64,000 bases of DNA from Nitratiruptor tergarcus DSM 16512 (GTDB taxonomy: Bacteria; Campylobacterota; Campylobacteria; Campylobacterales; Nitratiruptoraceae): contig NZ_AP026671.1 in NCBI RefSeq assembly GCF_027946175.1, positions 558,001 through 622,000 of the forward strand. Reading direction: 5' to 3'. The notes under the pieces were generated by a model. That model did no database searches. It saw only the letters and a list, made by a program, of their open reading frames with translations, and was not told the DNA's origin. Position numbers and translations under genes: made by a program. Of this stretch, positions 1-64,000 are shown one piece after another; the stretch's first letter is position 1, and each line of letters starts with the position of its first letter.

Positions 1-1
1 C

Positions 2-103
2 GATTGTGGGCTTAAAACTAGAAAATGGGATGAGGTAATACCGGCTCTAACAAACATGGTGGAAGCAACAAAAGAGATTAGAAAACGTATTGTTAAGCTA
101 TAA
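2..103 (+). CDS. metE: Cobalamin-independent methionine synthase MetE, C-terminal fragment
   Basis: Only the last 33 codons are in the window, because the gene begins before base 1. The readable tail starts [16 protein letters not shown] and ends RKRIVKL before a TAA stop at 101-103. The DCGLKTR element is the conserved C-terminal zinc-site segment of MetE, where the Cys is a zinc ligand; the enzyme transfers the methyl group of methyltetrahydropteroyl-triglutamate to homocysteine. The following tryptophan and the helix with VEATKEIR also fit the family. A perfect hairpin directly follows the stop. The family call is firm for so short a fragment, but the archaeal-type short MetE cannot be excluded without the rest. 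Confidence 0.85.
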
Positions 104-132
104 TTTCAAAAGGGCAAATCGCCCTTTTGAAA
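104..132 (+). terminator. Perfect hairpin between metE and the aspartoacylase gene
   Basis: A perfect 12-bp stem (104-115 pairing with 121-132) closes a 5-nt loop directly after the metE stop. No U-tract follows on the + strand, so it is not a textbook intrinsic terminator. The 3' arm runs into AAAGGA (130-135), the likely ribosome binding site of the next gene, whose ATG is at 142. It may act as a weak terminator, as an mRNA processing or stability element, or as a lid on translation of the downstream gene. Confidence 0.55.
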
Positions 133-141
133 GGACGATAA

Positions 142-957
142 ATGAAAGTTACAATTGCAGGCGGCGTGCATGGAAATGAACTTATAGGCATTTATATTGT
201 AAAAAAACTGATGCGAGAAAATTTTTGGCTCAAAGATATTGCAATAGATTACTTACTAGCAAATCCAAAAGCTATAAAAGAGTGCAGACGCTATATAGAC
301 TACGATCTCAATCGCTCTTTTTCTCAAGAAGCACTCAGCAAAGACTCTCATATTTATGAATATGAACGAGCTAAAGTGCTCAAAAAAAGATTAGAAGATA
401 CAGATTTTCTCATAGATTTGCATACTACTACTGCAAATATGGGTATCACAATAGTACTTAGCAAAGATGATCCTCTGAGCGCAAATATAGCCAAAATATT
501 GGCAAGAGAGTATGAAAATGTCAAGATCCTTCGCTGGTTTGGCACTGAGGAGGGCAACTTTATCAATAGCTGTGTGAAAAGTTCCATTACAATTGAAGTT
601 GGTCCTGTCTGTCAAGGGGTATTGGATGCATCAATCTTTTTTAATACACTGAAAGTACTCAAAAGAGCCTTAGATATTTTGCGAAAAGATGAAAAGATGG
701 ATGAGAAGGTGGTCTGTTACGATATTTATGATTATAGGGATTTTCCAAGAGAGGACGAAGAGCTTGCAGGCATGATTCATCCTGAATTTCTTGGGAGAGA
801 TTATCAACTGCTTCATCATGGTGATCCAATATTTTTACGATTTGATGAAGAAGAGATTTTTTATGAAGGAGAGCCATCCTATCCTGTTTTTATCAATGAA
901 GCAGCCTATTACGAAAAGAAAATAGCTTTTTGTTTAGCAAAGAAAAATATGCTTTAG
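142..957 (+). CDS. Aspartoacylase/succinylglutamate desuccinylase family zinc hydrolase
   Basis: This 271-residue protein belongs to the AspA/AstE branch of the M14-like zinc hydrolases, which remove an acyl group from an N-acylated amino acid. The zinc site is visible as GGVHGNE (His10, Glu13) and LIDLHTTT (His94). The substrate-carboxylate pair lies in YDLNRSF (Asn57-Arg58), and the catalytic Glu152 in TIEVGPVCQG. The VGP and DLNRSF forms resemble aspartoacylase more than succinylglutamate desuccinylase, but the substrate is not certain. There is no signal peptide, so it should be cytoplasmic. It follows metE by 38 bp and could be co-transcribed with it. Two carboxypeptidases and two ATP-grasp ligases lie 3-6 kb downstream, which may or may not be related to its role. 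Confidence 0.8.
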   Translation: MKVTIAGGVHGNELIGIYIVKKLMRENFWLKDIAIDYLLANPKAIKECRRYIDYDLNRSFSQEALSKDSHIYEYERAKVLKKRLEDTDFLIDLHTTTANMGITIVLSKDDPLSANIAKILAREYENVKILRWFGTEEGNFINSCVKSSITIEVGPVCQGVLDASIFFNTLKVLKRALDILRKDEKMDEKVVCYDIYDYRDFPREDEELAGMIHPEFLGRDYQLLHHGDPIFLRFDEEEIFYEGEPSYPVFINEAAYYEKKIAFCLAKKNML

Positions 958-1012
958 CAAGTAAACTGTAATTTTTTTTCGTTAAAATAGAGCAAAAAAA
1001 AGAGGAGGGGTA

Positions 1013-1891
1013 ATGGGAATAATACTCTTTATACTTATGAACTTAGCCGTAATGGCTTCGATATATTTGACTATATTTATCATTGAAGCATTTTTTGGTG
1101 TAAGGCTCGATCAAGGCACAATTAGCGGACTTTTGATTCTCTCTTTTATTGTTGGTTTTAGCGGTGCACTTATTTCTCTCTTTTTGTCTAAATGGATGGC
1201 AAAAATGCATATGGGAGTGCAAGTAATAGAGCATCCAAGCAATGCAACTGAAGAGTGGCTTGTGAAAACTGTTTACAAGCTTGCAGATGAAGCTGGTATA
1301 GGCAGACCAGAAGTTGGGATTTTCAATGGTCCTCCTAACGCTTTTGCTACAGGATGGAACCGTAATGATGCTCTTGTAGCAGTCTCTACATCTTTACTTG
1401 AACTTATGAGTCCAGAAGAGGTTGAGGGGGTTTTAGCTCATGAGATAAGCCACATCAAACATGGCGATATGATTACTATGACACTCTTGCAAGGTGTTCT
1501 CAATACCTTTGTTTTCTTCTTCTCTCGTCTTATTGCAAATATCATTGCACCAAAAGATGAGGAAGGCAATCCTAGTCCAATGGCCTATATGGCTATAAGT
1601 TTTGCGCTAGAGATTGCTTTAACAATTTTTGCAACAATGCTTGCTATGTGGTTTAGTAGATACCGTGAATTTAAAGCAGACGAGGGTGCGGTACGTCTCG
1701 ATGGGCCAAGAGGTATCTATTATGCTTTAGCCAAACTTGGTCAGATTCCAAAAGAGCAAGTGGCTTTGCCTAGTGATATGAAAGCTTTTGGTATCGTGGG
1801 ATTTATGGATCTCTTTGCTTCACATCCACCAATTGAAAAACGCTTAGCACATATAAAAGAGGTGGCACAAGAGATGGGGTATCATTTATGA
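1013..1891 (+). CDS. htpX: Membrane zinc metalloprotease HtpX
   Basis: This 292-residue M48 protease degrades damaged inner-membrane proteins. The N-terminus has two membrane segments (about residues 5-27 and 38-58). The zinc motif HEISH is at residues 143-147, giving His143, Glu144 and His147. The third-ligand motif EFKAD is at 219-223, after two further hydrophobic stretches (about 160-180 and 192-215). Length and layout match bacterial HtpX closely. A strong ribosome site (GAGGAGGGG) precedes the ATG at 1013. The start is 55 bp after the previous gene, so it probably has its own promoter. A membrane-anchored unknown follows 18 bp later and is likely co-transcribed. Confidence 0.95.
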   Translation: MGIILFILMNLAVMASIYLTIFIIEAFFGVRLDQGTISGLLILSFIVGFSGALISLFLSKWMAKMHMGVQVIEHPSNATEEWLVKTVYKLADEAGIGRPEVGIFNGPPNAFATGWNRNDALVAVSTSLLELMSPEEVEGVLAHEISHIKHGDMITMTLLQGVLNTFVFFFSRLIANIIAPKDEEGNPSPMAYMAISFALEIALTIFATMLAMWFSRYREFKADEGAVRLDGPRGIYYALAKLGQIPKEQVALPSDMKAFGIVGFMDLFASHPPIEKRLAHIKEVAQEMGYHL

Positions 1892-1909
1892 TACCCTTGA
1901 AGGATTATA

Positions 1910-2305
1910 ATGTTTGAAGAGATTGCAAGGAATTTTAAATTTTCAAAAGATAATGAAACACTTCTAATCTCTCTTGGTATTCTTGTAGTACTTATCATTC
2001 TTTTTGTCGCAATTATGCTTTACAATAATTATCTTCAAAAAAAAGCGGAGTTCAAACATTTTACTTTTTTGATCGGTGAACGTAATATTGCAAAAGATGA
2101 TATGAAGAGACTTTTTAATTATTTGACCAAACATAAAATAGATCCTAAATTGATTTTAGAGAGTGAAGAAGTTATGGAGCGAGCAGTCAAGGGAGCAGGA
2201 CTAGATTTGGCTGAAATGAGAGAAAAATTGGGATTTGATAAGGGCTCTCTTATAAAACGCTATTTGGAGCGCCAAGAGGAGTTACGGAAAAAGTGGAATA
2301 GTTAG
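1910..2305 (+). CDS. Membrane-anchored protein of unknown function
   Basis: I do not recognise this 131-residue protein. One strong membrane segment spans about residues 20-42, preceded by a short charged N-terminus. The rest (about 45-131) is soluble, charged and helical, and includes a stretch rich in Lys, Asp and Glu that ends in KRYLERQEELRKKWNS. It has no metal-binding motif and no catalytic signature. A good ribosome site (AAGGA) lies just before the ATG, and the gene starts 18 bp after htpX, so the two are probably one operon. A role alongside HtpX in membrane quality control is only a neighbourhood guess. Confidence 0.7.
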   Translation: MFEEIARNFKFSKDNETLLISLGILVVLIILFVAIMLYNNYLQKKAEFKHFTFLIGERNIAKDDMKRLFNYLTKHKIDPKLILESEEVMERAVKGAGLDLAEMREKLGFDKGSLIKRYLERQEELRKKWNS

Positions 2306-2331
2306 TAGTAATATGTATTAAAAGGTATTTT

Positions 2332-3177
2332 ATGAAAAGATTGATACTCTTTATTTTAGCTATTACTTCGCTTTTTGCAAGTAGCATTGAGTATGGGCAT
2401 GGAAATTTTCAAATGAAATATTCTCTTTTCAATCAAAATTTTTCAGTAGATACAGATATCTCAACATACTCATTTGTTGAAGAACATAAAAATATTTTTA
2501 GTTCTGATTACTACTATCGCTTCAATATTACATGGATGGCAGCTGATCAAGTTACAGCTATGTATAAATATATGGATACAATGGTATCTCCTTTGCATAT
2601 AGCTACATTTGCATTTGAGCCTAAGGGTTTAGATATTAGTATTGGTTTGGGTAAAAACGTATATCACAAAAGTGAACATGACTATTTAGGTATAGGACTA
2701 GATACAGGTGTCTCTATGCCGTATGCTGACTGTATGATTGAAGCTGTTAATTATATCGATATTGGTGATTTGATGAGAACAAAAAAACTCTTTAAAGTTG
2801 ATGTAACTACATACAAAATTGGACCTCATGTTACATTTTCTCATGCATTTACCAGTATGCTGAGTCTTTATGGTGCAGCAAATTACTCTTTTCAAAGCTT
2901 TAGATTTAAATCTGGCATTATTGATTCTAAAGTAAAAGTTGATGGACATACATACGGATTTGATATAGGATTGAGAGCGGATCTTCTTCATAAAAATTAT
3001 CGAGCAAAGTTTATAACTGTCAAGCCAAGATTATATGGCGTATTGGGATATCACTATCAAAAATGGGATGTAGATAGCTTTTATGTAAGAGCGTTCTCTT
3101 TCTCTCTTCCTTTAGAGTTTGGCGATATAGAGTTTAGAAGTAGTTATATGTATCTAGGAATTGGATACTCATTTTAA
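2332..3177 (+). CDS. Predicted outer-membrane beta-barrel protein, function unknown
   Basis: This 281-residue protein begins with a clear signal peptide (MKRLILFILAITSLFASS). What follows is a chain of alternating polar and aromatic strands and ends in Phe (YLGIGYSF), the usual last residue of an outer-membrane barrel. There is little long hydrophobic helix. The repeated glycine-containing turns and regular alternation suggest about eight to ten strands. The likely function (small porin or surface barrel) is not visible. The gene lies 26 bp after the preceding one, with AAAGG before the ATG, and its stop sits at the edge of a strong terminator shared with the opposing M20 gene. Confidence 0.65.
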   Translation: MKRLILFILAITSLFASSIEYGHGNFQMKYSLFNQNFSVDTDISTYSFVEEHKNIFSSDYYYRFNITWMAADQVTAMYKYMDTMVSPLHIATFAFEPKGLDISIGLGKNVYHKSEHDYLGIGLDTGVSMPYADCMIEAVNYIDIGDLMRTKKLFKVDVTTYKIGPHVTFSHAFTSMLSLYGAANYSFQSFRFKSGIIDSKVKVDGHTYGFDIGLRADLLHKNYRAKFITVKPRLYGVLGYHYQKWDVDSFYVRAFSFSLPLEFGDIEFRSSYMYLGIGYSF

Positions 3178-3198
3178 AGAGGCTCAAGCCTCTTTTTT
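3176..3198 (+). terminator. Intrinsic terminator between convergent genes
   Basis: An 8-bp stem (3176-3183 with 3188-3195, loop TCAA) runs into six T residues (3193-3198), a good intrinsic terminator for the + strand barrel gene. The same hairpin contains the last codon and stop of the opposing M20 peptidase gene, so the ends of both genes are built into the structure. On the - strand the tract after the hairpin is A/T-rich but less T-pure. Confidence 0.8.
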
Positions 3199-4281
3199 GC
3201 TTTCTTGCATAAATCCTTTTAATAGTGACGTAGTAAGTTCAATTCTTTGTATAAAGCTTTTTTTACTCGCTCTTTCATGTATAGTATGATCTCCATCTCC
3301 ATAAGGACCGAATCCATCTAATGTAACAGTACCTGCAGATGCAGCAATATTTGCATCGCTTCCACCACCACGATGCTCGACTGGAAGCTTGATTCCTGTC
3401 CATTGTTTTATACGCTCCAAAAATGCGAGTTGCTCTGGACGCTCCTCCATTACATCGCGCTGCAGTCTTCCACCTAGTGTAGCAGTTGTTCCAGGAATAA
3501 AAGAGGTATTGGTAATTTCAGTCATACTTGCAAGAACTCTGTCTCTTTCACTTGCACTTGTAAAACGAGTTTCAAAAAGAAGCGTAGCCATTGGACTAAT
3601 CGTATTTGCGCCAATTCCTCCTTCAATCTTGCCTACATTTACCGTTGTTCCATTATCTGGATCGCTTAAGTGTGAAAGAGCCAGAATTTTATGAGCAGCT
3701 TCTTGGTTCGCATCAATTCCATCTTTAAAGCAGTTTCCTGCATGAGCAGCTTTTCCTTTTATCTCTATCTCAAATGTACCTATCCCTTTTCTTTGGGTAA
3801 CAACCTCACCATTTTTGCCGGCTGCTTCAAATACAAGGCAGTAGTCATACTCTTTGGCTATATTGAATGTAAGTTCTGAAGAGTCATCGCTGCCGGTCTC
3901 TTCGTCGCTTACTAAAAAAATATCTACATTAAAAAGCTCTTTTTGGCGGCGCAAAGCCTCTATCATGACCATAATCCCGCCTTTCATATCACAAACCCCA
4001 GGACCATAGATCCACTCTTCATCTTCCCTGAAATATTCAAATGTTCCAGGTGGAAATACTGTATCGAGGTGTCCTAGAAGCAGAATTTTTTCTCCCTCTT
4101 TTTTGGGTGACTTGAACCATAAGTGATTACCTATATGTTCTCTTTCAAAAACTGTAGTTACGTATCCTAAAGATTCTAGTTTTATACGTACTATTTCACC
4201 GTTTTTATCCACTCCAGCTTTATTTTTAGTATAAGAATTAATATTGATAAGCTCTTCTAATTCACTAAAACTATACTCCAT
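3184..4281 (-). CDS. M20 family metallopeptidase, glutamate carboxypeptidase (CPG2)-like
   Basis: This 365-residue enzyme has the di-zinc M20 signatures in order: GHLDTVF (His71, Asp73), GPGVCDMKGG (bridging Asp98), DEETGS (Glu127 catalytic, Glu128 ligand), a dimerisation domain in the middle, and GGGSDAN and HTIHERA near the C-terminus. The pattern is closest to carboxypeptidase G2, which cleaves C-terminal glutamate from peptides and folates. There is no signal peptide, whereas Pseudomonas CPG2 is exported, so this one should act in the cytoplasm. It is transcribed away from a two-ligase/M14 cassette, with only 59 bp between the start codons, which suggests shared control and possibly a shared substrate. 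The exact substrate is unknown. Confidence 0.85.
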   Translation of the reverse strand: MEYSFSELEELININSYTKNKAGVDKNGEIVRIKLESLGYVTTVFEREHIGNHLWFKSPKKEGEKILLLGHLDTVFPPGTFEYFREDEEWIYGPGVCDMKGGIMVMIEALRRQKELFNVDIFLVSDEETGSDDSSELTFNIAKEYDYCLVFEAAGKNGEVVTQRKGIGTFEIEIKGKAAHAGNCFKDGIDANQEAAHKILALSHLSDPDNGTTVNVGKIEGGIGANTISPMATLLFETRFTSASERDRVLASMTEITNTSFIPGTTATLGGRLQRDVMEERPEQLAFLERIKQWTGIKLPVEHRGGGSDANIAASAGTVTLDGFGPYGDGDHTIHERASKKSFIQRIELTTSLLKGFMQESKKEA

Positions 4282-4340
4282 TTTAAAACCTTTTAATCAA
4301 CTTTTATGTATTATAAAAAAAATTTTCTTAAGGGATTCTC

Positions 4341-5240
4341 ATGGCTCATATCGGGATATGGATGTACCAAAATGGAGGTGGTGATGTCATTGAGCAAAAG
4401 ATGGTGCGAAAACTGCAAGAAAGAGGCCATAAAGTAACTACAGGTCTCAACCTTCGCCATGCTATTGCAGAAAATGGGAAAATGTTGCTTGATGGTATGA
4501 ATTTGTATGAGCTTGACTGTTTTTTTAGCTACAACGCAGGAGAGCAGACAAAATATCAGGTCTACCTTTATGAGGCGCTAGACAGGCATGTTCCTTGTAT
4601 TAATAATTTTCAAGCTTTTGCCATCAGTGAAGACAAGTTTAAAACAAATGATACATTAAGATTGCATGGTATCCGCACGGCTGACTATTTTTTATGCCAC
4701 AGAGAAGATGTCGAGACGATTCGCAACAAAGTCTTGGAATGGGGCAAAGCGGTCTTTAAGACAGTTGATGGCTGGGGCGGTATGGGAATGGCGTTAGTAG
4801 ATAGTAAAGATAAGCTAGATATGATTTTACCATTTTTAAACCAAACAGATCTACGTTTTTTCTATATAGAAAAATTCATCGATTATGACGGAAGTGACTA
4901 TCGCATCGATATAGTTAATGGGGAGTTTATTGCCTGTTATGGTAGAAAGGCAAAAGAGGGGGATTGGAGAACAAATGTGACGAGTGGTGGCAGTGTAATT
5001 ATGAGAGATTGTGATGATAAAGTGATTGAATTGGCAAAAAGAGCTGCAAATGCTCTTAACATCGAGATAGCCGGTGTGGATATCATCTACGATAGGGCAA
5101 ATGAAGAGTATGTGGTGCTTGAGGTGAACGGGATTCCGGCATTTGCAACACCTGAGCAAGAGCAAATGGGACTTGATTTTAATGACAAAAAGATAGAAAA
5201 AATTGTAGAACTAATAGATAAAAGGATAAACAATGGCTAA
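4341..5240 (+). CDS. ATP-grasp ligase, RimK-like
   Basis: This 299-residue ATP-grasp enzyme resembles the RimK family, which joins amino acids (often glutamate) to a carboxylate through an acyl-phosphate. The ATP lysine and glycine loop appear as VFKTVDGWGGMGM (Lys140), the RimK-type segment as DWRTNVTSGGS (209-219), and the metal ligands as Asp247 and LEVNG (Glu261, Asn263). All key residues look intact. The first 95 residues form the pre-ATP-grasp domain. The gene overlaps the next ATP-grasp gene by 8 nt and diverges from an M20 carboxypeptidase. The acceptor is unknown: it could be a protein tail, a small peptide or a cofactor. Confidence 0.85.
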   Translation: MAHIGIWMYQNGGGDVIEQKMVRKLQERGHKVTTGLNLRHAIAENGKMLLDGMNLYELDCFFSYNAGEQTKYQVYLYEALDRHVPCINNFQAFAISEDKFKTNDTLRLHGIRTADYFLCHREDVETIRNKVLEWGKAVFKTVDGWGGMGMALVDSKDKLDMILPFLNQTDLRFFYIEKFIDYDGSDYRIDIVNGEFIACYGRKAKEGDWRTNVTSGGSVIMRDCDDKVIELAKRAANALNIEIAGVDIIYDRANEEYVVLEVNGIPAFATPEQEQMGLDFNDKKIEKIVELIDKRINNG

Positions 5241-6648
5241 AAAACTTCCAAAAATAGGACTTTTGTATCTCGATTATGTACTGAGATTTTTTGATAAGAG
5301 CAACTTTAGAGGTTGGCCGGATAAAATAGAGACAGTGGTCTATCACTGGAAAGGGGATGAAGAGCGGTTTATTAAAGAGGTAAAGAAAAAAAAGATTGAT
5401 GTACTCATTGGAAATATTCCGGCAACGGCGTATGAGACCTTTAGAAAAATTGCAAGAGAGCTTCCAAATGTGAGATTCATTCCAAGTTTAGATGCCCAAT
5501 TTGCCAATAAAAGCAAAGAAAATGTGACAAGATTTTGCTGGAAATATGACATCCCTATTCCAAAAACGTACATTTTTTATGATAAAGAAGAGGGAATGGA
5601 GTTTTTAAAAAACACTATCTATCCAAAAATTATTAAACGCAGTTATGGTCCAAGCAATTATGGTGGATATTATGTTCATAAAGTTGACAGTTTCGAAGAA
5701 GCAAAAAAGCTGCTTGAAACTAAAAAATATTGTCCAATTTATGTGCAAGATTTCGTACCAATGAGTGCAGATATCAGGGTCATGCTTATTGGCCATAAAC
5801 CTGTATGTGCTTTTTGGAGAAGACCACCTGAGGGACACTGGCTAACAAACACAAGTCAGGGTGGAAGCATGGATTATATGGATGTGCCAAAAGGAGTACT
5901 TGATTTGGCTGTCAAAGTGAGTAAAGCGGCAAATGCGGAGTATTGGGCGTGTGATATTGCTGTTGGAAAAGAGGATGGCAAATATAGAATACTTGAGTGT
6001 GCTACCGCCTTTGCCGCGTTTCCATACATCAGAGATTGGATAGGGCAATATCTCATGTGGAAACTCAGTAATGGTAGATTTCCTAAGCCAAATATACCTG
6101 TATACAACTGGGAGGAGCTTGGCAAAATCGACAGCTCTCTTCTTAGAACCATGCGCTATATTACATTTGGCCGCTATACACCAAGTTTTGATGGAGCATA
6201 TTTTCTTAATCGCCAAAAGATGGCAGAGGATGGTAGTGTAAAAGCGCTTTGGGAGCTTGATGAGCAGTATCCAATGCTAAATACTGAGGATAGAGACTAT
6301 GAGGAGTGGCCAAGTGAAAAGTGGGATTTTACAGGTAAATGTAAAGGTTTTTGGAAAGGTAAAAGCCCTAAAGAGAAACAAGAATCGAACGAAGAGTATG
6401 TCTTTGAAGAGCCACAAGATGCAGAACCGGTGACTCTAACAGAAGAGCAGATTATTAACTTTTTAGAAGAAACGCTGGGCAAAAAGAGAGCAAAAAAAGT
6501 TTTGGATCGGATGGATGCATTTAATATCGCTTATGCACTGGATAATAATCCAGAGAGTTTATTGGAGCTTAAAGGAATAAAAGATAAAACTCTGCAAAAA
6601 CTTCTCATAGCCTGGGAAGCATTTAAAAAGGAATCGGTTGAAGCATAA
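5233..6648 (+). CDS. Second ATP-grasp ligase with C-terminal helical (HhH-like) extension
   Basis: This 471-residue protein has an N-terminal alpha/beta domain (1-90), an ATP-grasp core (about 95-290) and a long tail. The ATP lysine region is KIIKRSYGPSNYGGYY (132-147), and WLTNTSQGGS (203-212) matches the RimK-type segment. Where the first ligase has LEVN this one has LECA (254-257), so the metal-binding Asn is replaced by Ala. The tail contains a charged linker (about 375-400) and then helices whose sequence NPESLLELKGIKDKTLQKLL looks like a helix-hairpin-helix unit. It overlaps the ligase before it (8 nt) and the M14 gene after it (11 nt). It may be a divergent catalyst or a partner of the first ligase. 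Confidence 0.8.
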   Translation: MAKKLPKIGLLYLDYVLRFFDKSNFRGWPDKIETVVYHWKGDEERFIKEVKKKKIDVLIGNIPATAYETFRKIARELPNVRFIPSLDAQFANKSKENVTRFCWKYDIPIPKTYIFYDKEEGMEFLKNTIYPKIIKRSYGPSNYGGYYVHKVDSFEEAKKLLETKKYCPIYVQDFVPMSADIRVMLIGHKPVCAFWRRPPEGHWLTNTSQGGSMDYMDVPKGVLDLAVKVSKAANAEYWACDIAVGKEDGKYRILECATAFAAFPYIRDWIGQYLMWKLSNGRFPKPNIPVYNWEELGKIDSSLLRTMRYITFGRYTPSFDGAYFLNRQKMAEDGSVKALWELDEQYPMLNTEDRDYEEWPSEKWDFTGKCKGFWKGKSPKEKQESNEEYVFEEPQDAEPVTLTEEQIINFLEETLGKKRAKKVLDRMDAFNIAYALDNNPESLLELKGIKDKTLQKLLIAWEAFKKESVEA

Positions 6649-9214
6649 TTATCTCTCTTATCAAGATACAATAAAATTTTTAGAGGATATGGTCAAAAAA
6701 TATCCTCACCTTATACAGATGCAAACGATTGGCTCAACATGGGAAAATCGACCAATTGTTTTAGCAACAATTACTCAAAATGTAGAGTTTGCCCATCTCA
6801 AACCAGCTCTACTTTATACAGGGACTATCCATGCAAGAGAGTGGATAGGTAACGAGCTTGCTGTTGCATTTATTCGCTATTTATTGACGCACTCTACAAC
6901 GGATCCAAGAGTGATGGAAGCGTTATCCAAAAGTACGCTCTATATCGTTCCGGTACTCAATCCTGATGGATTTGAGTACTCTCGAACACACTACTCTTTT
7001 TGGCGAAAAAATAGGCGCAAAAATCCTGATGGCAGTTATGGTGTCGATCTTAATAGAAACTTTAGTGTGGGCTGGGTAAAAAGTACAAATTATTCATCCA
7101 ATGTCTATGGTGGACCAGCTCCATTCAGTGAGCCAGAGACAAAAGCTATCAAAGAGTTTGTAGACAGTCATCCAAATATTACCATTGCTCTTGATTATCA
7201 CTCCCAAGGCAATGTCTTCTTTCCAGCCCATAAATTCAACCATGAAGCTGAAATTGACGGGACAGATCTCAATGTGCTTTGTGCCAATATGAACTATGAG
7301 ATATTTAAAGTAACGGGTAGAAAGTATGGTATCCACAGAGGAAAACCACCTACAAAGCTTATCAGCGGAAGCGGAAGGGAGTATTACTACTCAAAAGGGA
7401 TTTTGGCATCTGTTGTTGAGGTTGGAACAAGAAATATTCCGGACTATTTGCAAAATATGAGCGAATCGATCCATGAAAATATTCCAGCCCTTTTGTATGC
7501 TATGAGGGAAGCTTCAAATTATGCTCCATTACACCCACCAAGAGTAGAGTTTTTTACAATCAAGGAGAGTAGCAGCAACGCTGTTACATTAGAGTGGGAG
7601 TATGACCTTCAAGCCAATAGTGGAGTCTACTTTGAAATATATCGAAATGATCAACACAAGGAAGCGTGTAGGGAGCCATCACTCATAGGCACTACAACAA
7701 GACTGGAGTTTACCGATACAGACAGAGAGAGTGGAAAACTCTATTTTTACTATATTCGACCTGTCAATCTGCTTTCACGCCAAAAAGGCCCTTTTGCACC
7801 ACAAGTCAAGGTAATGACGACACTTGAGAGGGATGAGTTTTTTAGAAACCTCTTTCCGGCACCAAAAGATATAGGATATGTAGCGCACAAATCGAACAAA
7901 AACCGGGAGCATTTTGGCAAAAACTCTCTGTTTGTAGGGGTCAACGAGACGCTGGGTATAAGTTATGGTGTCATTCGTTTCAAACTCGATTCCGTTGCAA
8001 AAAATGCCCTTATTAAAGAGGCAAAAATCAGTCTTTATCCCCTTAACAGAGTTAATGTAAAGATTGAAAAATATGGTGAGTGGTCTATTTCTATTATAGA
8101 GAGTGTTGATGATATTACCGATTTTGACCAAATTCACAATGCAAAAGTAATTCAGACATTGGGGCAGACTATTCCATCGCAGCAGCTAACGCAAGGGATT
8201 TGGAAAACATGGAACTTCAATAGCTATGAAAGAGAGCTTTTGCAAGAGGCTATTAAAAAGGGAGAGGTGCTCTTTCGTATACAAGGACCTACAAAACTTC
8301 CTTTGGGAAGTGATTCACAGATGATGATGTTTGATTTGGGCTATGGTCCTTTTGGTGGGGGAATTCACTATCGCCCGCATCTTGATATCAAATATACTTT
8401 GCCTTCCACTAAACTTGAGATTGAGCCAAGCCGATTGGCTACAGTTACAAAAGATGGTGTTACACTAGATACCTTGAGCTGTGGATTTGATAGTGATGGA
8501 GATGTGGTGTATGGCTTTATGGAGTTTGATCTCTCAAGCTTGCCAGAAGCTGATACGACAGTGATTACAAATGCTTTCATAAGAATCCATAACAAACCGA
8601 TCAAACCAAGTGGAGAAGATATTCGCTATCTTATTGAGCTTGTCGATTTGGATGAGTTAGATTATGAGAAGCTCGAACATCGAGAATCTCTTGGGTTTAT
8701 AGATTATGAGGTGAGTGAGACTGAGCTTGCAAAAAAAGATGAGCATCTATTTTTGTTTGATACTTCTAGCAAAATTGAACTAGAAAACGCCCATGCACAA
8801 GATAAAAAAGTGGGCTTTATAATTCGACCTACTAAAGCATCACAGACAAAAAATCACATCATAGACTGGTATGACAAAAGAAGCCAAAATGAAGTCAAAC
8901 TCGATCTTAAATATATAAAAAGAAGAAAATATCCCGTTGCTCCTGTAAAAGATCTCTCGGCAAAAATAGAAAAAGGGATGGTAAAACTTACATGGGAAAA
9001 TCCTACAGACCCAGATTTTGTCGGTGCCTATGTGGTACGCAACCGATTCCATCCTCCACGTAATCCCCAAGATGGAGTGAAGCTCTATGCCGGAAAAGAC
9101 AACTATACGTATGACAATTTTGGCAATACCAAAATCGCCAAATACTATGCCGTGTTTACCTACGACGATGTGCCCAATTACAGTGAGCCCGTGATTTTAT
9201 ATTATGAGCCTTGA
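6638..9214 (+). CDS. Large M14 zinc carboxypeptidase with FN3 and DNRLRE-like domains
   Basis: This 858-residue protein starts at a TTG codon supported by AAAAGG seven bases upstream; no ATG fits. Residues 1-300 are an M14 carboxypeptidase: HAREW gives His65 and Glu68, VDLNRNF gives Asn139-Arg140, DYHSQG gives the third ligand His188, and VVEVGTR gives the catalytic Glu261. A fibronectin type III-like domain follows (about 303-390), then two long beta-rich stretches resembling DNRLRE modules (about 405-585 and 590-755), then a second FN3-like domain (about 770-855). Such modules normally belong to exported proteins, yet no signal peptide is visible. Overlap with the ligase gene implies a shared function, perhaps removal of residues that the ligases add. 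Confidence 0.85.
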   Translation: MKHNYLSYQDTIKFLEDMVKKYPHLIQMQTIGSTWENRPIVLATITQNVEFAHLKPALLYTGTIHAREWIGNELAVAFIRYLLTHSTTDPRVMEALSKSTLYIVPVLNPDGFEYSRTHYSFWRKNRRKNPDGSYGVDLNRNFSVGWVKSTNYSSNVYGGPAPFSEPETKAIKEFVDSHPNITIALDYHSQGNVFFPAHKFNHEAEIDGTDLNVLCANMNYEIFKVTGRKYGIHRGKPPTKLISGSGREYYYSKGILASVVEVGTRNIPDYLQNMSESIHENIPALLYAMREASNYAPLHPPRVEFFTIKESSSNAVTLEWEYDLQANSGVYFEIYRNDQHKEACREPSLIGTTTRLEFTDTDRESGKLYFYYIRPVNLLSRQKGPFAPQVKVMTTLERDEFFRNLFPAPKDIGYVAHKSNKNREHFGKNSLFVGVNETLGISYGVIRFKLDSVAKNALIKEAKISLYPLNRVNVKIEKYGEWSISIIESVDDITDFDQIHNAKVIQTLGQTIPSQQLTQGIWKTWNFNSYERELLQEAIKKGEVLFRIQGPTKLPLGSDSQMMMFDLGYGPFGGGIHYRPHLDIKYTLPSTKLEIEPSRLATVTKDGVTLDTLSCGFDSDGDVVYGFMEFDLSSLPEADTTVITNAFIRIHNKPIKPSGEDIRYLIELVDLDELDYEKLEHRESLGFIDYEVSETELAKKDEHLFLFDTSSKIELENAHAQDKKVGFIIRPTKASQTKNHIIDWYDKRSQNEVKLDLKYIKRRKYPVAPVKDLSAKIEKGMVKLTWENPTDPDFVGAYVVRNRFHPPRNPQDGVKLYAGKDNYTYDNFGNTKIAKYYAVFTYDDVPNYSEPVILYYEP

Positions 9215-9216
9215 AA

Positions 9217-10269
9217 ATGAAAGCACTTGTGGCAAGGGAGTGGCTCTTTTTTCTTTCTTTGATGCTTTTTGTATCGACTTCTCTTTTTATTGGCTCCCTG
9301 CCACACTATTCGCAAGATGAATACCAAATCCTTTTCATACTTTTTACTCTTTTTGTCGTCATAGAAGGATTGAAGCGGACCCGCTTCTTGCATGCTTTGG
9401 CTATCAATATGGAGCGCTTGGGCCTTGGAGCTTATGCTTTAATCGTTGGAACATTTTTAATATCCTTTTTCGTTACTAACGATGTAGCACTCATTATTAT
9501 GGTACCTCTGACACTTTCTATGCAAATTACCAATCGTTCGTGGGCCGTCATCCTCGAAGCCATAGCTGCCAACGCTGCTGCTTTACTGCCATACTCCACA
9601 CCACAAAATCTCTACATCTACTGGCACTATCACATTCCGGCACTTCAATTCATGCTCACAATCGCACCCTTTGTCTTTTTCTTCTTTCTTTTAACCCTTC
9701 TTGGGGTTTGGTGGTTTGATATCCGGATACAAAAGAGCGAAATCATTCCTCCGGCTATCCACAAAAAAGCCTATCCTTATCTCTTTTTCTTTCTTCTGAT
9801 TTTGGGAGTTATTTTCAATCTCCTCCCTTTGTGGCTGGGAGGGTTGGTGATTTTTTATGCACTTCTTTTGGATACCAGATCGCTTCGTATAGACTATTTT
9901 CTTCTTGCCACATTCTATCTATTTTTTGGTATAGCTGATAATTTCACGCATATATTCGCTTCGCAACTACACCATCCCCATCATATCTTTCTTCTTTCCA
10001 TTTTTCTTTCGCAACTGATGAGTAATGTCCCGGCCACACTTCTTCTGGCCAATTTCACTCATGAGTGGCAATCCCTTCTTTGGGGTGTGAGCGTGGGAGG
10101 ATATGGAGTGTTGTGGGGCTCTTTGGCAAATCTTATCGCCTATCGCTTCTACGCCAAAGAGTTTGGCAACCAGGAGCGTTTTTTGCAGCGTTTTTTACTC
10201 TTGAATATTTTGGCGCTTCTTCTGGGAATCGCTCTTTTTTTTAGCTGTTATAAATTTATAATTTTGTAA
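9217..10269 (+). CDS. ArsB/SLC13-like anion permease
   Basis: This is a roughly 350-residue integral membrane protein with about ten hydrophobic helices. The paired re-entrant motifs of the ion-transporter superfamily are recognisable as FFVTNDVALIIMVPL in the first half and SNVPATLLLANF in the second, as in ArsB, NhaD and citrate/SLC13 permeases. It is shorter than ArsB (about 430). The reading frame also has a TTG at 9211 that overlaps the previous stop; I prefer the ATG at 9217. It directly follows the M14 gene and is probably translated by coupling. Base composition is clearly more GC-rich than in most of the window. The substrate is unknown; a dicarboxylate or amino-acid-derived anion would suit the neighbours. 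Confidence 0.75.
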   Translation: MKALVAREWLFFLSLMLFVSTSLFIGSLPHYSQDEYQILFILFTLFVVIEGLKRTRFLHALAINMERLGLGAYALIVGTFLISFFVTNDVALIIMVPLTLSMQITNRSWAVILEAIAANAAALLPYSTPQNLYIYWHYHIPALQFMLTIAPFVFFFFLLTLLGVWWFDIRIQKSEIIPPAIHKKAYPYLFFFLLILGVIFNLLPLWLGGLVIFYALLLDTRSLRIDYFLLATFYLFFGIADNFTHIFASQLHHPHHIFLLSIFLSQLMSNVPATLLLANFTHEWQSLLWGVSVGGYGVLWGSLANLIAYRFYAKEFGNQERFLQRFLLLNILALLLGIALFFSCYKFIIL

Positions 10270-10298
10270 AATAGTAAAAATTTGTGCAAGGACACTCT

Positions 10299-12506
10299 AT
10301 GCAAAACCTCGAAGAGATTTTAAAAGCTCACAAACTAACCTGGGAAGATTACGAACATATCAAAAAGATTTTGGGACGAGAGCCAAACCTTGTGGAGATT
10401 GGGATATTCAGTGCAATGTGGAGCGAGCACTGCTCCTATAAATCTTCAAAAAAATATCTCAAAGGCTTCCCTACCGAAGCGCCATGGGTGATCCAAGGTC
10501 CTGGAGAGAATGCCGGCGTTATCGATATCGGTGGGGATATGGCCGCGGTATTCAAGATGGAGAGCCACAACCATCCAAGCTTCATTGAGCCCTATCAAGG
10601 AGCCGCGACGGGCGTAGGGGGGATATTGCGAGATGTCTTTACCATGGGAGCCCGTCCGGTAGCAAATCTCAATGCGTTGCGTTTTGGAGAGGTCCAAAGA
10701 GACGACGAGATAGGTGCCCATCAACGCTATTTGGTCCGAGGTGTGGTAGCAGGGATCGGCGGATATGGCAACTGCGTAGGCGTACCTACCATCGGTGGGG
10801 AGATGAGTTTTGAGAGCTGTTATAACGGCAATATCTTGGTCAACGCCTTTAGTCTTGGAGTTTGTAAAAAAGATGAGATCTTTTACGGAAGAGCCGAGGG
10901 TGTTGGCAATCCGGTCATCTACGTAGGAAGCAAGACCGGACGCGACGGGCTTGGGGGTGCGGTGATGAGTAGTGACAGCTTTACCGAAGAGACCAAGAAA
11001 CTGCGACCCACCGTCCAGGTAGGTGACCCTTTTACCGAAAAACTTCTGCTCGAAGCGTGTATGGAGCTCTTCAAAACCGATTATGTGATAGGTATTCAGG
11101 ATATGGGTGCGGCAGGACTCACTTCAAGCAGTTTCGAGATGGCTGGTCGAAGCGGTAGCGGAATGCGTCTGTGGCTCGACAGGGTGCCTATGAGAGAAGA
11201 GGGGATGACTCCTTATGAGCTGATGCTCAGCGAATCCCAGGAGCGTATGCTCATCTGCGCCAAAAAAGGAACGGAAGAGAAAGTCTTGGAGATTTTTCAC
11301 AAATGGGATCTTGATGCCGAGATCATCGGAGAGGTGACCGATACGGGGGTGATGGAGCTCTATTGGCATGGTGAAAAGGTAGCAGAAGTTCCTGTTGCAC
11401 CTGTGAGTGAAGAAGCCCCTGAGCTAGATCGTCCAACAAAAAGACCAGAGTATCTTGACTATATCAAAGAGACAAGTATCGATACAGTTCCTCATGTGGA
11501 TGATCAAGAGGCATTTGAGAAGCTTTGGAGTAGCCTTGAAGTGGTTAATAAAGCTTGGGTATATGAGCAGTATGATTCGATGGTACAAACCAATACCGTT
11601 AAGCACCCAGGAACTCTCGATGCAAGTGTAATTCGAGTAAAAGAGAATGGCAAAGCCATAGCTATGAGCAGCAAGTGTAATCCAAGATACTGCTATATCG
11701 ATCCAAAGGGTGGAGCTGCAGCTGCGGTGATGGCAGCAGGACGCAATGTAGCGATGAGTGGGGCTAGACCTTTAGCTATAACAGATTGTCTCAACTACGG
11801 AAACCCGGAAAATCCAGAAATGATGTGGCAATTTGCACAGGGGACTGAAGGGATCAAAGAAGCATGTAAAGCGCTTAATACTCCAGTTGTAAGCGGAAAT
11901 GTATCTCTCTATAACGAAACAAATGGTGTAAGTGTTTATCCAACACCGACTATTGCCATGGTAGGTCTCAATGATGATGCAAACAAAGTTTTGCCATCTT
12001 ACTTCCAAGAAGAGAATGATGTAGTTTATATCATAGGAGATACAGAAAAAGAGTTTGGAGGAAGCTTGTACCTCAAAGAGCTTTTTGGAAAAGTAGCAGG
12101 GGAGCTGCCAAAAATCGATTATGAAAAAGAGCTCAAACTTTGGAATTTTGTGATAGAGGCAAACAGACGAGGACTCCTCAAAGCCGCCAAAGATGTTGGG
12201 GTAGGGGGTATTGCAATTGCGCTGGCTAAAATGGCAGCGATGGGAGACAAAGGATTTTTGGGTAATTTTTGCTTTGAAGATAGCAGAGAGATTTTCAGTG
12301 AAACGTTTAGTAGGGCTCTTGTAGAAATTGATCCAAAAAATATGCATGTACTTGAAGAGCTTGCAAATGAAATTGGCATCCATGCAATACCACTTGGAAC
12401 AATTGGAGGCAATAGATTCCAGCTATGTGAGATTGATATGGATATGGAAAAGCTAAAAAGTATCTACTTTGACACATTCAAAAAAGAGATTGAAAAGGAT
12501 CTATAA
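10299..12506 (+). CDS. purL: Phosphoribosylformylglycinamidine synthase subunit PurL
   Basis: This roughly 735-residue protein is the synthetase subunit of the small (PurLQS) FGAM synthase, which converts FGAR to FGAM in purine synthesis using ammonia from PurQ. The hallmark segments are present: [12 protein letters not shown] near the N-terminus, [29 protein letters not shown], and the second-half repeat with [12 protein letters not shown] and [11 protein letters not shown] set the start at ATG 10299, six bases after AAGGA, rather than the upstream TTG at 10284. The first half (to about 11390) is GC-rich (55% in 10501-10560), while the second half is AT-rich (35% in 12301-12360), an abrupt change inside one gene. 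purQ and purS are not in the window. Confidence 0.95.
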
Positions 12507-12516
12507 AATAAAATAT

Positions 12517-12535
12517 TTGCCGGCTTGGCCGGCAA
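12517..12535. terminator. Bidirectional hairpin between purL and the DUF389 gene
   Basis: A perfect GC-rich 8-bp stem (12517-12524 with 12528-12535, loop TTG) lies between the convergent stops at 12506 and 12540. On the - strand it is followed by a T-rich tract (ATATTTTATTTTAT), so it should stop the DUF389 transcript well. On the + strand no U-run follows, so termination of purL here is less certain. Confidence 0.7.
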
Positions 12536-12539
12536 GACT

Positions 12540-14354
12540 TCACAAAACTTGTTTGAATGAAATGATGAGTTTTTCATGGGGAAATTTTTTCTTGATTCGA
12601 TGTAAAATCGTTTCTTTAGCTTTAATATTCAATTCTTTATTGCTCAAAACCGATATAAAAAGAGTTGCTCCTCCTTTATGATATTGGATATTATCAAGTT
12701 GCAGTGTTACATCTTTGAATTTTAAATATTTTATCTGCTCATAAATTCGCTCTTCTTTAAGAACTGTCTGCGTGGCGACATAGAGTGGGAAAAAGATTGA
12801 TATCAAAAGCATGAGTTTGATAGCAAGTGCAGCTGAGGCGTATCTTTTGGATGCGTAGCCAAGAAGATAAAACATTATCCCTGCTGCAAAAACAATTCCT
12901 ATAATGTTTGCGAGATAGAGCAAAAATGCTTTATAAAATACATCTATATTCTCCCATCCAAGACCAATACCCGCAACACAAAGAGGTGGTACAAGTGCCA
13001 CTGCAATTGCAACGCCAGCTAAACTCTCTCCAACCTTTGAGTTTGCATATCCATATGCGGCGGCAAGTCCTGCGAGGATTGCTACACCAAGATCAAGAAG
13101 TGTAGGATTGGTGCGTATAGCCATCTGCTGTGTCATGTGCTCTATTGGGAATAGATTTGTAAACCCGAGGGCTAGCAAAAGAGCTAGAAGTGTAGAAATA
13201 AATACCGTTTTGAAACTATTTTTGACAAGAGTTTCATCAAAGCGAATAATTCCCATAGCAAGCGATATCACAGGCGCCATAAGCGGAGCTAAAATCATCG
13301 CACCGATAATTGTGGGAGAGGAGTTTTGAAAAAGGCCAAAGGTTGCCATCAAAACACTAATTAGAAGTAAAACTGTATATTCTATGCTTATTTTAGCATT
13401 ATCTTTGATTTTTTTAAAAAGATCTGCGAAGGCCTCTTCTGGAGCTATGGGTAAAAATGGCAAAGTTCTTTTGGTATAAAAATTGATAAACTCCTCATCT
13501 CTTGGAAGGCGATCAACTCTTATTGTCTCTTTTTCCTCTTTGGGACATGGCTTTGTTCCTGATACTATTTGGAGATTTGTCGGGACAATTTTGAGTATTA
13601 CATTTTTTGAGGTTATTGGTGCTTCATTATCACAAATAAGTGTAAGTTCTTTTTCTGCATTGAGTTTGATGCTATCTGTTACTAAAGTCCCTATACCCTT
13701 AGGAAGAAATTTTTGATCTTTTTTTACAAGAAAATAGCGCAGTTTAAGAGCTTCTATTATACTTGTTGGTGCATAGAGAACAGCAGCTACTTTTTTGCAT
13801 CCAGTTTGGGTATCTGTTAAAAAGGCTTCTCTTTTTTCTTTGATATATCTTGCATCTCCGGCTTCTATTAATAGTGAAGCAGTGATAAATTTTTGAGATT
13901 TAAGCTCTATATTTGTTTTAAAAAGGCGAATATTATAGAAGTTTTTTAAAAATGAGAGAAAAATATTTTGATTTGTTATCCACTTTTTATCACCTATCAC
14001 TGCTGATGAAAAGAGGAGTTTTTCGTTGCAGTATGTAAAATAATGCTGTTTCGTGGTAAGTGAGAAAAGCTCTTCAAGAGATGGGGGGAGATTAAAATAT
14101 TTCTGTGTTAAAGGATTGGAAGCATAGGGAATGATATAGATAGTAAAATTTTTCGCTTTTGCATAATGTAGCCATGCTTTGATTTCATTATCTCCAGCAA
14201 GCAAGAAGATAATTGATGATGGAGGGAAATCAACTATTTTGTCGTGAAACTCTTTTTTTATAGGATGCTTATGGAGATGCTCATATATGAGAAGCGAGTA
14301 CTTTTTTATAATCTCATGTTTAATATTTTTATCGTACAATAAATAGCAATGCAT
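12540..14354 (-). CDS. TIGR00341/DUF389 family membrane protein with degenerate DAGK-like N-terminus
   Basis: This is a 604-residue protein. The C-terminal half (about 330-530) carries the hydrophobic DUF389 core, recognised by SPTIIGAMILAPLMAPVISL and the following helices with PTLLDLGVAILAGLAAAYGYA and VALVPPLCVAG. Residues 1-300 form a soluble alpha/beta region. Segments such as IIFLLAGDNEIKAWLHYAKA followed by IYIIPYASNP are placed like the nucleotide loop and glycine-rich turn of diacylglycerol-kinase-type domains, but the GGDGT motif is lost. Function is unknown. It is convergent with purL and starts 41 bp from pfkA in the opposite direction. Confidence 0.75.
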   Translation of the reverse strand: MHCYLLYDKNIKHEIIKKYSLLIYEHLHKHPIKKEFHDKIVDFPPSSIIFLLAGDNEIKAWLHYAKAKNFTIYIIPYASNPLTQKYFNLPPSLEELFSLTTKQHYFTYCNEKLLFSSAVIGDKKWITNQNIFLSFLKNFYNIRLFKTNIELKSQKFITASLLIEAGDARYIKEKREAFLTDTQTGCKKVAAVLYAPTSIIEALKLRYFLVKKDQKFLPKGIGTLVTDSIKLNAEKELTLICDNEAPITSKNVILKIVPTNLQIVSGTKPCPKEEKETIRVDRLPRDEEFINFYTKRTLPFLPIAPEEAFADLFKKIKDNAKISIEYTVLLLISVLMATFGLFQNSSPTIIGAMILAPLMAPVISLAMGIIRFDETLVKNSFKTVFISTLLALLLALGFTNLFPIEHMTQQMAIRTNPTLLDLGVAILAGLAAAYGYANSKVGESLAGVAIAVALVPPLCVAGIGLGWENIDVFYKAFLLYLANIIGIVFAAGIMFYLLGYASKRYASAALAIKLMLLISIFFPLYVATQTVLKEERIYEQIKYLKFKDVTLQLDNIQYHKGGATLFISVLSNKELNIKAKETILHRIKKKFPHEKLIISFKQVL

Positions 14355-14395
14355 ATAACTACTTTTTAGTAAATTATATTAAAAAAGGCTTTTAA

Positions 14396-15349
14396 ATGAA
14401 AATAGCAATTATGGGAAGTGGTGGTGATGCACCGGGAATGAATCCCGCAATCAAACGATTTGTAGAAGTTGCTTATGAAATGGGACATGAGCCATACTTT
14501 ATATTCGATGGTCTTGAAGGGCTTATTGATGGAAAGATTGCTAAAGCAATATATAAAGATGTTGCTGGGATCATCCACAGAGGCGGAGCAATTATTGGCT
14601 CATCCCGATCAAAGAGATGGTATGAGAACGAGTATAGAAAAAAGGCATTCGAAAATCTTAAAGAGCATAATATAGATGCAATAGTTGTTATGGGAGGAGA
14701 TGGGAGTTTTAGAGCATTAGATCTTTTTAATAAAGAGTTTTCTATTAATTTTGTAGGTATCCCAACGACCATAGATAATGATATATATGGAACGGATTTG
14801 TGTCTTGGCGTAGATACGGCTTTAAATGTTATTCGAGATGCAGTTGATAAGATTCGCGATACCGCTTCTACTTTTGCTAGGGCTTTCGTTATTGAGACGA
14901 TGGGGAGAGAATGTGGTTATCTCGCTGCAGTAAGTGCTATTACAAGTGGAGCAGAGGTGTGTGTTATTCCAGAAGTGGATTTCAACAAGCCTCTTGCTAC
15001 AAAAATTTTACAAAAAGAGATAAAAGAGGGGAGGAGATATATTTTAGCCATAGTTGCTGAAGGAACAAAAAGAACAGCAGAGATTGCAAAGTGGCTTGAA
15101 GATGATATCGGAATGGAGACAAGAGTGACAGTGCTGGGGCATATCCAGCGTGGAGGCAATCCTACAGTAAAAGATAGGATGTTAGGTTTTGGTTTTGCAC
15201 TTAAAGCTCTTGAGGCTTTGAATGCTAAAGAAGAGGGTAAAATAGTTGTATATAAAAATGGAGAGTTTGGAGTTGAAAGTTTGAAAGATGCCCTCAAGCC
15301 ATATACAATTGATCCACAAATTCTTTCAATGCTTCACTTTTTAGATTGA
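14396..15349 (+). CDS. pfkA: ATP-dependent 6-phosphofructokinase
   Basis: This 317-residue glycolytic enzyme phosphorylates fructose 6-phosphate. It has the N-terminal GSGGDAPGMN loop, the nucleotide site GGDGS (100-104) and the catalytic PTTIDND (123-129, Asp127). Gly103 is the residue typical of ATP enzymes (PPi enzymes have Asp there), and position 124 is Thr rather than the Lys of PPi enzymes, so ATP is the likely donor. The gene stands alone, diverges from the DUF389 gene, and runs 16 nt into the end of the opposing histidine kinase gene. Many autotrophic Campylobacterota lack this step, so its presence fits the glucan-degradation genes at 35-64 kb. Confidence 0.95.
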   Translation: MKIAIMGSGGDAPGMNPAIKRFVEVAYEMGHEPYFIFDGLEGLIDGKIAKAIYKDVAGIIHRGGAIIGSSRSKRWYENEYRKKAFENLKEHNIDAIVVMGGDGSFRALDLFNKEFSINFVGIPTTIDNDIYGTDLCLGVDTALNVIRDAVDKIRDTASTFARAFVIETMGRECGYLAAVSAITSGAEVCVIPEVDFNKPLATKILQKEIKEGRRYILAIVAEGTKRTAEIAKWLEDDIGMETRVTVLGHIQRGGNPTVKDRMLGFGFALKALEALNAKEEGKIVVYKNGEFGVESLKDALKPYTIDPQILSMLHFLD

Positions 15350-16482
15350 TTGAAAGCGACAGTAAACGTCGTCTTTTCTTCATTTGATTCGACACTGATC
15401 AAGAAATTGTATTTTTTGCAGATACGCTGTACTATATGCAAACCTATCCCATAGCCACCTTGGTCACTCTCAGCTCTTTGATATCGCTCAAAAATTGTTT
15501 TGAGCTTTTTGCGGGGTATCGGCTTTGATCTATTGGTGATGCTTAGTTGACACCTTTGAAGAGTTATATTGATTTTGGAATTTTTAAATGCATACTTTAT
15601 AGCATTATCTATAAGATTTTTTATGAGTAGTCTTATCTCATCAGGATCTGCTTCTATGGTGCAAGAGTGTAGCTCTTTTGAGATAGTGAGACCCTTTTGA
15701 TCAATCAAAACATCAAAAAATCGAAGAATATCTTCAATTATGGATACTATATCGACCTGTTGTAGATGATTTTTCCTCTTTTTTGCAAGTGTTGCATAGG
15801 TAAGATCTTGATGAATACTGCTTAAGAGTCTTGCACTCATGATGATAATATCAAGGTATTTTGGATTATTCGTTTTTTTATATTTTTGGGTAGCTAGTAG
15901 CAGTGTTGTAACGGGAGTATTGAGCTCATGGGTGCTATCTTTGATGAATCTATCAAGGTTCTCAAGGCTTTCTCGCATAGGCTGAAGAAAGAGTTTGCCA
16001 AGATACCATCCGATACCAAGGAGAAAGAGGAAATAGAGCAAACTCAATAGTACAATATTTTTCAGTATTTTTCGGTATTTTGCATTTATACCACACTCTT
16101 TGATGATAATATACTCTATACCAAGATGTCCTTTCGCACTTTTATCTACATAATAGATGCAATCATTTTTAAAAGATAAAGATTTATCAAGTGATATCTT
16201 TTCATGAAAATTTCCTTTTATAAACTTTTGGTTTTTATCTAACAGTAAAAAATTAATTCCTTGAGGAATGACAAATTTCTTTCCTTCCATTTGTGCATCG
16301 ATAGCACTAGAAGCTATGTCAAAAGCTTCTCTTTGGAGTTTTGCGACTATTTTATCTTTTAAGGACTCTTTTTTTATACTATATTGGAAATAAGCAAAAG
16401 AGACAACAACTATACCTACAGCAATAATATAGGTGAAAAAAAATCGAAAAAGAGCTCTTTTTTCAGAGCGGCTCAAACTCAT
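15334..16482 (-). CDS. Sensor histidine kinase, CusS-like by context
   Basis: This 382-residue membrane kinase has a transmembrane helix at about 12-32, a periplasmic sensor region of about 105 residues, a second helix at 142-162, the H-box STHELNTPVTTL (His185), the N-box NLIDNAIKYAF and the G-box GYGIGLHIVQ. The periplasmic part has no obvious metal-rich cluster, so the signal cannot be read from sequence. The start overlaps the end of the response regulator gene by 20 nt. It is last in a SHOCT-copB-regulator-kinase operon inside a copper island, which makes copper or silver sensing the likely role. Its end overlaps the convergent pfkA stop. Confidence 0.85.
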   Translation of the reverse strand: MSLSRSEKRALFRFFFTYIIAVGIVVVSFAYFQYSIKKESLKDKIVAKLQREAFDIASSAIDAQMEGKKFVIPQGINFLLLDKNQKFIKGNFHEKISLDKSLSFKNDCIYYVDKSAKGHLGIEYIIIKECGINAKYRKILKNIVLLSLLYFLFLLGIGWYLGKLFLQPMRESLENLDRFIKDSTHELNTPVTTLLLATQKYKKTNNPKYLDIIIMSARLLSSIHQDLTYATLAKKRKNHLQQVDIVSIIEDILRFFDVLIDQKGLTISKELHSCTIEADPDEIRLLIKNLIDNAIKYAFKNSKINITLQRCQLSITNRSKPIPRKKLKTIFERYQRAESDQGGYGIGLHIVQRICKKYNFLISVESNEEKTTFTVAFNQSKK

Positions 16483-17107
16483 AGCCGCTTCCTCGAATCG
16501 TTTTTATGTTTGGAAAAATTTTGCGCAAGGTTTTAATATAGCTTCGAATTGTCGCTTCACTTGGAACTTCATCATAGTTCCAGATATTTGCGATGAGATC
16601 CTCTTTTGTGACTACTTTATGGGTATAGAGATAGTGTAGGATTTCACTTGCTTTTGGGGTGAGCTGAATCGTTTCGCCATCTTTGTCGTTGACTAGAAGA
16701 TGTCTTACAGGATCGAAGAGAAAATCACCGATCTTTATCTTTTCTTCCAATCCATAAATACGTTTTACATGTTCGATTCTAGCATCGAGTTCTTCAAATT
16801 CGAAAGGCTTTTTGATGTAATCATCACAACCAAGATCAAAACCTTTTTTGACATCCGATGAGCTGTCGTTTGATGTTATAAAAATAACGGGAGTTGTATT
16901 ACGCTCCTTACGTAAAATTTTGAGCAGCTCATCGCCTTTGAGTCCAGGGACATTGATATCAAGGAGTGCGAGGTCTACTCTGTTTTCATATAGATACTCC
17001 AAAGTATCCTCACCATTGTCAAAAATGACAGTTTCATAATTATCACTCAGGTGTTCGACCATTAATTCTCTAAGCAGTGCATCATCTTCCAAAAGCAGTA
17101 TTTTCAT
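16463..17107 (-). CDS. OmpR-family response regulator, CusR-like by context
   Basis: This 214-residue two-domain regulator has an N-terminal receiver with acidic Asp8/Asp9, phosphoacceptor Asp50 in LALLDINVPG and the Lys of DDYIKKPFEF. The C-terminal half is a winged-helix DNA-binding domain with ASEILHYLYTHK and EATIRSYIKTLRKIF, ending in the usual RGSGYEFEP. It overlaps copB by 26 nt upstream and the kinase gene by 20 nt downstream. OmpR-type regulators bind tandem repeats about 11 bp apart; just such repeats lie ahead of this operon (19270-19287) and ahead of the multicopper oxidase (26353-26370). Autoregulation and control of both copper operons are therefore likely. Confidence 0.88.
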   Translation of the reverse strand: MKILLLEDDALLRELMVEHLSDNYETVIFDNGEDTLEYLYENRVDLALLDINVPGLKGDELLKILRKERNTTPVIFITSNDSSSDVKKGFDLGCDDYIKKPFEFEELDARIEHVKRIYGLEEKIKIGDFLFDPVRHLLVNDKDGETIQLTPKASEILHYLYTHKVVTKEDLIANIWNYDEVPSEATIRSYIKTLRKIFPNIKTIRGSGYEFEPL

Positions 17108-19040
17108 TGAATCGAAACCTTTTTAAAAATTGTGCATTAATAGCGACTATAACAGTGCTCAAAGACATCATCAATGCTCCTATCTCAGGTGTTATAGCAA
17201 CACCTACGCCTCTTGCAACACCGGCTGCTAAAGGGATTGCTATAATATTGTAGCCGCTTGCCCACCATAGATTTTGAACAATCTTAGAATATGTTGCATG
17301 AGAGAGTACAATAGCCTTTGCTATGTCAAATATCGAGTTCTTTGTTAGAATAATATCTGCACTTTGAGCGGCGATATCGGTTACAGTACCTATGGCAATC
17401 CCGACGTTTGCGCTCAATAAAGAAGGAGCATCATTGATCCCATCGCCGACCATGGCAACTCTCTTTCCACTCTTTTTCAATTGTTCTATTATAGCTACTT
17501 TTTGATCTGGTAGCAGATGAGCAAAATATCGTTTCATCTGGAGTTCATCTGCAACAGTTTTTGCCGTTATTTCGTTATCTCCTGTGAGCATGACTGTTTC
17601 TATGTGCATTGAATGTAAAAGTGCAATCGCTTTTTTCGTTTCCGTACGAATCGTATCCATTAAAAGGATATATCCTAGAATCTCTTTTCCCACACCCACC
17701 CATACTTTAGTCCCGACCTCATCGCTGTTTTGTTTTGGAAGCTCAAATCCTTGTTCAATCAAAGCTGTATCGTTTCCGATGACAACTTTTACTCCTTTAA
17801 TAAGACCCAGTGCTCCTTTTCCAGGAATTATTTTAAATCTATCTACCGATAAAAGTGGCAGTTTGGCTTTTTTGGCCTCTTCTGCAATTGCTTTTGCGAT
17901 AGAATGCTCAGAGAGTTTTTCCAAAGAGGCGGCAAAACCAAGAAGTTTTTTGGGATCATTTGCAACGATATTTTTGACTTTTAATTTTCCCTCTGTTAAT
18001 GTCCCTGTTTTATCGAAACATATCGTGTCTATTTTTCTTAAATTTTCGAAGGCTTCCCGGTTGCGTATCAAAATGCCATAATGAGCAGCTTTTGTTGTTG
18101 ATATCGCTACTACAAGAGGCACTGCCAGACCCAGTGCATGGGGGCAGGCAATGATAAGAACGGTAACACTCATTAACAGTGTTTCATTGGCACCAAGTAT
18201 TGGCATCCAATATATAAAAGTCGATCCTCCTGCAAAAAGAGCAATAAAAAAGAGCCATTTTGCTGCTTTGTTTGCAGTATCTTGCAGTTTGGATCGACTC
18301 ATTTGCGCTTCTTTTACTAGATTGATAACTTGGTATAAGTAGCTCTCGCTACCCGGTTTTTGGACAATGATTTTGAGACTGCTATCTAGATTTGTACTGC
18401 CCATATAGACACTACTGTTTTTTCGTTTTGAGACAGGCTTGGATTCTCCGCTTAAAAAGGATTCATCCACGAGTGCCTCGCCTTCTAAAACAGATCCATC
18501 AATAGGAATCTTTTCGCCCGGTTTTACAAGAATGATATCTCCTGGTTTTAGCTGCTCGATACTGATATCTTTTATTTTGTCATCCTGTACCAGATGTGCA
18601 TTTTTGGGAATCAACTGCACAAGACTTTGCAGTGCTTGTGAAGCACCTGCAACGCTTTTTGATTCAATATAGTGTCCAATGAGCATGATATCGATAAGTG
18701 TTGCCAACTCCCAGAAAAACTCTTTTGCGTTTTCAAGAAAAAGAGCATATGTAGAGTAGATATACGCTACGCTTATAGCCATCGCTATAAGGGTCATCAT
18801 TCCGGGATTTTTTTGTTTTATTTCATGAAGTGATCCCAAAAGAAACGGTTTGCCTCCATAAAAATAGATGATAGAGCTAAGGATAAAAATAATCTCTTTT
18901 CTAAACGCAATATCCAATCTAAAGCCAAACCAGTCCCAAATCATCGGAGAGAGAAGAAGTACTGGAATGGTGAGAATAAGCGATACGATAAAGCGTTTTT
19001 TAAAATCTTTGAGATGATGGGCGTGATTACTATGTTGCAT
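17082..19040 (-). CDS. copB: CopB-type P1B copper-exporting ATPase
   Basis: This roughly 652-residue heavy-metal P-type ATPase has a short His-rich N-terminus (HSNHAHH) instead of CxxC domains. The intramembrane motif is CPH (299-301), the mark of the CopB or P1B-3 group, rather than CPC. The actuator motif is SGES (197-200), the phosphorylated Asp343 lies in DKTGTLT, and the hinge is GDGINDAP. It is expected to pump copper (or silver) out of the cytoplasm. The true start is the ATG at 19040 with AAAGGA eight bases upstream; the TTG just before it overlaps the SHOCT stop. Translation is coupled to the SHOCT gene before it and the regulator gene after it. Confidence 0.92.
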   Translation of the reverse strand: MQHSNHAHHLKDFKKRFIVSLILTIPVLLLSPMIWDWFGFRLDIAFRKEIIFILSSIIYFYGGKPFLLGSLHEIKQKNPGMMTLIAMAISVAYIYSTYALFLENAKEFFWELATLIDIMLIGHYIESKSVAGASQALQSLVQLIPKNAHLVQDDKIKDISIEQLKPGDIILVKPGEKIPIDGSVLEGEALVDESFLSGESKPVSKRKNSSVYMGSTNLDSSLKIIVQKPGSESYLYQVINLVKEAQMSRSKLQDTANKAAKWLFFIALFAGGSTFIYWMPILGANETLLMSVTVLIIACPHALGLAVPLVVAISTTKAAHYGILIRNREAFENLRKIDTICFDKTGTLTEGKLKVKNIVANDPKKLLGFAASLEKLSEHSIAKAIAEEAKKAKLPLLSVDRFKIIPGKGALGLIKGVKVVIGNDTALIEQGFELPKQNSDEVGTKVWVGVGKEILGYILLMDTIRTETKKAIALLHSMHIETVMLTGDNEITAKTVADELQMKRYFAHLLPDQKVAIIEQLKKSGKRVAMVGDGINDAPSLLSANVGIAIGTVTDIAAQSADIILTKNSIFDIAKAIVLSHATYSKIVQNLWWASGYNIIAIPLAAGVARGVGVAITPEIGALMMSLSTVIVAINAQFLKRFRFNENTAFGR

Positions 19041-19234
19041 CAATGATCCTTTAGAGTTTTCAGTGCCTCTTCATACTCCTCTTTGCTCATTTCTCCTTTT
19101 GCAAAACGCTCATCAAGAATCGATTTTGGGTCTTTCTTGTCAGAGTTTCTCGTGACAAAATACAAAACAATAGCAAAGAGTATTAATATATAAATCCATC
19201 CAAATCCCATAAAATGACCTTGCATCCAATGCAT
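19040..19234 (-). CDS. Small membrane protein with SHOCT domain
   Basis: This is a 64-residue protein when started at the ATG at 19234, which has a strong AAGGAG site; a longer frame to 19264 lacks one. The N-terminus is Met/His/Trp-rich (MHWMQGHFMGFGW), one membrane helix follows (about 14-30), and the C-terminus is a classic SHOCT helix pair (ILDERFAKGEMSKEEYEEAL). Such proteins often accompany copper ATPases, but their role is not established. The stop codon overlaps the copB start (TGATG), so the two are translationally coupled. It is the first gene of the SHOCT-copB-regulator-kinase operon. Confidence 0.8.
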   Translation of the reverse strand: MHWMQGHFMGFGWIYILILFAIVLYFVTRNSDKKDPKSILDERFAKGEMSKEEYEEALKTLKDH

Positions 19235-19253
19235 ATTGACTCCTTTTTTTCTT

Positions 19254-19287
19254 ATTGTAGGCAAAAGGGTGTGGAAAAAGCGTGTAA
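19254..19287 (-). promoter_or_regulatory. Predicted response-regulator box and promoter of the SHOCT-copB operon
   Basis: Read on the - strand, the half-sites TTACACG and TTCCACA lie 11 bp apart (19270-19287 in window coordinates). Exactly 10 bp later comes a -10 box TACAAT (19254-19259). The half-sites occupy the -35 region, as expected for an OmpR-type activator. The same layout, with a better repeat, precedes the multicopper oxidase gene. The first half-site matches only 5 of 7 bases, so this copy is the weaker one. Confidence 0.6.
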
Positions 19288-19293
19288 AGGTCC

Positions 19294-22200
19294 TTAGCGG
19301 ATTTTTTTGGAAATTTGGATGTAGATCATATACAAAAGAGGAATAATTATCAGACTCAAAACGGCAGATGTAGCAACTCCACCAATCATTGGTGCAGCAA
19401 TTCTTTGCATCACTTCACTTCCTGTTTTATCGGTGTACATAATGGGAAGCAGACCAGCCAAAATTGCAAAAACTGTCATCAGTTTAGGACGAACTCTTTG
19501 CACAGCTCCTTCATATATCGCTTCAACGAGTAGTTTTTTATCCAGTTTCTCATATTTTTCCACGCTTTCTTTAAGATAGATGATCATAACGATTGCAGTC
19601 TCAGCTGCAATTCCAAGCAGTGCCAAAAATCCAACAACCACTGCAACACTCATATTAAAACCCAAATAATCGATATAAATTAGACCTCCCAAAAAAGCAA
19701 AAGGTAAAGATAAGAAAACAAAGAGCGTTGGTACAATTTCACCAAGAGCAAAATAGATGAGTATCAAAATAATGAGAAGCACCGATGGAACGATCCATTT
19801 GAACGTATTCATGGCACTTTGTAGATACTCACTGCTACCGGCCCACTCATAGAAGTATCCTTTTGGTAGGGTCAGACTTTGCAAGGCGTTTTGTGCAACT
19901 TTTTTATACTCTGATGCACTCACTCCTTGAGCTGGAGTGATATAGATGTAGGTGACCGGTTTTGCTTTTTCACTTTTGAGCACCGAAGCGCTTTGTTCGT
20001 AATGGATATTGGCTATCTCTTTTAGAGGAATATAGCCATATTTTGTTTTGATACGAAGCTCTTTGATCGCTTCAAGGCTATTTCTTTGCTCCTCTTCCAA
20101 TCGAATCGAAATAGGATAGCGCTCAATGTTTTTAAGTTTGACTGTAACTCTTTTTCCGCCTATTGCGAAGCTTACAAAATCCAACACATCCGATCGTTTT
20201 AATCCGTATAAAGCAAGTTTTTTGGGATCTGTATCGATATCGATATAGTATCCCGTATCGCTTCTATCGGCAAAAACCGATTCAGTTTGGGCTAAAGTAG
20301 CAAGTTTCGTTTCAATTTTTTTGGCTAATGATTGCAGTGTTTTTATATCATCGCCATAGAGTTTGATACCTAGCGGAGTTCTGATGCCGCTTAAAAGCAT
20401 ATCGATTCGACCACGAATTGGGTATGTCCAAGAGTTGACTAGTCCTGGAACTTGCACCGCTTCATCGAGTTCTTGCAACAGCTTTTTCATATCAATTTTT
20501 TCATTCTTGAGCGTTATGATTGTCTCTATCATGGAAAGTGGAGCCGGATCGGTTGCAGTATCAGCTCGACCTGCTTTTCCAAAGACACTCTTGACTTCAT
20601 CAAAACTGGCTATCACTTTGTCTGTCATTTGTGTCAGCATCTTTGCTTGATCGATGCTTATGCCATAGGGAGTAACAGGCATATACATCAAAACACCCTC
20701 ATTGAGTGGTGGCATAAACTCCCATTTGAGCTTTTTATAGAGTGGATAAGAAAAAAGCAGTAAAGCTACAGAAAGGGGGATAAGAATGTAGCGAAGTTTC
20801 AATCCAATGACGATAAAGGGATGATAAAGCCAGATAAAGAATCTATTGACTGGATTTTTCTTTTCATCTGGAACATCTTTAATAAACCAGATCATGAGAG
20901 CCGGTACTATCGTAATAGCCAAGATGGCTCCCACACTCATCGCAAAGGTTTTTGTAAAGGCAAGTGGCGTAAAAAGCTTTCCCTCTTGCCCTTGCATAGC
21001 AAAGATTGGCAAGAAGGAGACGACGACAAGGGCTAGGGCGAAAAAGATTGGACGACCCACCTGCTGAGATGATTCAATGATGAGCGAAACTCTCTTGCTT
21101 GGCGTCAATGCTTTTTTATTTTTGATGCTGTCCAGTTTTTTATGGGCATTCTCTATCATGACAATACTCGCATCTACCATAGCCCCAATAGCGATAGCGA
21201 TACCCCCAAGGCTCATGATATTGGAGCCTATACCAAAAATTTTCATAAGCAAAAATGTTAGACCGATAGTCAGTGGCAGAACAACTAATACGATCAATGT
21301 GCTTCTAAAATGAAAAAGAAAAAAACCAATTACTACTAGAACGATGATGCTCTCTTCAATGAGTGTATCTTTAAGTGTGCTTACAGCATCTTCAATAAGT
21401 CTGCTTCGATCGTATGTAGGGATAATTTTGATATCTTTGGTTTGAAGCTGTGAGAGTTTTTCTTTTACTTTTTTGATTGTTGCATAGACATCTGCACCAT
21501 ATTTTGCAATAACGATTCCTCCAACCACTTCTCCTTGACCGTTCAGATCTGCTAGACCTCGTCTTGGCAGGGCAGTCCATTCGACTCTTGCTATATCTTT
21601 GATTTTTAGTGGAATCTTTCGTTTCGTTTTAATGGATAGCTCTTCAATTTCCTGTAAGGAGTTGATGTATCCACGTGCTTGAATCATCCATTCATACCCG
21701 TTTTGTATCGTTATACCGCCGCCAACATCGTTGTTGTTGAGTTCTAGCGTTTTCACTATATCTTTGACTGAAAGACCATCTTCTATGAGTTTGTGATTAT
21801 CGATTGTCACTTGGTAGTTTGGAATAAATCCGCCAACGCTGGCAACTTCACTTACACCATCAATACCTAAGAGTGCATATTTAAGCGTGTAGTCTTGATA
21901 TGTACGAAGCTGGGCCAAATCTTTCGTGTTGCTGACCAGTGCATATTCATACACCCATCCAACACCACTCGCATCTGGTCCCAAACTCACTTTGGCATTT
22001 TTGGGAAGGGTTGGTGCAACTTTGCTCAGTTCCTCTAACACCCTCGTTCTTGCATCATAAAGATTGGTTCCATCTTTAAAAATGATGTAAATTAACGCAT
22101 TTTCGTACGTTGAGAAGCCTCTGACCGTATCGATATCAGAAATTGATAAAAATGAGCTTGTAAGAGGATAGGTGACTTGATCTTCTATGATTTTTGGACT

Positions 22201-22368
22201 TTGTCCAGGAAATTTGACCTCAATTATGACTTGTGGTGGTGTGAGATCAGGTATCGCATCAAGAGGAGTTTTCTTTATAGCCCAATAGGATGCTCCTGCA
22301 AAAATGAGGGCAAATAAAAAAATCAAGAATCTATTTTTTGCGCTCAACTCTATAATTTTTTCAATCAT
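19294..22368 (-). CDS. cusA: CusA-type Cu(I)/Ag(I) RND efflux pump
   Basis: This 1024-residue inner-membrane RND transporter exports monovalent copper or silver across the envelope. The transmembrane-4 motif IAIGAMVDASIVMIENAHKK (392-411) is the CusA form. The three copper-binding methionines of E. coli CusA (573, 623, 672) align with Met563 (LMYMP), Met613 (APLSM) and Met657 (GRIDM), so the metal site looks intact. The start is the ATG at 22368, inside the last codons of the adaptor gene (8-nt overlap); the open frame extends upstream only as a shadow. It completes an OMF-MFP-RND set under the multicopper oxidase promoter. Confidence 0.93.
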   Translation of the reverse strand: MIEKIIELSAKNRFLIFLFALIFAGASYWAIKKTPLDAIPDLTPPQVIIEVKFPGQSPKIIEDQVTYPLTSSFLSISDIDTVRGFSTYENALIYIIFKDGTNLYDARTRVLEELSKVAPTLPKNAKVSLGPDASGVGWVYEYALVSNTKDLAQLRTYQDYTLKYALLGIDGVSEVASVGGFIPNYQVTIDNHKLIEDGLSVKDIVKTLELNNNDVGGGITIQNGYEWMIQARGYINSLQEIEELSIKTKRKIPLKIKDIARVEWTALPRRGLADLNGQGEVVGGIVIAKYGADVYATIKKVKEKLSQLQTKDIKIIPTYDRSRLIEDAVSTLKDTLIEESIIVLVVIGFFLFHFRSTLIVLVVLPLTIGLTFLLMKIFGIGSNIMSLGGIAIAIGAMVDASIVMIENAHKKLDSIKNKKALTPSKRVSLIIESSQQVGRPIFFALALVVVSFLPIFAMQGQEGKLFTPLAFTKTFAMSVGAILAITIVPALMIWFIKDVPDEKKNPVNRFFIWLYHPFIVIGLKLRYILIPLSVALLLFSYPLYKKLKWEFMPPLNEGVLMYMPVTPYGISIDQAKMLTQMTDKVIASFDEVKSVFGKAGRADTATDPAPLSMIETIITLKNEKIDMKKLLQELDEAVQVPGLVNSWTYPIRGRIDMLLSGIRTPLGIKLYGDDIKTLQSLAKKIETKLATLAQTESVFADRSDTGYYIDIDTDPKKLALYGLKRSDVLDFVSFAIGGKRVTVKLKNIERYPISIRLEEEQRNSLEAIKELRIKTKYGYIPLKEIANIHYEQSASVLKSEKAKPVTYIYITPAQGVSASEYKKVAQNALQSLTLPKGYFYEWAGSSEYLQSAMNTFKWIVPSVLLIILILIYFALGEIVPTLFVFLSLPFAFLGGLIYIDYLGFNMSVAVVVGFLALLGIAAETAIVMIIYLKESVEKYEKLDKKLLVEAIYEGAVQRVRPKLMTVFAILAGLLPIMYTDKTGSEVMQRIAAPMIGGVATSAVLSLIIIPLLYMIYIQISKKIR

Positions 22369-23329
22369 TGTAGAGTCCATTGATTTGGGCATCGCTATCG
22401 AGCAGGAACATTGCGCTATCGGCAATCGTTTCACCTTCTTTAAGCCCAGAGATGAGTTGATAGTATCTGTTATCTAAAGGTTTAATTTGAACTGCAACCG
22501 GTTCATATTCCCCCTCATATTCTCCAACCTTAAAGGCGTACCATTTCCCATTTTTGCGAATAACGGCCGTTTTTGGTACAACGAGAATCGATTTTTTATG
22601 CTCTCTTATGGTAACTTTGGCATATTCTCCTGCAAGAACATCTTTGGACTTTACAAAAAGACGTACTATTGCAAGGGCACTGTCTGCATCTATGATGGGC
22701 AGAAGTTTATGGCTAGTTATTTTGACCTTTTCATTTCGCACATATGCAGATATAGAATCACACTTTTTATAAAAGTCGATATCTTTGCCAGGAATTTGCG
22801 CTTCTATCCAAAAATGAGTATTTGATGCAAGGCGAAAAATTGTTTTTCCTTTTTGAAAGAAGCTACCTTGATAGATATCTTTTTTAAGTAGAAATCCATC
22901 TATTGGTGAAACTACTTTTGTTGTTGTTAAAGTTTTTGTGGGACTTTTTAGTTCATCTTTTGGAAGTTTTAAAAGTTTTAATTTTAAATACGATGCAATT
23001 GTCATTCTTTTATCAAGACCAAATTTTAAAGAGTTTTTATACTCCTCTTTTGCATTATAAACTTCAGGGCTATAGACAAGTGCTAACATATCTCCCTTTT
23101 TGATAGTTTGCAATGGTTCTTTTGCATACAGCTTTTCTACATATCCAGAAAATCGTGGAGCGATATCAACTATTTTGCTCTCATCGAGTCGCACAATGGC
23201 AGGATAAGTTTTTTTTACATAAAGATCTTTTTTTTCAATTTTTGTCGTTTTTACGTTGAAAAGTTGCTCTATGCTCAGCCTTTCTGCACACAATAAAAAA
23301 GGTACAAGGAATATAAGTAATATTCTCAT
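22361..23329 (-). CDS. cusB: CusB-like periplasmic adaptor (membrane fusion protein)
   Basis: This 322-residue exported protein has a signal peptide (MRILLIFLVPFLLCA) and the MFP layout: a beta-barrel/lipoyl entry with IAPRFSGYVEKLYA, a short helical hairpin region with YNAKEEYKNSLKF (about 110-125), the lipoyl return SPIDGFLLKKDIYQG, and C-terminal barrel strands. It should link the RND pump to the outer-membrane channel. It is shorter than E. coli CusB (407) and lacks the Met-rich N-terminal extension, so the metal relay may be simpler. It overlaps the channel gene by 4 nt and the pump gene by 8 nt. Confidence 0.85.
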   Translation of the reverse strand: MRILLIFLVPFLLCAERLSIEQLFNVKTTKIEKKDLYVKKTYPAIVRLDESKIVDIAPRFSGYVEKLYAKEPLQTIKKGDMLALVYSPEVYNAKEEYKNSLKFGLDKRMTIASYLKLKLLKLPKDELKSPTKTLTTTKVVSPIDGFLLKKDIYQGSFFQKGKTIFRLASNTHFWIEAQIPGKDIDFYKKCDSISAYVRNEKVKITSHKLLPIIDADSALAIVRLFVKSKDVLAGEYAKVTIREHKKSILVVPKTAVIRKNGKWYAFKVGEYEGEYEPVAVQIKPLDNRYYQLISGLKEGETIADSAMFLLDSDAQINGLYND

Positions 23330-24498
23330 TTATACGCTCCATTTAAATAATTGATCTTTGCTTTTGTTAGAAGTTTTTGGATTTTAAAATTGATAAGTTT
23401 TAGTTCAATTGCAAATTTGCTTTTGAGTGTGTCAAGATATTTGTAAAGCATATCTCCAGAGCTTATGCGAGATCGAACGAGATCCAAAGAGTGGTCTACC
23501 TCTTTGAGAGATCTATGTTGCAAGAGTGCAATTTGCGTTTGAATTGTTCTTAGCCTTTCAAAAAGTGACTTTTCCTCTTCCTGAACATAGTTTTGTACAT
23601 CCCGTTTTTTGGATTCAATCGACATTGCCTCTATTTTAGCTTCTTGGGATCGCAGTTTTTCCGTTCCGTATAGCGGCAAAGAGATAGAGATACCTATTGA
23701 TATGTAGTCATCAAAGTTTGCTCTTTGAAAGTAACCTACATTGAGGTTTATATCACTTTTTTCATCTAATAGATACCTTTTTGAAAGCAGTTGTTGATAG
23801 CGTTTTTTTTCCTGGAGTTTTTCAATCTGTGGAAAAGTTTTTTTATGTATTGCGATATCTCGAATTGGATCGATATGTGTAATTTTTTGTGAAGCAAGAT
23901 ATGAGAGTTTGTGTAAAGCTTCTTTTTGTGAAAAAACGAGTTCTTCTCGTGTGGTTTTCAGATCTGATAAAAATATTTTACTCTGCATCAAAGCCAAATG
24001 ATAGCTGCTATCCACAACCAGCATTTTGCTGTATAGATCAATGCTTTGTTTAACGAGATCAATATAACTATCCACTATTTTTTGCTTTTGAACTGCTTTT
24101 TGATAAAGAAGTGCATTTTTAAAAATTTCAAATGCAAGTCTATTTCTTGCAACCTCAAGATCTTTAAAAATGACTTGCTTTTTTTGTTTGATGAGTTTTG
24201 CATCGAAATTTTTTTTCCCAAATGTCGGAATTTTTTGTGTAATGGCAATCTGTTGGGTTTGCATAGGTTCAAGATCTCGTAAAAAAGGTGCATCCAAACG
24301 AAGATCGTTTACTGCAAATTTTAATGTTGGATTCTCCCAGTTTTTCGCTTTTTTGTACTCAACATCCATTTTTCTTAAAAGCATTTGAATGGCATGTAAA
24401 GAGTCGTTTTTTTGTAAAGCCCTTTTGACAATCATATCGATATCCTGGGCTTGTAGCAGTGCACTGAGTAGCACTGCTATTATGAAAAGATGTTTCAT
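23326..24498 (-). CDS. cusC: CusC/TolC-family outer-membrane channel of the Cus system
   Basis: This 390-residue protein has a signal peptide (MKHLFIIAVLLSALLQAQ) followed by the long amphipathic helices of the outer-membrane efflux family. Two repeats are recognisable, each with a strand-rich stretch, such as NPTLKFAVNDL in the first and INLNVGYFQRANF in the second. No lipidation Cys follows the signal peptide. Its ATG shares one base with the stop of the YtkA-like gene (TGATG), and its end overlaps the adaptor gene by 4 nt. It should form the exit duct of the pump. Confidence 0.83.
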   Translation of the reverse strand: MKHLFIIAVLLSALLQAQDIDMIVKRALQKNDSLHAIQMLLRKMDVEYKKAKNWENPTLKFAVNDLRLDAPFLRDLEPMQTQQIAITQKIPTFGKKNFDAKLIKQKKQVIFKDLEVARNRLAFEIFKNALLYQKAVQKQKIVDSYIDLVKQSIDLYSKMLVVDSSYHLALMQSKIFLSDLKTTREELVFSQKEALHKLSYLASQKITHIDPIRDIAIHKKTFPQIEKLQEKKRYQQLLSKRYLLDEKSDINLNVGYFQRANFDDYISIGISISLPLYGTEKLRSQEAKIEAMSIESKKRDVQNYVQEEEKSLFERLRTIQTQIALLQHRSLKEVDHSLDLVRSRISSGDMLYKYLDTLKSKFAIELKLINFKIQKLLTKAKINYLNGAYK

Positions 24499-24857
24499 CA
24501 GATATTTACCGAAGTTTTGATGCGATATTTTTTACCACTGTTTGTCGTGATAAAAATATGTACCTGCCAGGTTCCTGCCATAGGTAACTTTACGTTGGCT
24601 TGGTAACCTTGATCATTTTTTTCAATTTTAGCCCAGCTTTCCATATATGGCATACCGGGCATCGCTGGCATAAAAAATTTGACTTTGAGGTCTTTTATAT
24701 TTTTTTTGTTGATATGAAACAAAAAGGAATTTGCTCCTACACTCAAAGGTTTGGTAGAGATTATGTCGATCTTGAAACCTCTGTATTTGACATGTTTTTG
24801 AAAGCCGGCTGCAAAAAGAAGTATTGCGCCGAGTACTAATATTGCAAGTTTTTTCAT
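24498..24857 (-). CDS. YtkA/FixH-like exported protein, Met-rich
   Basis: This 119-residue protein has an N-terminal signal or anchor segment (MKKLAILVLGAILLFAAG) and an immunoglobulin-like beta domain that resembles the YtkA/FixH group. A Met-rich loop, FFMPAMPGMPYMESW (about 60-74), could bind Cu(I). A GTWQVHIFITT strand near the end is typical of the fold. It lies between the multicopper oxidase (10 bp away) and the channel gene (1-nt overlap). A periplasmic copper-chaperone role, carrying copper to the oxidase or the pump, is inferred from the loop and the neighbours. Confidence 0.7.
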   Translation of the reverse strand: MKKLAILVLGAILLFAAGFQKHVKYRGFKIDIISTKPLSVGANSFLFHINKKNIKDLKVKFFMPAMPGMPYMESWAKIEKNDQGYQANVKLPMAGTWQVHIFITTNSGKKYRIKTSVNI

Positions 24858-24867
24858 GGTTTATCCT

Positions 24868-26307
24868 TTAAGAGTTTGAAACGACAGTAAACTGCCCCAT
24901 CATTCCATCATCTTCATGTTCTAAAATATGACAGTGATACATATATGGATGAACTTCATCCACATAATCTTTCATCTTCACAAGCACTTTTGCGGTTGAT
25001 CGTGGTGGCATATAGATAGTATCTTTGAATCCTCTTTCACTTGGCAATACATTTCTTGCGCTTCCATTTCTCTCAATTATTTCAAAATGAGTCGCATGGA
25101 TATGGAAATTGTGTACCATATGCATTGGATTGATTATTTCCCAAATCTCAACATCATTTACTGGTACTCTTTCATCTATTCTATTTTTATTCATAATTTT
25201 TGAGTTTATTGCCATATGTCCTCTTCGCATGTTCAAAACAAATCTTCTCACTCTTTTTGCATCATGGATATTTAATCTTTCTAAATTGGTAAGCTGTGTT
25301 GGAAGCGAATCAACCAATCCTATACTCTCATCTTTGAAAATGTATAAAAGAGATTTAGACGTATTACGATCTTGTAATACAAGATCTCTATCTACATATA
25401 CAACTATTTCAGCTCGCTCACCAGGACTTAAGGTTAAAGAGTTTAATTTTATTGGTTGCTCTAAAAAGCTATTGTCTGTGGCAATTTGATAAAAACTTTT
25501 AAAGAGACCAAAACTAATTGTAAATACTCTTGCATTTGCTCCATTTAAGACTCTTAGTCTAAGCCAACCAGTTTTAGCATTAAAGTATGGCTCTATCGCT
25601 CCATTGACTAAAAAGGTGTTTGCTTTATAGCCTCTTTTAATCTCCATACGAGTTGGTGAGTAGTCAATCTGTCCACTACTATCAAACTTTTTATCCTGTA
25701 AAACAACTGGAATATCATCGACTCCATATGTTTGAGGAATATTTAAATTTTTACTCTCTTCATCTTCTACAATTATCATTCCTGCCAGCCCCATATAGAC
25801 CTGTTCAGCCGTTTTTCCCATCAAATGCGGATGATACCAGCAAGTACTTGCTGGTTGATTAACAGTATACTTTGCACTCCAACATTGATTTGGATTGATA
25901 ACTTGATGTACTCCTCCATCCATTATCGCAGGTACATGCATGCCGTGACCATGCATTGTAGTAGCTTCTGGTAAGTTGTTTTTATACTCAATTTCTACAC
26001 TTTCTCCTTGTCTTAGAAGCAGTGTTGGTCCCAAGTATGTGCTCTCTATGCCATAAGTTTTCGTATTGATATTTTCAAAGAAAGTATGATGGGACTCTTG
26101 AATGTTTAGATGAAATTTTTTGATCCCATTTTCAATTATTGGATCAAGTAGTTTTGGTATTGGTAAAGGACTCTTTTTTGGTTTTAGACTCAAAATGTTA
26201 CTATTTGTAGAATGTCTTCTACCCATCCAGCCATGGCCCATCCAGCCATATCCCATAATACCTATAGGAGCAAATCCACTCAGTTTAAGAAAATCTCGTC
26301 GTTTCAT
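24868..26307 (-). CDS. Periplasmic multicopper oxidase, Tat-exported (CueO/CopA-like)
   Basis: This is a 479-residue enzyme. The twin-arginine signal MKRRDFLKLSGF leads into a Met/Gly-rich segment (GWMGHGWMGRRH). All four copper motifs are present: HGHGMH and WYHPHLMGKTAEQVY for the trinuclear site, then HMVHNFHIHATHF, and finally HPYMYHCHILEHEDDGMM with the type 1 Cys and His. It probably oxidises Cu(I) to the less toxic Cu(II) in the periplasm. CueO-like Met-rich inserts near the substrate site are modest, so other phenolic or metal substrates are possible. It is the first gene of the oxidase-YtkA-CusCBA operon and has its own promoter with a regulator box. Confidence 0.9.
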   Translation of the reverse strand: MKRRDFLKLSGFAPIGIMGYGWMGHGWMGRRHSTNSNILSLKPKKSPLPIPKLLDPIIENGIKKFHLNIQESHHTFFENINTKTYGIESTYLGPTLLLRQGESVEIEYKNNLPEATTMHGHGMHVPAIMDGGVHQVINPNQCWSAKYTVNQPASTCWYHPHLMGKTAEQVYMGLAGMIIVEDEESKNLNIPQTYGVDDIPVVLQDKKFDSSGQIDYSPTRMEIKRGYKANTFLVNGAIEPYFNAKTGWLRLRVLNGANARVFTISFGLFKSFYQIATDNSFLEQPIKLNSLTLSPGERAEIVVYVDRDLVLQDRNTSKSLLYIFKDESIGLVDSLPTQLTNLERLNIHDAKRVRRFVLNMRRGHMAINSKIMNKNRIDERVPVNDVEIWEIINPMHMVHNFHIHATHFEIIERNGSARNVLPSERGFKDTIYMPPRSTAKVLVKMKDYVDEVHPYMYHCHILEHEDDGMMGQFTVVSNS

Positions 26308-26336
26308 GTTTCCATCCTTTGTGTTAATATGGGATA

Positions 26337-26370
26337 ATCATAAAGAAAAAATTGTGGAAAAAGTGTGGAA
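26337..26370 (-). promoter_or_regulatory. Predicted response-regulator box and promoter of the oxidase-cusCBA operon
   Basis: On the - strand, two exact TTCCACA half-sites 11 bp apart (26353-26370 in window coordinates) end 10 bp before a -10 box TATGAT (26337-26342). The tandem repeat overlies the -35 region, where no good -35 hexamer is seen. This is the arrangement expected for an activator of the OmpR family. It lies 30-63 bp from the oxidase start codon and shares spacing with the copy at 19254-19287. Confidence 0.7.
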
Positions 26371-26393
26371 TGCTGTAGGAAATCCTACAGCAT
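26370..26393 (-). terminator. Hairpin after the SO_0444-like permease gene
   Basis: An 11-bp perfect inverted repeat (26370-26380 with 26383-26393) sits between the permease stop at 26412 and the next promoter. The - strand sequence after it is T-rich but begins with a few mixed bases, and it is itself the regulator box of the oxidase promoter. It probably separates the ArsR-controlled permease transcript from the copper-oxidase operon. Confidence 0.6.
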
Positions 26394-26411
26394 AAATTAA
26401 GAGTGATTTAA

Positions 26412-27494
26412 TTAAGCAGTACAGCAGCTTTTTTTAACAAGTTTTTCTTTTATCAAGAAATAGAGAATAAAACTCCATAAAATGATTGAGGATGCAATAG
26501 CAAAGATGGAAGCCTCTTTTTCTATATGAACAATGCTTCTCACATCCACTCCACTAAAAATGAAATCTAGTCCTACACCAAAAAGAATGGAGCCTATGGC
26601 AATGGTTGTCAGATAAATAACGACCGACTTCATTCCTAGCATTTTTTTGACTACACCTATTGTAACGGTATTAGTGGCTGGACCTGCGCTCAAAAAAACA
26701 AATGCAGCTCCAGCACTAACGCCATTGAGCATCAAAGCCGCAGCAATTGGCAGCGATGCAGTAGCGCATACATACATAGGCACTGCAATAACTACCGCTA
26801 AAAGATAAGAAAGCCAAGCATGTTGTGCTAGGATGTTTGCCAAATCTCCTGGTATAGCCACACTAATAGCCGCTCCAATTATAAGACCCCAAAAGAGTGG
26901 TTTAGCAATATCTCCAAGTAAGGTTACAAAGCCATAACTTAGAGCACGTTTGAGTGAAAAACGCTTTTTTGTTGATTCACTGCATCCACAATCACTGCAG
27001 CCACAACTTTCCTCTTGCTTTATTGCAAAGGTTGTAGGTTTCGTTTGGTTTGGCGTTTGCATGCTAAATTTTGGTCTGTTTTGTGTTTTGTTTTGGGTGT
27101 CAAAAAAGTTAACAAATATTCCCGCAGCTATGGCTATCAGAAATGATGTAACAATACGATAGATGGTAAAAATCCACCCAAACATCCCAAAAGTAGCTAA
27201 GATCGAGTCGATTCCAGTAATTGGAGTAGAGATTAGAAAACTTAACACACTTCCTTTACTCGCACCACTTTTTTGCAATGTCTGAGCCAAAGGTATGACA
27301 CCACAGGAACAAACGGGAATTGGAATACCAAACAGTGTTGCTTTTATGACAGAAGCGATATTGTCTTTACCAAGATGTTTTTTGATGAACTCTTCAGGGA
27401 CCAATTCATGTAATATACCTGCTATCAACAGACCAAAGAGAATATAGATAGCCATAGCATTGGTAAGTTCCCAAAGTGATTGTACAAATGCCAT
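26412..27494 (-). CDS. SO_0444-like Cu/Zn efflux permease (DUF318 family)
   Basis: This is a 360-residue membrane protein with eight or more helices in two related halves. The first half holds GIPIPVCSCGVIPLAQTL, and the second half repeats the pattern with VPMYVCATASLPIAAALML. A cytoplasmic Cys-rich loop, CGCSDCGCSESTKK, and a C-terminal SCCTA provide probable metal ligands. I chose ATG 27494, preceded by GGAGG, over an upstream frame start at 27518. Homologues next to an ArsR-type repressor are annotated as Cu/Zn efflux transporters. It overlaps no gene but follows the cytochrome stop by 2 nt. The transported ion is inferred from the family. Confidence 0.8.
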   Translation of the reverse strand: MAFVQSLWELTNAMAIYILFGLLIAGILHELVPEEFIKKHLGKDNIASVIKATLFGIPIPVCSCGVIPLAQTLQKSGASKGSVLSFLISTPITGIDSILATFGMFGWIFTIYRIVTSFLIAIAAGIFVNFFDTQNKTQNRPKFSMQTPNQTKPTTFAIKQEESCGCSDCGCSESTKKRFSLKRALSYGFVTLLGDIAKPLFWGLIIGAAISVAIPGDLANILAQHAWLSYLLAVVIAVPMYVCATASLPIAAALMLNGVSAGAAFVFLSAGPATNTVTIGVVKKMLGMKSVVIYLTTIAIGSILFGVGLDFIFSGVDVRSIVHIEKEASIFAIASSIILWSFILYFLIKEKLVKKSCCTA

Positions 27495-27496
27495 TA

Positions 27497-27886
27497 TTAA
27501 CCTCCATGCGCTTGGCAAAAGCCTCTCTTTTTACTTGAAGAGTAAAGATACTCAGCAACTGCTTTCCTCTCTTTAGCATTCATACTTTTTCCAATTGGCG
27601 GCATCACTCCAAATCGTTTGAATGCCATAGGCATACAAAGACCTTTATCGCGTGATGGGTTTTGGATGTAATCAATAACAAATCGTATGAACTCTTTTTT
27701 TCGTGGATAGTGTGCTTTAACTCTATGAGCAACTTCCAAAAAGGGTGGTGCTTTCATTGTTGCCATATCTGCTGATTCCATCGAAAAGTTATGACAGCTT
27801 GCACAATATTTTTGATAAACTGCTTTTCCACCTGATGCATTGAGTAATCCAATAAACACCGTAAATGTTGCTATTATCTTTTTCAT
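27497..27886 (-). CDS. Small periplasmic c-type cytochrome
   Basis: This 129-residue exported protein has a signal peptide (MKKIIATFTVFIGLLNASG) followed closely by the haem motif CASCH (33-37). The segment PPFLEVAHRVKAHYPRKKEF and the later Met-rich GLCMPMAFKRFGVMPPIGKSM supply the distal part, where a Met is the probable second haem ligand. The C-terminus ends with GFCQAHGG. It sits between the ArsR-type regulator (divergent, 75 bp apart) and the permease (2 bp apart), an unusual place for a cytochrome. A role in moving electrons from periplasmic metal oxidation is a speculation. Confidence 0.8.
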   Translation of the reverse strand: MKKIIATFTVFIGLLNASGGKAVYQKYCASCHNFSMESADMATMKAPPFLEVAHRVKAHYPRKKEFIRFVIDYIQNPSRDKGLCMPMAFKRFGVMPPIGKSMNAKERKAVAEYLYSSSKKRGFCQAHGG

Positions 27887-27895
27887 GACTCCTCC

Positions 27896-27925
27896 TTGAC
27901 TTGTATAACAAAAACGTTATATAAT
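27896..27925 (+). promoter_or_regulatory. arsR-type promoter with embedded inverted-repeat operator
   Basis: A strong promoter reads TTGACT (27896-27901), an 18-bp spacer, then TATAAT (27920-27925). Inside it is an inverted repeat, TATAAC-N6-GTTATA (27904-27909 and 27916-27921), whose right arm covers the start of the -10 box. This is a typical place for an ArsR-family repressor to block transcription. The region also serves the divergent cytochrome-permease genes, so one operator may control both sides. Confidence 0.78.
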
Positions 27926-27961
27926 GAAAGTGTGATATAAATAAGCTTTAAAGAAGGTTAA

Positions 27962-28267
27962 ATGGATCGTTTAGAAAAGTTAGCAACCGTAGCAAAAGCT
28001 TTAAACGATACGAATAGACTAAAAGTCCTTGCTTTTGTAGATCGCTATAAAGAGGTATGTGTATGTGAAGTAAGTGATACACTTGGCTTTTCACAGCCTC
28101 TCACTTCTAAATATCTCAAGCAGCTTAGAGAAGCTGGAATTTTAAGAAGTAAAAAGTCAGGAAAATGGAGTATTTTTTCTGTAGCTGATAATTATCTTAT
28201 TCAGCCTTTTTTGGAAGAGTTACGAAAAGTTGAAATACCAAATATCAAAAAGTGTGCAAGATGTTAA
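27962..28267 (+). CDS. ArsR/SmtB-family metal-sensing repressor
   Basis: This is a 101-residue winged-helix protein with EVCVCEVSDTLGFSQPLTSK at about 31-50. The CVCE pair corresponds to the metal-site cysteines of ArsR and CadC (ELCVC). The recognition helix is QPLTSKYLKQLREAGI, and the protein ends KKCARC, giving two more possible ligands. It should release DNA on binding a soft metal ion. It diverges from the cytochrome-permease genes, with a palindromic operator in its own promoter, and starts a six-gene run ending in an RND pump. Its arrangement next to an SO_0444-like permease is a known one. The inducer could be Cu, Zn, Cd or As(III). Confidence 0.9.
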   Translation: MDRLEKLATVAKALNDTNRLKVLAFVDRYKEVCVCEVSDTLGFSQPLTSKYLKQLREAGILRSKKSGKWSIFSVADNYLIQPFLEELRKVEIPNIKKCARC

Positions 28268-28557
28268 AGAGATTTATACATTTTCTTTTACTCTTTTCTT
28301 TAGTATTTAATAGCGCTCATGCATTCTTTTTTAATTGTAATGATAATCATTATGTCCAAGAGTTTGTTTATGAAATGGACCACCCAGTCCAGAAAGGAGA
28401 TATTTGCGATAATCATTTTGTTTTTCATATGCCTCTATTTATTTCAACAAAGATTACAATAGATTTTCCAAAACAGAATGCAAAAATAGATCTACCTCTT
28501 TCTTACTATTTTCAACAACACTCCTTCTCTTTACTCAAACCTCCAAAAAACTCTTAA
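28261..28557 (+). CDS. Small exported protein with Cys/His clusters, unknown
   Basis: This is a 98-residue protein. A signal peptide (MLKRFIHFLLLFSLVFNSAHA) is followed by a short mature part containing FFNCNDNHYVQEF, then DICDNHFVFHM, a paired Cys-x-x-Asn-His pattern that could bind a metal, and a basic, Pro-containing end. I do not recognise a family. The ATG at 28261 overlaps the repressor stop, so expression is coupled to it; a GTG at 28252 is a possible alternative. Its position suggests a periplasmic metal-binding helper for the pump downstream, but this is inference only. Confidence 0.6.
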   Translation: MLKRFIHFLLLFSLVFNSAHAFFFNCNDNHYVQEFVYEMDHPVQKGDICDNHFVFHMPLFISTKITIDFPKQNAKIDLPLSYYFQQHSFSLLKPPKNS

Positions 28558-28599
28558 TTATTTAAAAACCATACATTTTTATTTTTATTATTTAAAAAC
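28557..28599 (+). repeat. 13-bp direct repeat in the gap before the PepSY-like gene
   Basis: ATTATTTAAAAAC occurs at 28557-28569 and again at 28587-28599, exactly 30 bp apart, which places both copies on the same face of the helix (about three turns). The intervening DNA is AT-only in long parts. It may be a regulator site or an UP-like element for a promoter ahead of 28621, or simply low-complexity sequence. Confidence 0.4.
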
Positions 28600-28620
28600 A
28601 TATTCAACAAGGAGTTCATT

Positions 28621-28917
28621 ATGAAAATAATACTTATTAGTTTTCTATTAGCGATAGTTTCTTTTGGAAAAGTGGAGCATTACGAGATCCATAAATATAA
28701 CCAAAAGCCATCCATTCGGATAAAACAACAAAAGCTATTGAAACAATATGTAAAAATCGATCCAGAAAAAATAACAAAACAGATAACTGGTGAAAAAATA
28801 GAATACAAGCGTCTAAAGCATCAAATCAATACCATCTATTTTGAAGTATGGACGAAGCATTACTACCTTTGGATCGATGCACAAACTGGAAAAGTACTCA
28901 AAAAGGAGAAACGATGA
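28621..28917 (+). CDS. Exported PepSY-like protein
   Basis: This is a 98-residue protein with a signal peptide (MKIILISFLLAIVSFG) and one domain whose end, TIYFEVWTKHYYLWIDAQTG followed by KVLKKEKR, has the strand pattern of a PepSY domain. Such small PepSY proteins are common next to metal pumps and two-component systems, where they are thought to modulate partner proteins. AAGGAG lies just before the ATG. The stop overlaps the next start (ATGA), so it is coupled to the channel gene that follows. Confidence 0.65.
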   Translation: MKIILISFLLAIVSFGKVEHYEIHKYNQKPSIRIKQQKLLKQYVKIDPEKITKQITGEKIEYKRLKHQINTIYFEVWTKHYYLWIDAQTGKVLKKEKR

Positions 28918-30062
28918 GAAGAGCGATTTTGCTCATTAGTGTTACTGTCTGTTTTGTTGTGGGAGCCGATTTTCAGACTTTCAAACAAGAAGCTTTGAAA
29001 CAATTTCCAAAACTTATACAACAAAAAGGAAATATTGCTATTGCGAAAGAGAACCAGGCAAAACTTTTGCGTCCCTTCAACCCACAATTAGAACTCTTAG
29101 GAAGCAGGTATGAAGATGGCAGTGGGTTTGAGACAACATTGCAGATACCTTATAGATTGCCAGATTATATGAGAGATCTCAAAAAAAGAGCAGTAAGTGA
29201 AGTAGAAGTGCAAAAAGCGTACGAGTTCGTTTTGAAAGCCAGGTTTTTAAAAAATCTTGAGCTTCTCTATACGCGTTATGTGTATCAAAATAAGCTTTTA
29301 AAGCCAATTCATTCTCAAATATCCATCTATAAAAGACTTTTGTCTATAGCTAAAGAGAAATTTGCCAAAGGATATGGCAAAAGAATAGATGTACTTAAAC
29401 TGCAAACGAAACTGTTGACACTCCAAAAGAGTCTACTGGATATACAAAACAGTGTAATAGAAGCGAAGATAAAATTGCAAAAATATGCCGGATTTTCGGG
29501 TAATATTGAGCCAAATGGATTTTTGTATAAGCACTTTGATTTTTCAGGTCGGATCAATCCTGCTGAGATTGATTGGTATGAAAAAAATAAAAAGCGCTTT
29601 TTATATCTAGCAAAAGAGCAGGGGCATACTATAAAGAGAATAAATTTCACGGTCAATTATGAAAAAGAGCCAAACTCCGGGATCCTTCGCGCCGGCATAT
29701 CCATTCCTCTTCCAATCAATAAACCCAAACAAGAGGTTGCAATCGCAAAAATGCAAGCAAACAATGTTGCTCTTGATTTAGAGCTTTTAAAAAAGCGCTT
29801 TGAAGTAGAGCTACAGGGACTTCAAAAGCAAGCACGAATGATAAAAAAGAGTTTAAATCTGCTTCAAAAAACCAAAAAACAGCAAAAAAAGCTTTTAGAT
29901 CTTTATATTGAGAGCTACAAAATCGATCAAAGTACACTCCTTGATATTTTGGATGCTCAAAAAGCCTATATTTCTATCGAAAAAGAGATCGCAAAAAAAC
30001 TCTTCTTGCTCAATATCAACCAAATCCAGACAAATTACATAAAAGGACGATACAATGATTAA
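28914..30062 (+). CDS. TolC-family outer-membrane channel of the second RND system
   Basis: This is a 382-residue protein when started at the ATG at 28914, which has GGAG upstream; the frame is open further upstream only as a shadow of the PepSY gene. It has a signal peptide (MRRAILLISVTVCFVVGA) and the long helices of the efflux-channel family, including the repeat-2 turn KREALL-like segment LLDILDAQKAYISIEKEI. The beta segments (NPQLELLGSRYEDG; INFTVNYEKEPNSG) mark the two barrel repeats. It overlaps the adaptor gene by 8 nt. Confidence 0.8.
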   Translation: MRRAILLISVTVCFVVGADFQTFKQEALKQFPKLIQQKGNIAIAKENQAKLLRPFNPQLELLGSRYEDGSGFETTLQIPYRLPDYMRDLKKRAVSEVEVQKAYEFVLKARFLKNLELLYTRYVYQNKLLKPIHSQISIYKRLLSIAKEKFAKGYGKRIDVLKLQTKLLTLQKSLLDIQNSVIEAKIKLQKYAGFSGNIEPNGFLYKHFDFSGRINPAEIDWYEKNKKRFLYLAKEQGHTIKRINFTVNYEKEPNSGILRAGISIPLPINKPKQEVAIAKMQANNVALDLELLKKRFEVELQGLQKQARMIKKSLNLLQKTKKQQKKLLDLYIESYKIDQSTLLDILDAQKAYISIEKEIAKKLFLLNINQIQTNYIKGRYND

Positions 30063-31068
30063 GCTTATTCTATTTCTATTCACGGCAATCTCACTCTTTG
30101 CCAATGCAAAAGTGCAGTATATCAAGCTTGGCAAACTCTACAGCACAAGTGCCCAGGTTGTGACTCTCAAGAACCTCACGCAAAACATCGTTACACAAAT
30201 TCCTGGACACATCGAAGAGTATTTTGTCAAAGAGGGTGACAGTGTCAAAAAAGGGCAAAAAATAGCACGTATCAAATCTTTCGTCTTGAGCGAAATGACA
30301 TCACGCTATCTATCTCTTCAAAATGAAGTGGCGGTTTTGAAAAAACGATACAAGAATGCAAAGGCTTTGTATAAAAAAGGGATCATGAGCTATAACGATC
30401 TAGCGAAACTCAAAACTACTCTCAAAGACAAAGAAAATGATCTCACTTCTCTTAAACTCCAACTTAAAATACTCGGTATCACAAAGGTTACAAAACCGAT
30501 AGAGTACTATACAATCACTTCTCATGCTGATGGAACAATACAAAAGATTTTGGTTCCGGTGCATACCAATGTCAAAAGTACAACACCATTGGTAGAGATT
30601 CTCAGTCAATCCCGATACTATCTTGTAGCATTCTTGAGCGTTGAGGATGCACTGCGTCTAAAAGATATACGGGCGATTTTTCATCTTGGACCTTACAGTT
30701 TTAGAGCTAGTTTTATAAAAATCTTGCCAAAAGTTGATGAAGAGACAGCACAAGCAAAACTTCTGTTTGAACTTCCAAAAACGAATAAAGAGCTTCTCAT
30801 CGGAGCATTTGGCGATATTCAGATTCAATCAGCTCCATATAAAAAAGTACTCGCAGTCAAAAAGAGCGCTCTGACTATGTTAAATGGTGATTGGGTCGTT
30901 TTCCTTCCATCCAAAGAGGAGGTTGAACCCCATGTCGTGAAACTTGTCGATTTTGTAGGGGAGTATGCAGTTATCGAAGGATTAAAGCCAAATCAGGAGT
31001 ATATCGATAGTGATATCTATCTATACAAATCAAGGCTTTTGAAAGAAAGTATTGGCGATGAGGATTAA
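30055..31068 (+). CDS. Membrane fusion protein of the second RND system
   Basis: This 337-residue exported adaptor has a signal peptide (MIKLILFLFTAISLFANA), a lipoyl half-motif GHIEEYFVKEGDSVKKGQKI (about 54-73), a coiled-coil hairpin (about 85-145, with LQNEVAVLKKRYKNAKALYK), the returning lipoyl half SHADGTIQKILVPVHTNV, and C-terminal beta-barrel strands. It should connect the pump at 31078 with the channel at 28914. It is unlike the adaptor at 22361 in sequence and has a longer hairpin, so the two systems are not recent duplicates. Confidence 0.83.
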   Translation: MIKLILFLFTAISLFANAKVQYIKLGKLYSTSAQVVTLKNLTQNIVTQIPGHIEEYFVKEGDSVKKGQKIARIKSFVLSEMTSRYLSLQNEVAVLKKRYKNAKALYKKGIMSYNDLAKLKTTLKDKENDLTSLKLQLKILGITKVTKPIEYYTITSHADGTIQKILVPVHTNVKSTTPLVEILSQSRYYLVAFLSVEDALRLKDIRAIFHLGPYSFRASFIKILPKVDEETAQAKLLFELPKTNKELLIGAFGDIQIQSAPYKKVLAVKKSALTMLNGDWVVFLPSKEEVEPHVVKLVDFVGEYAVIEGLKPNQEYIDSDIYLYKSRLLKESIGDED

Positions 31069-31077
31069 GGAGAGAGT

Positions 31078-34000
31078 ATGAAATTTTTTGAAACCTTTAT
31101 CAAATATCGCTTTTTAGTGTTGGCTCTTTTTATCCTTGTAGGAGTTTTAGGATACAAGGCGTACAAAGAGATTCCCGTTGATGCATTTCCGGATATCACC
31201 CCCAAACAGGTGATTATCTATACCGAAAGCCCGGGCAACAGCCCTGAAATCATCGAAAGGCTCATCACCTATCCTATCGAATCGGCTATGGCAGGACTTC
31301 CCGGAGTAAAACTGATAATGTCTAATTCCATATTTGGTCTAAGCTATGTGAGCATCTTTTTTGAAGACAAATACGATATTTACTTTTTACGTCAGCTCGT
31401 GAGCGAAAGACTCGCAACCGTCGATATACCAAAAGGTTTTGGAAAGCCTGTTATGGGACCAAACACCACTGGACTGGGTCAGGTGTTTTGGTATCAGCTC
31501 AAAGGAGAAGGTGTATCTCTAACGAAACTTAGGGAATTGCAAGACTTTTTGGTGCGTCCGATGTTTAAAACCGTTGATGGAGTAGAAGAAGTTATCGGCT
31601 GGGGCGGATTTGAAAAGCAGATTGAAGTTGTGATTGATCCTAAAAAACTGCAGGCTTTGAAAGTGACATATGAAGATGTGATTGATGCGCTGCAAAGAAC
31701 AAACAAAAGTGCAGGGGGACAGTATTTAGAATTTAACAAAGAGCAGTATATTATTCGAGGTAGCGGTTTTTATGAAAATCTTGATCAGATACGAAAGAGT
31801 GTCATCAAATCTTCGGGTATCAAAGCTATCAAGATTGAAGACGTGGCAGTTGTGAAAGAGGGCAAAAGAATGCGGTTTGGTGCGGTCACCCTCAATGGAA
31901 AAGAGACAATGTTTGGAATGGTACTGCAAAGAACCGGTACTAATGCAGCCAAAGTTGTTGACAGACTCAAGGAGAAAGTCAAAGAGATCAATGCTGCGCT
32001 TCCAAAAAATGTAAGAGTCCAGACAATTTATGATAGAAGTGAAATTACCAAAAAAGCGGTCCACACAATGACCTCTTCATTGATTATGGGTGCAGTACTT
32101 GTGAGTGTTATACTCTTTTTGTTTTTGTTTGAAATCCGAAGCGCTTTCATAGTTGTTTTATCCCTTCCTATCTCTTTGCTCATTGCCTTTTTGATGATGG
32201 ACTATTTTGGTATGAGCGCAAATCTTATGAGCCTCAGTGGACTTGCCATTGCAATCGGTATGATCGTTGATGGAACGATAGTTGTTGTAGAAAACTCTTT
32301 CAGACTTATTCAAGAGCATCCAAATGAATCCAAACTGAAGCTCATAGCAGAGGCTGCAGCGCAAGTAACAAAACCTGTTATTTTTGCTATTTTCATCATA
32401 GCTGCAACATTTATTCCGCTTTTGAGTCTTGGAGGGCTTACAGGAAAGCTCTATTCACCTATGGCTATTAATATCGTATTTGTGATGCTTGCTTCCATTG
32501 TTGTAGCTCTTGTGTTAGTTCCCGTTTTGAACTACTATCTTTTAAAACCGGTAAAGTTTAGCGAATCGCCACTTGTGGTTTGGATCAAAAAGCTTTATAC
32601 GCCACTACTTGTAGGTGCTTTGAAATATTCAAAGAGTGTCGTGGCAGTATCATTCATACTCTTTGCAGTATTGGCATATCTGCTTACACAGCAAGGGCGT
32701 GAATTTATGCCAAAACTCAATGAAGAGTCTATCATGTATCGTGTCATCGCCATTCCCGGGACAGCTCTGTCTCAAACGGTGGGGCTGAGTAAAGATATAG
32801 AAAACTTCATAAAAAAAGAGTATCCTGAGTATGTGGATTTCGTTTTGGCGATGATTGGCAGAAGCGAAAAGGGTGAAACCGCCGGTCCAAACTATATGGA
32901 AGTTTTGGTGGGACTTAAGAGAAAAGAGTTTGATATCAAAGCGTTAGAGGCAAAAATGAGCGAAGAGCTTGAAAAACGGTACGATTTTGTACAGTTTGTT
33001 CCAACACAGCCAATCGCCATGCGTATAGAAGAGCTACTGGAAGGGGTCAAAGCAGAGCTTGCTGTAAAAATCTTTGGAGAAGATCAAAAAATTCTTGCAG
33101 ATCTTGCATCAAAAATCAAAGATATTCTTTCGCATATCGATGGGCTTAGATCTATTGAGATCGAATCACAACTTGGACAAGCTCAAATCGTGATCAAACC
33201 AAACTACTTGGCGATGGCCAGATACTCACTCACAGCAGAAGATATTATGGATGTGGTGCGTTATCTACTAGGTGAAGATGCGATAACCGATAAATTTGAA
33301 GGAATTAAGAGGTTTCCTATCGTTATCAAACCAAAAGGAGGCCGTGATATTGAAAGTTTGCAAAATATTTTGTTAAGAGCCCCAGACGGCAAGGTGGCTC
33401 GTCTCAAAGAAGTAGCAGATATCCAAATCATTCAAGGGCCATCTTTCATAAAACGAGAAAATCTTTCTCGTTATATGCTGATCTCCTTTGATGTTGAAGG
33501 ACGCGATATCGCCTCCTTTGTGAAAGAAGCCAATGAAAAGATTCATAAAAACTTGCATTTCCCAGCGGGATACTATATCCAGTGGGCAGGTGACTTTAAA
33601 AACATGCAAGAGGCAACAAAAAAACTGGCTATTATCATTCCAGCAGTACTGCTTTTAATACTCCTTTTACTCTACACAGCCTTTAATAGCTTCAAGAAAG
33701 CGACGATTATCTTGCTTGGCGTTCCTCTAGGCATTTTAGGCTCTATTGTAGCGGTGTTAATTGCTGACATCTACCTCTCCATTGCTGCAATTATCGGTTT
33801 TATCGTCATTATCGCTATTGCGGTTCTCAATGGTATCGTGCTTGTAAGCTTCATAGAAGAGCTTCAAAAACGTTTTCCTGATGTGAAGATGCAAACTTTA
33901 GTCAAAGATGCAACACTTCTTAGACTCAGACCCGTTTTAATGACGGCAATGACAACGCTTTTTGGAATTTTGCCGCTTCTATACGCTAAGGGTGTGGGAA

Positions 34001-34110
34001 GTGAGATCGAGTATCCGTTGGCTGTGGTTGTTGTTGGAGGAATTGTCACATCTACGCTTGTGACGCTTCTTGTCTTACCAAGTCTATACTATCTCTTTTA
34101 CAGGAAGTAG
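31078..34110 (+). CDS. CzcA-like heavy-metal RND efflux pump (second system)
   Basis: This 1010-residue RND transporter belongs to the heavy-metal branch, with the transmembrane-4 motif AIGMIVDGTIVVVEN (392-406) carrying DG rather than the DA of CusA. Of the three CusA methionine sites only one is kept: position 555 is Arg (IMYRV), 607 is Met (NYMEV) and 652 is Glu (MRIEEL). The MRIEELLEGVKAELAVKIFG stretch resembles CzcA, so divalent ions such as Zn, Cd or Co are more likely than Cu(I). It is last in the run that starts with the ArsR-type repressor. A GGAGAG site lies just before the ATG. Exact ion specificity is not provable from sequence. Confidence 0.88.
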   Translation: MKFFETFIKYRFLVLALFILVGVLGYKAYKEIPVDAFPDITPKQVIIYTESPGNSPEIIERLITYPIESAMAGLPGVKLIMSNSIFGLSYVSIFFEDKYDIYFLRQLVSERLATVDIPKGFGKPVMGPNTTGLGQVFWYQLKGEGVSLTKLRELQDFLVRPMFKTVDGVEEVIGWGGFEKQIEVVIDPKKLQALKVTYEDVIDALQRTNKSAGGQYLEFNKEQYIIRGSGFYENLDQIRKSVIKSSGIKAIKIEDVAVVKEGKRMRFGAVTLNGKETMFGMVLQRTGTNAAKVVDRLKEKVKEINAALPKNVRVQTIYDRSEITKKAVHTMTSSLIMGAVLVSVILFLFLFEIRSAFIVVLSLPISLLIAFLMMDYFGMSANLMSLSGLAIAIGMIVDGTIVVVENSFRLIQEHPNESKLKLIAEAAAQVTKPVIFAIFIIAATFIPLLSLGGLTGKLYSPMAINIVFVMLASIVVALVLVPVLNYYLLKPVKFSESPLVVWIKKLYTPLLVGALKYSKSVVAVSFILFAVLAYLLTQQGREFMPKLNEESIMYRVIAIPGTALSQTVGLSKDIENFIKKEYPEYVDFVLAMIGRSEKGETAGPNYMEVLVGLKRKEFDIKALEAKMSEELEKRYDFVQFVPTQPIAMRIEELLEGVKAELAVKIFGEDQKILADLASKIKDILSHIDGLRSIEIESQLGQAQIVIKPNYLAMARYSLTAEDIMDVVRYLLGEDAITDKFEGIKRFPIVIKPKGGRDIESLQNILLRAPDGKVARLKEVADIQIIQGPSFIKRENLSRYMLISFDVEGRDIASFVKEANEKIHKNLHFPAGYYIQWAGDFKNMQEATKKLAIIIPAVLLLILLLLYTAFNSFKKATIILLGVPLGILGSIVAVLIADIYLSIAAIIGFIVIIAIAVLNGIVLVSFIEELQKRFPDVKMQTLVKDATLLRLRPVLMTAMTTLFGILPLLYAKGVGSEIEYPLAVVVVGGIVTSTLVTLLVLPSLYYLFYRK

Positions 34111-34125
34111 GCCTCTGCCTACTTC
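34104..34125. terminator. Symmetric hairpin carrying both convergent stop codons
   Basis: A 9-bp perfect stem (34104-34112 with 34117-34125, loop CTCT) holds the last codons and the TAG stop of the RND gene in its left arm and those of kamA in its right arm. Both genes end with a Lys codon then TAG, which makes the palindrome. No clear U-tract follows on either strand, so termination strength is uncertain. Confidence 0.55.
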
Positions 34126-35393
34126 TCAAACAAAAATTTCTCACTAAATGCAGGTTTCAGTTCATCAACCCACTGAGCATTTTCATCATACTTTGCAAAA
34201 AACGGAATATCTACAAGATTAGGATTTTTAGCTTGAAGCATATTCAATACAATCACTTTTTCTCCGTTAATTTCACTTACTCCACTAACAGCAATTTTCC
34301 CAGGAGCTGCACTCATACTTGGCCCTCGGACTGTTCTAGCTAACCCGCTGACATTTGAAATGGCATTTTTAAAAATCTTCCAAGCCTCTACCAACGGAAT
34401 ACCAAAATAGTGCTGGGCTCCTGTGTCTCTTGCGATAAACATGTAGTATGGAACCATTCCCATGTGCACTTGTTCTTTCCACATCTTTGTCCATACTTCA
34501 GAGCTATCATTGATATGGCGTAAAATTGGAGCTTGTGTTCGTATAATGGCTCCCGTTTGCTGGATCCGTTTTACTGCCTCTTTTACTTCATCTGTTTCAA
34601 GCTCTCTATAATGATTAAAATGTGCCATAAATGCTAAGTGGTACCCATGTGCTACGATCTCTTCGAATAGTTTAAGTAGATCATCTGCGTCATTGTCTGT
34701 TAAAAATCGGTATGGCCAAAATCCAAGAGTTTTCGTTCCAAAACGGATATTTTGTAGATGCGGGATGTTGGCTTTTAAGATAGGCTCAATATAGCTACGA
34801 AGAAGTTTTGTACTCATAATAAGTGGATCGCCACCGGTAAATATGAGATCCGTAATAGTGGGATGAGCTTTAATGTATTCTATTAAAAGATCTACTTCTT
34901 TCATGGCAAATTTAAGCTCATTCATCCCGGTAAACTGTGGCCACCTGAAGCAAAAACTACAGTATGCATGGCACGTTTGTCCCTGTTTTGGAAAAAAAAG
35001 AATAGTCTCTTTATATTTATGCTGTGAGCCTGTAAGCTCTTTGTCATTGATGGTGGGGACATTGCTTTTTTGATCAGCTGGATGAGGATTCATCCGCATA
35101 CGTATATCATATATAGCTTTGTTTAAAGCCTCTATGTCACCTTTTTTATATAAAGTTTTAAGTCTTTCAAAGTCTTGAGTTAAGAGCATATCTTTGTGAG
35201 GAAAAACGAGGCGAAAAATGGGATCATTTTGATAGTTTTTCCAATCGATGAGTTTATCAATGAGATAATTATTAACTTTAAATGGAAAAACAAGCGCTGC
35301 AATTTCAATATTTTCAATATCTTCGGAAGACAAAAATTGCTGTATTTGAGGGATTTTTTTAAAACTTTTGGAGTTGTATGCTCTATATTCCAA
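34119..35393 (-). CDS. kamA: Lysine 2,3-aminomutase family radical SAM enzyme
   Basis: This 424-residue radical SAM/PLP enzyme has the iron-sulphur motif CHAYCSFCFRW (Cys-x3-Cys-x2-Cys) at about residue 135, preceded by the family pattern NPHPADQ and followed by FTGGDPLIM. The length fits KamA; EpmB of the same family is shorter (about 340). It may convert lysine to beta-lysine, possibly for N-acetyl-beta-lysine as an osmolyte, but no acetyltransferase is adjacent. The start is a TTG at 35393 with AAGGAG eight bases upstream; no ATG fits. A terminator separates it from gpmA and a TATAAT box at 35419-35424 may give it its own promoter. Confidence 0.82.
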   Translation of the reverse strand: MEYRAYNSKSFKKIPQIQQFLSSEDIENIEIAALVFPFKVNNYLIDKLIDWKNYQNDPIFRLVFPHKDMLLTQDFERLKTLYKKGDIEALNKAIYDIRMRMNPHPADQKSNVPTINDKELTGSQHKYKETILFFPKQGQTCHAYCSFCFRWPQFTGMNELKFAMKEVDLLIEYIKAHPTITDLIFTGGDPLIMSTKLLRSYIEPILKANIPHLQNIRFGTKTLGFWPYRFLTDNDADDLLKLFEEIVAHGYHLAFMAHFNHYRELETDEVKEAVKRIQQTGAIIRTQAPILRHINDSSEVWTKMWKEQVHMGMVPYYMFIARDTGAQHYFGIPLVEAWKIFKNAISNVSGLARTVRGPSMSAAPGKIAVSGVSEINGEKVIVLNMLQAKNPNLVDIPFFAKYDENAQWVDELKPAFSEKFLFEK

Positions 35394-35418
35394 TATAAAA
35401 GCTCCTTTTTTAGAGCGT

Positions 35419-35424
35419 ATTATA
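35419..35424 (-). promoter_or_regulatory. Possible -10 box of kamA
   Basis: On the - strand a perfect TATAAT lies 26 bp ahead of the TTG start of kamA and just after the gpmA terminator. No good -35 hexamer is seen, since that position falls in the terminator stem. The promoter is plausible but not proven. Confidence 0.45.
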
Positions 35425-35447
35425 ACAAAAGAGGGGAGAACCCTCTT
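35425..35447 (-). terminator. Intrinsic terminator at the end of the long gene run
   Basis: On the - strand a 7-bp stem (35441-35447 with 35429-35435, loop of five) is followed directly by TTTTGTTAT. It begins inside the last bases of gpmA. It should end the transcript of the 23-gene run that finishes with gpmA. Confidence 0.75.
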
Positions 35448-36138
35448 AGTGGTTGTAGATGGTTTTATTTTTGATTTTGAGCTCTTTTGTTAGATCGTAA
35501 ACAATTGGAGTGCCAGTAGGGATCTCAATTTTATGAATATCTTCTGGAGCAATATTTTCTAGATACATAATGAGAGCACGTAGAGAGTTACCATGTGCAG
35601 CAATCATTACATCACCATAAACTAATAGTGATGGAACAATCTCTTCATAAAAATACTCTATCACTCGTTCTCTTGTGTCTTTCAAAGATTCACTTTTTGG
35701 GTGATAGCCGATATTTGCATATTTTAGATCTACAGGATAGCGTTCTTCAAAATCGGGTTCACTCTCTTCAATCGGAGGTGGAGGAGTATCATAACCACGA
35801 CGGACTGCCATAAAGAGTTCTTCTCCATACTTCTCTTTGACTTCATTTTTATTTTTCCCTTGCCAATCTCCATAGTGGCGCTCATTAAGCTTCCAGCTGC
35901 GGAGTACATCAATATGCTCCCATCCAAGCTCACACAGAGCAATTTGAGCAGTATGAATAGCACGTTTGAGATATGATGTGTAGCAGATATTTGGAAAAAT
36001 TTCTGCTTCTTTAAGAAGTTTTCCAGCCTTTTTTGCTTCCTCTTTTCCCTTTTCACTCAGTTCTACATCAATCCATCCAGTGAAGAGATTCTTTGCATTC
36101 CATTCGCTTTGACCATGTCTAATTAAAACTAGTTTCAT
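35446..36138 (-). CDS. gpmA: 2,3-bisphosphoglycerate-dependent phosphoglycerate mutase
   Basis: This 230-residue enzyme interconverts 3- and 2-phosphoglycerate. The phosphohistidine motif is RHGQSEWN (8-15), the substrate motif is FTGWIDVELSEKG, HYGDWQGKNK is in the middle, and AAHGNSLRAL supplies the second His. Length and motifs match the cofactor-dependent GpmA. It starts directly after the gap stop and is the last gene before the terminator. Most Campylobacterota use the cofactor-independent GpmI, so this copy may be an addition. Confidence 0.93.
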   Translation of the reverse strand: MKLVLIRHGQSEWNAKNLFTGWIDVELSEKGKEEAKKAGKLLKEAEIFPNICYTSYLKRAIHTAQIALCELGWEHIDVLRSWKLNERHYGDWQGKNKNEVKEKYGEELFMAVRRGYDTPPPPIEESEPDFEERYPVDLKYANIGYHPKSESLKDTRERVIEYFYEEIVPSLLVYGDVMIAAHGNSLRALIMYLENIAPEDIHKIEIPTGTPIVYDLTKELKIKNKTIYNH

Positions 36139-37152
36139 TTACATCCTTTCTGCAACAAAATCAGCAAGTTCAAGAAGGCGTCCAGAGTATCCATACTCAT
36201 TGTCATACCATGCAAATACTTTTACCTTGTTGCCATCGACTACTAGTGTGGATAGTCCGTCAATAATAGAGGAGTGAGGATTATTGACAATATCACTTGA
36301 AACTACTTCATCATAAGTAATTTCCAAAATTCCTTTGAGGTTACCATTCATCGCCTCTTCAAAAGCTTTATTTACATCTTCAGTGCTTACTTCTTTTTTG
36401 AGTGTTGCACTGATGTCAGTGATTGCAACATCAGGTACCGGTACGCGAAGCGCTAATGCATTCATTTTTCCTTGCAGTTCTGGAATCACTTTTGTTGTAG
36501 CAATAGCAGCTCCGGTAGTTGTAGGAATAATATTTGCAGCAGCTGCTCTTCCCCGTCTGTGTTTTCCAGGATTTTTTCTATCAACTGTTGCTTGAGAAGA
36601 GGTGTACGCATGGACAGTTGTCACAAGTGCACTCTCGATTCCAAAATTGTCATTGAGCACTTTAATTGCAGGGGCTAAAGAGTTAGTTGTACAGCTTGCA
36701 TTTGAAATTACATCATGTTTAGTTGGGTCGTACCAGTCTTGATTGACTCCCATTACGATTGTAAGCTCTGCATCTTTGCTTGGAGCTGAGATGATTACTT
36801 TTTTAGCTCCAGCTTTTAAGTGTTTTGCTGCATCATCTCTTTTGGTGAAATGGCCAGTACACTCTAAAACAATATCCACTCCAAGCTCTTTCCAAGGAAG
36901 TTTTTCAGGATCTCTTCCAGTAACAAGTTTGATCTGTTGATTGCCTACTTTGAGATAGTCTTCACCATACTCTACAGGAGCTGGAAATCTGCCGTGTACA
37001 GAATCAAATTTGAGCATATATGCTAAATCTTCAGCAGTTCCGCTGCCTCCATTAGCCACACAAATTTCTACATTTTTTGGCTTATTAACAATATAATGCC
37101 AAAGTACCAGTTTGCCGATTCTACCAAGACCATTTATTGCTACTTTTTTCAT
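36139..37152 (-). CDS. gap: Glyceraldehyde-3-phosphate dehydrogenase
   Basis: This 337-residue enzyme has NGLGRIGKLVL at the start, the catalytic SNASCTTNSLAP (active Cys) at about residue 155, and RAAAANIIPTTTGAA. The NAD-selecting Asp after the second beta strand (Asp32 in the Bacillus enzyme) aligns with Gly36 (VANGGSGTAEDL), so the enzyme may accept NADP and serve gluconeogenesis as well as glycolysis. A 41-bp gap separates it from the upstream nuclease gene, one of the two largest gaps in the run, and a TACTAT-like -10 box is possible there. Confidence 0.93.
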   Translation of the reverse strand: MKKVAINGLGRIGKLVLWHYIVNKPKNVEICVANGGSGTAEDLAYMLKFDSVHGRFPAPVEYGEDYLKVGNQQIKLVTGRDPEKLPWKELGVDIVLECTGHFTKRDDAAKHLKAGAKKVIISAPSKDAELTIVMGVNQDWYDPTKHDVISNASCTTNSLAPAIKVLNDNFGIESALVTTVHAYTSSQATVDRKNPGKHRRGRAAAANIIPTTTGAAIATTKVIPELQGKMNALALRVPVPDVAITDISATLKKEVSTEDVNKAFEEAMNGNLKGILEITYDEVVSSDIVNNPHSSIIDGLSTLVVDGNKVKVFAWYDNEYGYSGRLLELADFVAERM

Positions 37153-37193
37153 ATGTTCTCCTCAACTTTTTATTTATAGTATCTATTTTTAAA

Positions 37194-38582
37194 TTAAAGA
37201 TGAATAATTTCACCCTGTTTAACTATATGCACCTTTTTGTGAAGTGTCTGTATAAGGTGTTTTTTGAAAATATGCTGTTTATCTTCTTCTCCATGAATGA
37301 GAAAAATCTTTTTAAGGCCATCTATCGCGCTTAGCCAATTTGTCAGTTCTTTTTGATCTGCATGTGCTGAAAATCCATTGATTGTATAAATTTGCGCATT
37401 GACTTTAATACGTTCGCCATAAATTTCTATGAATTGTGCTCCTTCAATGATCTCTCTTCCAAGTGTTCCTTCAGCTTGATATCCTACAAAAATTACAGTA
37501 TTACGCTTGTCCCAGATGCGGTGTTTAAAATGGTGCAAAATGCGTCCACCATTGCACATTCCACTTCCAGCTATGATAATCATAGGGCCTTTTTTGCCGT
37601 TAATACGTTTTGATGCATTTGTTGTAGTTGCAAAGCGAAGATTCGGAAAAGTAAAAGGCTCATGAAGGTTTTTGCAATAATCTGAGAGAAGATATTTGTA
37701 TTTTTCATATACTTTTGTTGTTTTGATAGCCATTGGTGAGTCAAGAAAGACTTCAGTGTGATGTGGTAGTTCACCTTTGCGTGACATTTGTCCAAGAATA
37801 CAGAGTAGCTGCTGAGTCCGCTCAATAGCAAAAGAGGGAATAAGTACTGTACCATTGTGTTTAAGCGTTTTAAGAACAGCCTCTTTAAACTCTGCAACAC
37901 TTGATGCGTAGTCTTTGTGGAGTCTATCTCCATACGTACTTTCCACAAAAACATTTGGAGAGGCAAAAGGCGTTTGAGGTGGAGGATTGAGTTTGACTTG
38001 CTGATTGCCAATATCTCCACTGAAAACTACATGTTTTTGAATGTTACCATCCTTATATATTATCTCGATAAAAGCAGCCCCTATAATATGCCCTGCATCT
38101 TTATATCGTACATGAATATTTGATCCAAGTTTGATAGTCTGCCCATAGTTGATATTGCGGCGAGGAAGCCGCAAGGTAGCTTTTACATCTTCTTTGGTGT
38201 AGAGGGGTTTTTTCACACTCTCCTCTTCACCACGGCGCTGCGCCTTTTTAAAAGCTGTTGCATAATCTTCACTCATAAGATGGGCAGTATCTAAAAGGAC
38301 GATCTTCATGAGTTCGAATGTGGCTGGAGTTGCAATGATTTTCCCTCTAAAGCCACCTTTATAGAGTAGTGGAATACGTCCTACATGATCAAGATGTCCA
38401 TGTGTGACAAGAAGATAATCGATCTCTTTTGGATCAAAACCTAAAGGTTCATAGTTTTTCCACTCATCCAATCCCTGAAACATGCCACAATCGACTAAAA
38501 CTTTCGTGCCATCATCAAATTTGATAAAATGGCACGATCCTGTTACTACTTCAGCAGCACCGTAGCTAATCTCTATAGTCAT
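37194..38582 (-). CDS. Beta-CASP metallo-beta-lactamase fold nuclease (YSH1-like)
   Basis: This 462-residue enzyme has the metallo-beta-lactamase motif THGHLDHVGRIP (two zinc ions), later ligands in YKDAGHIIGAAF and SGDIGN, and the beta-CASP signature SGSGMCNGGRILHHFKHR followed by GFSAHADQKEL. It is of the CPSF/YSH1-like type found in bacteria and archaea and probably cuts or trims RNA. No KH domain is present. It overlaps ppsA by 4 nt. Its role in a central-carbon run is not obvious; mRNA processing of the long transcript would be one idea. Confidence 0.85.
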   Translation of the reverse strand: MTIEISYGAAEVVTGSCHFIKFDDGTKVLVDCGMFQGLDEWKNYEPLGFDPKEIDYLLVTHGHLDHVGRIPLLYKGGFRGKIIATPATFELMKIVLLDTAHLMSEDYATAFKKAQRRGEEESVKKPLYTKEDVKATLRLPRRNINYGQTIKLGSNIHVRYKDAGHIIGAAFIEIIYKDGNIQKHVVFSGDIGNQQVKLNPPPQTPFASPNVFVESTYGDRLHKDYASSVAEFKEAVLKTLKHNGTVLIPSFAIERTQQLLCILGQMSRKGELPHHTEVFLDSPMAIKTTKVYEKYKYLLSDYCKNLHEPFTFPNLRFATTTNASKRINGKKGPMIIIAGSGMCNGGRILHHFKHRIWDKRNTVIFVGYQAEGTLGREIIEGAQFIEIYGERIKVNAQIYTINGFSAHADQKELTNWLSAIDGLKKIFLIHGEEDKQHIFKKHLIQTLHKKVHIVKQGEIIHL

Positions 38583-40972
38583 TGTTCCATCTCCGCTACA
38601 TCTTTTATGATTTTAAGGACACTATCAGGATTGAGACTCATAGACTCAATTCCTATTTTGACTAAAAACTCGGCAAATTCTGGATAGTCTGAAGGAGCCT
38701 GTCCGCAAAGCCCTGAGTATTTACCATTTCTTTTTGCTCCTTCCACTGCCATTTGCACCATCTTTTTGACGCCTTCATCTCTTTCATCATAATCAAATGA
38801 AACGATTTCACTGTCCCTATCGACTCCGAGTGTGAGCTGGGTAAGGTCATTGGTTCCGATGCTTATACCATCGTAAATTTGCAAAAACTCATCAATCTGG
38901 ATAACGTTGTTAGGAATTTCGCACATCATATAGATTTGAACATTGTCTAATCCATGCTCAACCATCGCCTTTTTGACCCGTTTTGCCTCATCGACTCTTC
39001 TGCAAAATGGGATCATCAAAACAATATTGTCAAATCCCATCTCCTGGGTGGCTCGTTTCATCGCTTTGCACTCAAGCTCAAACCCCTCGGCATAGCTTGG
39101 ATGTGTGTAGCGTGCAGCCCCACGAAAGCCTAACATTGGATTATCTTCTACTGGCTCAAAATGGCGTCCTCCAAGCAGATTCGCATACTCATTCGATTTA
39201 AAATCACTCATTCTAACAATACACTTTTTGGGATAAACGCAGCTTGCGATAGTTGCTACACCTTCACTTAAAGTTTTTATAAAAAAATCCTCTGCATCTC
39301 CTTCAAAAGGAAATGCAAGTTCATCGATTAAAGCACGTTCTGTATCACTAAGCATCTCTGGATGTCTGATTGCCATAGGATGGGCTTTAATGTAGTTGTT
39401 GATGATAAACTCCATTCTTGCAAGACCTATACCATCAACAGGAAGTTTTGCAAGACTAAAGGCAAGCTCTGGATTGCCCAAATTCATCATGATTTTTGTT
39501 TTTGGTCGAGGTAGTTTGGAAATATCCACTTTTTCAACCTCATATGGAAGTATCCCCTCATAAATTTTTCCAATTTCACCTTCTGCACAACTGACAGTTA
39601 CCGGCTGATTGTCATGGAGTACTTTTGTGGCGTTCTTTGCCCCAACCACTGCCGGCTTTCCAAGCTCTCGGCTTACAATCGCTGCATGACAAGTTCTGCC
39701 TCCCGTTTCAGTGATGATGGCACTTGCCTTTTTCATCACTGGCTCCCAATCCGGGCTTGTAGTTGGTGCTACAAGAACATCACCTTCTTCAAACTTATCC
39801 GCTTCAGCCATAGAGTACATTATTTTTACTTTGCCAGCTCCTATCTTTTCACCTACGGCATTGCCTGTGAGGAGGACTTTACCTTTTTCTTTGAGTCGGT
39901 AAATCTCGAACTGGGTAATTTTCTCTTGGGAATGGACCGTCTCAGGTCTGGCTTGCACCATGTAAAGCTCTCCATCGATGCCATCTTTTGCCCACTCCAT
40001 ATCCATCGGTGTATATCGATTGTTCACTTCGCTGTAGTGCTCCTCAATCTTCATTGCCCAGTCTGCCAGCTTTAAAATCTCATCATCCGTTATTGCAAAT
40101 TTCATTCTTTTTTCAATTGGAGTAGGGATATTTTTGGTAAACTGCTCAGCCAGGTTTGCCCTCTCCAACGTTTCACTAAAGACCATCATCTTCTCTTTGG
40201 AGCCTCTTTTTCGTTTCAATACTGCCTTGTAACCTTTTTTGAAAGTCGGCTTATGAACATAAAAAGCATCCGGATCGATAGTTCCTTGTACTACATTTTC
40301 TCCAAGTCCCCAGGCAGCATTGATGAAAACCACATCGCGAAATCCAGTCTCTGTATCAATGCTAAACATGACGCCACTGCTTCCAAGATCGCTTCGTACC
40401 ATCTTCATAATTACAACTGAAAGATAGACCTTCATTGGATCAAAATGGTGCACATACTTATAGTTGATGGATCTATCGGTAAAATTGGAAGCAAGACACA
40501 TTTTGTATGCCCATAAAAGATTTTTATCTCCTTTGATATTGAGATAGGTCTCATTTTGTCCCGCAAAGGAGGCGGTAGGGGAGTCTTCAGCTGTAGCTGA
40601 GCTTCTTACAGCCAAACTGACATCTTCTCCATACTCACGTTTTAGCTCTTCATACCCTTTGAGAATCTCCTCTTTTAGATCTTGAGGGACTTCTGCTTTC
40701 ATAATCATCTCTCTGGCAGTTTTACCAACTTTTTTGAGCTGATCAATGTCGTCTGGATCGAAGTCTTCAAAGAGTTTTTGGAGAGGCTCCCATAGATTGT
40801 TTGCATCAAGATAGTGTCTATAGGCGGTTGCAGTCACTGCAAAACCGTTTGGCACCTTCACTCCAAGTGGAGTTAAATGATTAAACATCTCTCCCAAACT
40901 TGCGTTTTTCCCTCCAACTTCGGCGACATCTTTTATACCGATCTCTTTAAACCATTTGATATATTCACTCAT
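38579..40972 (-). CDS. ppsA: Phosphoenolpyruvate synthase
   Basis: This 797-residue enzyme turns pyruvate and ATP into phosphoenolpyruvate, AMP and phosphate. The N-terminal ATP-grasp domain has GGKNASLGEM and SSATAEDSPTASFAGQ, the central phosphohistidine lies in GGRTCHAAIVSRELG, and the C-terminal barrel has GLARMEFI and NDLTQLTLGVDRD with CGQAPSDYP (catalytic Cys). Length is normal. It sits 9 bp after the acyl-CoA synthetase gene. With class I aldolase and gap it supports gluconeogenesis; working in reverse it could also yield ATP from PEP, as suggested for some archaeal enzymes. Confidence 0.95.
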   Translation of the reverse strand: MSEYIKWFKEIGIKDVAEVGGKNASLGEMFNHLTPLGVKVPNGFAVTATAYRHYLDANNLWEPLQKLFEDFDPDDIDQLKKVGKTAREMIMKAEVPQDLKEEILKGYEELKREYGEDVSLAVRSSATAEDSPTASFAGQNETYLNIKGDKNLLWAYKMCLASNFTDRSINYKYVHHFDPMKVYLSVVIMKMVRSDLGSSGVMFSIDTETGFRDVVFINAAWGLGENVVQGTIDPDAFYVHKPTFKKGYKAVLKRKRGSKEKMMVFSETLERANLAEQFTKNIPTPIEKRMKFAITDDEILKLADWAMKIEEHYSEVNNRYTPMDMEWAKDGIDGELYMVQARPETVHSQEKITQFEIYRLKEKGKVLLTGNAVGEKIGAGKVKIMYSMAEADKFEEGDVLVAPTTSPDWEPVMKKASAIITETGGRTCHAAIVSRELGKPAVVGAKNATKVLHDNQPVTVSCAEGEIGKIYEGILPYEVEKVDISKLPRPKTKIMMNLGNPELAFSLAKLPVDGIGLARMEFIINNYIKAHPMAIRHPEMLSDTERALIDELAFPFEGDAEDFFIKTLSEGVATIASCVYPKKCIVRMSDFKSNEYANLLGGRHFEPVEDNPMLGFRGAARYTHPSYAEGFELECKAMKRATQEMGFDNIVLMIPFCRRVDEAKRVKKAMVEHGLDNVQIYMMCEIPNNVIQIDEFLQIYDGISIGTNDLTQLTLGVDRDSEIVSFDYDERDEGVKKMVQMAVEGAKRNGKYSGLCGQAPSDYPEFAEFLVKIGIESMSLNPDSVLKIIKDVAEMEQ

Positions 40973-40981
40973 GCCAACTCC

Positions 40982-42892
40982 TTATAGTATATTTGCTACG
41001 TTTTCTAAATCATTAAAATAGAGGATTTTTTCATGCTTAAAGTACTCAAAAGCCTCTTGAAAAGAGTCCTCACCAAAAAACACCGGGACAATATTTGCTT
41101 TTTTGCCAATAGCCTTCGCAATCGCCAATCCATCTGTCATCAATTGTGGTGTTGCAAGGATAAAAATAAGAATGTCAGGCTTATATAAAATATCAAGTGC
41201 TGCTTTGTAACGCTTCGCTGTGGCATCGCCTATGATGTCCACAGGGTTGTTATGGGACCAGGTAGGCGGTAAAACCATGTCCAGCTGCTTTATCTCTTCG
41301 TCTGAAAGCTCATACATTTTTTTGCCTTGCTCAACAACGATGTCGGTCAAAATGGTCCCAGGACCTCCCGCATTGGTTATGATGAGCACTTCTTTAAACT
41401 GCTCAAATCGTGAAGCAAAGATCAGCTCATCGATATCTTTTTTAATAACAGCACCTGCTGCGAAGCTGAGTCCGACCAACATCTCATAGCTTCCGCTGAT
41501 GTTACCGGTATGGGAAAATGCCGCTTTTTTTGCTTCTTTCGTTTTGCCAGATTTATAGATAAAAATAGGTTTTTTTGATTTGCGAATAGCTTTTAAATAG
41601 CTTTTACCATCTTTGAGACCTTCAGCATAGATATTGATAAAACGGCACTCCTCTTTGCTGTTTAGCTCTTCAATGGCATCTGCAAAATCAAAATCAGCCA
41701 TATTGCCCAGCGAAATAATATGAGAAAAGCCGATGGAGTGAGAGGTTGCTTTATCGATGAGAGCAGCCAATACTGCTCCAGACTGGGAAACGAGGGCAAT
41801 GTCTCCAGGCAAAATATCGGTTTTTGCAAAGGTGAGATTAAGCCTTTTGGAAGCGTTATAGATCCCAAGACAGTTTGGACCTATGATATTAATATCAAAC
41901 TTTTTTGCAAGCTCAGAAAGGCGCTCTTCATCTTGTACATTTCCACTCTCTTTGAATCCAGCCGAGATAACTATGAAGTTTTTCACTCCCCTTTGTGCAA
42001 GCTCTTCAATAAGATTTACTACATATTTTGCAGGAATAGCAATAACGGCAGTATCAATAGGTGGAAGCTCATCAATATTTTTGTAGACTTTTTTACCAAA
42101 AAGTTCATCAAGATGAGGATTAACAAAATAGATTTGAGCTTTTGATGTGTGAGCATTTTTTGCTATAGCATAGCCAACTTTTTCCTCTTTATCTGTTGCT
42201 CCAAAAATAGCTATTGTATTGTTATCAAAAAGTTCATGGCTCCTATGTCGATTTTCTCGTTTCTCTTTTTTTCCCTGTTTAATTCTTGCATCAACTGCAA
42301 TAAAACCATCTTCAGTATAAATAAGAGGATTGACATCAAACTCTGCTATATTTTCACTCAAGAAAAGATTTTGAAACTTTTGTATTGTATCTATAACATA
42401 CTCGATTTTATACTCTTTTCCACGAAATTGCGGAAATATTTTAGAGATTTTTGTGGTCTTGAAACTGCGGATAATCTCATCATTATCTGCATAAGTATCG
42501 ATGTAGCAGATATCTTTCTCTACTTCGAGCAGTGTACCACCTTTTCCAAAGAGTAGAACCTCTTCAAATATTGCATCATAAATTCCACCTATATAAAACT
42601 CTTCGCCTCTTACCATCTCTTCAACAATAAATTTATCATGCATATCCAAAAAAATTCCATGATTTTGCAAATTTTGTGTAATTTTATTACGAGCGTTTTC
42701 CAGTTCATCTTGAGAATCAACGCCTATAATAACACCTCCAACATCGCTTTTATGAATAATCTTATCTGAAGCAATTTTAATTACTGCTGGAAATGAATCG
42801 AAGTAGAGTGGCTTATCAATATCAAAAATCTCATATTTTGGTGTTTTTATTCCATATTTCTCAAGGATTTGATAGACTTCAAACTCTTTCAT
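40982..42892 (-). CDS. ADP-forming acetate/acyl-CoA synthetase, fused beta-alpha subunits
   Basis: This is a 636-residue protein. Residues 1-205 are the ATP-grasp (beta) part with KIASDKIIHKSDVGGVIIG, and residues about 225-636 are the CoA-binding and ligase (alpha) part with IAIFGATDKEEKVG, GPNCLGIYN and the phosphohistidine in AAFSHTGNISGS. The order beta then alpha is the reverse of the common fused bacterial form (alpha-beta). The enzyme makes acetate and ATP from acetyl-CoA, ADP and phosphate, or works in reverse. Placed after PDH and before PEP synthase it could close a fermentation route with ATP gain. Chain-length specificity is unknown. Confidence 0.85.
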   Translation of the reverse strand: MKEFEVYQILEKYGIKTPKYEIFDIDKPLYFDSFPAVIKIASDKIIHKSDVGGVIIGVDSQDELENARNKITQNLQNHGIFLDMHDKFIVEEMVRGEEFYIGGIYDAIFEEVLLFGKGGTLLEVEKDICYIDTYADNDEIIRSFKTTKISKIFPQFRGKEYKIEYVIDTIQKFQNLFLSENIAEFDVNPLIYTEDGFIAVDARIKQGKKEKRENRHRSHELFDNNTIAIFGATDKEEKVGYAIAKNAHTSKAQIYFVNPHLDELFGKKVYKNIDELPPIDTAVIAIPAKYVVNLIEELAQRGVKNFIVISAGFKESGNVQDEERLSELAKKFDINIIGPNCLGIYNASKRLNLTFAKTDILPGDIALVSQSGAVLAALIDKATSHSIGFSHIISLGNMADFDFADAIEELNSKEECRFINIYAEGLKDGKSYLKAIRKSKKPIFIYKSGKTKEAKKAAFSHTGNISGSYEMLVGLSFAAGAVIKKDIDELIFASRFEQFKEVLIITNAGGPGTILTDIVVEQGKKMYELSDEEIKQLDMVLPPTWSHNNPVDIIGDATAKRYKAALDILYKPDILIFILATPQLMTDGLAIAKAIGKKANIVPVFFGEDSFQEAFEYFKHEKILYFNDLENVANIL

Positions 42893-42900
42893 AACTATCC

Positions 42901-43722
42901 TTATAATTTATCTGCATAGTAACTGCTTCTTACCAAAGCACCAGATTCCACTGCTAAAAATCCTAAAGCTAGAGCTTGCTGACGCAGTTGTTCAAACTCT
43001 TCAGTGCTATAATATTTTTGTACAGGGAGTTGATAGGGGGTTGGCTGAAGATATTGCCCAATTGTAAGTTGCTGTACTCCAACGCTGCGTAAATCTTGTA
43101 AGGTTGCATAGATCTCTTGCTCTGTTTCACCTAAACCAACCATAAGAGACGATTTGGTAATAATGCCACTTTTGGCATACGTCTCAAGTACTTTGAGACT
43201 TTTTTTATAGCTACATCCTGGCATTATATTTTTACTGAGACGCTCAACTGTTTCGATATTATGAGCAAGTTTGTAAGGTTTTGCAGCAATTATTTGTGCA
43301 AGAAGCTCACTTTTGGCCTTAAAATCTGGTGTGAGAAGCTCAATCTTTGCATCAGTTTGCTCTTTTATAGCTTGTGTAACTGCCACAAATCCAGATGCGC
43401 CATAATCTGGCAAATCATCTCTATCTACTGAAGTGATAACAACATAGGATAGTTTTAACTCTTTCACTGCTTGTGCGACTCTTTGTGGTTCAGTTGGATC
43501 AAGTGGCTGAGGCTTTGCATGTTTGACAGAGCAAAATTTACATGCGCGCGTACAGATATCGCCAAGAATCAAGAAAGTTGCGGTTTTTCTATGAAAACAC
43601 TCTGTAATATTGGGACAGTGTGATTCAAGGCAGATAGTATTGACACTGTTTTTTTGAAGGATTTTGAGGGTATTGTCAATTAGCTCAGGAGCAGGGGCTT
43701 TGACTTTAGGCTTCAAATACAT
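42901..43722 (-). CDS. lipA: Lipoyl synthase
   Basis: This 273-residue radical SAM enzyme inserts two sulphur atoms into protein-bound octanoate. Both iron-sulphur clusters are covered: CLESHCPNITEC (auxiliary cluster, Cys-x4-Cys-x5-Cys) and CTRACKFC (SAM cluster). The C-terminal RSSYYAD supplies the unusual Ser ligand. It overlaps lipB by 17 nt and lies in the same run as the E2 subunit that needs lipoate, which makes the co-supply obvious. Confidence 0.95.
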   Translation of the reverse strand: MYLKPKVKAPAPELIDNTLKILQKNSVNTICLESHCPNITECFHRKTATFLILGDICTRACKFCSVKHAKPQPLDPTEPQRVAQAVKELKLSYVVITSVDRDDLPDYGASGFVAVTQAIKEQTDAKIELLTPDFKAKSELLAQIIAAKPYKLAHNIETVERLSKNIMPGCSYKKSLKVLETYAKSGIITKSSLMVGLGETEQEIYATLQDLRSVGVQQLTIGQYLQPTPYQLPVQKYYSTEEFEQLRQQALALGFLAVESGALVRSSYYADKL

Positions 43723-44275
43723 TTTCTACTGCCTTTATTGCTAGCTCTTTTGCTTTATCGATTGAGAGTTCTATACCTTCATTTTGCAAAGATGTTGCCA
43801 CTATACCTTCTAAGCCACAGGGAGCAATTTTGTTGAAATTTTCAAGATTTGGGGAGATATGGAGGGAGACTCCATGTTTGCTTATACCATTTTTATAGCG
43901 AAAACCAAGTGAGGCAATTTTACGATTTTTAATATAAAATCCAGGACGCTTTTTATCGTAATAAATCTGTAAAGGAAAATTTGAAAAGAATCTTTCTACT
44001 GCTTGCAATGCTTTTGCGTAGAATTTGGCCGGATTAAAAACTTTGCAAGCAAAGTAGAGCATAAGTGTTCCTTCATCAAAGTAAGTTATCGAACCTCCGC
44101 GATCTGTTTGAATGATCGGGAGATTACAATGATACTTTTCACATCCAATTGTATAGACCGGATCATGCGTGCACAAAAGTAAATAATCTTCTCCATTTTT
44201 TGCTAAAAGCATATAGTCTTCTAAAATATCATTGATATTAACATATATGACTTTACCAAGATCGACTATTTTCAT
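43706..44275 (-). CDS. lipB: Octanoyl transferase LipB
   Basis: This 189-residue enzyme moves octanoate from acyl carrier protein to the lipoyl domain. The family signs are DRGGSITYFDEGTLMLYF, the Lys-containing KHGVSLHIS segment and the thioester Cys in KIAPCGLEG. It is slightly shorter than E. coli LipB (213). It overlaps the aldolase gene by 4 nt and lipA by 17 nt. Confidence 0.92.
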   Translation of the reverse strand: MKIVDLGKVIYVNINDILEDYMLLAKNGEDYLLLCTHDPVYTIGCEKYHCNLPIIQTDRGGSITYFDEGTLMLYFACKVFNPAKFYAKALQAVERFFSNFPLQIYYDKKRPGFYIKNRKIASLGFRYKNGISKHGVSLHISPNLENFNKIAPCGLEGIVATSLQNEGIELSIDKAKELAIKAVENVFEA

Positions 44276-45177
44276 TGCTGCAAAATTTTTACTGCTTCTT
44301 CTACACTTCTATCTTCACATGTAATCGCATAAATTGCATTTGCCATTTTAATCGCTTCTGCAAGGGGTCTTTGATGGATATTGCGCCCCGTACCATTTCC
44401 GCGTGTACCACCTATATGAATCTGCTCATAGAGCTCTTGTAAAAAGAGTTTTTCGTCAATTTTTTTGCCACCTTCGCATAACACCCCACAATTTCCAGCA
44501 GCTTGTGTAGCTTCACGCAAGAGACTTGCATCTGGCTCTCCATTTTTATAGGGGACTTTAACTTTTACAAAATCTGCTCCAAGACATGCTGCTACGCCTG
44601 CCGCGCCAGCTATGAGATGGGGATTGTGCTCATCTTTAATAAATTTTCCTTTTGGATATATCCAAAGCACTGCTAAAAGTCCAGCTTTATGCGCTTTATG
44701 CACAATATTAGCTGCTTCACGTAGCATACTGTGCTCATGCTCACTTCCAAGATAAACTGTATAGCCAAAACCTTTGAGATTAATACCACTATAGCGTGCA
44801 AATTCTAATACATCTTCTACCTCGATCCATTGCTGTGAATAGGGATCTTTTGCATCGTATGGGATGATATTCGTTTTTGAGTTGAGTTTAACAAGATAGG
44901 GAATATCTCTGTAATCTGGCGCATAGCGGCTAATAAGACCAAATTGCGTTGCAAAAACACCTATCTTCGCCTGAGATGCAATCTTAAAAAGATGCTCAGG
45001 ATCGTTATCGTCTGGAGGAATACCTGGTCCATAAAAATCATTATTGAGATGTTCAATCTTTTGATCTCCTGCAAAGAGCATCAATCTTCCAATACTATTG
45101 GTAGTAGTATGAAGAGTTTCTAAAAATTTTCCTCTCATTTGTGGAGGAACATCAGCAGGTATGAGATGAGTAAGCAT
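44272..45177 (-). CDS. Class I fructose-bisphosphate aldolase, archaeal type
   Basis: This is a 301-residue TIM-barrel aldolase of the DhnA/FbaB type. The Schiff-base Lys is probably Lys205 in GADFVKVKVPY. Conserved parts include LFAGDQKIEHLN near the start, and GGTRGNGTGRNIHQRPLAEA for phosphate binding near the end. It cleaves or forms fructose 1,6-bisphosphate. It is not the class II metal enzyme used by most Proteobacteria for this step. It lies 2 bp after the LOG-family gene and overlaps lipB. Confidence 0.85.
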   Translation of the reverse strand: MLTHLIPADVPPQMRGKFLETLHTTTNSIGRLMLFAGDQKIEHLNNDFYGPGIPPDDNDPEHLFKIASQAKIGVFATQFGLISRYAPDYRDIPYLVKLNSKTNIIPYDAKDPYSQQWIEVEDVLEFARYSGINLKGFGYTVYLGSEHEHSMLREAANIVHKAHKAGLLAVLWIYPKGKFIKDEHNPHLIAGAAGVAACLGADFVKVKVPYKNGEPDASLLREATQAAGNCGVLCEGGKKIDEKLFLQELYEQIHIGGTRGNGTGRNIHQRPLAEAIKMANAIYAITCEDRSVEEAVKILQQ

Positions 45178-45179
45178 GG

Positions 45180-46100
45180 TTAATCCTTTTTATTATGATT
45201 AAAAATATCGATGCCGGCTTTTGCATACCAGTGTAAAATATACTCCCATGCTTCCTTGGCATTTTCTTTGAAAGTAAATATATGGAGATCTTCTGCGTCT
45301 ATAGTTCCTTCTTCAACCAAGAACTTAAAATTAATGAGACGCTGCCAATACTCTTTACCAACTAAAACTACAGGGATAGGCTTATTCTTACCAGTTTGAA
45401 TGAGAGTAAGAGTCTCAAAGAGCTCATCAAGAGTACCAAAACCTCCTGGAAAAACGACAAGAGCAATAGCTCTATGCAAAAAGTGGAGTTTACGAATCGC
45501 AAAGTAATGAAATTGAAAACAGAGTTCGGGATCAATATAAGGGTTTGGAAATTGCTCATGTGGAAGCTGAATATTGAGACCAATACTCTTAGCACCGACA
45601 TCGTATGCTCCTCTATTGGCTGCTTCCATGATTCCTGGACCACCCCCTGTCATGAGAGTGAGAGTATTGTCTTTTGGACCTTTACCAGCTTTTCCTACAA
45701 GTTGTCCAAATTTTCTTGCCTCTTCATAATAAATACTCTTTTCTACCATCTTTTCAGCAGTGCGAAGTTCTCGCAGAAGTGTTTTAGAATCAGGTTTTTT
45801 CTTGAGTAGATTTTTTATTTTTTCTAGCTCTTTCATTGCCGATGCGGGCTCTTTGATTCTTGCACTTCCAAAGACCACTATAGTGCGTTTGATGCCATAC
45901 TTTTGCATAATGAGTTCTGGTTTGAGGTAGTCAAGCTGAAGTCTTACTCCTCGTGTCTGGTCTGAAAGCAAAAACTCTTCATCTTCAATAGCCAATTTAT
46001 ATGAGGGTGATTGAAAAATCCTCTCTATTAATTCTTGTGCTTTTGGATCTTCAAATGGTGGTTTGGGGTGTTGCCATGGAAAAGTTCGCTTTTTTTTCAT
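45180..46100 (-). CDS. LOG-family (TIGR00730-like) nucleotide hydrolase
   Basis: This 306-residue protein has the LOG-family pattern: FGSARIKEPA, then TGGGPGIMEAANRGA, and PGGFGTLDELFETLT (the PGGxGTxxE motif). Such proteins release a base from nucleoside 5'-monophosphates (phosphoribohydrolase) and are often mislabelled as lysine decarboxylases. An N-terminal extension of about 80 residues precedes the core. It lies between a diiron protein (8 bp) and the aldolase (2 bp). How it serves carbon metabolism is unclear. Confidence 0.8.
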   Translation of the reverse strand: MKKKRTFPWQHPKPPFEDPKAQELIERIFQSPSYKLAIEDEEFLLSDQTRGVRLQLDYLKPELIMQKYGIKRTIVVFGSARIKEPASAMKELEKIKNLLKKKPDSKTLLRELRTAEKMVEKSIYYEEARKFGQLVGKAGKGPKDNTLTLMTGGGPGIMEAANRGAYDVGAKSIGLNIQLPHEQFPNPYIDPELCFQFHYFAIRKLHFLHRAIALVVFPGGFGTLDELFETLTLIQTGKNKPIPVVLVGKEYWQRLINFKFLVEEGTIDAEDLHIFTFKENAKEAWEYILHWYAKAGIDIFNHNKKD

Positions 46101-46108
46101 TTTCTCTC

Positions 46109-46915
46109 CTAAATTCCCAATATTTTGAGTGCTCCTCTTACCATAGGTACAGTAACTTTTTCTACTGTTTTATTGAGATCAAGAGGACGCAAAAGCATTT
46201 TTATAGCCATATTGTAGGGATAATACTTTTTTGCAAATTTGCCAACCAATTTTTTATGTTCTTCATAATGTATATCTTTAAATGGCTCATTTTCTCTCAC
46301 TTCCCAAATTGCTCTAAAGGCAAGTCTTCCATCCTCTCCATCTACCTCTTTAAGCCTATCATAAATCACTTTGATAATATCATCTCTTCGCAGCTTTTCA
46401 TTTTGATTGTAGTAACGAAATCCATCTTCAAACTTATCATAATGATATACCTCATCTTTAGAAATATTATGAGCAATTTTCCCTAGAACGGGTGTATTAA
46501 GATCTGTGGAGTAGTTTTCTAAAGCCTTATAAAAGGTACTTGTCCCAGTCTCTACAACCATGCGGGCTAGCATCTCTTTTGCTTTTGTAGGCTGGAATTC
46601 ATCCAATGTACAATGAGGAAGATAGTACTCTTTAAATCTCTCATAAGCCTTTTCCCAATCAAACTCTGGCCAAACTGTATTGACAAACTTTTTCAAAGCT
46701 TTTCCATGTTGAATCTCTTCAGGCTCCCATACCTTCTCTAACCATGAGACAATCTTCATATTGTCACTATAAAATTGAATAAGATTTTTTTCGTATACAT
46801 CGCTGGTAATTTCAATAAAAGAAGCACTTGTAATGAGGTAAAAGAGGAATGTTTTATCTTTTAAAGCTTTTGCATTGATATTTGCGTAATCAATATCTTC
46901 ATAATGCCATCGCAT
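46109..46915 (-). CDS. Ferritin-like diiron protein, unknown substrate
   Basis: This 268-residue helical protein shows a full carboxylate-bridged diiron set: Glu35, EEIQH (Glu67, His70), Glu122 and DEVYH (Glu155, His158). The spacing (31, 51 and 32 residues between the sites) is like acyl-ACP desaturase and related ferritin-like oxidases. No signal peptide or membrane helix is visible. It may be a small desaturase, an oxidase or an oxygen/peroxide scavenger. It sits 2 bp after the MgtC/DUF4010 gene inside the long run. I cannot name the reaction. Confidence 0.7.
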   Translation of the reverse strand: MRWHYEDIDYANINAKALKDKTFLFYLITSASFIEITSDVYEKNLIQFYSDNMKIVSWLEKVWEPEEIQHGKALKKFVNTVWPEFDWEKAYERFKEYYLPHCTLDEFQPTKAKEMLARMVVETGTSTFYKALENYSTDLNTPVLGKIAHNISKDEVYHYDKFEDGFRYYNQNEKLRRDDIIKVIYDRLKEVDGEDGRLAFRAIWEVRENEPFKDIHYEEHKKLVGKFAKKYYPYNMAIKMLLRPLDLNKTVEKVTVPMVRGALKILGI

Positions 46916-46917
46916 AT

Positions 46918-48159
46918 TTATCCTTTATAAACAATAAATGGTAATAATATTGTAGCGAGACCAAGCAAAACCAACCATAAAGTTGCTATTTTTGGCTTAT
47001 TCGCACCAAATAAGAGGGCATAGATTGCCTTGAGAATATTATTGGATCCACTTGCAATAAGGATTGCCGTAGCAATTTGCTCAATACTTATACTAAATTT
47101 TCCTGTTAATAAAGAGAGGATAAAGGGATCTATATCTGTAAAACCGATAAGAAAAGAGAGAATCTTGAGACCAAAATCACCGTAATGAGCTGTGACAAAT
47201 TTTGTTAATGCCATCATTGCAACAAAAAGCAAACCAAATAAAAAAGCTGTACCAAGCTCTAAAGGGTTTCTATCATCAATAGGAGCAATATGATTAGTTT
47301 CTTCTTTTTTAAAAAGTGCCAATGCAATGATAATTCCTACCAAAGACAAAGATATTAATGGAAATGCTATTTTGATCGCTACATGAAGATTGAAAATAAA
47401 AGTAATTACTAAGAGTCTTATATACATCATTGCTGTAGCGATAATAATGGATGCATCTATTAGACGTATATTTTCAATATAGAGGCTTTTTTTTGCCAAT
47501 ACTACTGTCGTAGCAGTAGAGGAGTAGAGTCCACCCAGTATACCAGTAATCAAGTAACCTCTATTTTTAAATATATATTTTTGTGCAATATAGCTACCAT
47601 ACGATATAGCTGATATTATGACGATAACAAGCCATATTTTAAAAGGAGAAATTGCAAGGTAAGGCAGGGGTGCATCTGGTAAGAGGGGCAGTATGACTGC
47701 ACTCAAAAGTAAAAATTTCCCAAGTATTTCAAACTCATGTATATTGAGTTGTTCTAAAATGTAGGAGAGACTCCTATTTGCATTGAGAATAAAGACTATA
47801 AGTACATAAACAAGAGTTGGCATCCAAATGCTAAACTCCTCCATCATTGCACCAAATGAATATATAAGTGCGATAAGTAAAAATGAGATGATTGCTGTAC
47901 GATCATGATGGAGTTTATAAAAATAGTAGCTCAGGTATATCGCAACAAGCGCTAAAAAACCTAAAAGAAAGTAGTAGAGATTGATTTTAAAAAAGATATA
48001 CCCCATAATTCCAATAAAAGTAAATGTCCGCGTAGAACCTAAATGGGGCTTATCACTTGTGTGCATGAGACGGTAGGCTTTAAGCTCTAACCCTACCAAA
48101 AATGAGAGCGCTACAACATAGAGAAAATGGAGAAGTTCTAAAGGGATAAAGCGCATCAA
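46918..48159 (-). CDS. MgtC/SapB and DUF4010 family membrane protein
   Basis: This is a 413-residue integral membrane protein with about ten to twelve helices. The N-terminal part has FLVGLELKAYR and HLGSTRTFTFIGIMGY as in MgtC-like proteins, and the C-terminal half (from about residue 175) has GGLYSSTATTVVLAKKS and FLIGFTDIDPFILSL, typical of DUF4010. MgtC-like proteins affect membrane ATPases and ion balance. Its 4-nt overlap with the proton ATPase gene makes a regulatory link with that pump plausible, though this is inference. Confidence 0.78.
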   Translation of the reverse strand: MMRFIPLELLHFLYVVALSFLVGLELKAYRLMHTSDKPHLGSTRTFTFIGIMGYIFFKINLYYFLLGFLALVAIYLSYYFYKLHHDRTAIISFLLIALIYSFGAMMEEFSIWMPTLVYVLIVFILNANRSLSYILEQLNIHEFEILGKFLLLSAVILPLLPDAPLPYLAISPFKIWLVIVIISAISYGSYIAQKYIFKNRGYLITGILGGLYSSTATTVVLAKKSLYIENIRLIDASIIIATAMMYIRLLVITFIFNLHVAIKIAFPLISLSLVGIIIALALFKKEETNHIAPIDDRNPLELGTAFLFGLLFVAMMALTKFVTAHYGDFGLKILSFLIGFTDIDPFILSLLTGKFSISIEQIATAILIASGSNNILKAIYALLFGANKPKIATLWLVLLGLATILLPFIVYKG

Positions 48160-50843
48160 ATAACCTCTATCCCTTTGATTCTTCTATAATATCTTAAAAC
48201 TGCCATTTTGACTGCATCATTAAATACAAACCATGTGAGTGCATATGCCCACATGAAAAGTCCCCAATCCCATCCAATTGGCATCATGAGACCAAAGCCA
48301 TATACAGCAATAATTGTACCAATCACCCTAGTAGAAAAGGTAGCGCCAAACAAAATCCATGATGGCCAAGGTCTTTTAAAAAACCAATCATCTATACGTG
48401 TATTGTAGATGGTTCCATGACCTGCTATCACCATTTTTGCAAAGAAGATTGACTGTACAAAAGCAAGCCATTGCTTTTCATCGTGCATATCAACCCACAG
48501 CGGTACATGAGGTAAAAACCAAGCACTTTCTGGATGTGTCTTGAGATATACCATAACGATATAAAAAATCAAAAATGAACTTGCAACACCAGCTACACCA
48601 AGCCAACTTGAAAGCACTAGCATTTCATGCATATCCCATCGTACCGGTTTTTTTCTCACCTTCGTGTTATCATAAGCAATAGCAAGGATTGGAATATCAT
48701 TGAGTAGTGCTAAAACAATAATCATAATAGCAGTGAGAGGATAGAATTGAAAAACAACAATTGCAAGTGTCATAAAAATAATAATTCTAATAGTCTCAGC
48801 TATCCGAAAAATTGTATAGCTTTTCATACGCTCAAAAGTAATACGAGCCTCTTTTATAGCATCTACAATGACACGAAGTCCAGGAGCTAAAAGAACAATA
48901 TCTGCTGCAGCACGTGCAGCATCTGTTGCACCACTTACAGCAATACCTGTATCTGCTTTTTTCAATGCCGGAGCATCATTGACACCATCTCCCGTCATTC
49001 CCACAATATGATCTGCTTTTTGGAGCTCATCAACGATAAAGTATTTATCCTCAGGAAATACCTGTGCAAAACCATTTGCCTGCTCGATAAGAGCGATAAT
49101 TTCACTCTCATGTTTTTTTACTGTTCCTGGAAGCAGCGCTTTATTTTCTAACTCTTTGCGTACCTCTTTTACTATCTGTTTTGTAATAAGTTGGAGCTTA
49201 TCTTCACTCATGTGTGGTTGCGTTACTTTTAAAAGTGCTTTAGAGACAACTTCTGCAAGTATTTCATATTCTCGTGTACTTTGACCGCGCAACTCTTTTA
49301 TATCGAGAATATTTTCACCAATACCTAATATTTTTGCGATATAACGAGCTACAGCGATATTGTCGCCAGTAACCATCTTAACTTCTACACCTCTAGCTTT
49401 AGCCTCAATTATTGCCTCTTTTGAGTCTTCTCTTGGAGGATCGTAAAGAGGAATGAGCCCTACAAAATGAAATTTCTCTTCATTGCAATGCTTATATGCA
49501 ACACCAAGCGTACGAAAGCCGTTTTCTGCAAAATCTTCTATTTTGAGATAAATTTGCTCTTCGTTAAATTCGCTAGTATCGCAAAGAGAGACGATAACTT
49601 GTGGTGCCCCTTTGGTTACTACAAAGCACTCTTGCTTATCATTTAAAACTACTGCTTCGGTACGTTTTTTTACTGGATCAAAAGGGATGAAATTTTTTAC
49701 TGTAAAATGGTTAGCGAGTTTACTAATACTATGCTCATCTGCATAAGAAAAAATTGGCTTTTCGATAGGATCATTATTTTCTCTTCGGCTTGCAAGAATA
49801 GCATATAAAAAGAGATCTGCACTTTTATAGTCATTAATAATATAAGGTTCGGCTATTGTCATCTGGTTTTTTGTAAGCGTACCAGTTTTATCTGAGCACA
49901 ATACATCCATACCAGCTAACTCTTCAATGGCTGCAAGACGACTTACAATTGCTTGTTTGCGTGCTAAATTGAGAGCACCAACCGCCATTGTAACAGTTAA
50001 AACCGTAGGGAGAGCCACAGGGATAGCTGAAATCGTAAGAACGAGAGAAAAGACTAGAAGTTCATAGGGATTTTCGTGCCGCTTTAATCCGTAAAAAATA
50101 ATAATCGCTATCATTACAATTGTTATAAGAATGAGAAAATCTCCTACACGTATAACCATTTTTTGGAAATGGCTACGCTGCTCTCTTTGCGCTTTTGCTA
50201 CAAGCCCCACAGTTTTACCAAAATAGGTATTAAGACCAGTATTGACAACAATACCTATCATCTCCCCCTGTTTGACGATGGTATTTGAAAATGCTACATC
50301 ATTCTCTTTTTTATGTACTGGTAAAGATTCCCCAGTAAGAGCAGATTGATCAACAAGAGCATAGTCGGTTACTTGAGCTATTTTTATATCTGCTGGTATA
50401 ATATCACCGATTTTTACCTTTACAATATCGCCAGGAACTATCTCCTTTGCTGCAATCTCCTGCCACTCTCCATCTCGCAATACAGTAGCTTTTCGAGCAA
50501 GTTTTTGTTTAAGTACTTTAATTGCATTGAGTGCCTTCGATTCTTGGTAAAAATCTAAAAAGGCATTGACAAAAAGCATAATGAGGATGATATAAAACTC
50601 CTCCCAGTGTTTAACAAGAGCAGCTAAAACTGCTGCTACTTCTATCATCCAAGGAATTGGTCCCCAAAATCTGCGAAAGATTCTATGCCATAGAGGCTCT
50701 TCTCTCTCTGGAATTTCATTTGGGCCATATTTTCGTAACCTCTTTTGAACCTCTTCGCTGCTTAGGCCTTTTTCTATATTTGTGCTAAGTTCTGCAGCTA
50801 CCTGTACCCAAGGGAGCTTCTCATAGTATTTTGTCTCTTTCAT
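48156..50843 (-). CDS. P3A-type plasma-membrane H+-ATPase
   Basis: This is an 895-residue P-type ATPase of the proton-pump group, with the phosphorylated Asp318 in CSDKTGTLTKNQ, TGES at 170-173, and GDGVNDAPALKKADTGIAV. The first helices include EEFYIILIMLFVNAFLDFYQ. A charged helical insertion of about 60 residues (about 522-585), with KQIVKEVRKELENK, sits between the P-domain Rossmann strand and GFAQVFPEDKY. It should export protons using ATP. Location next to PDH and upstream of MgtC/DUF4010 is unusual. It overlaps lpd by 4 nt. Confidence 0.88.
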   Translation of the reverse strand: MKETKYYEKLPWVQVAAELSTNIEKGLSSEEVQKRLRKYGPNEIPEREEPLWHRIFRRFWGPIPWMIEVAAVLAALVKHWEEFYIILIMLFVNAFLDFYQESKALNAIKVLKQKLARKATVLRDGEWQEIAAKEIVPGDIVKVKIGDIIPADIKIAQVTDYALVDQSALTGESLPVHKKENDVAFSNTIVKQGEMIGIVVNTGLNTYFGKTVGLVAKAQREQRSHFQKMVIRVGDFLILITIVMIAIIIFYGLKRHENPYELLVFSLVLTISAIPVALPTVLTVTMAVGALNLARKQAIVSRLAAIEELAGMDVLCSDKTGTLTKNQMTIAEPYIINDYKSADLFLYAILASRRENNDPIEKPIFSYADEHSISKLANHFTVKNFIPFDPVKKRTEAVVLNDKQECFVVTKGAPQVIVSLCDTSEFNEEQIYLKIEDFAENGFRTLGVAYKHCNEEKFHFVGLIPLYDPPREDSKEAIIEAKARGVEVKMVTGDNIAVARYIAKILGIGENILDIKELRGQSTREYEILAEVVSKALLKVTQPHMSEDKLQLITKQIVKEVRKELENKALLPGTVKKHESEIIALIEQANGFAQVFPEDKYFIVDELQKADHIVGMTGDGVNDAPALKKADTGIAVSGATDAARAAADIVLLAPGLRVIVDAIKEARITFERMKSYTIFRIAETIRIIIFMTLAIVVFQFYPLTAIMIIVLALLNDIPILAIAYDNTKVRKKPVRWDMHEMLVLSSWLGVAGVASSFLIFYIVMVYLKTHPESAWFLPHVPLWVDMHDEKQWLAFVQSIFFAKMVIAGHGTIYNTRIDDWFFKRPWPSWILFGATFSTRVIGTIIAVYGFGLMMPIGWDWGLFMWAYALTWFVFNDAVKMAVLRYYRRIKGIEVI

Positions 50844-52162
50844 TTAACTCTCCTCAAGACTCTATCAAGACTCTCACTAAATGTCGGATGTGCAAAGACA
50901 GCTTTAAGAAGTGCGTCTTTGTCCATTTCATCTGCCAAAGCTGCAGTTATGATACCTATGAGCTCTTCAGCATGGGGTGTGAGGAGTTCAGCTCCTAGAA
51001 TAAAATTTTCTTCATCAGTATAAAGCACGACCCCTCCATTTGCAGCACCAGTAAGATGAGATAGTGCTAGTGCTGAGAGTGGGAAGTACTCCTCTTTATG
51101 TTTAATATCTGATTTGTCAAGAGTAGTTTTTGTAACTCCTACTGCAGCATATTGCAGAGGAAGAGTATAGAAAAATTTTGGAATGTTGTTGAGATTGAGT
51201 CTCTTTTTTTTGTCCATAATAGTATCAACTACATTGAGTACCATAGCTCTTGCTGCATGGGCAAGTTGCAGTTTGCCGTTGCAATCACCTATTGCAAAAA
51301 CACCTTGCATAGTTGTCTCAAAATACTCATCAGTCTCAATTGCTCGTGATACTTTGATTTTGTCAGTTTTGACTACATCTGTGTTTGGCTTTCTCCCCGT
51401 TGCAACAAGGAGTTTGTCAAATTCTAAAACACCTTCATTAGTGGTGATTTTTGCTTTTTTATTGTGCTCAGTAGCCTCTAGAATAGTTGTGTTTTTTAAA
51501 AATTGTATGCCAAGGTTTTGAAGCTCTTCTTCTAGTGAAGTTAAAAGAGTAGGGTGGATTTTGTTGGAGATATGTTCATGACGAAAAATGAGGGTAGTTT
51601 GGACGCCACAAGCCGCAAAGAAGCTCGCCATCTCGAGTCCAATGGCACCACTTCCATATATTGCAATATTTTCTGGGAAATTTGTGAGATTAAGTACTTC
51701 ATCGCTCGTTATGATACTTGATTTATTATATGCTATACCTTGGGGGATAAAAGGTGATGAGCCAGTTCCAAGGACAACATATTGTGCTTCTAACTTTTTA
51801 CCATTGACTTCAATTTTTTTATTATCAAAGATATAGCCTTTTCCCTCAATGAGCTCTACACCAGCACTGAGACACTGCGCTTCTATTGAGCGGTGAGCTT
51901 TGTGGATTACTTCGTCTTTCTCTTTTACTGCTACTTCTAGTTTAAGTCTATCTTTGTGTCTAGTAAAGGCTGGGTTTTTGAGTTTTACTTCTGTTTCGGC
52001 TAGATGGAGGAAATGCTTTGACGGAATACAGCCATTATTGAGACAAGTTCCTCCAATATGCTCCATGTCTTGCTCTATAAGAGCTACTTTGAGCCCTTTT
52101 TTTGCTGCAATTACTGCGCCAGCATAGTTGAGACCGCCACCTACGAAGATAATATCATACAT
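50840..52162 (-). CDS. lpd: Dihydrolipoamide dehydrogenase (E3)
   Basis: This 440-residue flavoenzyme starts at ATG 52162, inside the end of the E2 gene; the upstream extension to 52195 is a shadow. The redox disulphide is GGTCLNNGCIPSK, the NAD loop is YGSGAIGLEMAS, and the dimer-interface His-Glu pair lies in AHPTFSES. The FAD loop reads VGGGLNYAG, so the last Gly of GxGxxG is replaced by Tyr. It reoxidises the lipoyl groups of E2. It overlaps pdhC by 8 nt and the ATPase gene by 4 nt. Confidence 0.9.
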   Translation of the reverse strand: MYDIIFVGGGLNYAGAVIAAKKGLKVALIEQDMEHIGGTCLNNGCIPSKHFLHLAETEVKLKNPAFTRHKDRLKLEVAVKEKDEVIHKAHRSIEAQCLSAGVELIEGKGYIFDNKKIEVNGKKLEAQYVVLGTGSSPFIPQGIAYNKSSIITSDEVLNLTNFPENIAIYGSGAIGLEMASFFAACGVQTTLIFRHEHISNKIHPTLLTSLEEELQNLGIQFLKNTTILEATEHNKKAKITTNEGVLEFDKLLVATGRKPNTDVVKTDKIKVSRAIETDEYFETTMQGVFAIGDCNGKLQLAHAARAMVLNVVDTIMDKKKRLNLNNIPKFFYTLPLQYAAVGVTKTTLDKSDIKHKEEYFPLSALALSHLTGAANGGVVLYTDEENFILGAELLTPHAEELIGIITAALADEMDKDALLKAVFAHPTFSESLDRVLRRVK

Positions 52163-53378
52163 CGATACCCTTTGCGAAGTTGTTTTTGAGTTCACTCACA
52201 AATTTTGCAGCATCTACTCCATTGAGGATTCTATGATCGAAAGTAAATACTACTTCGACTCTGTTTTTTTCCACTTTTCCAAAAGCAGCTATTCCAGAAT
52301 CTTTTTTGTTAATCATTGCATCAAATGCTTTTACTCCAAACATCCCTAAATTACTAAGACCAAATGTAGAGCCTTGTAAATCTTCAGGCGTATAATCTCT
52401 TGTTTTGATGTTTCTCACCCACTGATCTATCTCTTCAAGGCTTTTTGATTCAATATTTTTACACACAGCCATATAGAGTGCATCTTCTTTTGCTACTGCT
52501 ACACTGATATTCGATGTTGGGTAAATTTTGTAGCTCTCACCATCAAGTATAGCGCGTGTGAGTGGATGGTTTTGCATCGTGTCGCCTATAATTTTGAGAA
52601 GATATGAAGTTATTTTGACATTTTTTGGCGGATATAAAGAAAAAGTCTCGTAAATGTGATAGATAGGTTTTTTAGCTGAAGCTTCTACATTTTTCTTAAC
52701 TGCAAGGCGATTGGAAGAGAGGGCAAGCACTTGTGGAATATTGTGTGTCTTTATATACTTAAGTACTTCATCTTCATCTATTTTATGATCCAATGAAAAG
52801 CTATTTGCATCGATTCCATATTCCTTCAACAAATGCAATGCTTTTGGCGTAAAGTATCGCTTCAAAAGCTCTTCGTTGACATCTTTTAGATGCGCAGGCT
52901 CTGGCAAAGCTCCCTCTTTTTGTAGAGTCTCTATATCGATATTTGCTTTTGCTGCTGCTTTTTTTGCCGCTGGTGAAGCGTATCCTTCCACAGGCGGTGT
53001 CGAAGTAGGCATCAATTCTTGTAATATTGGCAGAACTTCGCTTTTTTGAGAAGCTTTGGACTCCTCTTTTTGTTTTGATGGCTCTTCTTTTGGCTGCTCT
53101 TTTTTTGTAGGAGCTTGTGGCTTTGCTACAGCCTCTTTTGTCTCCGTATCGAGTATCGCTATAGGCTCTTTAACCGGAACCTCGTCTCCTTCTTTGGCAA
53201 GCAGTTTTTTTACTACGCCATCTTTGAAGGTTTGCACCTCCATTATCGCCTTATCGCTCTCCACTTCTGCTATTACATCGCCTTTATGAACCCTATCTCC
53301 TTCATGAACGTGCCATTTGATGAGTTTTCCTTTATCCATCGTATCTGATAGAACCGGCATCACAATTTTATAGTCCAT
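52155..53378 (-). CDS. pdhC: Pyruvate dehydrogenase E2 (dihydrolipoamide acyltransferase)
   Basis: This 407-residue protein starts at ATG 53378. Residues 1-75 are one lipoyl domain with the lipoylated Lys in ESDKAIMEV. A Lys/Glu/Pro-rich linker follows (about 80-115), then two weak peripheral-subunit-binding-like segments (SPAAKKAAAKANIDIETL at about 140 and TPKALHLLKEYGIDANS at about 180), and a catalytic domain from about 235. The active-site motif is DHRILNG, where most E2 proteins have DHRxxDG. The acyl group is probably acetyl, judging from the E1 genes. It overlaps pdhB by 11 nt. Confidence 0.88.
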   Translation of the reverse strand: MDYKIVMPVLSDTMDKGKLIKWHVHEGDRVHKGDVIAEVESDKAIMEVQTFKDGVVKKLLAKEGDEVPVKEPIAILDTETKEAVAKPQAPTKKEQPKEEPSKQKEESKASQKSEVLPILQELMPTSTPPVEGYASPAAKKAAAKANIDIETLQKEGALPEPAHLKDVNEELLKRYFTPKALHLLKEYGIDANSFSLDHKIDEDEVLKYIKTHNIPQVLALSSNRLAVKKNVEASAKKPIYHIYETFSLYPPKNVKITSYLLKIIGDTMQNHPLTRAILDGESYKIYPTSNISVAVAKEDALYMAVCKNIESKSLEEIDQWVRNIKTRDYTPEDLQGSTFGLSNLGMFGVKAFDAMINKKDSGIAAFGKVEKNRVEVVFTFDHRILNGVDAAKFVSELKNNFAKGIDV

Positions 53379-54345
53379 GGTTTTGTCCCCAAAGTTTGAT
53401 TTGTGCTGCAATTTTGTCTGGTGTTGGAATAGAGGCAAGTTCAAGAGTTCTATTATAAGGAATTGGCACGTCTTCTCCTGCAATTCTAAGAGGAGGAGCA
53501 TCTAGTTCATAAAAGAGTTCTTCGGTGATTCTTGCTATCACTTCAGCACCATAGCCTCCGGTTTTATGATCTTCTTCTACTAACACAACTCTTTTTGTTT
53601 TTTTGATAGAGTTTGAAATCGTTTTCATATCAAGAGGTCTGAGAGAATTAAGATCGATTACTTCCACTGAAACCCCTAGCTCTTTTTCGATTGTAGGAAC
53701 TGCTTCGAGCACATCGTATCGCATTTTCAAATATGTAAGGATTGTTAAATCATCTCCTTCTTTGACAACTTCGGCTTTGAATGGATCGAAATTTGCTTTT
53801 TCTTCAAACTCCATCTCCATAGGATAGAGCAGTTCATGCTCCAAAAAAATGACCGGGTCATTGAGAAAAATCGCGTACTTTAGGGCATGATAGGCATAGG
53901 TTGCGTTGCTTGCTGCCAAGACTATAAGACCAGGAATGGAGGCATAGAGCGTCTCATAGCTTTCGCTGTGCTGCGCTGCGAGCTGGCGTGAAACACCTCC
54001 TGGCATTCTAACAGTTAGTGGAATGGTCATTTTTCCACCGCTCATATAGCGAAACTTGGCAGCATGATTGACAATTTGATCCATAGCAAGGAGTGAAAAA
54101 TTGACTGTCATAATTTCAGCTATTGGTCTAAGACCTCCAATCGCCATTCCTATGGCATTTCCGACGATACTAAGCTCTGCAATAGGCGTATCGATAACCC
54201 TTTTGGGTCCATACTTTGCAAAGAGTCCTTCACTCACACGATAACTTCCACCATAGCGTCCAACATCTTCGCCTAAAATGACGACACTCTCATCTGCTGC
54301 CATCGCTTCATCAATGGCTTTGTTTAACGCATCACGATACAACAT
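53368..54345 (-). CDS. pdhB: Pyruvate dehydrogenase E1 beta subunit
   Basis: This 325-residue protein starts at ATG 54345, eight bases after AAGGAG; the frame further upstream belongs to pdhA. It carries ILGEDVGRYGGSYRV with the ThDP-contacting Glu, PLTVRMPGG, the AAQHSESYE loop and DLNSLRPLDMKTI in the C-terminal transketolase domain. It forms a heterotetramer with PdhA. It overlaps pdhA by 14 nt and pdhC by 11 nt. Confidence 0.9.
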   Translation of the reverse strand: MLYRDALNKAIDEAMAADESVVILGEDVGRYGGSYRVSEGLFAKYGPKRVIDTPIAELSIVGNAIGMAIGGLRPIAEIMTVNFSLLAMDQIVNHAAKFRYMSGGKMTIPLTVRMPGGVSRQLAAQHSESYETLYASIPGLIVLAASNATYAYHALKYAIFLNDPVIFLEHELLYPMEMEFEEKANFDPFKAEVVKEGDDLTILTYLKMRYDVLEAVPTIEKELGVSVEVIDLNSLRPLDMKTISNSIKKTKRVVLVEEDHKTGGYGAEVIARITEELFYELDAPPLRIAGEDVPIPYNRTLELASIPTPDKIAAQIKLWGQNHGL

Positions 54346-55303
54346 TTGTGCACTCCTTGCAGTATACATCTTCATAGAGTTCATTTAGTTCTGGCTCAGG
54401 AGAGTTTGCAGCAAACTCTATTGCCTCATTAATCTCTTGTTCAATCTTTTTATCGGTCTCATCAAAATAACTTTCTTCTACAATTCCTAAAGCAATGGCT
54501 TCTCTTTTAAGCTTTTCTATCGGATCGCGAGATTTGAAAATCTCCATCTCCTCTTCGCTGCGATACTTTCCGTTATCACTCATCGAGTGCCCCTCATAGC
54601 GATAGGTCTCTGCTTCTATAAAATATGGTCCTAAACCATTTTCAAGATACTCTTTGGCCTCCGTTACAGCTTTATACACTTCACATACATCCATGCCGTC
54701 GATTCTTTTAGCAGGCATATAGTTTTTTGCCTTTTCAAAAAGCTCTTCAAAAGGACTCACCCAGCCAATGCGAGTACCAATTGCATAGTAGTTGTTTTCA
54801 CAAAAAAAGATAATAGGCAGTTTCCAGGCAGCTGCAATATTAATGCTTTCAAAAAAGGCTCCTGCATTGGTGGCACCATCACCAAAGATGGCAAAGACAC
54901 CAGCTTTTTCTCCCTGGATTTTTCTTGCATAAGCGCATCCTGTAGCAATTGGCAAGTGTCCTGCTACAATCGCATCACCTCCGTAAAAACTTAGTGTTGG
55001 ATCAAAAAGGTGCATCGAGCCACCTTTGCCTTTGCTCACTCCCGTTGCCTTTCCAAAAAGCTCTGCCATGATTACTTTTGGATCCATTCCTCTAGCAATC
55101 GCAAGCACATGCTCTCTATAGTGCGTAAAGACATCGCCTTTGTCAAAGGCTTGCATACTTCCAACACTGCAGGCTTCCTGCCCGATATCAAGATGCAAAA
55201 AGCCCGCAATGTTGCCTTTCATGTATTCTTGCTTTGCAGCCAGTTCAAATTCGCGACCAAGTTTCATCAGATAATAAAAGGTTTTGACTCTTGCACTATT
55301 CAT
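54332..55303 (-). CDS. pdhA: Pyruvate dehydrogenase E1 alpha subunit
   Basis: This 323-residue thiamine-diphosphate enzyme starts at ATG 55303, nine bases after GGAGG. The ThDP motif runs from GDGATNAG to ENNYYAIGT. The phosphorylation-loop-like segment RYEGHSMSDNGKYRS is present, as in PdhA and AcoA. Acetoin dehydrogenase E1 is similar, and pyruvate is favoured here because glycolytic genes and no acetoin genes are adjacent. Most Campylobacterota use pyruvate:ferredoxin oxidoreductase instead, so a full PDH set is noteworthy. Confidence 0.85.
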   Translation of the reverse strand: MNSARVKTFYYLMKLGREFELAAKQEYMKGNIAGFLHLDIGQEACSVGSMQAFDKGDVFTHYREHVLAIARGMDPKVIMAELFGKATGVSKGKGGSMHLFDPTLSFYGGDAIVAGHLPIATGCAYARKIQGEKAGVFAIFGDGATNAGAFFESINIAAAWKLPIIFFCENNYYAIGTRIGWVSPFEELFEKAKNYMPAKRIDGMDVCEVYKAVTEAKEYLENGLGPYFIEAETYRYEGHSMSDNGKYRSEEEMEIFKSRDPIEKLKREAIALGIVEESYFDETDKKIEQEINEAIEFAANSPEPELNELYEDVYCKECTNVVS

Positions 55304-55637
55304 GGCTAAACTCCTCCAAAGCTTCTTCAACAGGTGTCATATACATCAAAGCCGGACCTCCATGCATCAAAACCGCCTGCATAGCAGCTTCTAATATCTC
55401 TTCTTTGCTTGCACCTGCATCGATGGCACCTTTGACATGGAGCGCTATACACCACTCACACTGGGCAGCAACCGCAAGCCCCACATTAATAAGCTCTTTT
55501 TGCTTGGTAGAAAGCGCTCCCTCTTTTTCAACGCTTGTCATGAAACCAAGAAAATTTTGAATGCTCTCAGGTTGCTGCTGCTGCAGTTTACCTATGAGTC
55601 TTTTGATATCTTCTAGTTTTTGTGTCATTTTGCCCAT
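55296..55637 (-). CDS. AhpD-like carboxymuconolactone decarboxylase family protein
   Basis: This 113-residue helical protein has the redox motif CEWCIALH (Cys-x2-Cys with a following His) and the segment GASKEEILEAAMQAVLMHGG, typical of the AhpD/CMD family. The start is ATG 55637 with AAGGAGG five bases upstream. AhpD can take electrons from a lipoylated protein to reduce a peroxidase, and this gene begins the pdhABC-lpd segment, so a link to the lipoyl E2 as a thiol-redox route is likely. It overlaps pdhA by 8 nt. Confidence 0.82.
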   Translation of the reverse strand: MGKMTQKLEDIKRLIGKLQQQQPESIQNFLGFMTSVEKEGALSTKQKELINVGLAVAAQCEWCIALHVKGAIDAGASKEEILEAAMQAVLMHGGPALMYMTPVEEALEEFSHE

Positions 55638-55665
55638 AGCCACCTCCTTTTTGCGTTTTAACTCT

Positions 55666-55693
55666 ATTATACTCCTATGAAATTAATTGTAAA
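55666..55693 (-). promoter_or_regulatory. Internal promoter of the ahpD-like/pdhABC-lpd segment
   Basis: On the - strand a -35 box TTTACA (55688-55693) and a perfect -10 box TATAAT (55666-55671) are 16 bp apart, within and just after the end of glgB. The -10 lies 28 bp before the ATG at 55637. It occupies one of only two larger gaps in the long gene run, so the PDH segment can probably be transcribed apart from the glucan genes. Confidence 0.65.
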
Positions 55694-57573
55694 TAAATCA
55701 CACTCAAAGCAGGAAGAGTGATAGTAAGGGAGTTTTCAAATCCACAGCACTGCATTGGCTTGCTTTGCAAAACTCTAACAGGATAATGATCCCATCCCAG
55801 ATATTTTGAATGTTGCGAATTAAAGATCTCTTTATATTTTCCGCTCTTTGGTACAGGCAGAATGTAGTTTTCATACTGGGTATCGGCAAAGTTGCACACA
55901 ACAACGATAGTCTCATCTTTTGCCACTCTTGCAAAACTCAAAACACTTCGCTCCCAATCCTTTTCATTGAGCCAGATAAACCCCTCTCTTTTTTCATCCC
56001 ATCGATACAGAGCCGGAGTAGTTTTATAAAGGGTGTTGAGATCTTGCAACATCTTTTGCAACGCTTTGTGTTTTGGATCATCCAAAAGCTCCCACTGAAG
56101 CTCTCCATCAAAATCCCACTCCTTAAATTGAGCAAACTCTCCTCCCATAAAAAGAAGTTTTTTTCCTGGATGGGCTAGCATATAGCCAAAAAGAGCACGT
56201 AAATTTGCTAGTTTTTGATTGATGTCTCCTGGCATTTTGTTGATAAGCGAGCCTTTCATATGGACCACTTCATCATGGCTCAGAGGCAAAATAAAGTTTT
56301 CATCATAGGCGTACCACATGGAAAAAGTGATCTGGTTGTGGTGGTACTTGCGAAAGAGGGGATCGGTTTTGAAGTATTTAAGTGTATCATGCATCCAGCC
56401 CATATTCCACTTATATCCAAAGCCAAGCCCTCCTGCATAGACTGGCTTTGTTACTCCTGGAAATGCGGTGGATTCTTCTGCAATCATTGTAATGCCTTCA
56501 AATGTGCCGTAACAACTCTCGTTAAGTTGCTTCAAAAACGAGATCGCTTCTAAATTTTCATTGCCTCCATAGATGTTTGGCTCCCACTCTCCCTCTTTTC
56601 TTCCATAATCAAGATAGAGCATGCTTGCCACTGCATCCACACGGATCCCATCGATATGATACTTTTCAAGCCAAAAGTGAGCAGATGAAATCAAGAAGGC
56701 TCTAACTTCATTTTTTCCATAATCAAATACAGCACTTTTCCACTCAGGATGGTATCCCTTTTTTGGATCTTCATACTCATACAGAGCCGTTCCATCAAAA
56801 GCGATGAGTCCATGCCCATCTGTAACAAAGTGAGACGGCACCCAATCCAGTATGACACCAATTCCATGAGAGTGCATAATATCCACAAACTCCATAAACT
56901 CTTGCGGTGTTCCATATCTAGCCGTTGGAGCGTAGTAACCGCTTACCTGATAGCCCCAGGACCCCTTGAAAGGATATTCGGTAATGGGCAGTAACTCTAC
57001 ATGGGTATATCCCAACTTGACTAGGTACTGGGCTAATTCTTTTGCAGCTTCCGTGTAGCTTAGATAACTTCCATCATCTCTTCTTCTCCACGATCCCAAA
57101 TGCACCTCATAGATATTCATAGGTGATTCATGGATGTTTGTTTTGGCTCTTCTTTGCATCCACTGGCTATCTTTCCAGCCATATCCTTGTAAAGACCAGA
57201 TCCTTGAAGCCGATTTTGGAGGTTTTTCTGCATGGAATGCATAGGGATCCGCTTTGAGCAAGGTCGTATCGTATGGGGTGATGATATGGTATTTGTAGGT
57301 TTGACCTATTTTTGCATCAGTGCTAAACCCTTCCCATATTCCGCTTCCATCTTCTCTTTTTTTAAGAGGATGCGCAGTTGCGTTGTAACCGTTAAAATCC
57401 CCCACAACGCTTACATATTTTGCATGAGGCGCCCATACTGCAAAATAGACCCCAGTTTCTCCTTGATATTGCATAATATGAGCACCAAATTTTTCATACA
57501 GTTTCGTATGGGTTCCCTCTTTGAAGAGATATATATCAAAATCGCTAAAACGCGTTACATCATGGCAGATCAT
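55675..57573 (-). CDS. glgB: 1,4-alpha-glucan branching enzyme
   Basis: This 632-residue GH13 enzyme builds the alpha-1,6 branches of glycogen. It has an N-terminal CBM48 domain (WAPHAKYVSVVGDFNGYN), then the barrel with DWVPSHFVTDGHGL, the nucleophile Asp in GIRVDAVASMLYLDYGR, the acid Glu in MIAEESTAFPGV and the third carboxylate in LPLSHDEVVH. The C-terminal all-beta domain is present. The start overlaps the glgA stop by 4 nt. Confidence 0.95.
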   Translation of the reverse strand: MICHDVTRFSDFDIYLFKEGTHTKLYEKFGAHIMQYQGETGVYFAVWAPHAKYVSVVGDFNGYNATAHPLKKREDGSGIWEGFSTDAKIGQTYKYHIITPYDTTLLKADPYAFHAEKPPKSASRIWSLQGYGWKDSQWMQRRAKTNIHESPMNIYEVHLGSWRRRDDGSYLSYTEAAKELAQYLVKLGYTHVELLPITEYPFKGSWGYQVSGYYAPTARYGTPQEFMEFVDIMHSHGIGVILDWVPSHFVTDGHGLIAFDGTALYEYEDPKKGYHPEWKSAVFDYGKNEVRAFLISSAHFWLEKYHIDGIRVDAVASMLYLDYGRKEGEWEPNIYGGNENLEAISFLKQLNESCYGTFEGITMIAEESTAFPGVTKPVYAGGLGFGYKWNMGWMHDTLKYFKTDPLFRKYHHNQITFSMWYAYDENFILPLSHDEVVHMKGSLINKMPGDINQKLANLRALFGYMLAHPGKKLLFMGGEFAQFKEWDFDGELQWELLDDPKHKALQKMLQDLNTLYKTTPALYRWDEKREGFIWLNEKDWERSVLSFARVAKDETIVVVCNFADTQYENYILPVPKSGKYKEIFNSQHSKYLGWDHYPVRVLQSKPMQCCGFENSLTITLPALSVIYLQLIS

Positions 57574-59027
57574 CGTTTTGTCTCCAGTGCCAGTTCATAG
57601 ACTCTTTCATACTCTTTAGCGCTTCTTTGCCAGTCAAACCGCTTGCTCATAGCGGTATGGATCATTGTATTTACTCCCTCTTTGTCATGCATCCACGTAT
57701 CGACTGCCCAGCGAACAGTTCCAATGAGAGCCTCTTTGGTCGCATCGTAAAATTTAAAACCATCTCCCGTTTTTGTGTGGGGTTCATAGTTTTGGATCGT
57801 ATCATCAAGTCCACCGACAGCACGGACGATGGGGAGTGTTCCATAACGCAATGAATAGATCTGATTGAGTCCACATGGCTCAAAAAGACTTGGCATCAAA
57901 AAGAGATCGCTTCCGGCTTCAATCTTGTGGGCAAATTCATTTGAATAGCCTATAAAACAACCTACATTTTCATATTTGTTTGCAATATCTTGAAAAAATC
58001 CTTCCGCCCATTTCTCTCCGCTGCCCAAAAAGACCATCTGCAAAGGCAGATGTACCAACTCATGCATGGCTGCAGCTATCAGCTCTATTCCTTTTTGCTG
58101 GGCAAATCGTCCTACAAAACCAATAAGTGGAATATCATCTTTTTGGGCAAGATTAAAGCTTTTTTGAAGATCTATCTTGCATACTTTTTTGCCACTTAGA
58201 TCATCGATATCGTAGTTTTTGGCAATGTATGGGTCCATTTTTGGATTCCACTCATCGTAATCAACGCCATTTAAAATCCCAAAAAGCTTGTAGGCGTGGG
58301 CTTTGATATGCTCTTGCAGACCAAAACCAAACTCAGGTGTTTGGATCTCTAGGGCATATTTTGGACTTACTGTTGTGATTTTGTCTGCATGATAGATTGC
58401 GCCCTTCATGAGATTGAGCGCTCCAAGTGCTTCCATTTCATACATATTGAAGTGCTCCCAGCCGATTCCCAGATATTCAAAGGCACTTTTGGCAAAGACG
58501 CCTTGATGTTGGAGATTGTGTATCGTAAAAACAGAAGCGGTTTTTTGAAAGAATGGATCATTTCGCAAAACAGTATTGAGAAAGATTGGCTGGGCTGCGG
58601 TGTGCCAGTCATTCGCATGGACAATGTCTGGTTTAAAATCCAAAGCTCTTGCAAGCTCCAGTACCGCTTTGGAAAAGAATATAAAGCGTGCATCGTTGTC
58701 TGGATAGGAGTAGCCGTTGTCATCTGTGTAGAGATTTTTTCTTCCAAAAAAGATTTCATAATCGATAAAATAGACCTCAACGCCTTCATAGAGAGTCCTG
58801 TATGCACTGCACCATAACGTCCCAAGCGGTCCCATATCTACACCTATATTGCCTATGACAAACTCCAAATTGTTTTTATTAATCATATAGTATCGCGGCA
58901 GGACAACTTTAACGTTGTGTCCTAACTTTTTAAGGTGTTTTGGCAAAGCTGCAGCCACATCTGCAAGTCCACCAGTTTTTGCAAATGGTGTCATTTCTGA
59001 GGCACAAAAGAGTATGTTTCGTTTCAT
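57570..59027 (-). CDS. glgA: Glycogen synthase (ADP-glucose type)
   Basis: This 485-residue GT5 enzyme extends glucan chains. The N-terminal KTGGLADVAAALP binds the nucleotide sugar, and IVHANDWHTA and VFTIHNLQHQGVF follow. The C-terminal Rossmann half has FVGRFAQQKGIELI and the catalytic region MPSLFEPCGLNQIYSLRYG. The Lys-x-Gly-Gly form favours ADP-glucose, but no glgC is in the window. It overlaps the ROK kinase gene and glgB by 4 nt each. Confidence 0.94.
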   Translation of the reverse strand: MKRNILFCASEMTPFAKTGGLADVAAALPKHLKKLGHNVKVVLPRYYMINKNNLEFVIGNIGVDMGPLGTLWCSAYRTLYEGVEVYFIDYEIFFGRKNLYTDDNGYSYPDNDARFIFFSKAVLELARALDFKPDIVHANDWHTAAQPIFLNTVLRNDPFFQKTASVFTIHNLQHQGVFAKSAFEYLGIGWEHFNMYEMEALGALNLMKGAIYHADKITTVSPKYALEIQTPEFGFGLQEHIKAHAYKLFGILNGVDYDEWNPKMDPYIAKNYDIDDLSGKKVCKIDLQKSFNLAQKDDIPLIGFVGRFAQQKGIELIAAAMHELVHLPLQMVFLGSGEKWAEGFFQDIANKYENVGCFIGYSNEFAHKIEAGSDLFLMPSLFEPCGLNQIYSLRYGTLPIVRAVGGLDDTIQNYEPHTKTGDGFKFYDATKEALIGTVRWAVDTWMHDKEGVNTMIHTAMSKRFDWQRSAKEYERVYELALETKR

Positions 59028-59800
59028 GGCAGCCTTTCAAGTAGAATTTTTATCCCCTCTAGTGAGGCGTCTTCTAGTTGCGTGAGTCTGATTTGAGCCT
59101 CTTTTAATGTGAAGGGTGGGGCATATTGAGCAATCTTTTGCTGGATATAATCAATTATACCCGGATTATGTTTGATAACACCTCCACCCAACACTAAAAT
59201 AGACGGATTGAAAAGCGTAAGAGCTGTAGCAGCGGCATAGAGTAGGGCTTCGGTATAGAGGTTGTAAAGCTTTTCATTTTTTAAGGATGCTTCTATTTTA
59301 AGATAGTCTGCCCATTTTTGCAAGCCACTGCCTGATGCAAAAAGCTCGATGCAGTTATCTTTCCCGCAGCCACAACGAAAAGGAGCCTTTTTGTAAGGAA
59401 TATGTCCAATCTCTCCAGCAAGGTTTTTGTAACCTCGAACAAGTTTGCCCTGGTCAATTGTAGCACTTCCAAGACCTGTACCAGAATAGAGTGCCGTAAT
59501 AGAGGAGGTATTAAAAAACTTCGCTTCAGCCAAGACAGCACACTTGAGGTCATTTTCAATAATGTAAGGGATTCCAAATTTTTGGGGCTCAATTGTGGCA
59601 TGAATGTTGGGTGCAGAGAGGATTTTGTTGTTACAAACCTGTCCGGCATAGGAGATACCAACTGCTGTAATTCTTTTTTCATTGATCAGATCTTCGATAA
59701 ATCTTTGTAAATCAATATTATGCAGCTGCTTTTTGCCTTTTTCTCTATCTATTATTTCCCATCTGATGTATGTACCCCCTATATCAAGAGCCAGTTTCAT
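59024..59800 (-). CDS. ROK-family sugar kinase
   Basis: This 258-residue protein has the phosphate loop LDIGGTYIRWE, the catalytic Asp in ENDLKCAVLAEA, the SGTGLGSATI loop and the zinc motif CGCGKDNCIE of ROK kinases. It is shorter than most glucokinases of the family (about 300). Given the GH57, GlgA and GalT neighbours, glucose is the likely substrate, which would feed sugars released from glucan to glycolysis. It overlaps galT by 17 nt and glgA by 4 nt. Confidence 0.82.
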   Translation of the reverse strand: MKLALDIGGTYIRWEIIDREKGKKQLHNIDLQRFIEDLINEKRITAVGISYAGQVCNNKILSAPNIHATIEPQKFGIPYIIENDLKCAVLAEAKFFNTSSITALYSGTGLGSATIDQGKLVRGYKNLAGEIGHIPYKKAPFRCGCGKDNCIELFASGSGLQKWADYLKIEASLKNEKLYNLYTEALLYAAATALTLFNPSILVLGGGVIKHNPGIIDYIQQKIAQYAPPFTLKEAQIRLTQLEDASLEGIKILLERLP

Positions 59801-60788
59801 ACCATCTCCTAAGGAGTTGTGCCGCCATCTCCGGAACTACTGGATTGATCATCGATCTAGTTGCCAACTCGAATCCGGCGATTGTGTAAATTCTGGGTGT
59901 TATGCGAATATAAAAACGAAAAATATTGTTTACTTCATGAAAAAAGGAGCTGTTTTCAAAGTTTTCATTGAGTGGTGGTAAATAAAAAAGTAAATTAAAA
60001 GGAAAATCTCCAAGCTCCTTTGATAAAGCATAAAAAAGTGAGCGAATATGCTCTGCCAACTCTTGCAGCTGGATTTTTGAACACTCCCCAAATCCCATAT
60101 TTTTTGCGATGATAGCTGTTTCAAAAGCAAAAGAGGAGGCATACGGAGTATAGGTAAAAAAGTGTTCACTCTCAAAGAGGTTTCTTTGTGAATTTGATTC
60201 AAAATGTACAATATCTTCATGCAAGGATCTGCCATGATTGTGGAAATAGCGTTGACAATGCTCAAATAAATAGAGTTGCTCTTTTGTCATTAGAGGAAGA
60301 GCAATAATTTGCGTATGAGGGTGGGGTTGTGTAGCACCAGCATTGCGTCCATGGTTTTTAAATATCTGCAATGAGATGAGCTTTTTATCATTGCGAAGAT
60401 CACGATAGCGTTGCTGGAGTGTATAGAGCCACCAAAATATCTCTTCTTGACTCATATTCTGTATTTTTACTGTATGCTTGGGTGTATCAATAACTATCTC
60501 ATGTGCCCCATATCCGCCCCACATCTCGTTAAGACCATCTCTATTTGAGATGAAGGGAGTTTCTATCTGCAGGGCTTTATAAAGATTTGGAATCACTCTC
60601 GTTTGCCATGTGCTGTTGTTTTTGATTGAAAAGATCTCTTGAGGAGTTAACTCTTCGTTGCCAGGACAAAAGGGGCATTTTTGTATAGAAAATGTATCTG
60701 CACATTGCTGTGGGATAGGTCTGTGAAGGCGCTCTGGGGCAATGACTATATATTCATTATGCAAAAGATCATATCTTATTTCAGACAT
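59784..60788 (-). CDS. galT: GalT-family nucleotidyltransferase
   Basis: This 334-residue HIT-superfamily enzyme starts at ATG 60788 within the end of the GH57 gene. It has the zinc pair CPFCPGNE near the N-terminus, GRNAGATQPHPHTQIIALP with the nucleotidylated His (HPH), and HENFENSSFFHEVNN-like strands near the C-terminus. GalT moves UMP between glucose 1-phosphate and galactose 1-phosphate. There is no galK or galE nearby and it sits between glucan genes, so a related reaction on ADP- or UDP-glucose is possible. Confidence 0.82.
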   Translation of the reverse strand: MSEIRYDLLHNEYIVIAPERLHRPIPQQCADTFSIQKCPFCPGNEELTPQEIFSIKNNSTWQTRVIPNLYKALQIETPFISNRDGLNEMWGGYGAHEIVIDTPKHTVKIQNMSQEEIFWWLYTLQQRYRDLRNDKKLISLQIFKNHGRNAGATQPHPHTQIIALPLMTKEQLYLFEHCQRYFHNHGRSLHEDIVHFESNSQRNLFESEHFFTYTPYASSFAFETAIIAKNMGFGECSKIQLQELAEHIRSLFYALSKELGDFPFNLLFYLPPLNENFENSSFFHEVNNIFRFYIRITPRIYTIAGFELATRSMINPVVPEMAAQLLRRWYETGS

Positions 60789-62722
60789 AATTTGAGATCC
60801 CAAGTAAAAGATTTTGTAAAAGGTAAAGCAAAAGCGATACTTATCCCTTGTTGCGTTAGTTCAAAACCTTCTTCATTTTGTGATACTGTTGATAGAGGAA
60901 CGACAAAGATTTTTGTCTCTTGATTCGATAAAAAAGAGAGCGTTTTTTTCGTAAATGGATCGATAATCTCAAGCTTTTTTGCAAAAAACTCCATTTTGTC
61001 ACAGCAATATTTTGCATTAATAAGCAGACTCTCATAGTGGGCAAAATGGAGATTCCACTCATTGACATACAAAAGCTCATTTTCGTATGTGGATTGGAAA
61101 TCTATAGAAAGCTCGAGAGAATTTTTATCGATGGTATAGTTCTTTTGCATCATTGCTGGATATTTTTGATCAAGATAGAGACCACCTTGGCGCTCAAATG
61201 TTAGAGGCTTTTGCAGTTTAAATGGCTGATTTGCAAAATCGCCATACTCCTTGTAGCTGTTTTGGAAAAATGTTTGGGCATTGAAGGAGGCGTCACTGAA
61301 GTGATCGATACAGGAGTTTTTTGTATACCAGTCAAAAAAGAGATTTTTTTTGACCTCTTCACTTATCTTTGGAGCCATTTCATGGATTGTAGTGATCCCT
61401 TTTTCATCTTTTTGCTCAAGTGGATGGAAAATCTTTTCATGATAGGCTTCAAATCTTCTTGTGAGGGTATTTTGCAAATTGAAGCAAGAGTGCAGATCTA
61501 AAATCTCAATAATTTGCCCTCCCTGTTTTTCATAGAGTCTCCAGACAAGATTATCTTTTTTAATTTCAACCTCTTTGTATCCGTCAAAATCTTTATCTGC
61601 TATTTCTATTCTATCCTCTATATTTTGCTCACACTGAGATACAAAGCGATAGGCATTGTCTCTTAAGTTTGGCAGATAGAGCCCTCCAAATATGCCATGC
61701 CAGTAGACATCATTTGTCTGGAGTTTATAGAGGGCTTCGCTTTTTTGTCTTTTTGCAAGATCAAGCATACGTTTATGGAGCCTATTGGACTCTTCATATT
61801 TGACAAAAAAGTTTCTCCAGATGCCTCCACGAATAAACTTGATGCCAATATTTTCAAAATACTCTTTGCCAACTCTGTTTTTGAGTTTTTCAAGTTCGAG
61901 AGTATCTTTTGCCCTGAGGCTCCACTCACCCATCTCGTAGTAAGAGACATTTGCGAGATATGCGAGCCCTTTTGGATTTTGCGCTTGTGCAAAATGTTTC
62001 GTCGCAATTTCACTCTCTATGATCTTTTTGATGAAAGATTCGAGCCAGCCTTTTTCATAAACCCACTCATAGGTATTTGGCCAAAGACCAAACTTCTCAG
62101 CATCATCAAAAATAATTGCATTTTCATAAGAGCTTATGGCTTGCAATGCATCATCTACCAGATAAAATGGAATTGCATAGCGCAGTTTTTTTGCAATAGG
62201 AAAGAGGGCAAAGCTATTTCCGCTCTCTTCACTCAAAAAAAATCCATCAAGCTCCTCATAATCAAATCCACTGGCAAGAAAGTGATAATCATCCACCGCC
62301 ACATACTCAATTCCACACTCTTGGAAATCCAAGGCAACTGAGCTCTCCCATACTCGCTCGGTCAGCCATAGTCCCTTTGGCTTTTTGTCAAAATAGTGCT
62401 CAATATAGCTACTGAGTTTTTGGATTTGTGCTATACGATCCTCTCTTGGAATACTTGCAAGTACCGGTTCATAAAAGCCACCACTGAAAAACTCGATACT
62501 TCCTTGCTCATTTAGATAGCAAATATCTTCAAAGACATCACTGTATTTTGTGCGTAGCTGCTCAAAGAGCCAACCACTGCAGTGTAGAGCGAAGCGAAAT
62601 TGGGGATATTTTTTTAATGTTTGAAAAAGAGGTCTATAGCATTGCTTCACTGCATTCTCTACAGCCTCATGGAGATTATCTACTGGCTGGTGCATATGTA
62701 GACCAAAATAGAGCTGACTCAT
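60776..62722 (-). CDS. GH57 4-alpha-glucanotransferase/alpha-amylase
   Basis: This 648-residue enzyme is close in length and layout to the Thermococcus litoralis 4-alpha-glucanotransferase (659). Motifs in order are MHQP (10-13), CSGWL, the nucleophile Glu122 in LWLTERVWE, and the acid Asp206 in IIFDDAEKFGLWP. The C-terminal beta domains (DUF1925 then DUF1926) fill about 310-648. No signal peptide is seen, so it should act on internal glucan. It overlaps galT by 13 nt and begins 9 bp after the upstream GH57 gene. Confidence 0.88.
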   Translation of the reverse strand: MSQLYFGLHMHQPVDNLHEAVENAVKQCYRPLFQTLKKYPQFRFALHCSGWLFEQLRTKYSDVFEDICYLNEQGSIEFFSGGFYEPVLASIPREDRIAQIQKLSSYIEHYFDKKPKGLWLTERVWESSVALDFQECGIEYVAVDDYHFLASGFDYEELDGFFLSEESGNSFALFPIAKKLRYAIPFYLVDDALQAISSYENAIIFDDAEKFGLWPNTYEWVYEKGWLESFIKKIIESEIATKHFAQAQNPKGLAYLANVSYYEMGEWSLRAKDTLELEKLKNRVGKEYFENIGIKFIRGGIWRNFFVKYEESNRLHKRMLDLAKRQKSEALYKLQTNDVYWHGIFGGLYLPNLRDNAYRFVSQCEQNIEDRIEIADKDFDGYKEVEIKKDNLVWRLYEKQGGQIIEILDLHSCFNLQNTLTRRFEAYHEKIFHPLEQKDEKGITTIHEMAPKISEEVKKNLFFDWYTKNSCIDHFSDASFNAQTFFQNSYKEYGDFANQPFKLQKPLTFERQGGLYLDQKYPAMMQKNYTIDKNSLELSIDFQSTYENELLYVNEWNLHFAHYESLLINAKYCCDKMEFFAKKLEIIDPFTKKTLSFLSNQETKIFVVPLSTVSQNEEGFELTQQGISIAFALPFTKSFTWDLKLCLK

Positions 62723-62731
62723 GTAAGCACC

Positions 62732-64000
62732 TTATACAAACCAGTTTTTAGAGTAGTCATTATCAATCCTTATAAATAGTCTTGTCGTTGATGGAATAAT
62801 CTGTAGCAGTCTCGTATCTTTATAAACTTCTATACGTACTTCAAAATATTTTTTGTTGCAGCTGTTTTTGTCTATCTCAATCTCTGCAATAGAAACTGTT
62901 GCCCTTCTTTTTATAGCTACTTCATCCTCATCAAAAAAGATGCGAAAATCTAAACTCTTTATATCTTTGGCATCTATTCTAAAAAAGAGAGATTTCTCAT
63001 TTTCACCCCAAAAGAGCTTCTGAACCGTAAAGCTACTTTGCATAGTCGAAGAGACCCTCTCATCTAGATATCCACTTCCAAGCCATTCAAAAAATGATGT
63101 AACTTTGCCATCAATAATTGGATAGATATATCCTTTTGGTTCATTGAGGAAAGCTTGTATCGTATGTGATCCTACGATAGGTATCGTAATATCAGTTGGA
63201 GGTACGATACCAAGATGCTTGTAGATAGCTATGAGATGATTTCTATATATTGCATCAAACTCTAGTGCGAACTCTGTATAGTGGCCATATCCATACCACC
63301 AAAACCAGTCAGAAGCTTCTGCAAGCAAAAAGTGCTGCTGGATAAATGGATCTTGCGAGTGATGGAGAGTGTCTCTTTTTGTTTGAAAAAGAAGCTCCCA
63401 AGCTCTGTTTTTCTCTTCATCTCCGATCCAAGTATCAAAATTGCCATAGATCCATGAGCCAGGTGAGAGTCTATCGAGCGTTTTAGATGTTAAGGAGGTA
63501 GCTTCATCGAAAGTGATTGTGCTTTTGTTCTCAAGCATTTCATAAAAGGCATTGAGAAACTCCCAGCCGTTTTTGGGATAGTGTTCCCAGGCATTTTCCC
63601 CATCTAAAATAACAAAGATTGTTCCTTTTTCAGGTAGCCTTTGTGCAAAATCTTTGACTGCCCCTTGGGCTGGGAAGTTTTTGTAAACAAATCCTATGAG
63701 ATCGCTGAGTTCATGGTCACGAAAGAAAATTTTGATTCCATTAAAAGAGTAGGGGGAGTATTTGTCACTGCCGCCGCTTTTTTGCAAAATCATTTCATCG
63801 GTTGCTATCCACTCAATCCCTTCTTGTTTATAGAGTGCTACGCTTTTTTCATCTACTGCACCTTCAGCCGGCCAAAAACCTCGAGGCTCTTTACCAAAAA
63901 TATCTTTATAGATCTCTTTTGCTTTTTGGATATGAAGGAGGGCATCCTCTTTTAGGCTTAGTGGCTTTTGTGGCAGTGTAATAGATGGATTTGCCTCTTT
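62732..64000 (-). CDS. GH57 glucan hydrolase, 5' end beyond the window
   Basis: The frame stays open to the window edge, so 422 codons are visible and the N-terminus lies past base 64000. The nucleophile segment GFWPAEGAVDE lies just inside the edge, at about residues 42-52 of the visible part, and the acid Asp lies in VILDGENAWEHYPKNG. A region rich in aromatics, ASDWFWWYGYGH, and a C-terminal beta domain follow. The pattern is that of GH57 alpha-amylase or amylopullulanase, distinct from the GH57 gene at 60776. It ends 9 bp before that gene, so both are in one operon. Confidence 0.85.
   Translation of the reverse strand, partial: KEANPSITLPQKPLSLKEDALLHIQKAKEIYKDIFGKEPRGFWPAEGAVDEKSVALYKQEGIEWIATDEMILQKSGGSDKYSPYSFNGIKIFFRDHELSDLIGFVYKNFPAQGAVKDFAQRLPEKGTIFVILDGENAWEHYPKNGWEFLNAFYEMLENKSTITFDEATSLTSKTLDRLSPGSWIYGNFDTWIGDEEKNRAWELLFQTKRDTLHHSQDPFIQQHFLLAEASDWFWWYGYGHYTEFALEFDAIYRNHLIAIYKHLGIVPPTDITIPIVGSHTIQAFLNEPKGYIYPIIDGKVTSFFEWLGSGYLDERVSSTMQSSFTVQKLFWGENEKSLFFRIDAKDIKSLDFRIFFDEDEVAIKRRATVSIAEIEIDKNSCNKKYFEVRIEVYKDTRLLQIIPSTTRLFIRIDNDYSKNWFV

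Follow-up and report, generated by a model that had tools for sequence, protein, structure and literature searches.

The window analysed here, a 64,000-nucleotide stretch of the deep-sea-vent bacterium Nitratiruptor tergarcus DSM 16512, belongs to a genome of 1.94 Mb; among named relatives, Nitratiruptor sp. metagenome-assembled genomes are closest to it. Near one end of the window, two genes for ATP-grasp proteins are flanked by two genes for metallo-carboxypeptidases, and a gene for an anion-permease-like protein follows. The features are:

3184..4281, minus strand: M20 metallo-carboxypeptidase, CPG2-like (Pfam Peptidase_M20 and M20_dimer; profile match to 1cg2, CPG2)
4282..4340, no strand: divergent intergenic region between M20 and ATPg1, 59 bp (ORF coordinates)
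4341..5240, plus strand: ATPg1, a RimK/MptN-like ATP-grasp ligase (Pfam RimK; best NCBIfam scores with rimK_fam and MptN)
5233..6648, plus strand: ATPg2, a LysX/ArgX-like ATP-grasp ligase with a C-terminal HhH region at about residues 404-466 (Pfam RimK; Foldseek; hhalign to ATPg1)
6638..9214, plus strand: M14 carboxypeptidase of the A/B type, TTG start, 858 aa (Pfam Peptidase_M14)
9211..10269, plus strand: CitMHS/anion-permease-like protein, a neighbour outside the conserved cassette (Pfam CitMHS)

The plus-strand ORFs overlap by 8 nt (ATPg1/ATPg2), 11 nt (ATPg2/M14) and 4 nt (M14/CitMHS-like). The five ORFs and their spacing are as an earlier, sequence-only reading of this DNA had placed them, and its family calls hold in Pfam and NCBIfam searches, although none of the cassette proteins passes a curated NCBIfam cut-off. 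PADLOC anti-phage defence models gave zero matches among the five proteins, and Rfam gave no match anywhere in the window.

Upstream of M20 lies a gene for an AstE/AspA-type aspartoacylase (window 142-957, plus strand; NCBIfam aspartoacylase 299.8 versus a cut-off of 180), with HtpX, a 131-aa ORF and a 281-aa ORF in between; AspA, HtpX and the permease are kept near the cassette in the window's lineage only. A 604-aa DUF389/TIGR00341 membrane protein, encoded at 12540-14354 on the minus strand, is a cassette neighbour in some relatives (L035, L039) as well.

A conserved unit of four genes

The conserved unit is M20, ATPg1, ATPg2 and M14, four genes and not five. The order M20-ATPg1-ATPg2-M14 repeats, with unrelated flanks, in 20 relatives from many families, M20 being either divergent from ATPg1 or co-directional upstream of it. 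Gene order was further counted in 80 loci, comprising a scan of GTDB genomes and one Photobacterium record, with the loci that hold enough sequence as denominators; the scan gave 313 ATPg2 relatives, and the best 80 of the 313 are all from Campylobacterota. The block order is preserved in most of these further loci. Specifically, ATPg1 adjoins ATPg2 in 75/75 loci, M20 adjoins ATPg1 in 50/56 (in one of the six exceptions, the script had extended an ORF too far), the M20/ATPg1 layout is divergent in 46 of the 50 loci with M20 scored adjacent, and M14 lies no more than 600 nt from ATPg2 in 52/63. The gene arrangement is far beyond chance.

The sequence-only reading had also counted the transporter (Pfam CitMHS, 5.6e-20) as a member of the system. 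In such a five-gene system, the anion permease would import or export the substrate, and the 4-nt overlap with M14 in the window and the position of the permease gene after M14 in some Nitratiruptoraceae speak for it. However, the permease follows M14 in 2 of the 45 more distant loci with enough flank, and it is absent both in a genome of the same genus (G011) and in Photobacterium. It is a lineage-specific neighbour, and the five-gene system, already largely refuted, is extremely improbable.

Co-occurrence was scored in 298 Campylobacterota genomes, drawn evenly across the phylum. ATPg1, ATPg2 and M14 are all present in 29 of the 298 genomes and all absent in 266, with a mixed outcome in three; singly, ATPg1 occurs in 30 genomes, ATPg2 in 30 (plus one broken copy) and M14 in 31. 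Fisher tests, which ignore relatedness, give p values of 1e-36 or smaller (about 1e-37). Within the window's own family, all three genes are present in 14 genomes and none in eight, close relatives within one genus included, and M20 is absent where the other three are absent in seven tested genomes of this family. The coupled ligase/carboxypeptidase set proposed by the sequence-only reading is borne out by this co-occurrence across Campylobacterota and by the conserved order. The genes stay together in most relatives, and no curated family assigns any member to an unrelated pathway.

Departures from the full set are few. Partial sets consist of M20 and ATPg1 in one genome (G030), ATPg2 and M14 in a second (G249), and M14 only in a third (G286). 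An M14 gene accompanied by a remnant of ATPg2 where a contig ends (G022) is probably an assembly gap. In G080, a broken ATPg2 fragment with several stops (C1:157098-157472) is present while M14, ATPg1 and M20 were not found, which suggests a recent loss of the cassette. In two genomes of one genus (G037 and G162), ATPg2 lies elsewhere in the genome, unlinked from the other three genes, and sits between efp and dnaE (L049:6336-12091 of G037; L099:7020-12671 of G162). In L049, where efp and dnaE were identified by Pfam, efp (elongation factor P) is 35 nt upstream of ATPg2 and dnaE is 26 nt downstream; L099 has the matching ORF clusters. EF-P is itself modified in many bacteria.

The cassette is horizontally mobile, and is gained, lost and spread as a unit. 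In the marine Photobacterium sp. DA100, a 2.1 Mb replicon holds the four genes together, at 53-58% identity, arranged in the same divergent way and lacking the permease. In the ATPg2 tree, three families (f6, f9 and f17) each have members in both main clades, which agrees with transfer within the phylum; Photobacterium sits on a long branch that points to no particular donor. Viral contigs gave no relative, and phages gave only distant RimK-like matches. Among these, Synechococcus phages (records H45-H60, e.g. KU686203.1:160043-160597) encode RimK-like ATP-grasp proteins, annotated as S6 modification enzymes, with 23-28% identity to ATPg2.

Neighbouring genes were considered as pathway clues and set aside: the flanks vary freely, and a scan of the neighbourhood beyond the two intergenic gaps for ORFs of 80 aa or more revealed no further conserved neighbours. 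Neighbours of cassette genes in single lineages are efp and dnaE, in the one genus mentioned above, and a hexapeptide-repeat (left-handed beta-helix) transferase, which lies after M14 at five loci, all from one family (L110:11577-12074, L101, L108, L109 and L112).

Predicted activities of the four enzymes

Judged by residue conservation, the four cassette enzymes all keep their catalytic residues, save for one magnesium-binding Asn of ATPg2. None of the four has an evident signal peptide.

M20 matches Pfam Peptidase_M20 (3.6e-20) and M20_dimer, and the nearest solved structure is carboxypeptidase G2 (1cg2; profile match 1e-43). Its predicted metal-site and catalytic residues are complete: H71, D98, E127, E128, E152 and R275 are invariant in 65 sequences, and H332 is invariant in the 61/61 sequences that reach it. 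M20 scores below the cut-off of a curated glutamate carboxypeptidase model (PRK06133, 200.6 bits versus 349) and below that of its best curated match (PRK07338, 214.7 versus 357).

M14 (Pfam Peptidase_M14, 2e-57) is predicted to be an A/B-type carboxypeptidase with a complete catalytic set. In particular, H65, E68, R123, R140, H188 and E261, together with Arg247, are invariant in 64/64 sequences. In alignments, Arg247 falls opposite Asp255 of human carboxypeptidase B and Ile255 of CPA4, i.e. at CPA position 255, which sets specificity, and at which Arg confers a preference for acidic C-terminal residues (Glu/Asp) in carboxypeptidase O (PMC9925722). Together, Arg at this position of M14 and the CPG2-like nature of M20 fit removal of acidic C-terminal residues. 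The C-terminal ~560 residues of M14 form beta domains (model pLDDT 80), which include a DNRLRE-like stretch and, in the Photobacterium orthologue, fn3. An N-terminal hydrophobic stretch is found in none of 57 M14 orthologues, and M14 is therefore probably cytoplasmic.

Both ligases match Pfam RimK (ATPg1, 3.3e-22; ATPg2, 1.9e-12). The RimK-family model rimK_fam is not passed (ATPg1 128.2 and ATPg2 76.5 bits versus a cut-off of 143.4), and neither is the S6-ligase model PRK10446 (67.4 versus 331). For ATPg1, the best NCBIfam scores are those with rimK_fam and MptN (125.2), both below cut-off, and the protein is nearest to RimK and MptN, which are alpha-L-glutamate ligases. Residues K140, R188, D247, E261 and N263 of ATPg1 are invariant in 78 sequences; we equate Arg188 and Asn263, as putative counterparts, with R189 and N262 of RimK, which contact polyglutamate (PMC10092738). 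The N-terminal third of ATPg1 is not alignable to RimK structures.

ATPg2 is closest to LysX/ArgX by sequence, and the top Foldseek matches, obtained with a low-confidence model (pLDDT 64.5), are likewise ArgX/LysX. In ATPg2, the E-x-N motif lacks the metal-binding Asn (ECATAFAAFP), which is replaced or deleted in 82/82 sequences, and A257 is invariant in the 82 sequences. Because this magnesium-binding Asn is the usual second metal ligand, the activity of ATPg2 is uncertain. Its loss, together with the extra HhH region, would suit a regulator or scaffold rather than an active ligase, with catalysis by ATPg1, M20 and M14 only. The ATP-site Lys, Arg, Asp and Glu are, however, invariant, and conservation along the protein is highest in the ATP-grasp region; we consider a purely regulatory or scaffolding ATPg2 improbable. 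The HhH region is strong in two clades, weak in the window, and undetectable in one Campylobacterota clade and in Photobacterium: HHH_5 scores 19 bits in the window, below cut-off, and HHH_3 reaches 1.5e-25 and 3e-19 in orthologues. In the two clades with a strong signal, the HhH domains suggest that the partner is a macromolecule, which may be bound to nucleic acid.

Candidate acceptors and a proposed write-and-trim cycle

Three candidate acceptors were examined and are not supported. The C-terminal tails of ribosomal protein S6 are alike with and without the cassette (17 and 11 genomes, respectively): G011, with the cassette, and G001, without it, have identical ends, and G320, with the cassette, has no acidic tail. 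The tails do not track the cassette, which counts against S6, though not decisively. The LysW carrier (TIGR01206) is absent from 12/12 cassette genomes, with positive results in control genomes. An encoded precursor, as in a graspetide/RiPP system, is not conserved in the two intergenic gaps, neither of which holds a small ORF that persists past closely related strains.

The predicted activities support a cytoplasmic set that would form and cleave peptide bonds to acidic residues. Our first-ranked reading, held tentatively and at less than an even chance, is that the cassette writes and trims acidic residues, most likely Glu, on the C-terminal or side-chain carboxylate of a host macromolecule. 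The acceptor would be cytoplasmic, not encoded by the cassette, and most likely a protein or peptide found in many hosts. ATPg1 and ATPg2 would use ATP to activate the carboxylate as an acyl phosphate and couple it to the amino group of the residue being added; the first bond would be the work of one ligase, and a second bond type or an extension that of the other. M14, whose specificity position holds Arg, would take off terminal Glu or Asp from alpha-linked ends, while the CPG2-like M20 would take off the residue added by the other ligase, and the ratio of ligase to hydrolase activity would set the length of the tag. In this scheme, we infer glutamate as the residue and a protein as the acceptor, as well as the division of labour, the substrate, the direction of the reactions and their reversibility in the cell. 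The sequence-only idea of a peptide tag that is built and trimmed gains from the ligase/carboxypeptidase coupling, the Arg255 equivalent of M14 and the CPG2-like M20, and loses its transporter.

Since the four genes travel alone, the acceptor should be either something that many hosts have or nothing at all, the substrates then being free amino acids. In the latter case, the cassette would make or recycle a free small peptide, glutathione-like or dipeptide-solute-like, with no protein acceptor; the two ligases would link free amino acids through two bonds in succession, M14 would remove the acidic C-terminal residue, and M20 would split the remaining dipeptide. A self-contained mobile unit without a conserved acceptor, precursor or carrier gene agrees with this proposal. 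It is also favoured by the two-plus-two symmetry of ligases and hydrolases, which corresponds to two bonds, and by the partial sets of one ligase with one hydrolase (M20/ATPg1 in G030 and ATPg2/M14 in G249). Furthermore, small N-acyl amino acids are common substrates of M20 enzymes. On the other hand, the ~560-residue beta domains of M14 and the ATPg2 HhH region of two clades are unusual for small-metabolite enzymes and favour a macromolecule, and ATPg2 is unlinked from the other three genes in G037 and G162. A free small peptide ranks second to the macromolecular tag and is almost as likely, though still on the unlikely side.

A glutamate side chain might instead be added to, and trimmed from, a widespread small cofactor that is folate-like or resembles methylofuran or methanopterin. 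CPG2 cleaves folate glutamate, and MptN is among the best NCBIfam matches of ATPg1. MyfA and MyfB are likewise two RimK-family ATP-grasp ligases that work on one product, building the polyglutamate chain of methylofuran; unlike the cassette genes, they belong to a coenzyme cluster, and the text searched reports no carboxypeptidases there (PMC8141765). However, the cassette brings no cofactor gene with it, an alpha-specific M14 A/B enzyme is not expected to cut gamma-linked folate chains, and patchy presence inside one genus fits poorly with an essential cofactor. We give a cofactor acceptor a small probability.

In its most specific form, the macromolecular tag would be a new reversible protein modification, in which two ATP-grasp ligases, one with a DNA-binding-type HhH region, add acidic residues to a conserved and perhaps nucleic-acid-associated protein, two unrelated metallocarboxypeptidases remove them, and the four-gene unit spreads between phyla. 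We regard this version as rather unlikely. Documented cases of write-and-erase glutamylation in bacteria are very few (RimK with RimB). The cassette, with its pair of writers, its pair of erasers and a different chemistry, would be a second such set, present across Campylobacterota and in a Photobacterium, and would yield either a protein modification or a non-ribosomal small peptide that is new. As it has only four genes, the unit can be moved to a laboratory host and its product sought directly by mass spectrometry.

Relation to known systems

The four-gene cassette is real and coherent, and it is apparently undescribed, a provisional statement since it rests on a literature search in which no paper describing the four-gene set was found. 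The closest parallel is RimK-RimB (RimABK), in which RimK adds and RimB removes Glu on RpsF; it shares with the cassette a RimK-family ATP-grasp ligase, a remover of added glutamates and a scattered distribution (PMC11957791). When the cassette is compared with known RimK/RimB clusters, as the sequence-only reading had proposed, it differs in its erasers, which are two zinc metallocarboxypeptidases whereas RimB is a retropepsin, in having two ligases, both below the RimK-family cut-off, and in that S6 tails do not track it. RimB (PF05618) is, moreover, absent in 9/12 cassette genomes (the window's genome and eight others) and present in 3/12.

The LysW/AmCP lysine-arginine pathway (LysX, ArgX, LysK) resembles the cassette in that ATPg2 is nearest to LysX/ArgX and an M20 hydrolase is present. 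Unlike that pathway, the cassette genomes have no LysW (12/12), no other pathway gene is conserved, and M20 is CPG2-like, not LysK-like. RloABC of Pseudomonas aeruginosa likewise combines a cytoplasmic ATP-grasp protein and a peptidase in an operon, and its authors liken it to RimBK (PMC12239564). However, the cassette has nothing resembling the secreted, aspartic RloA or the membrane protein RloB.

In tubulin glutamylation, to which the sequence-only reading had likened the set, ATP-dependent TTLL glutamate ligases work against CCP M14 carboxypeptidases. The shared logic of ligase and M14 carboxypeptidase stands, as an analogy of logic only: in Pfam and PDB matches, the cassette M14 matches CPA, CPB and CPT (with CPO in the list), and the ligases are RimK-type. 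Carboxypeptidase O (M14A) shares with the cassette M14 the Arg at position 255, but CPO comes from animals and has a signal peptide, whereas the cassette M14 is bacterial, probably cytoplasmic, and carries large accessory domains.
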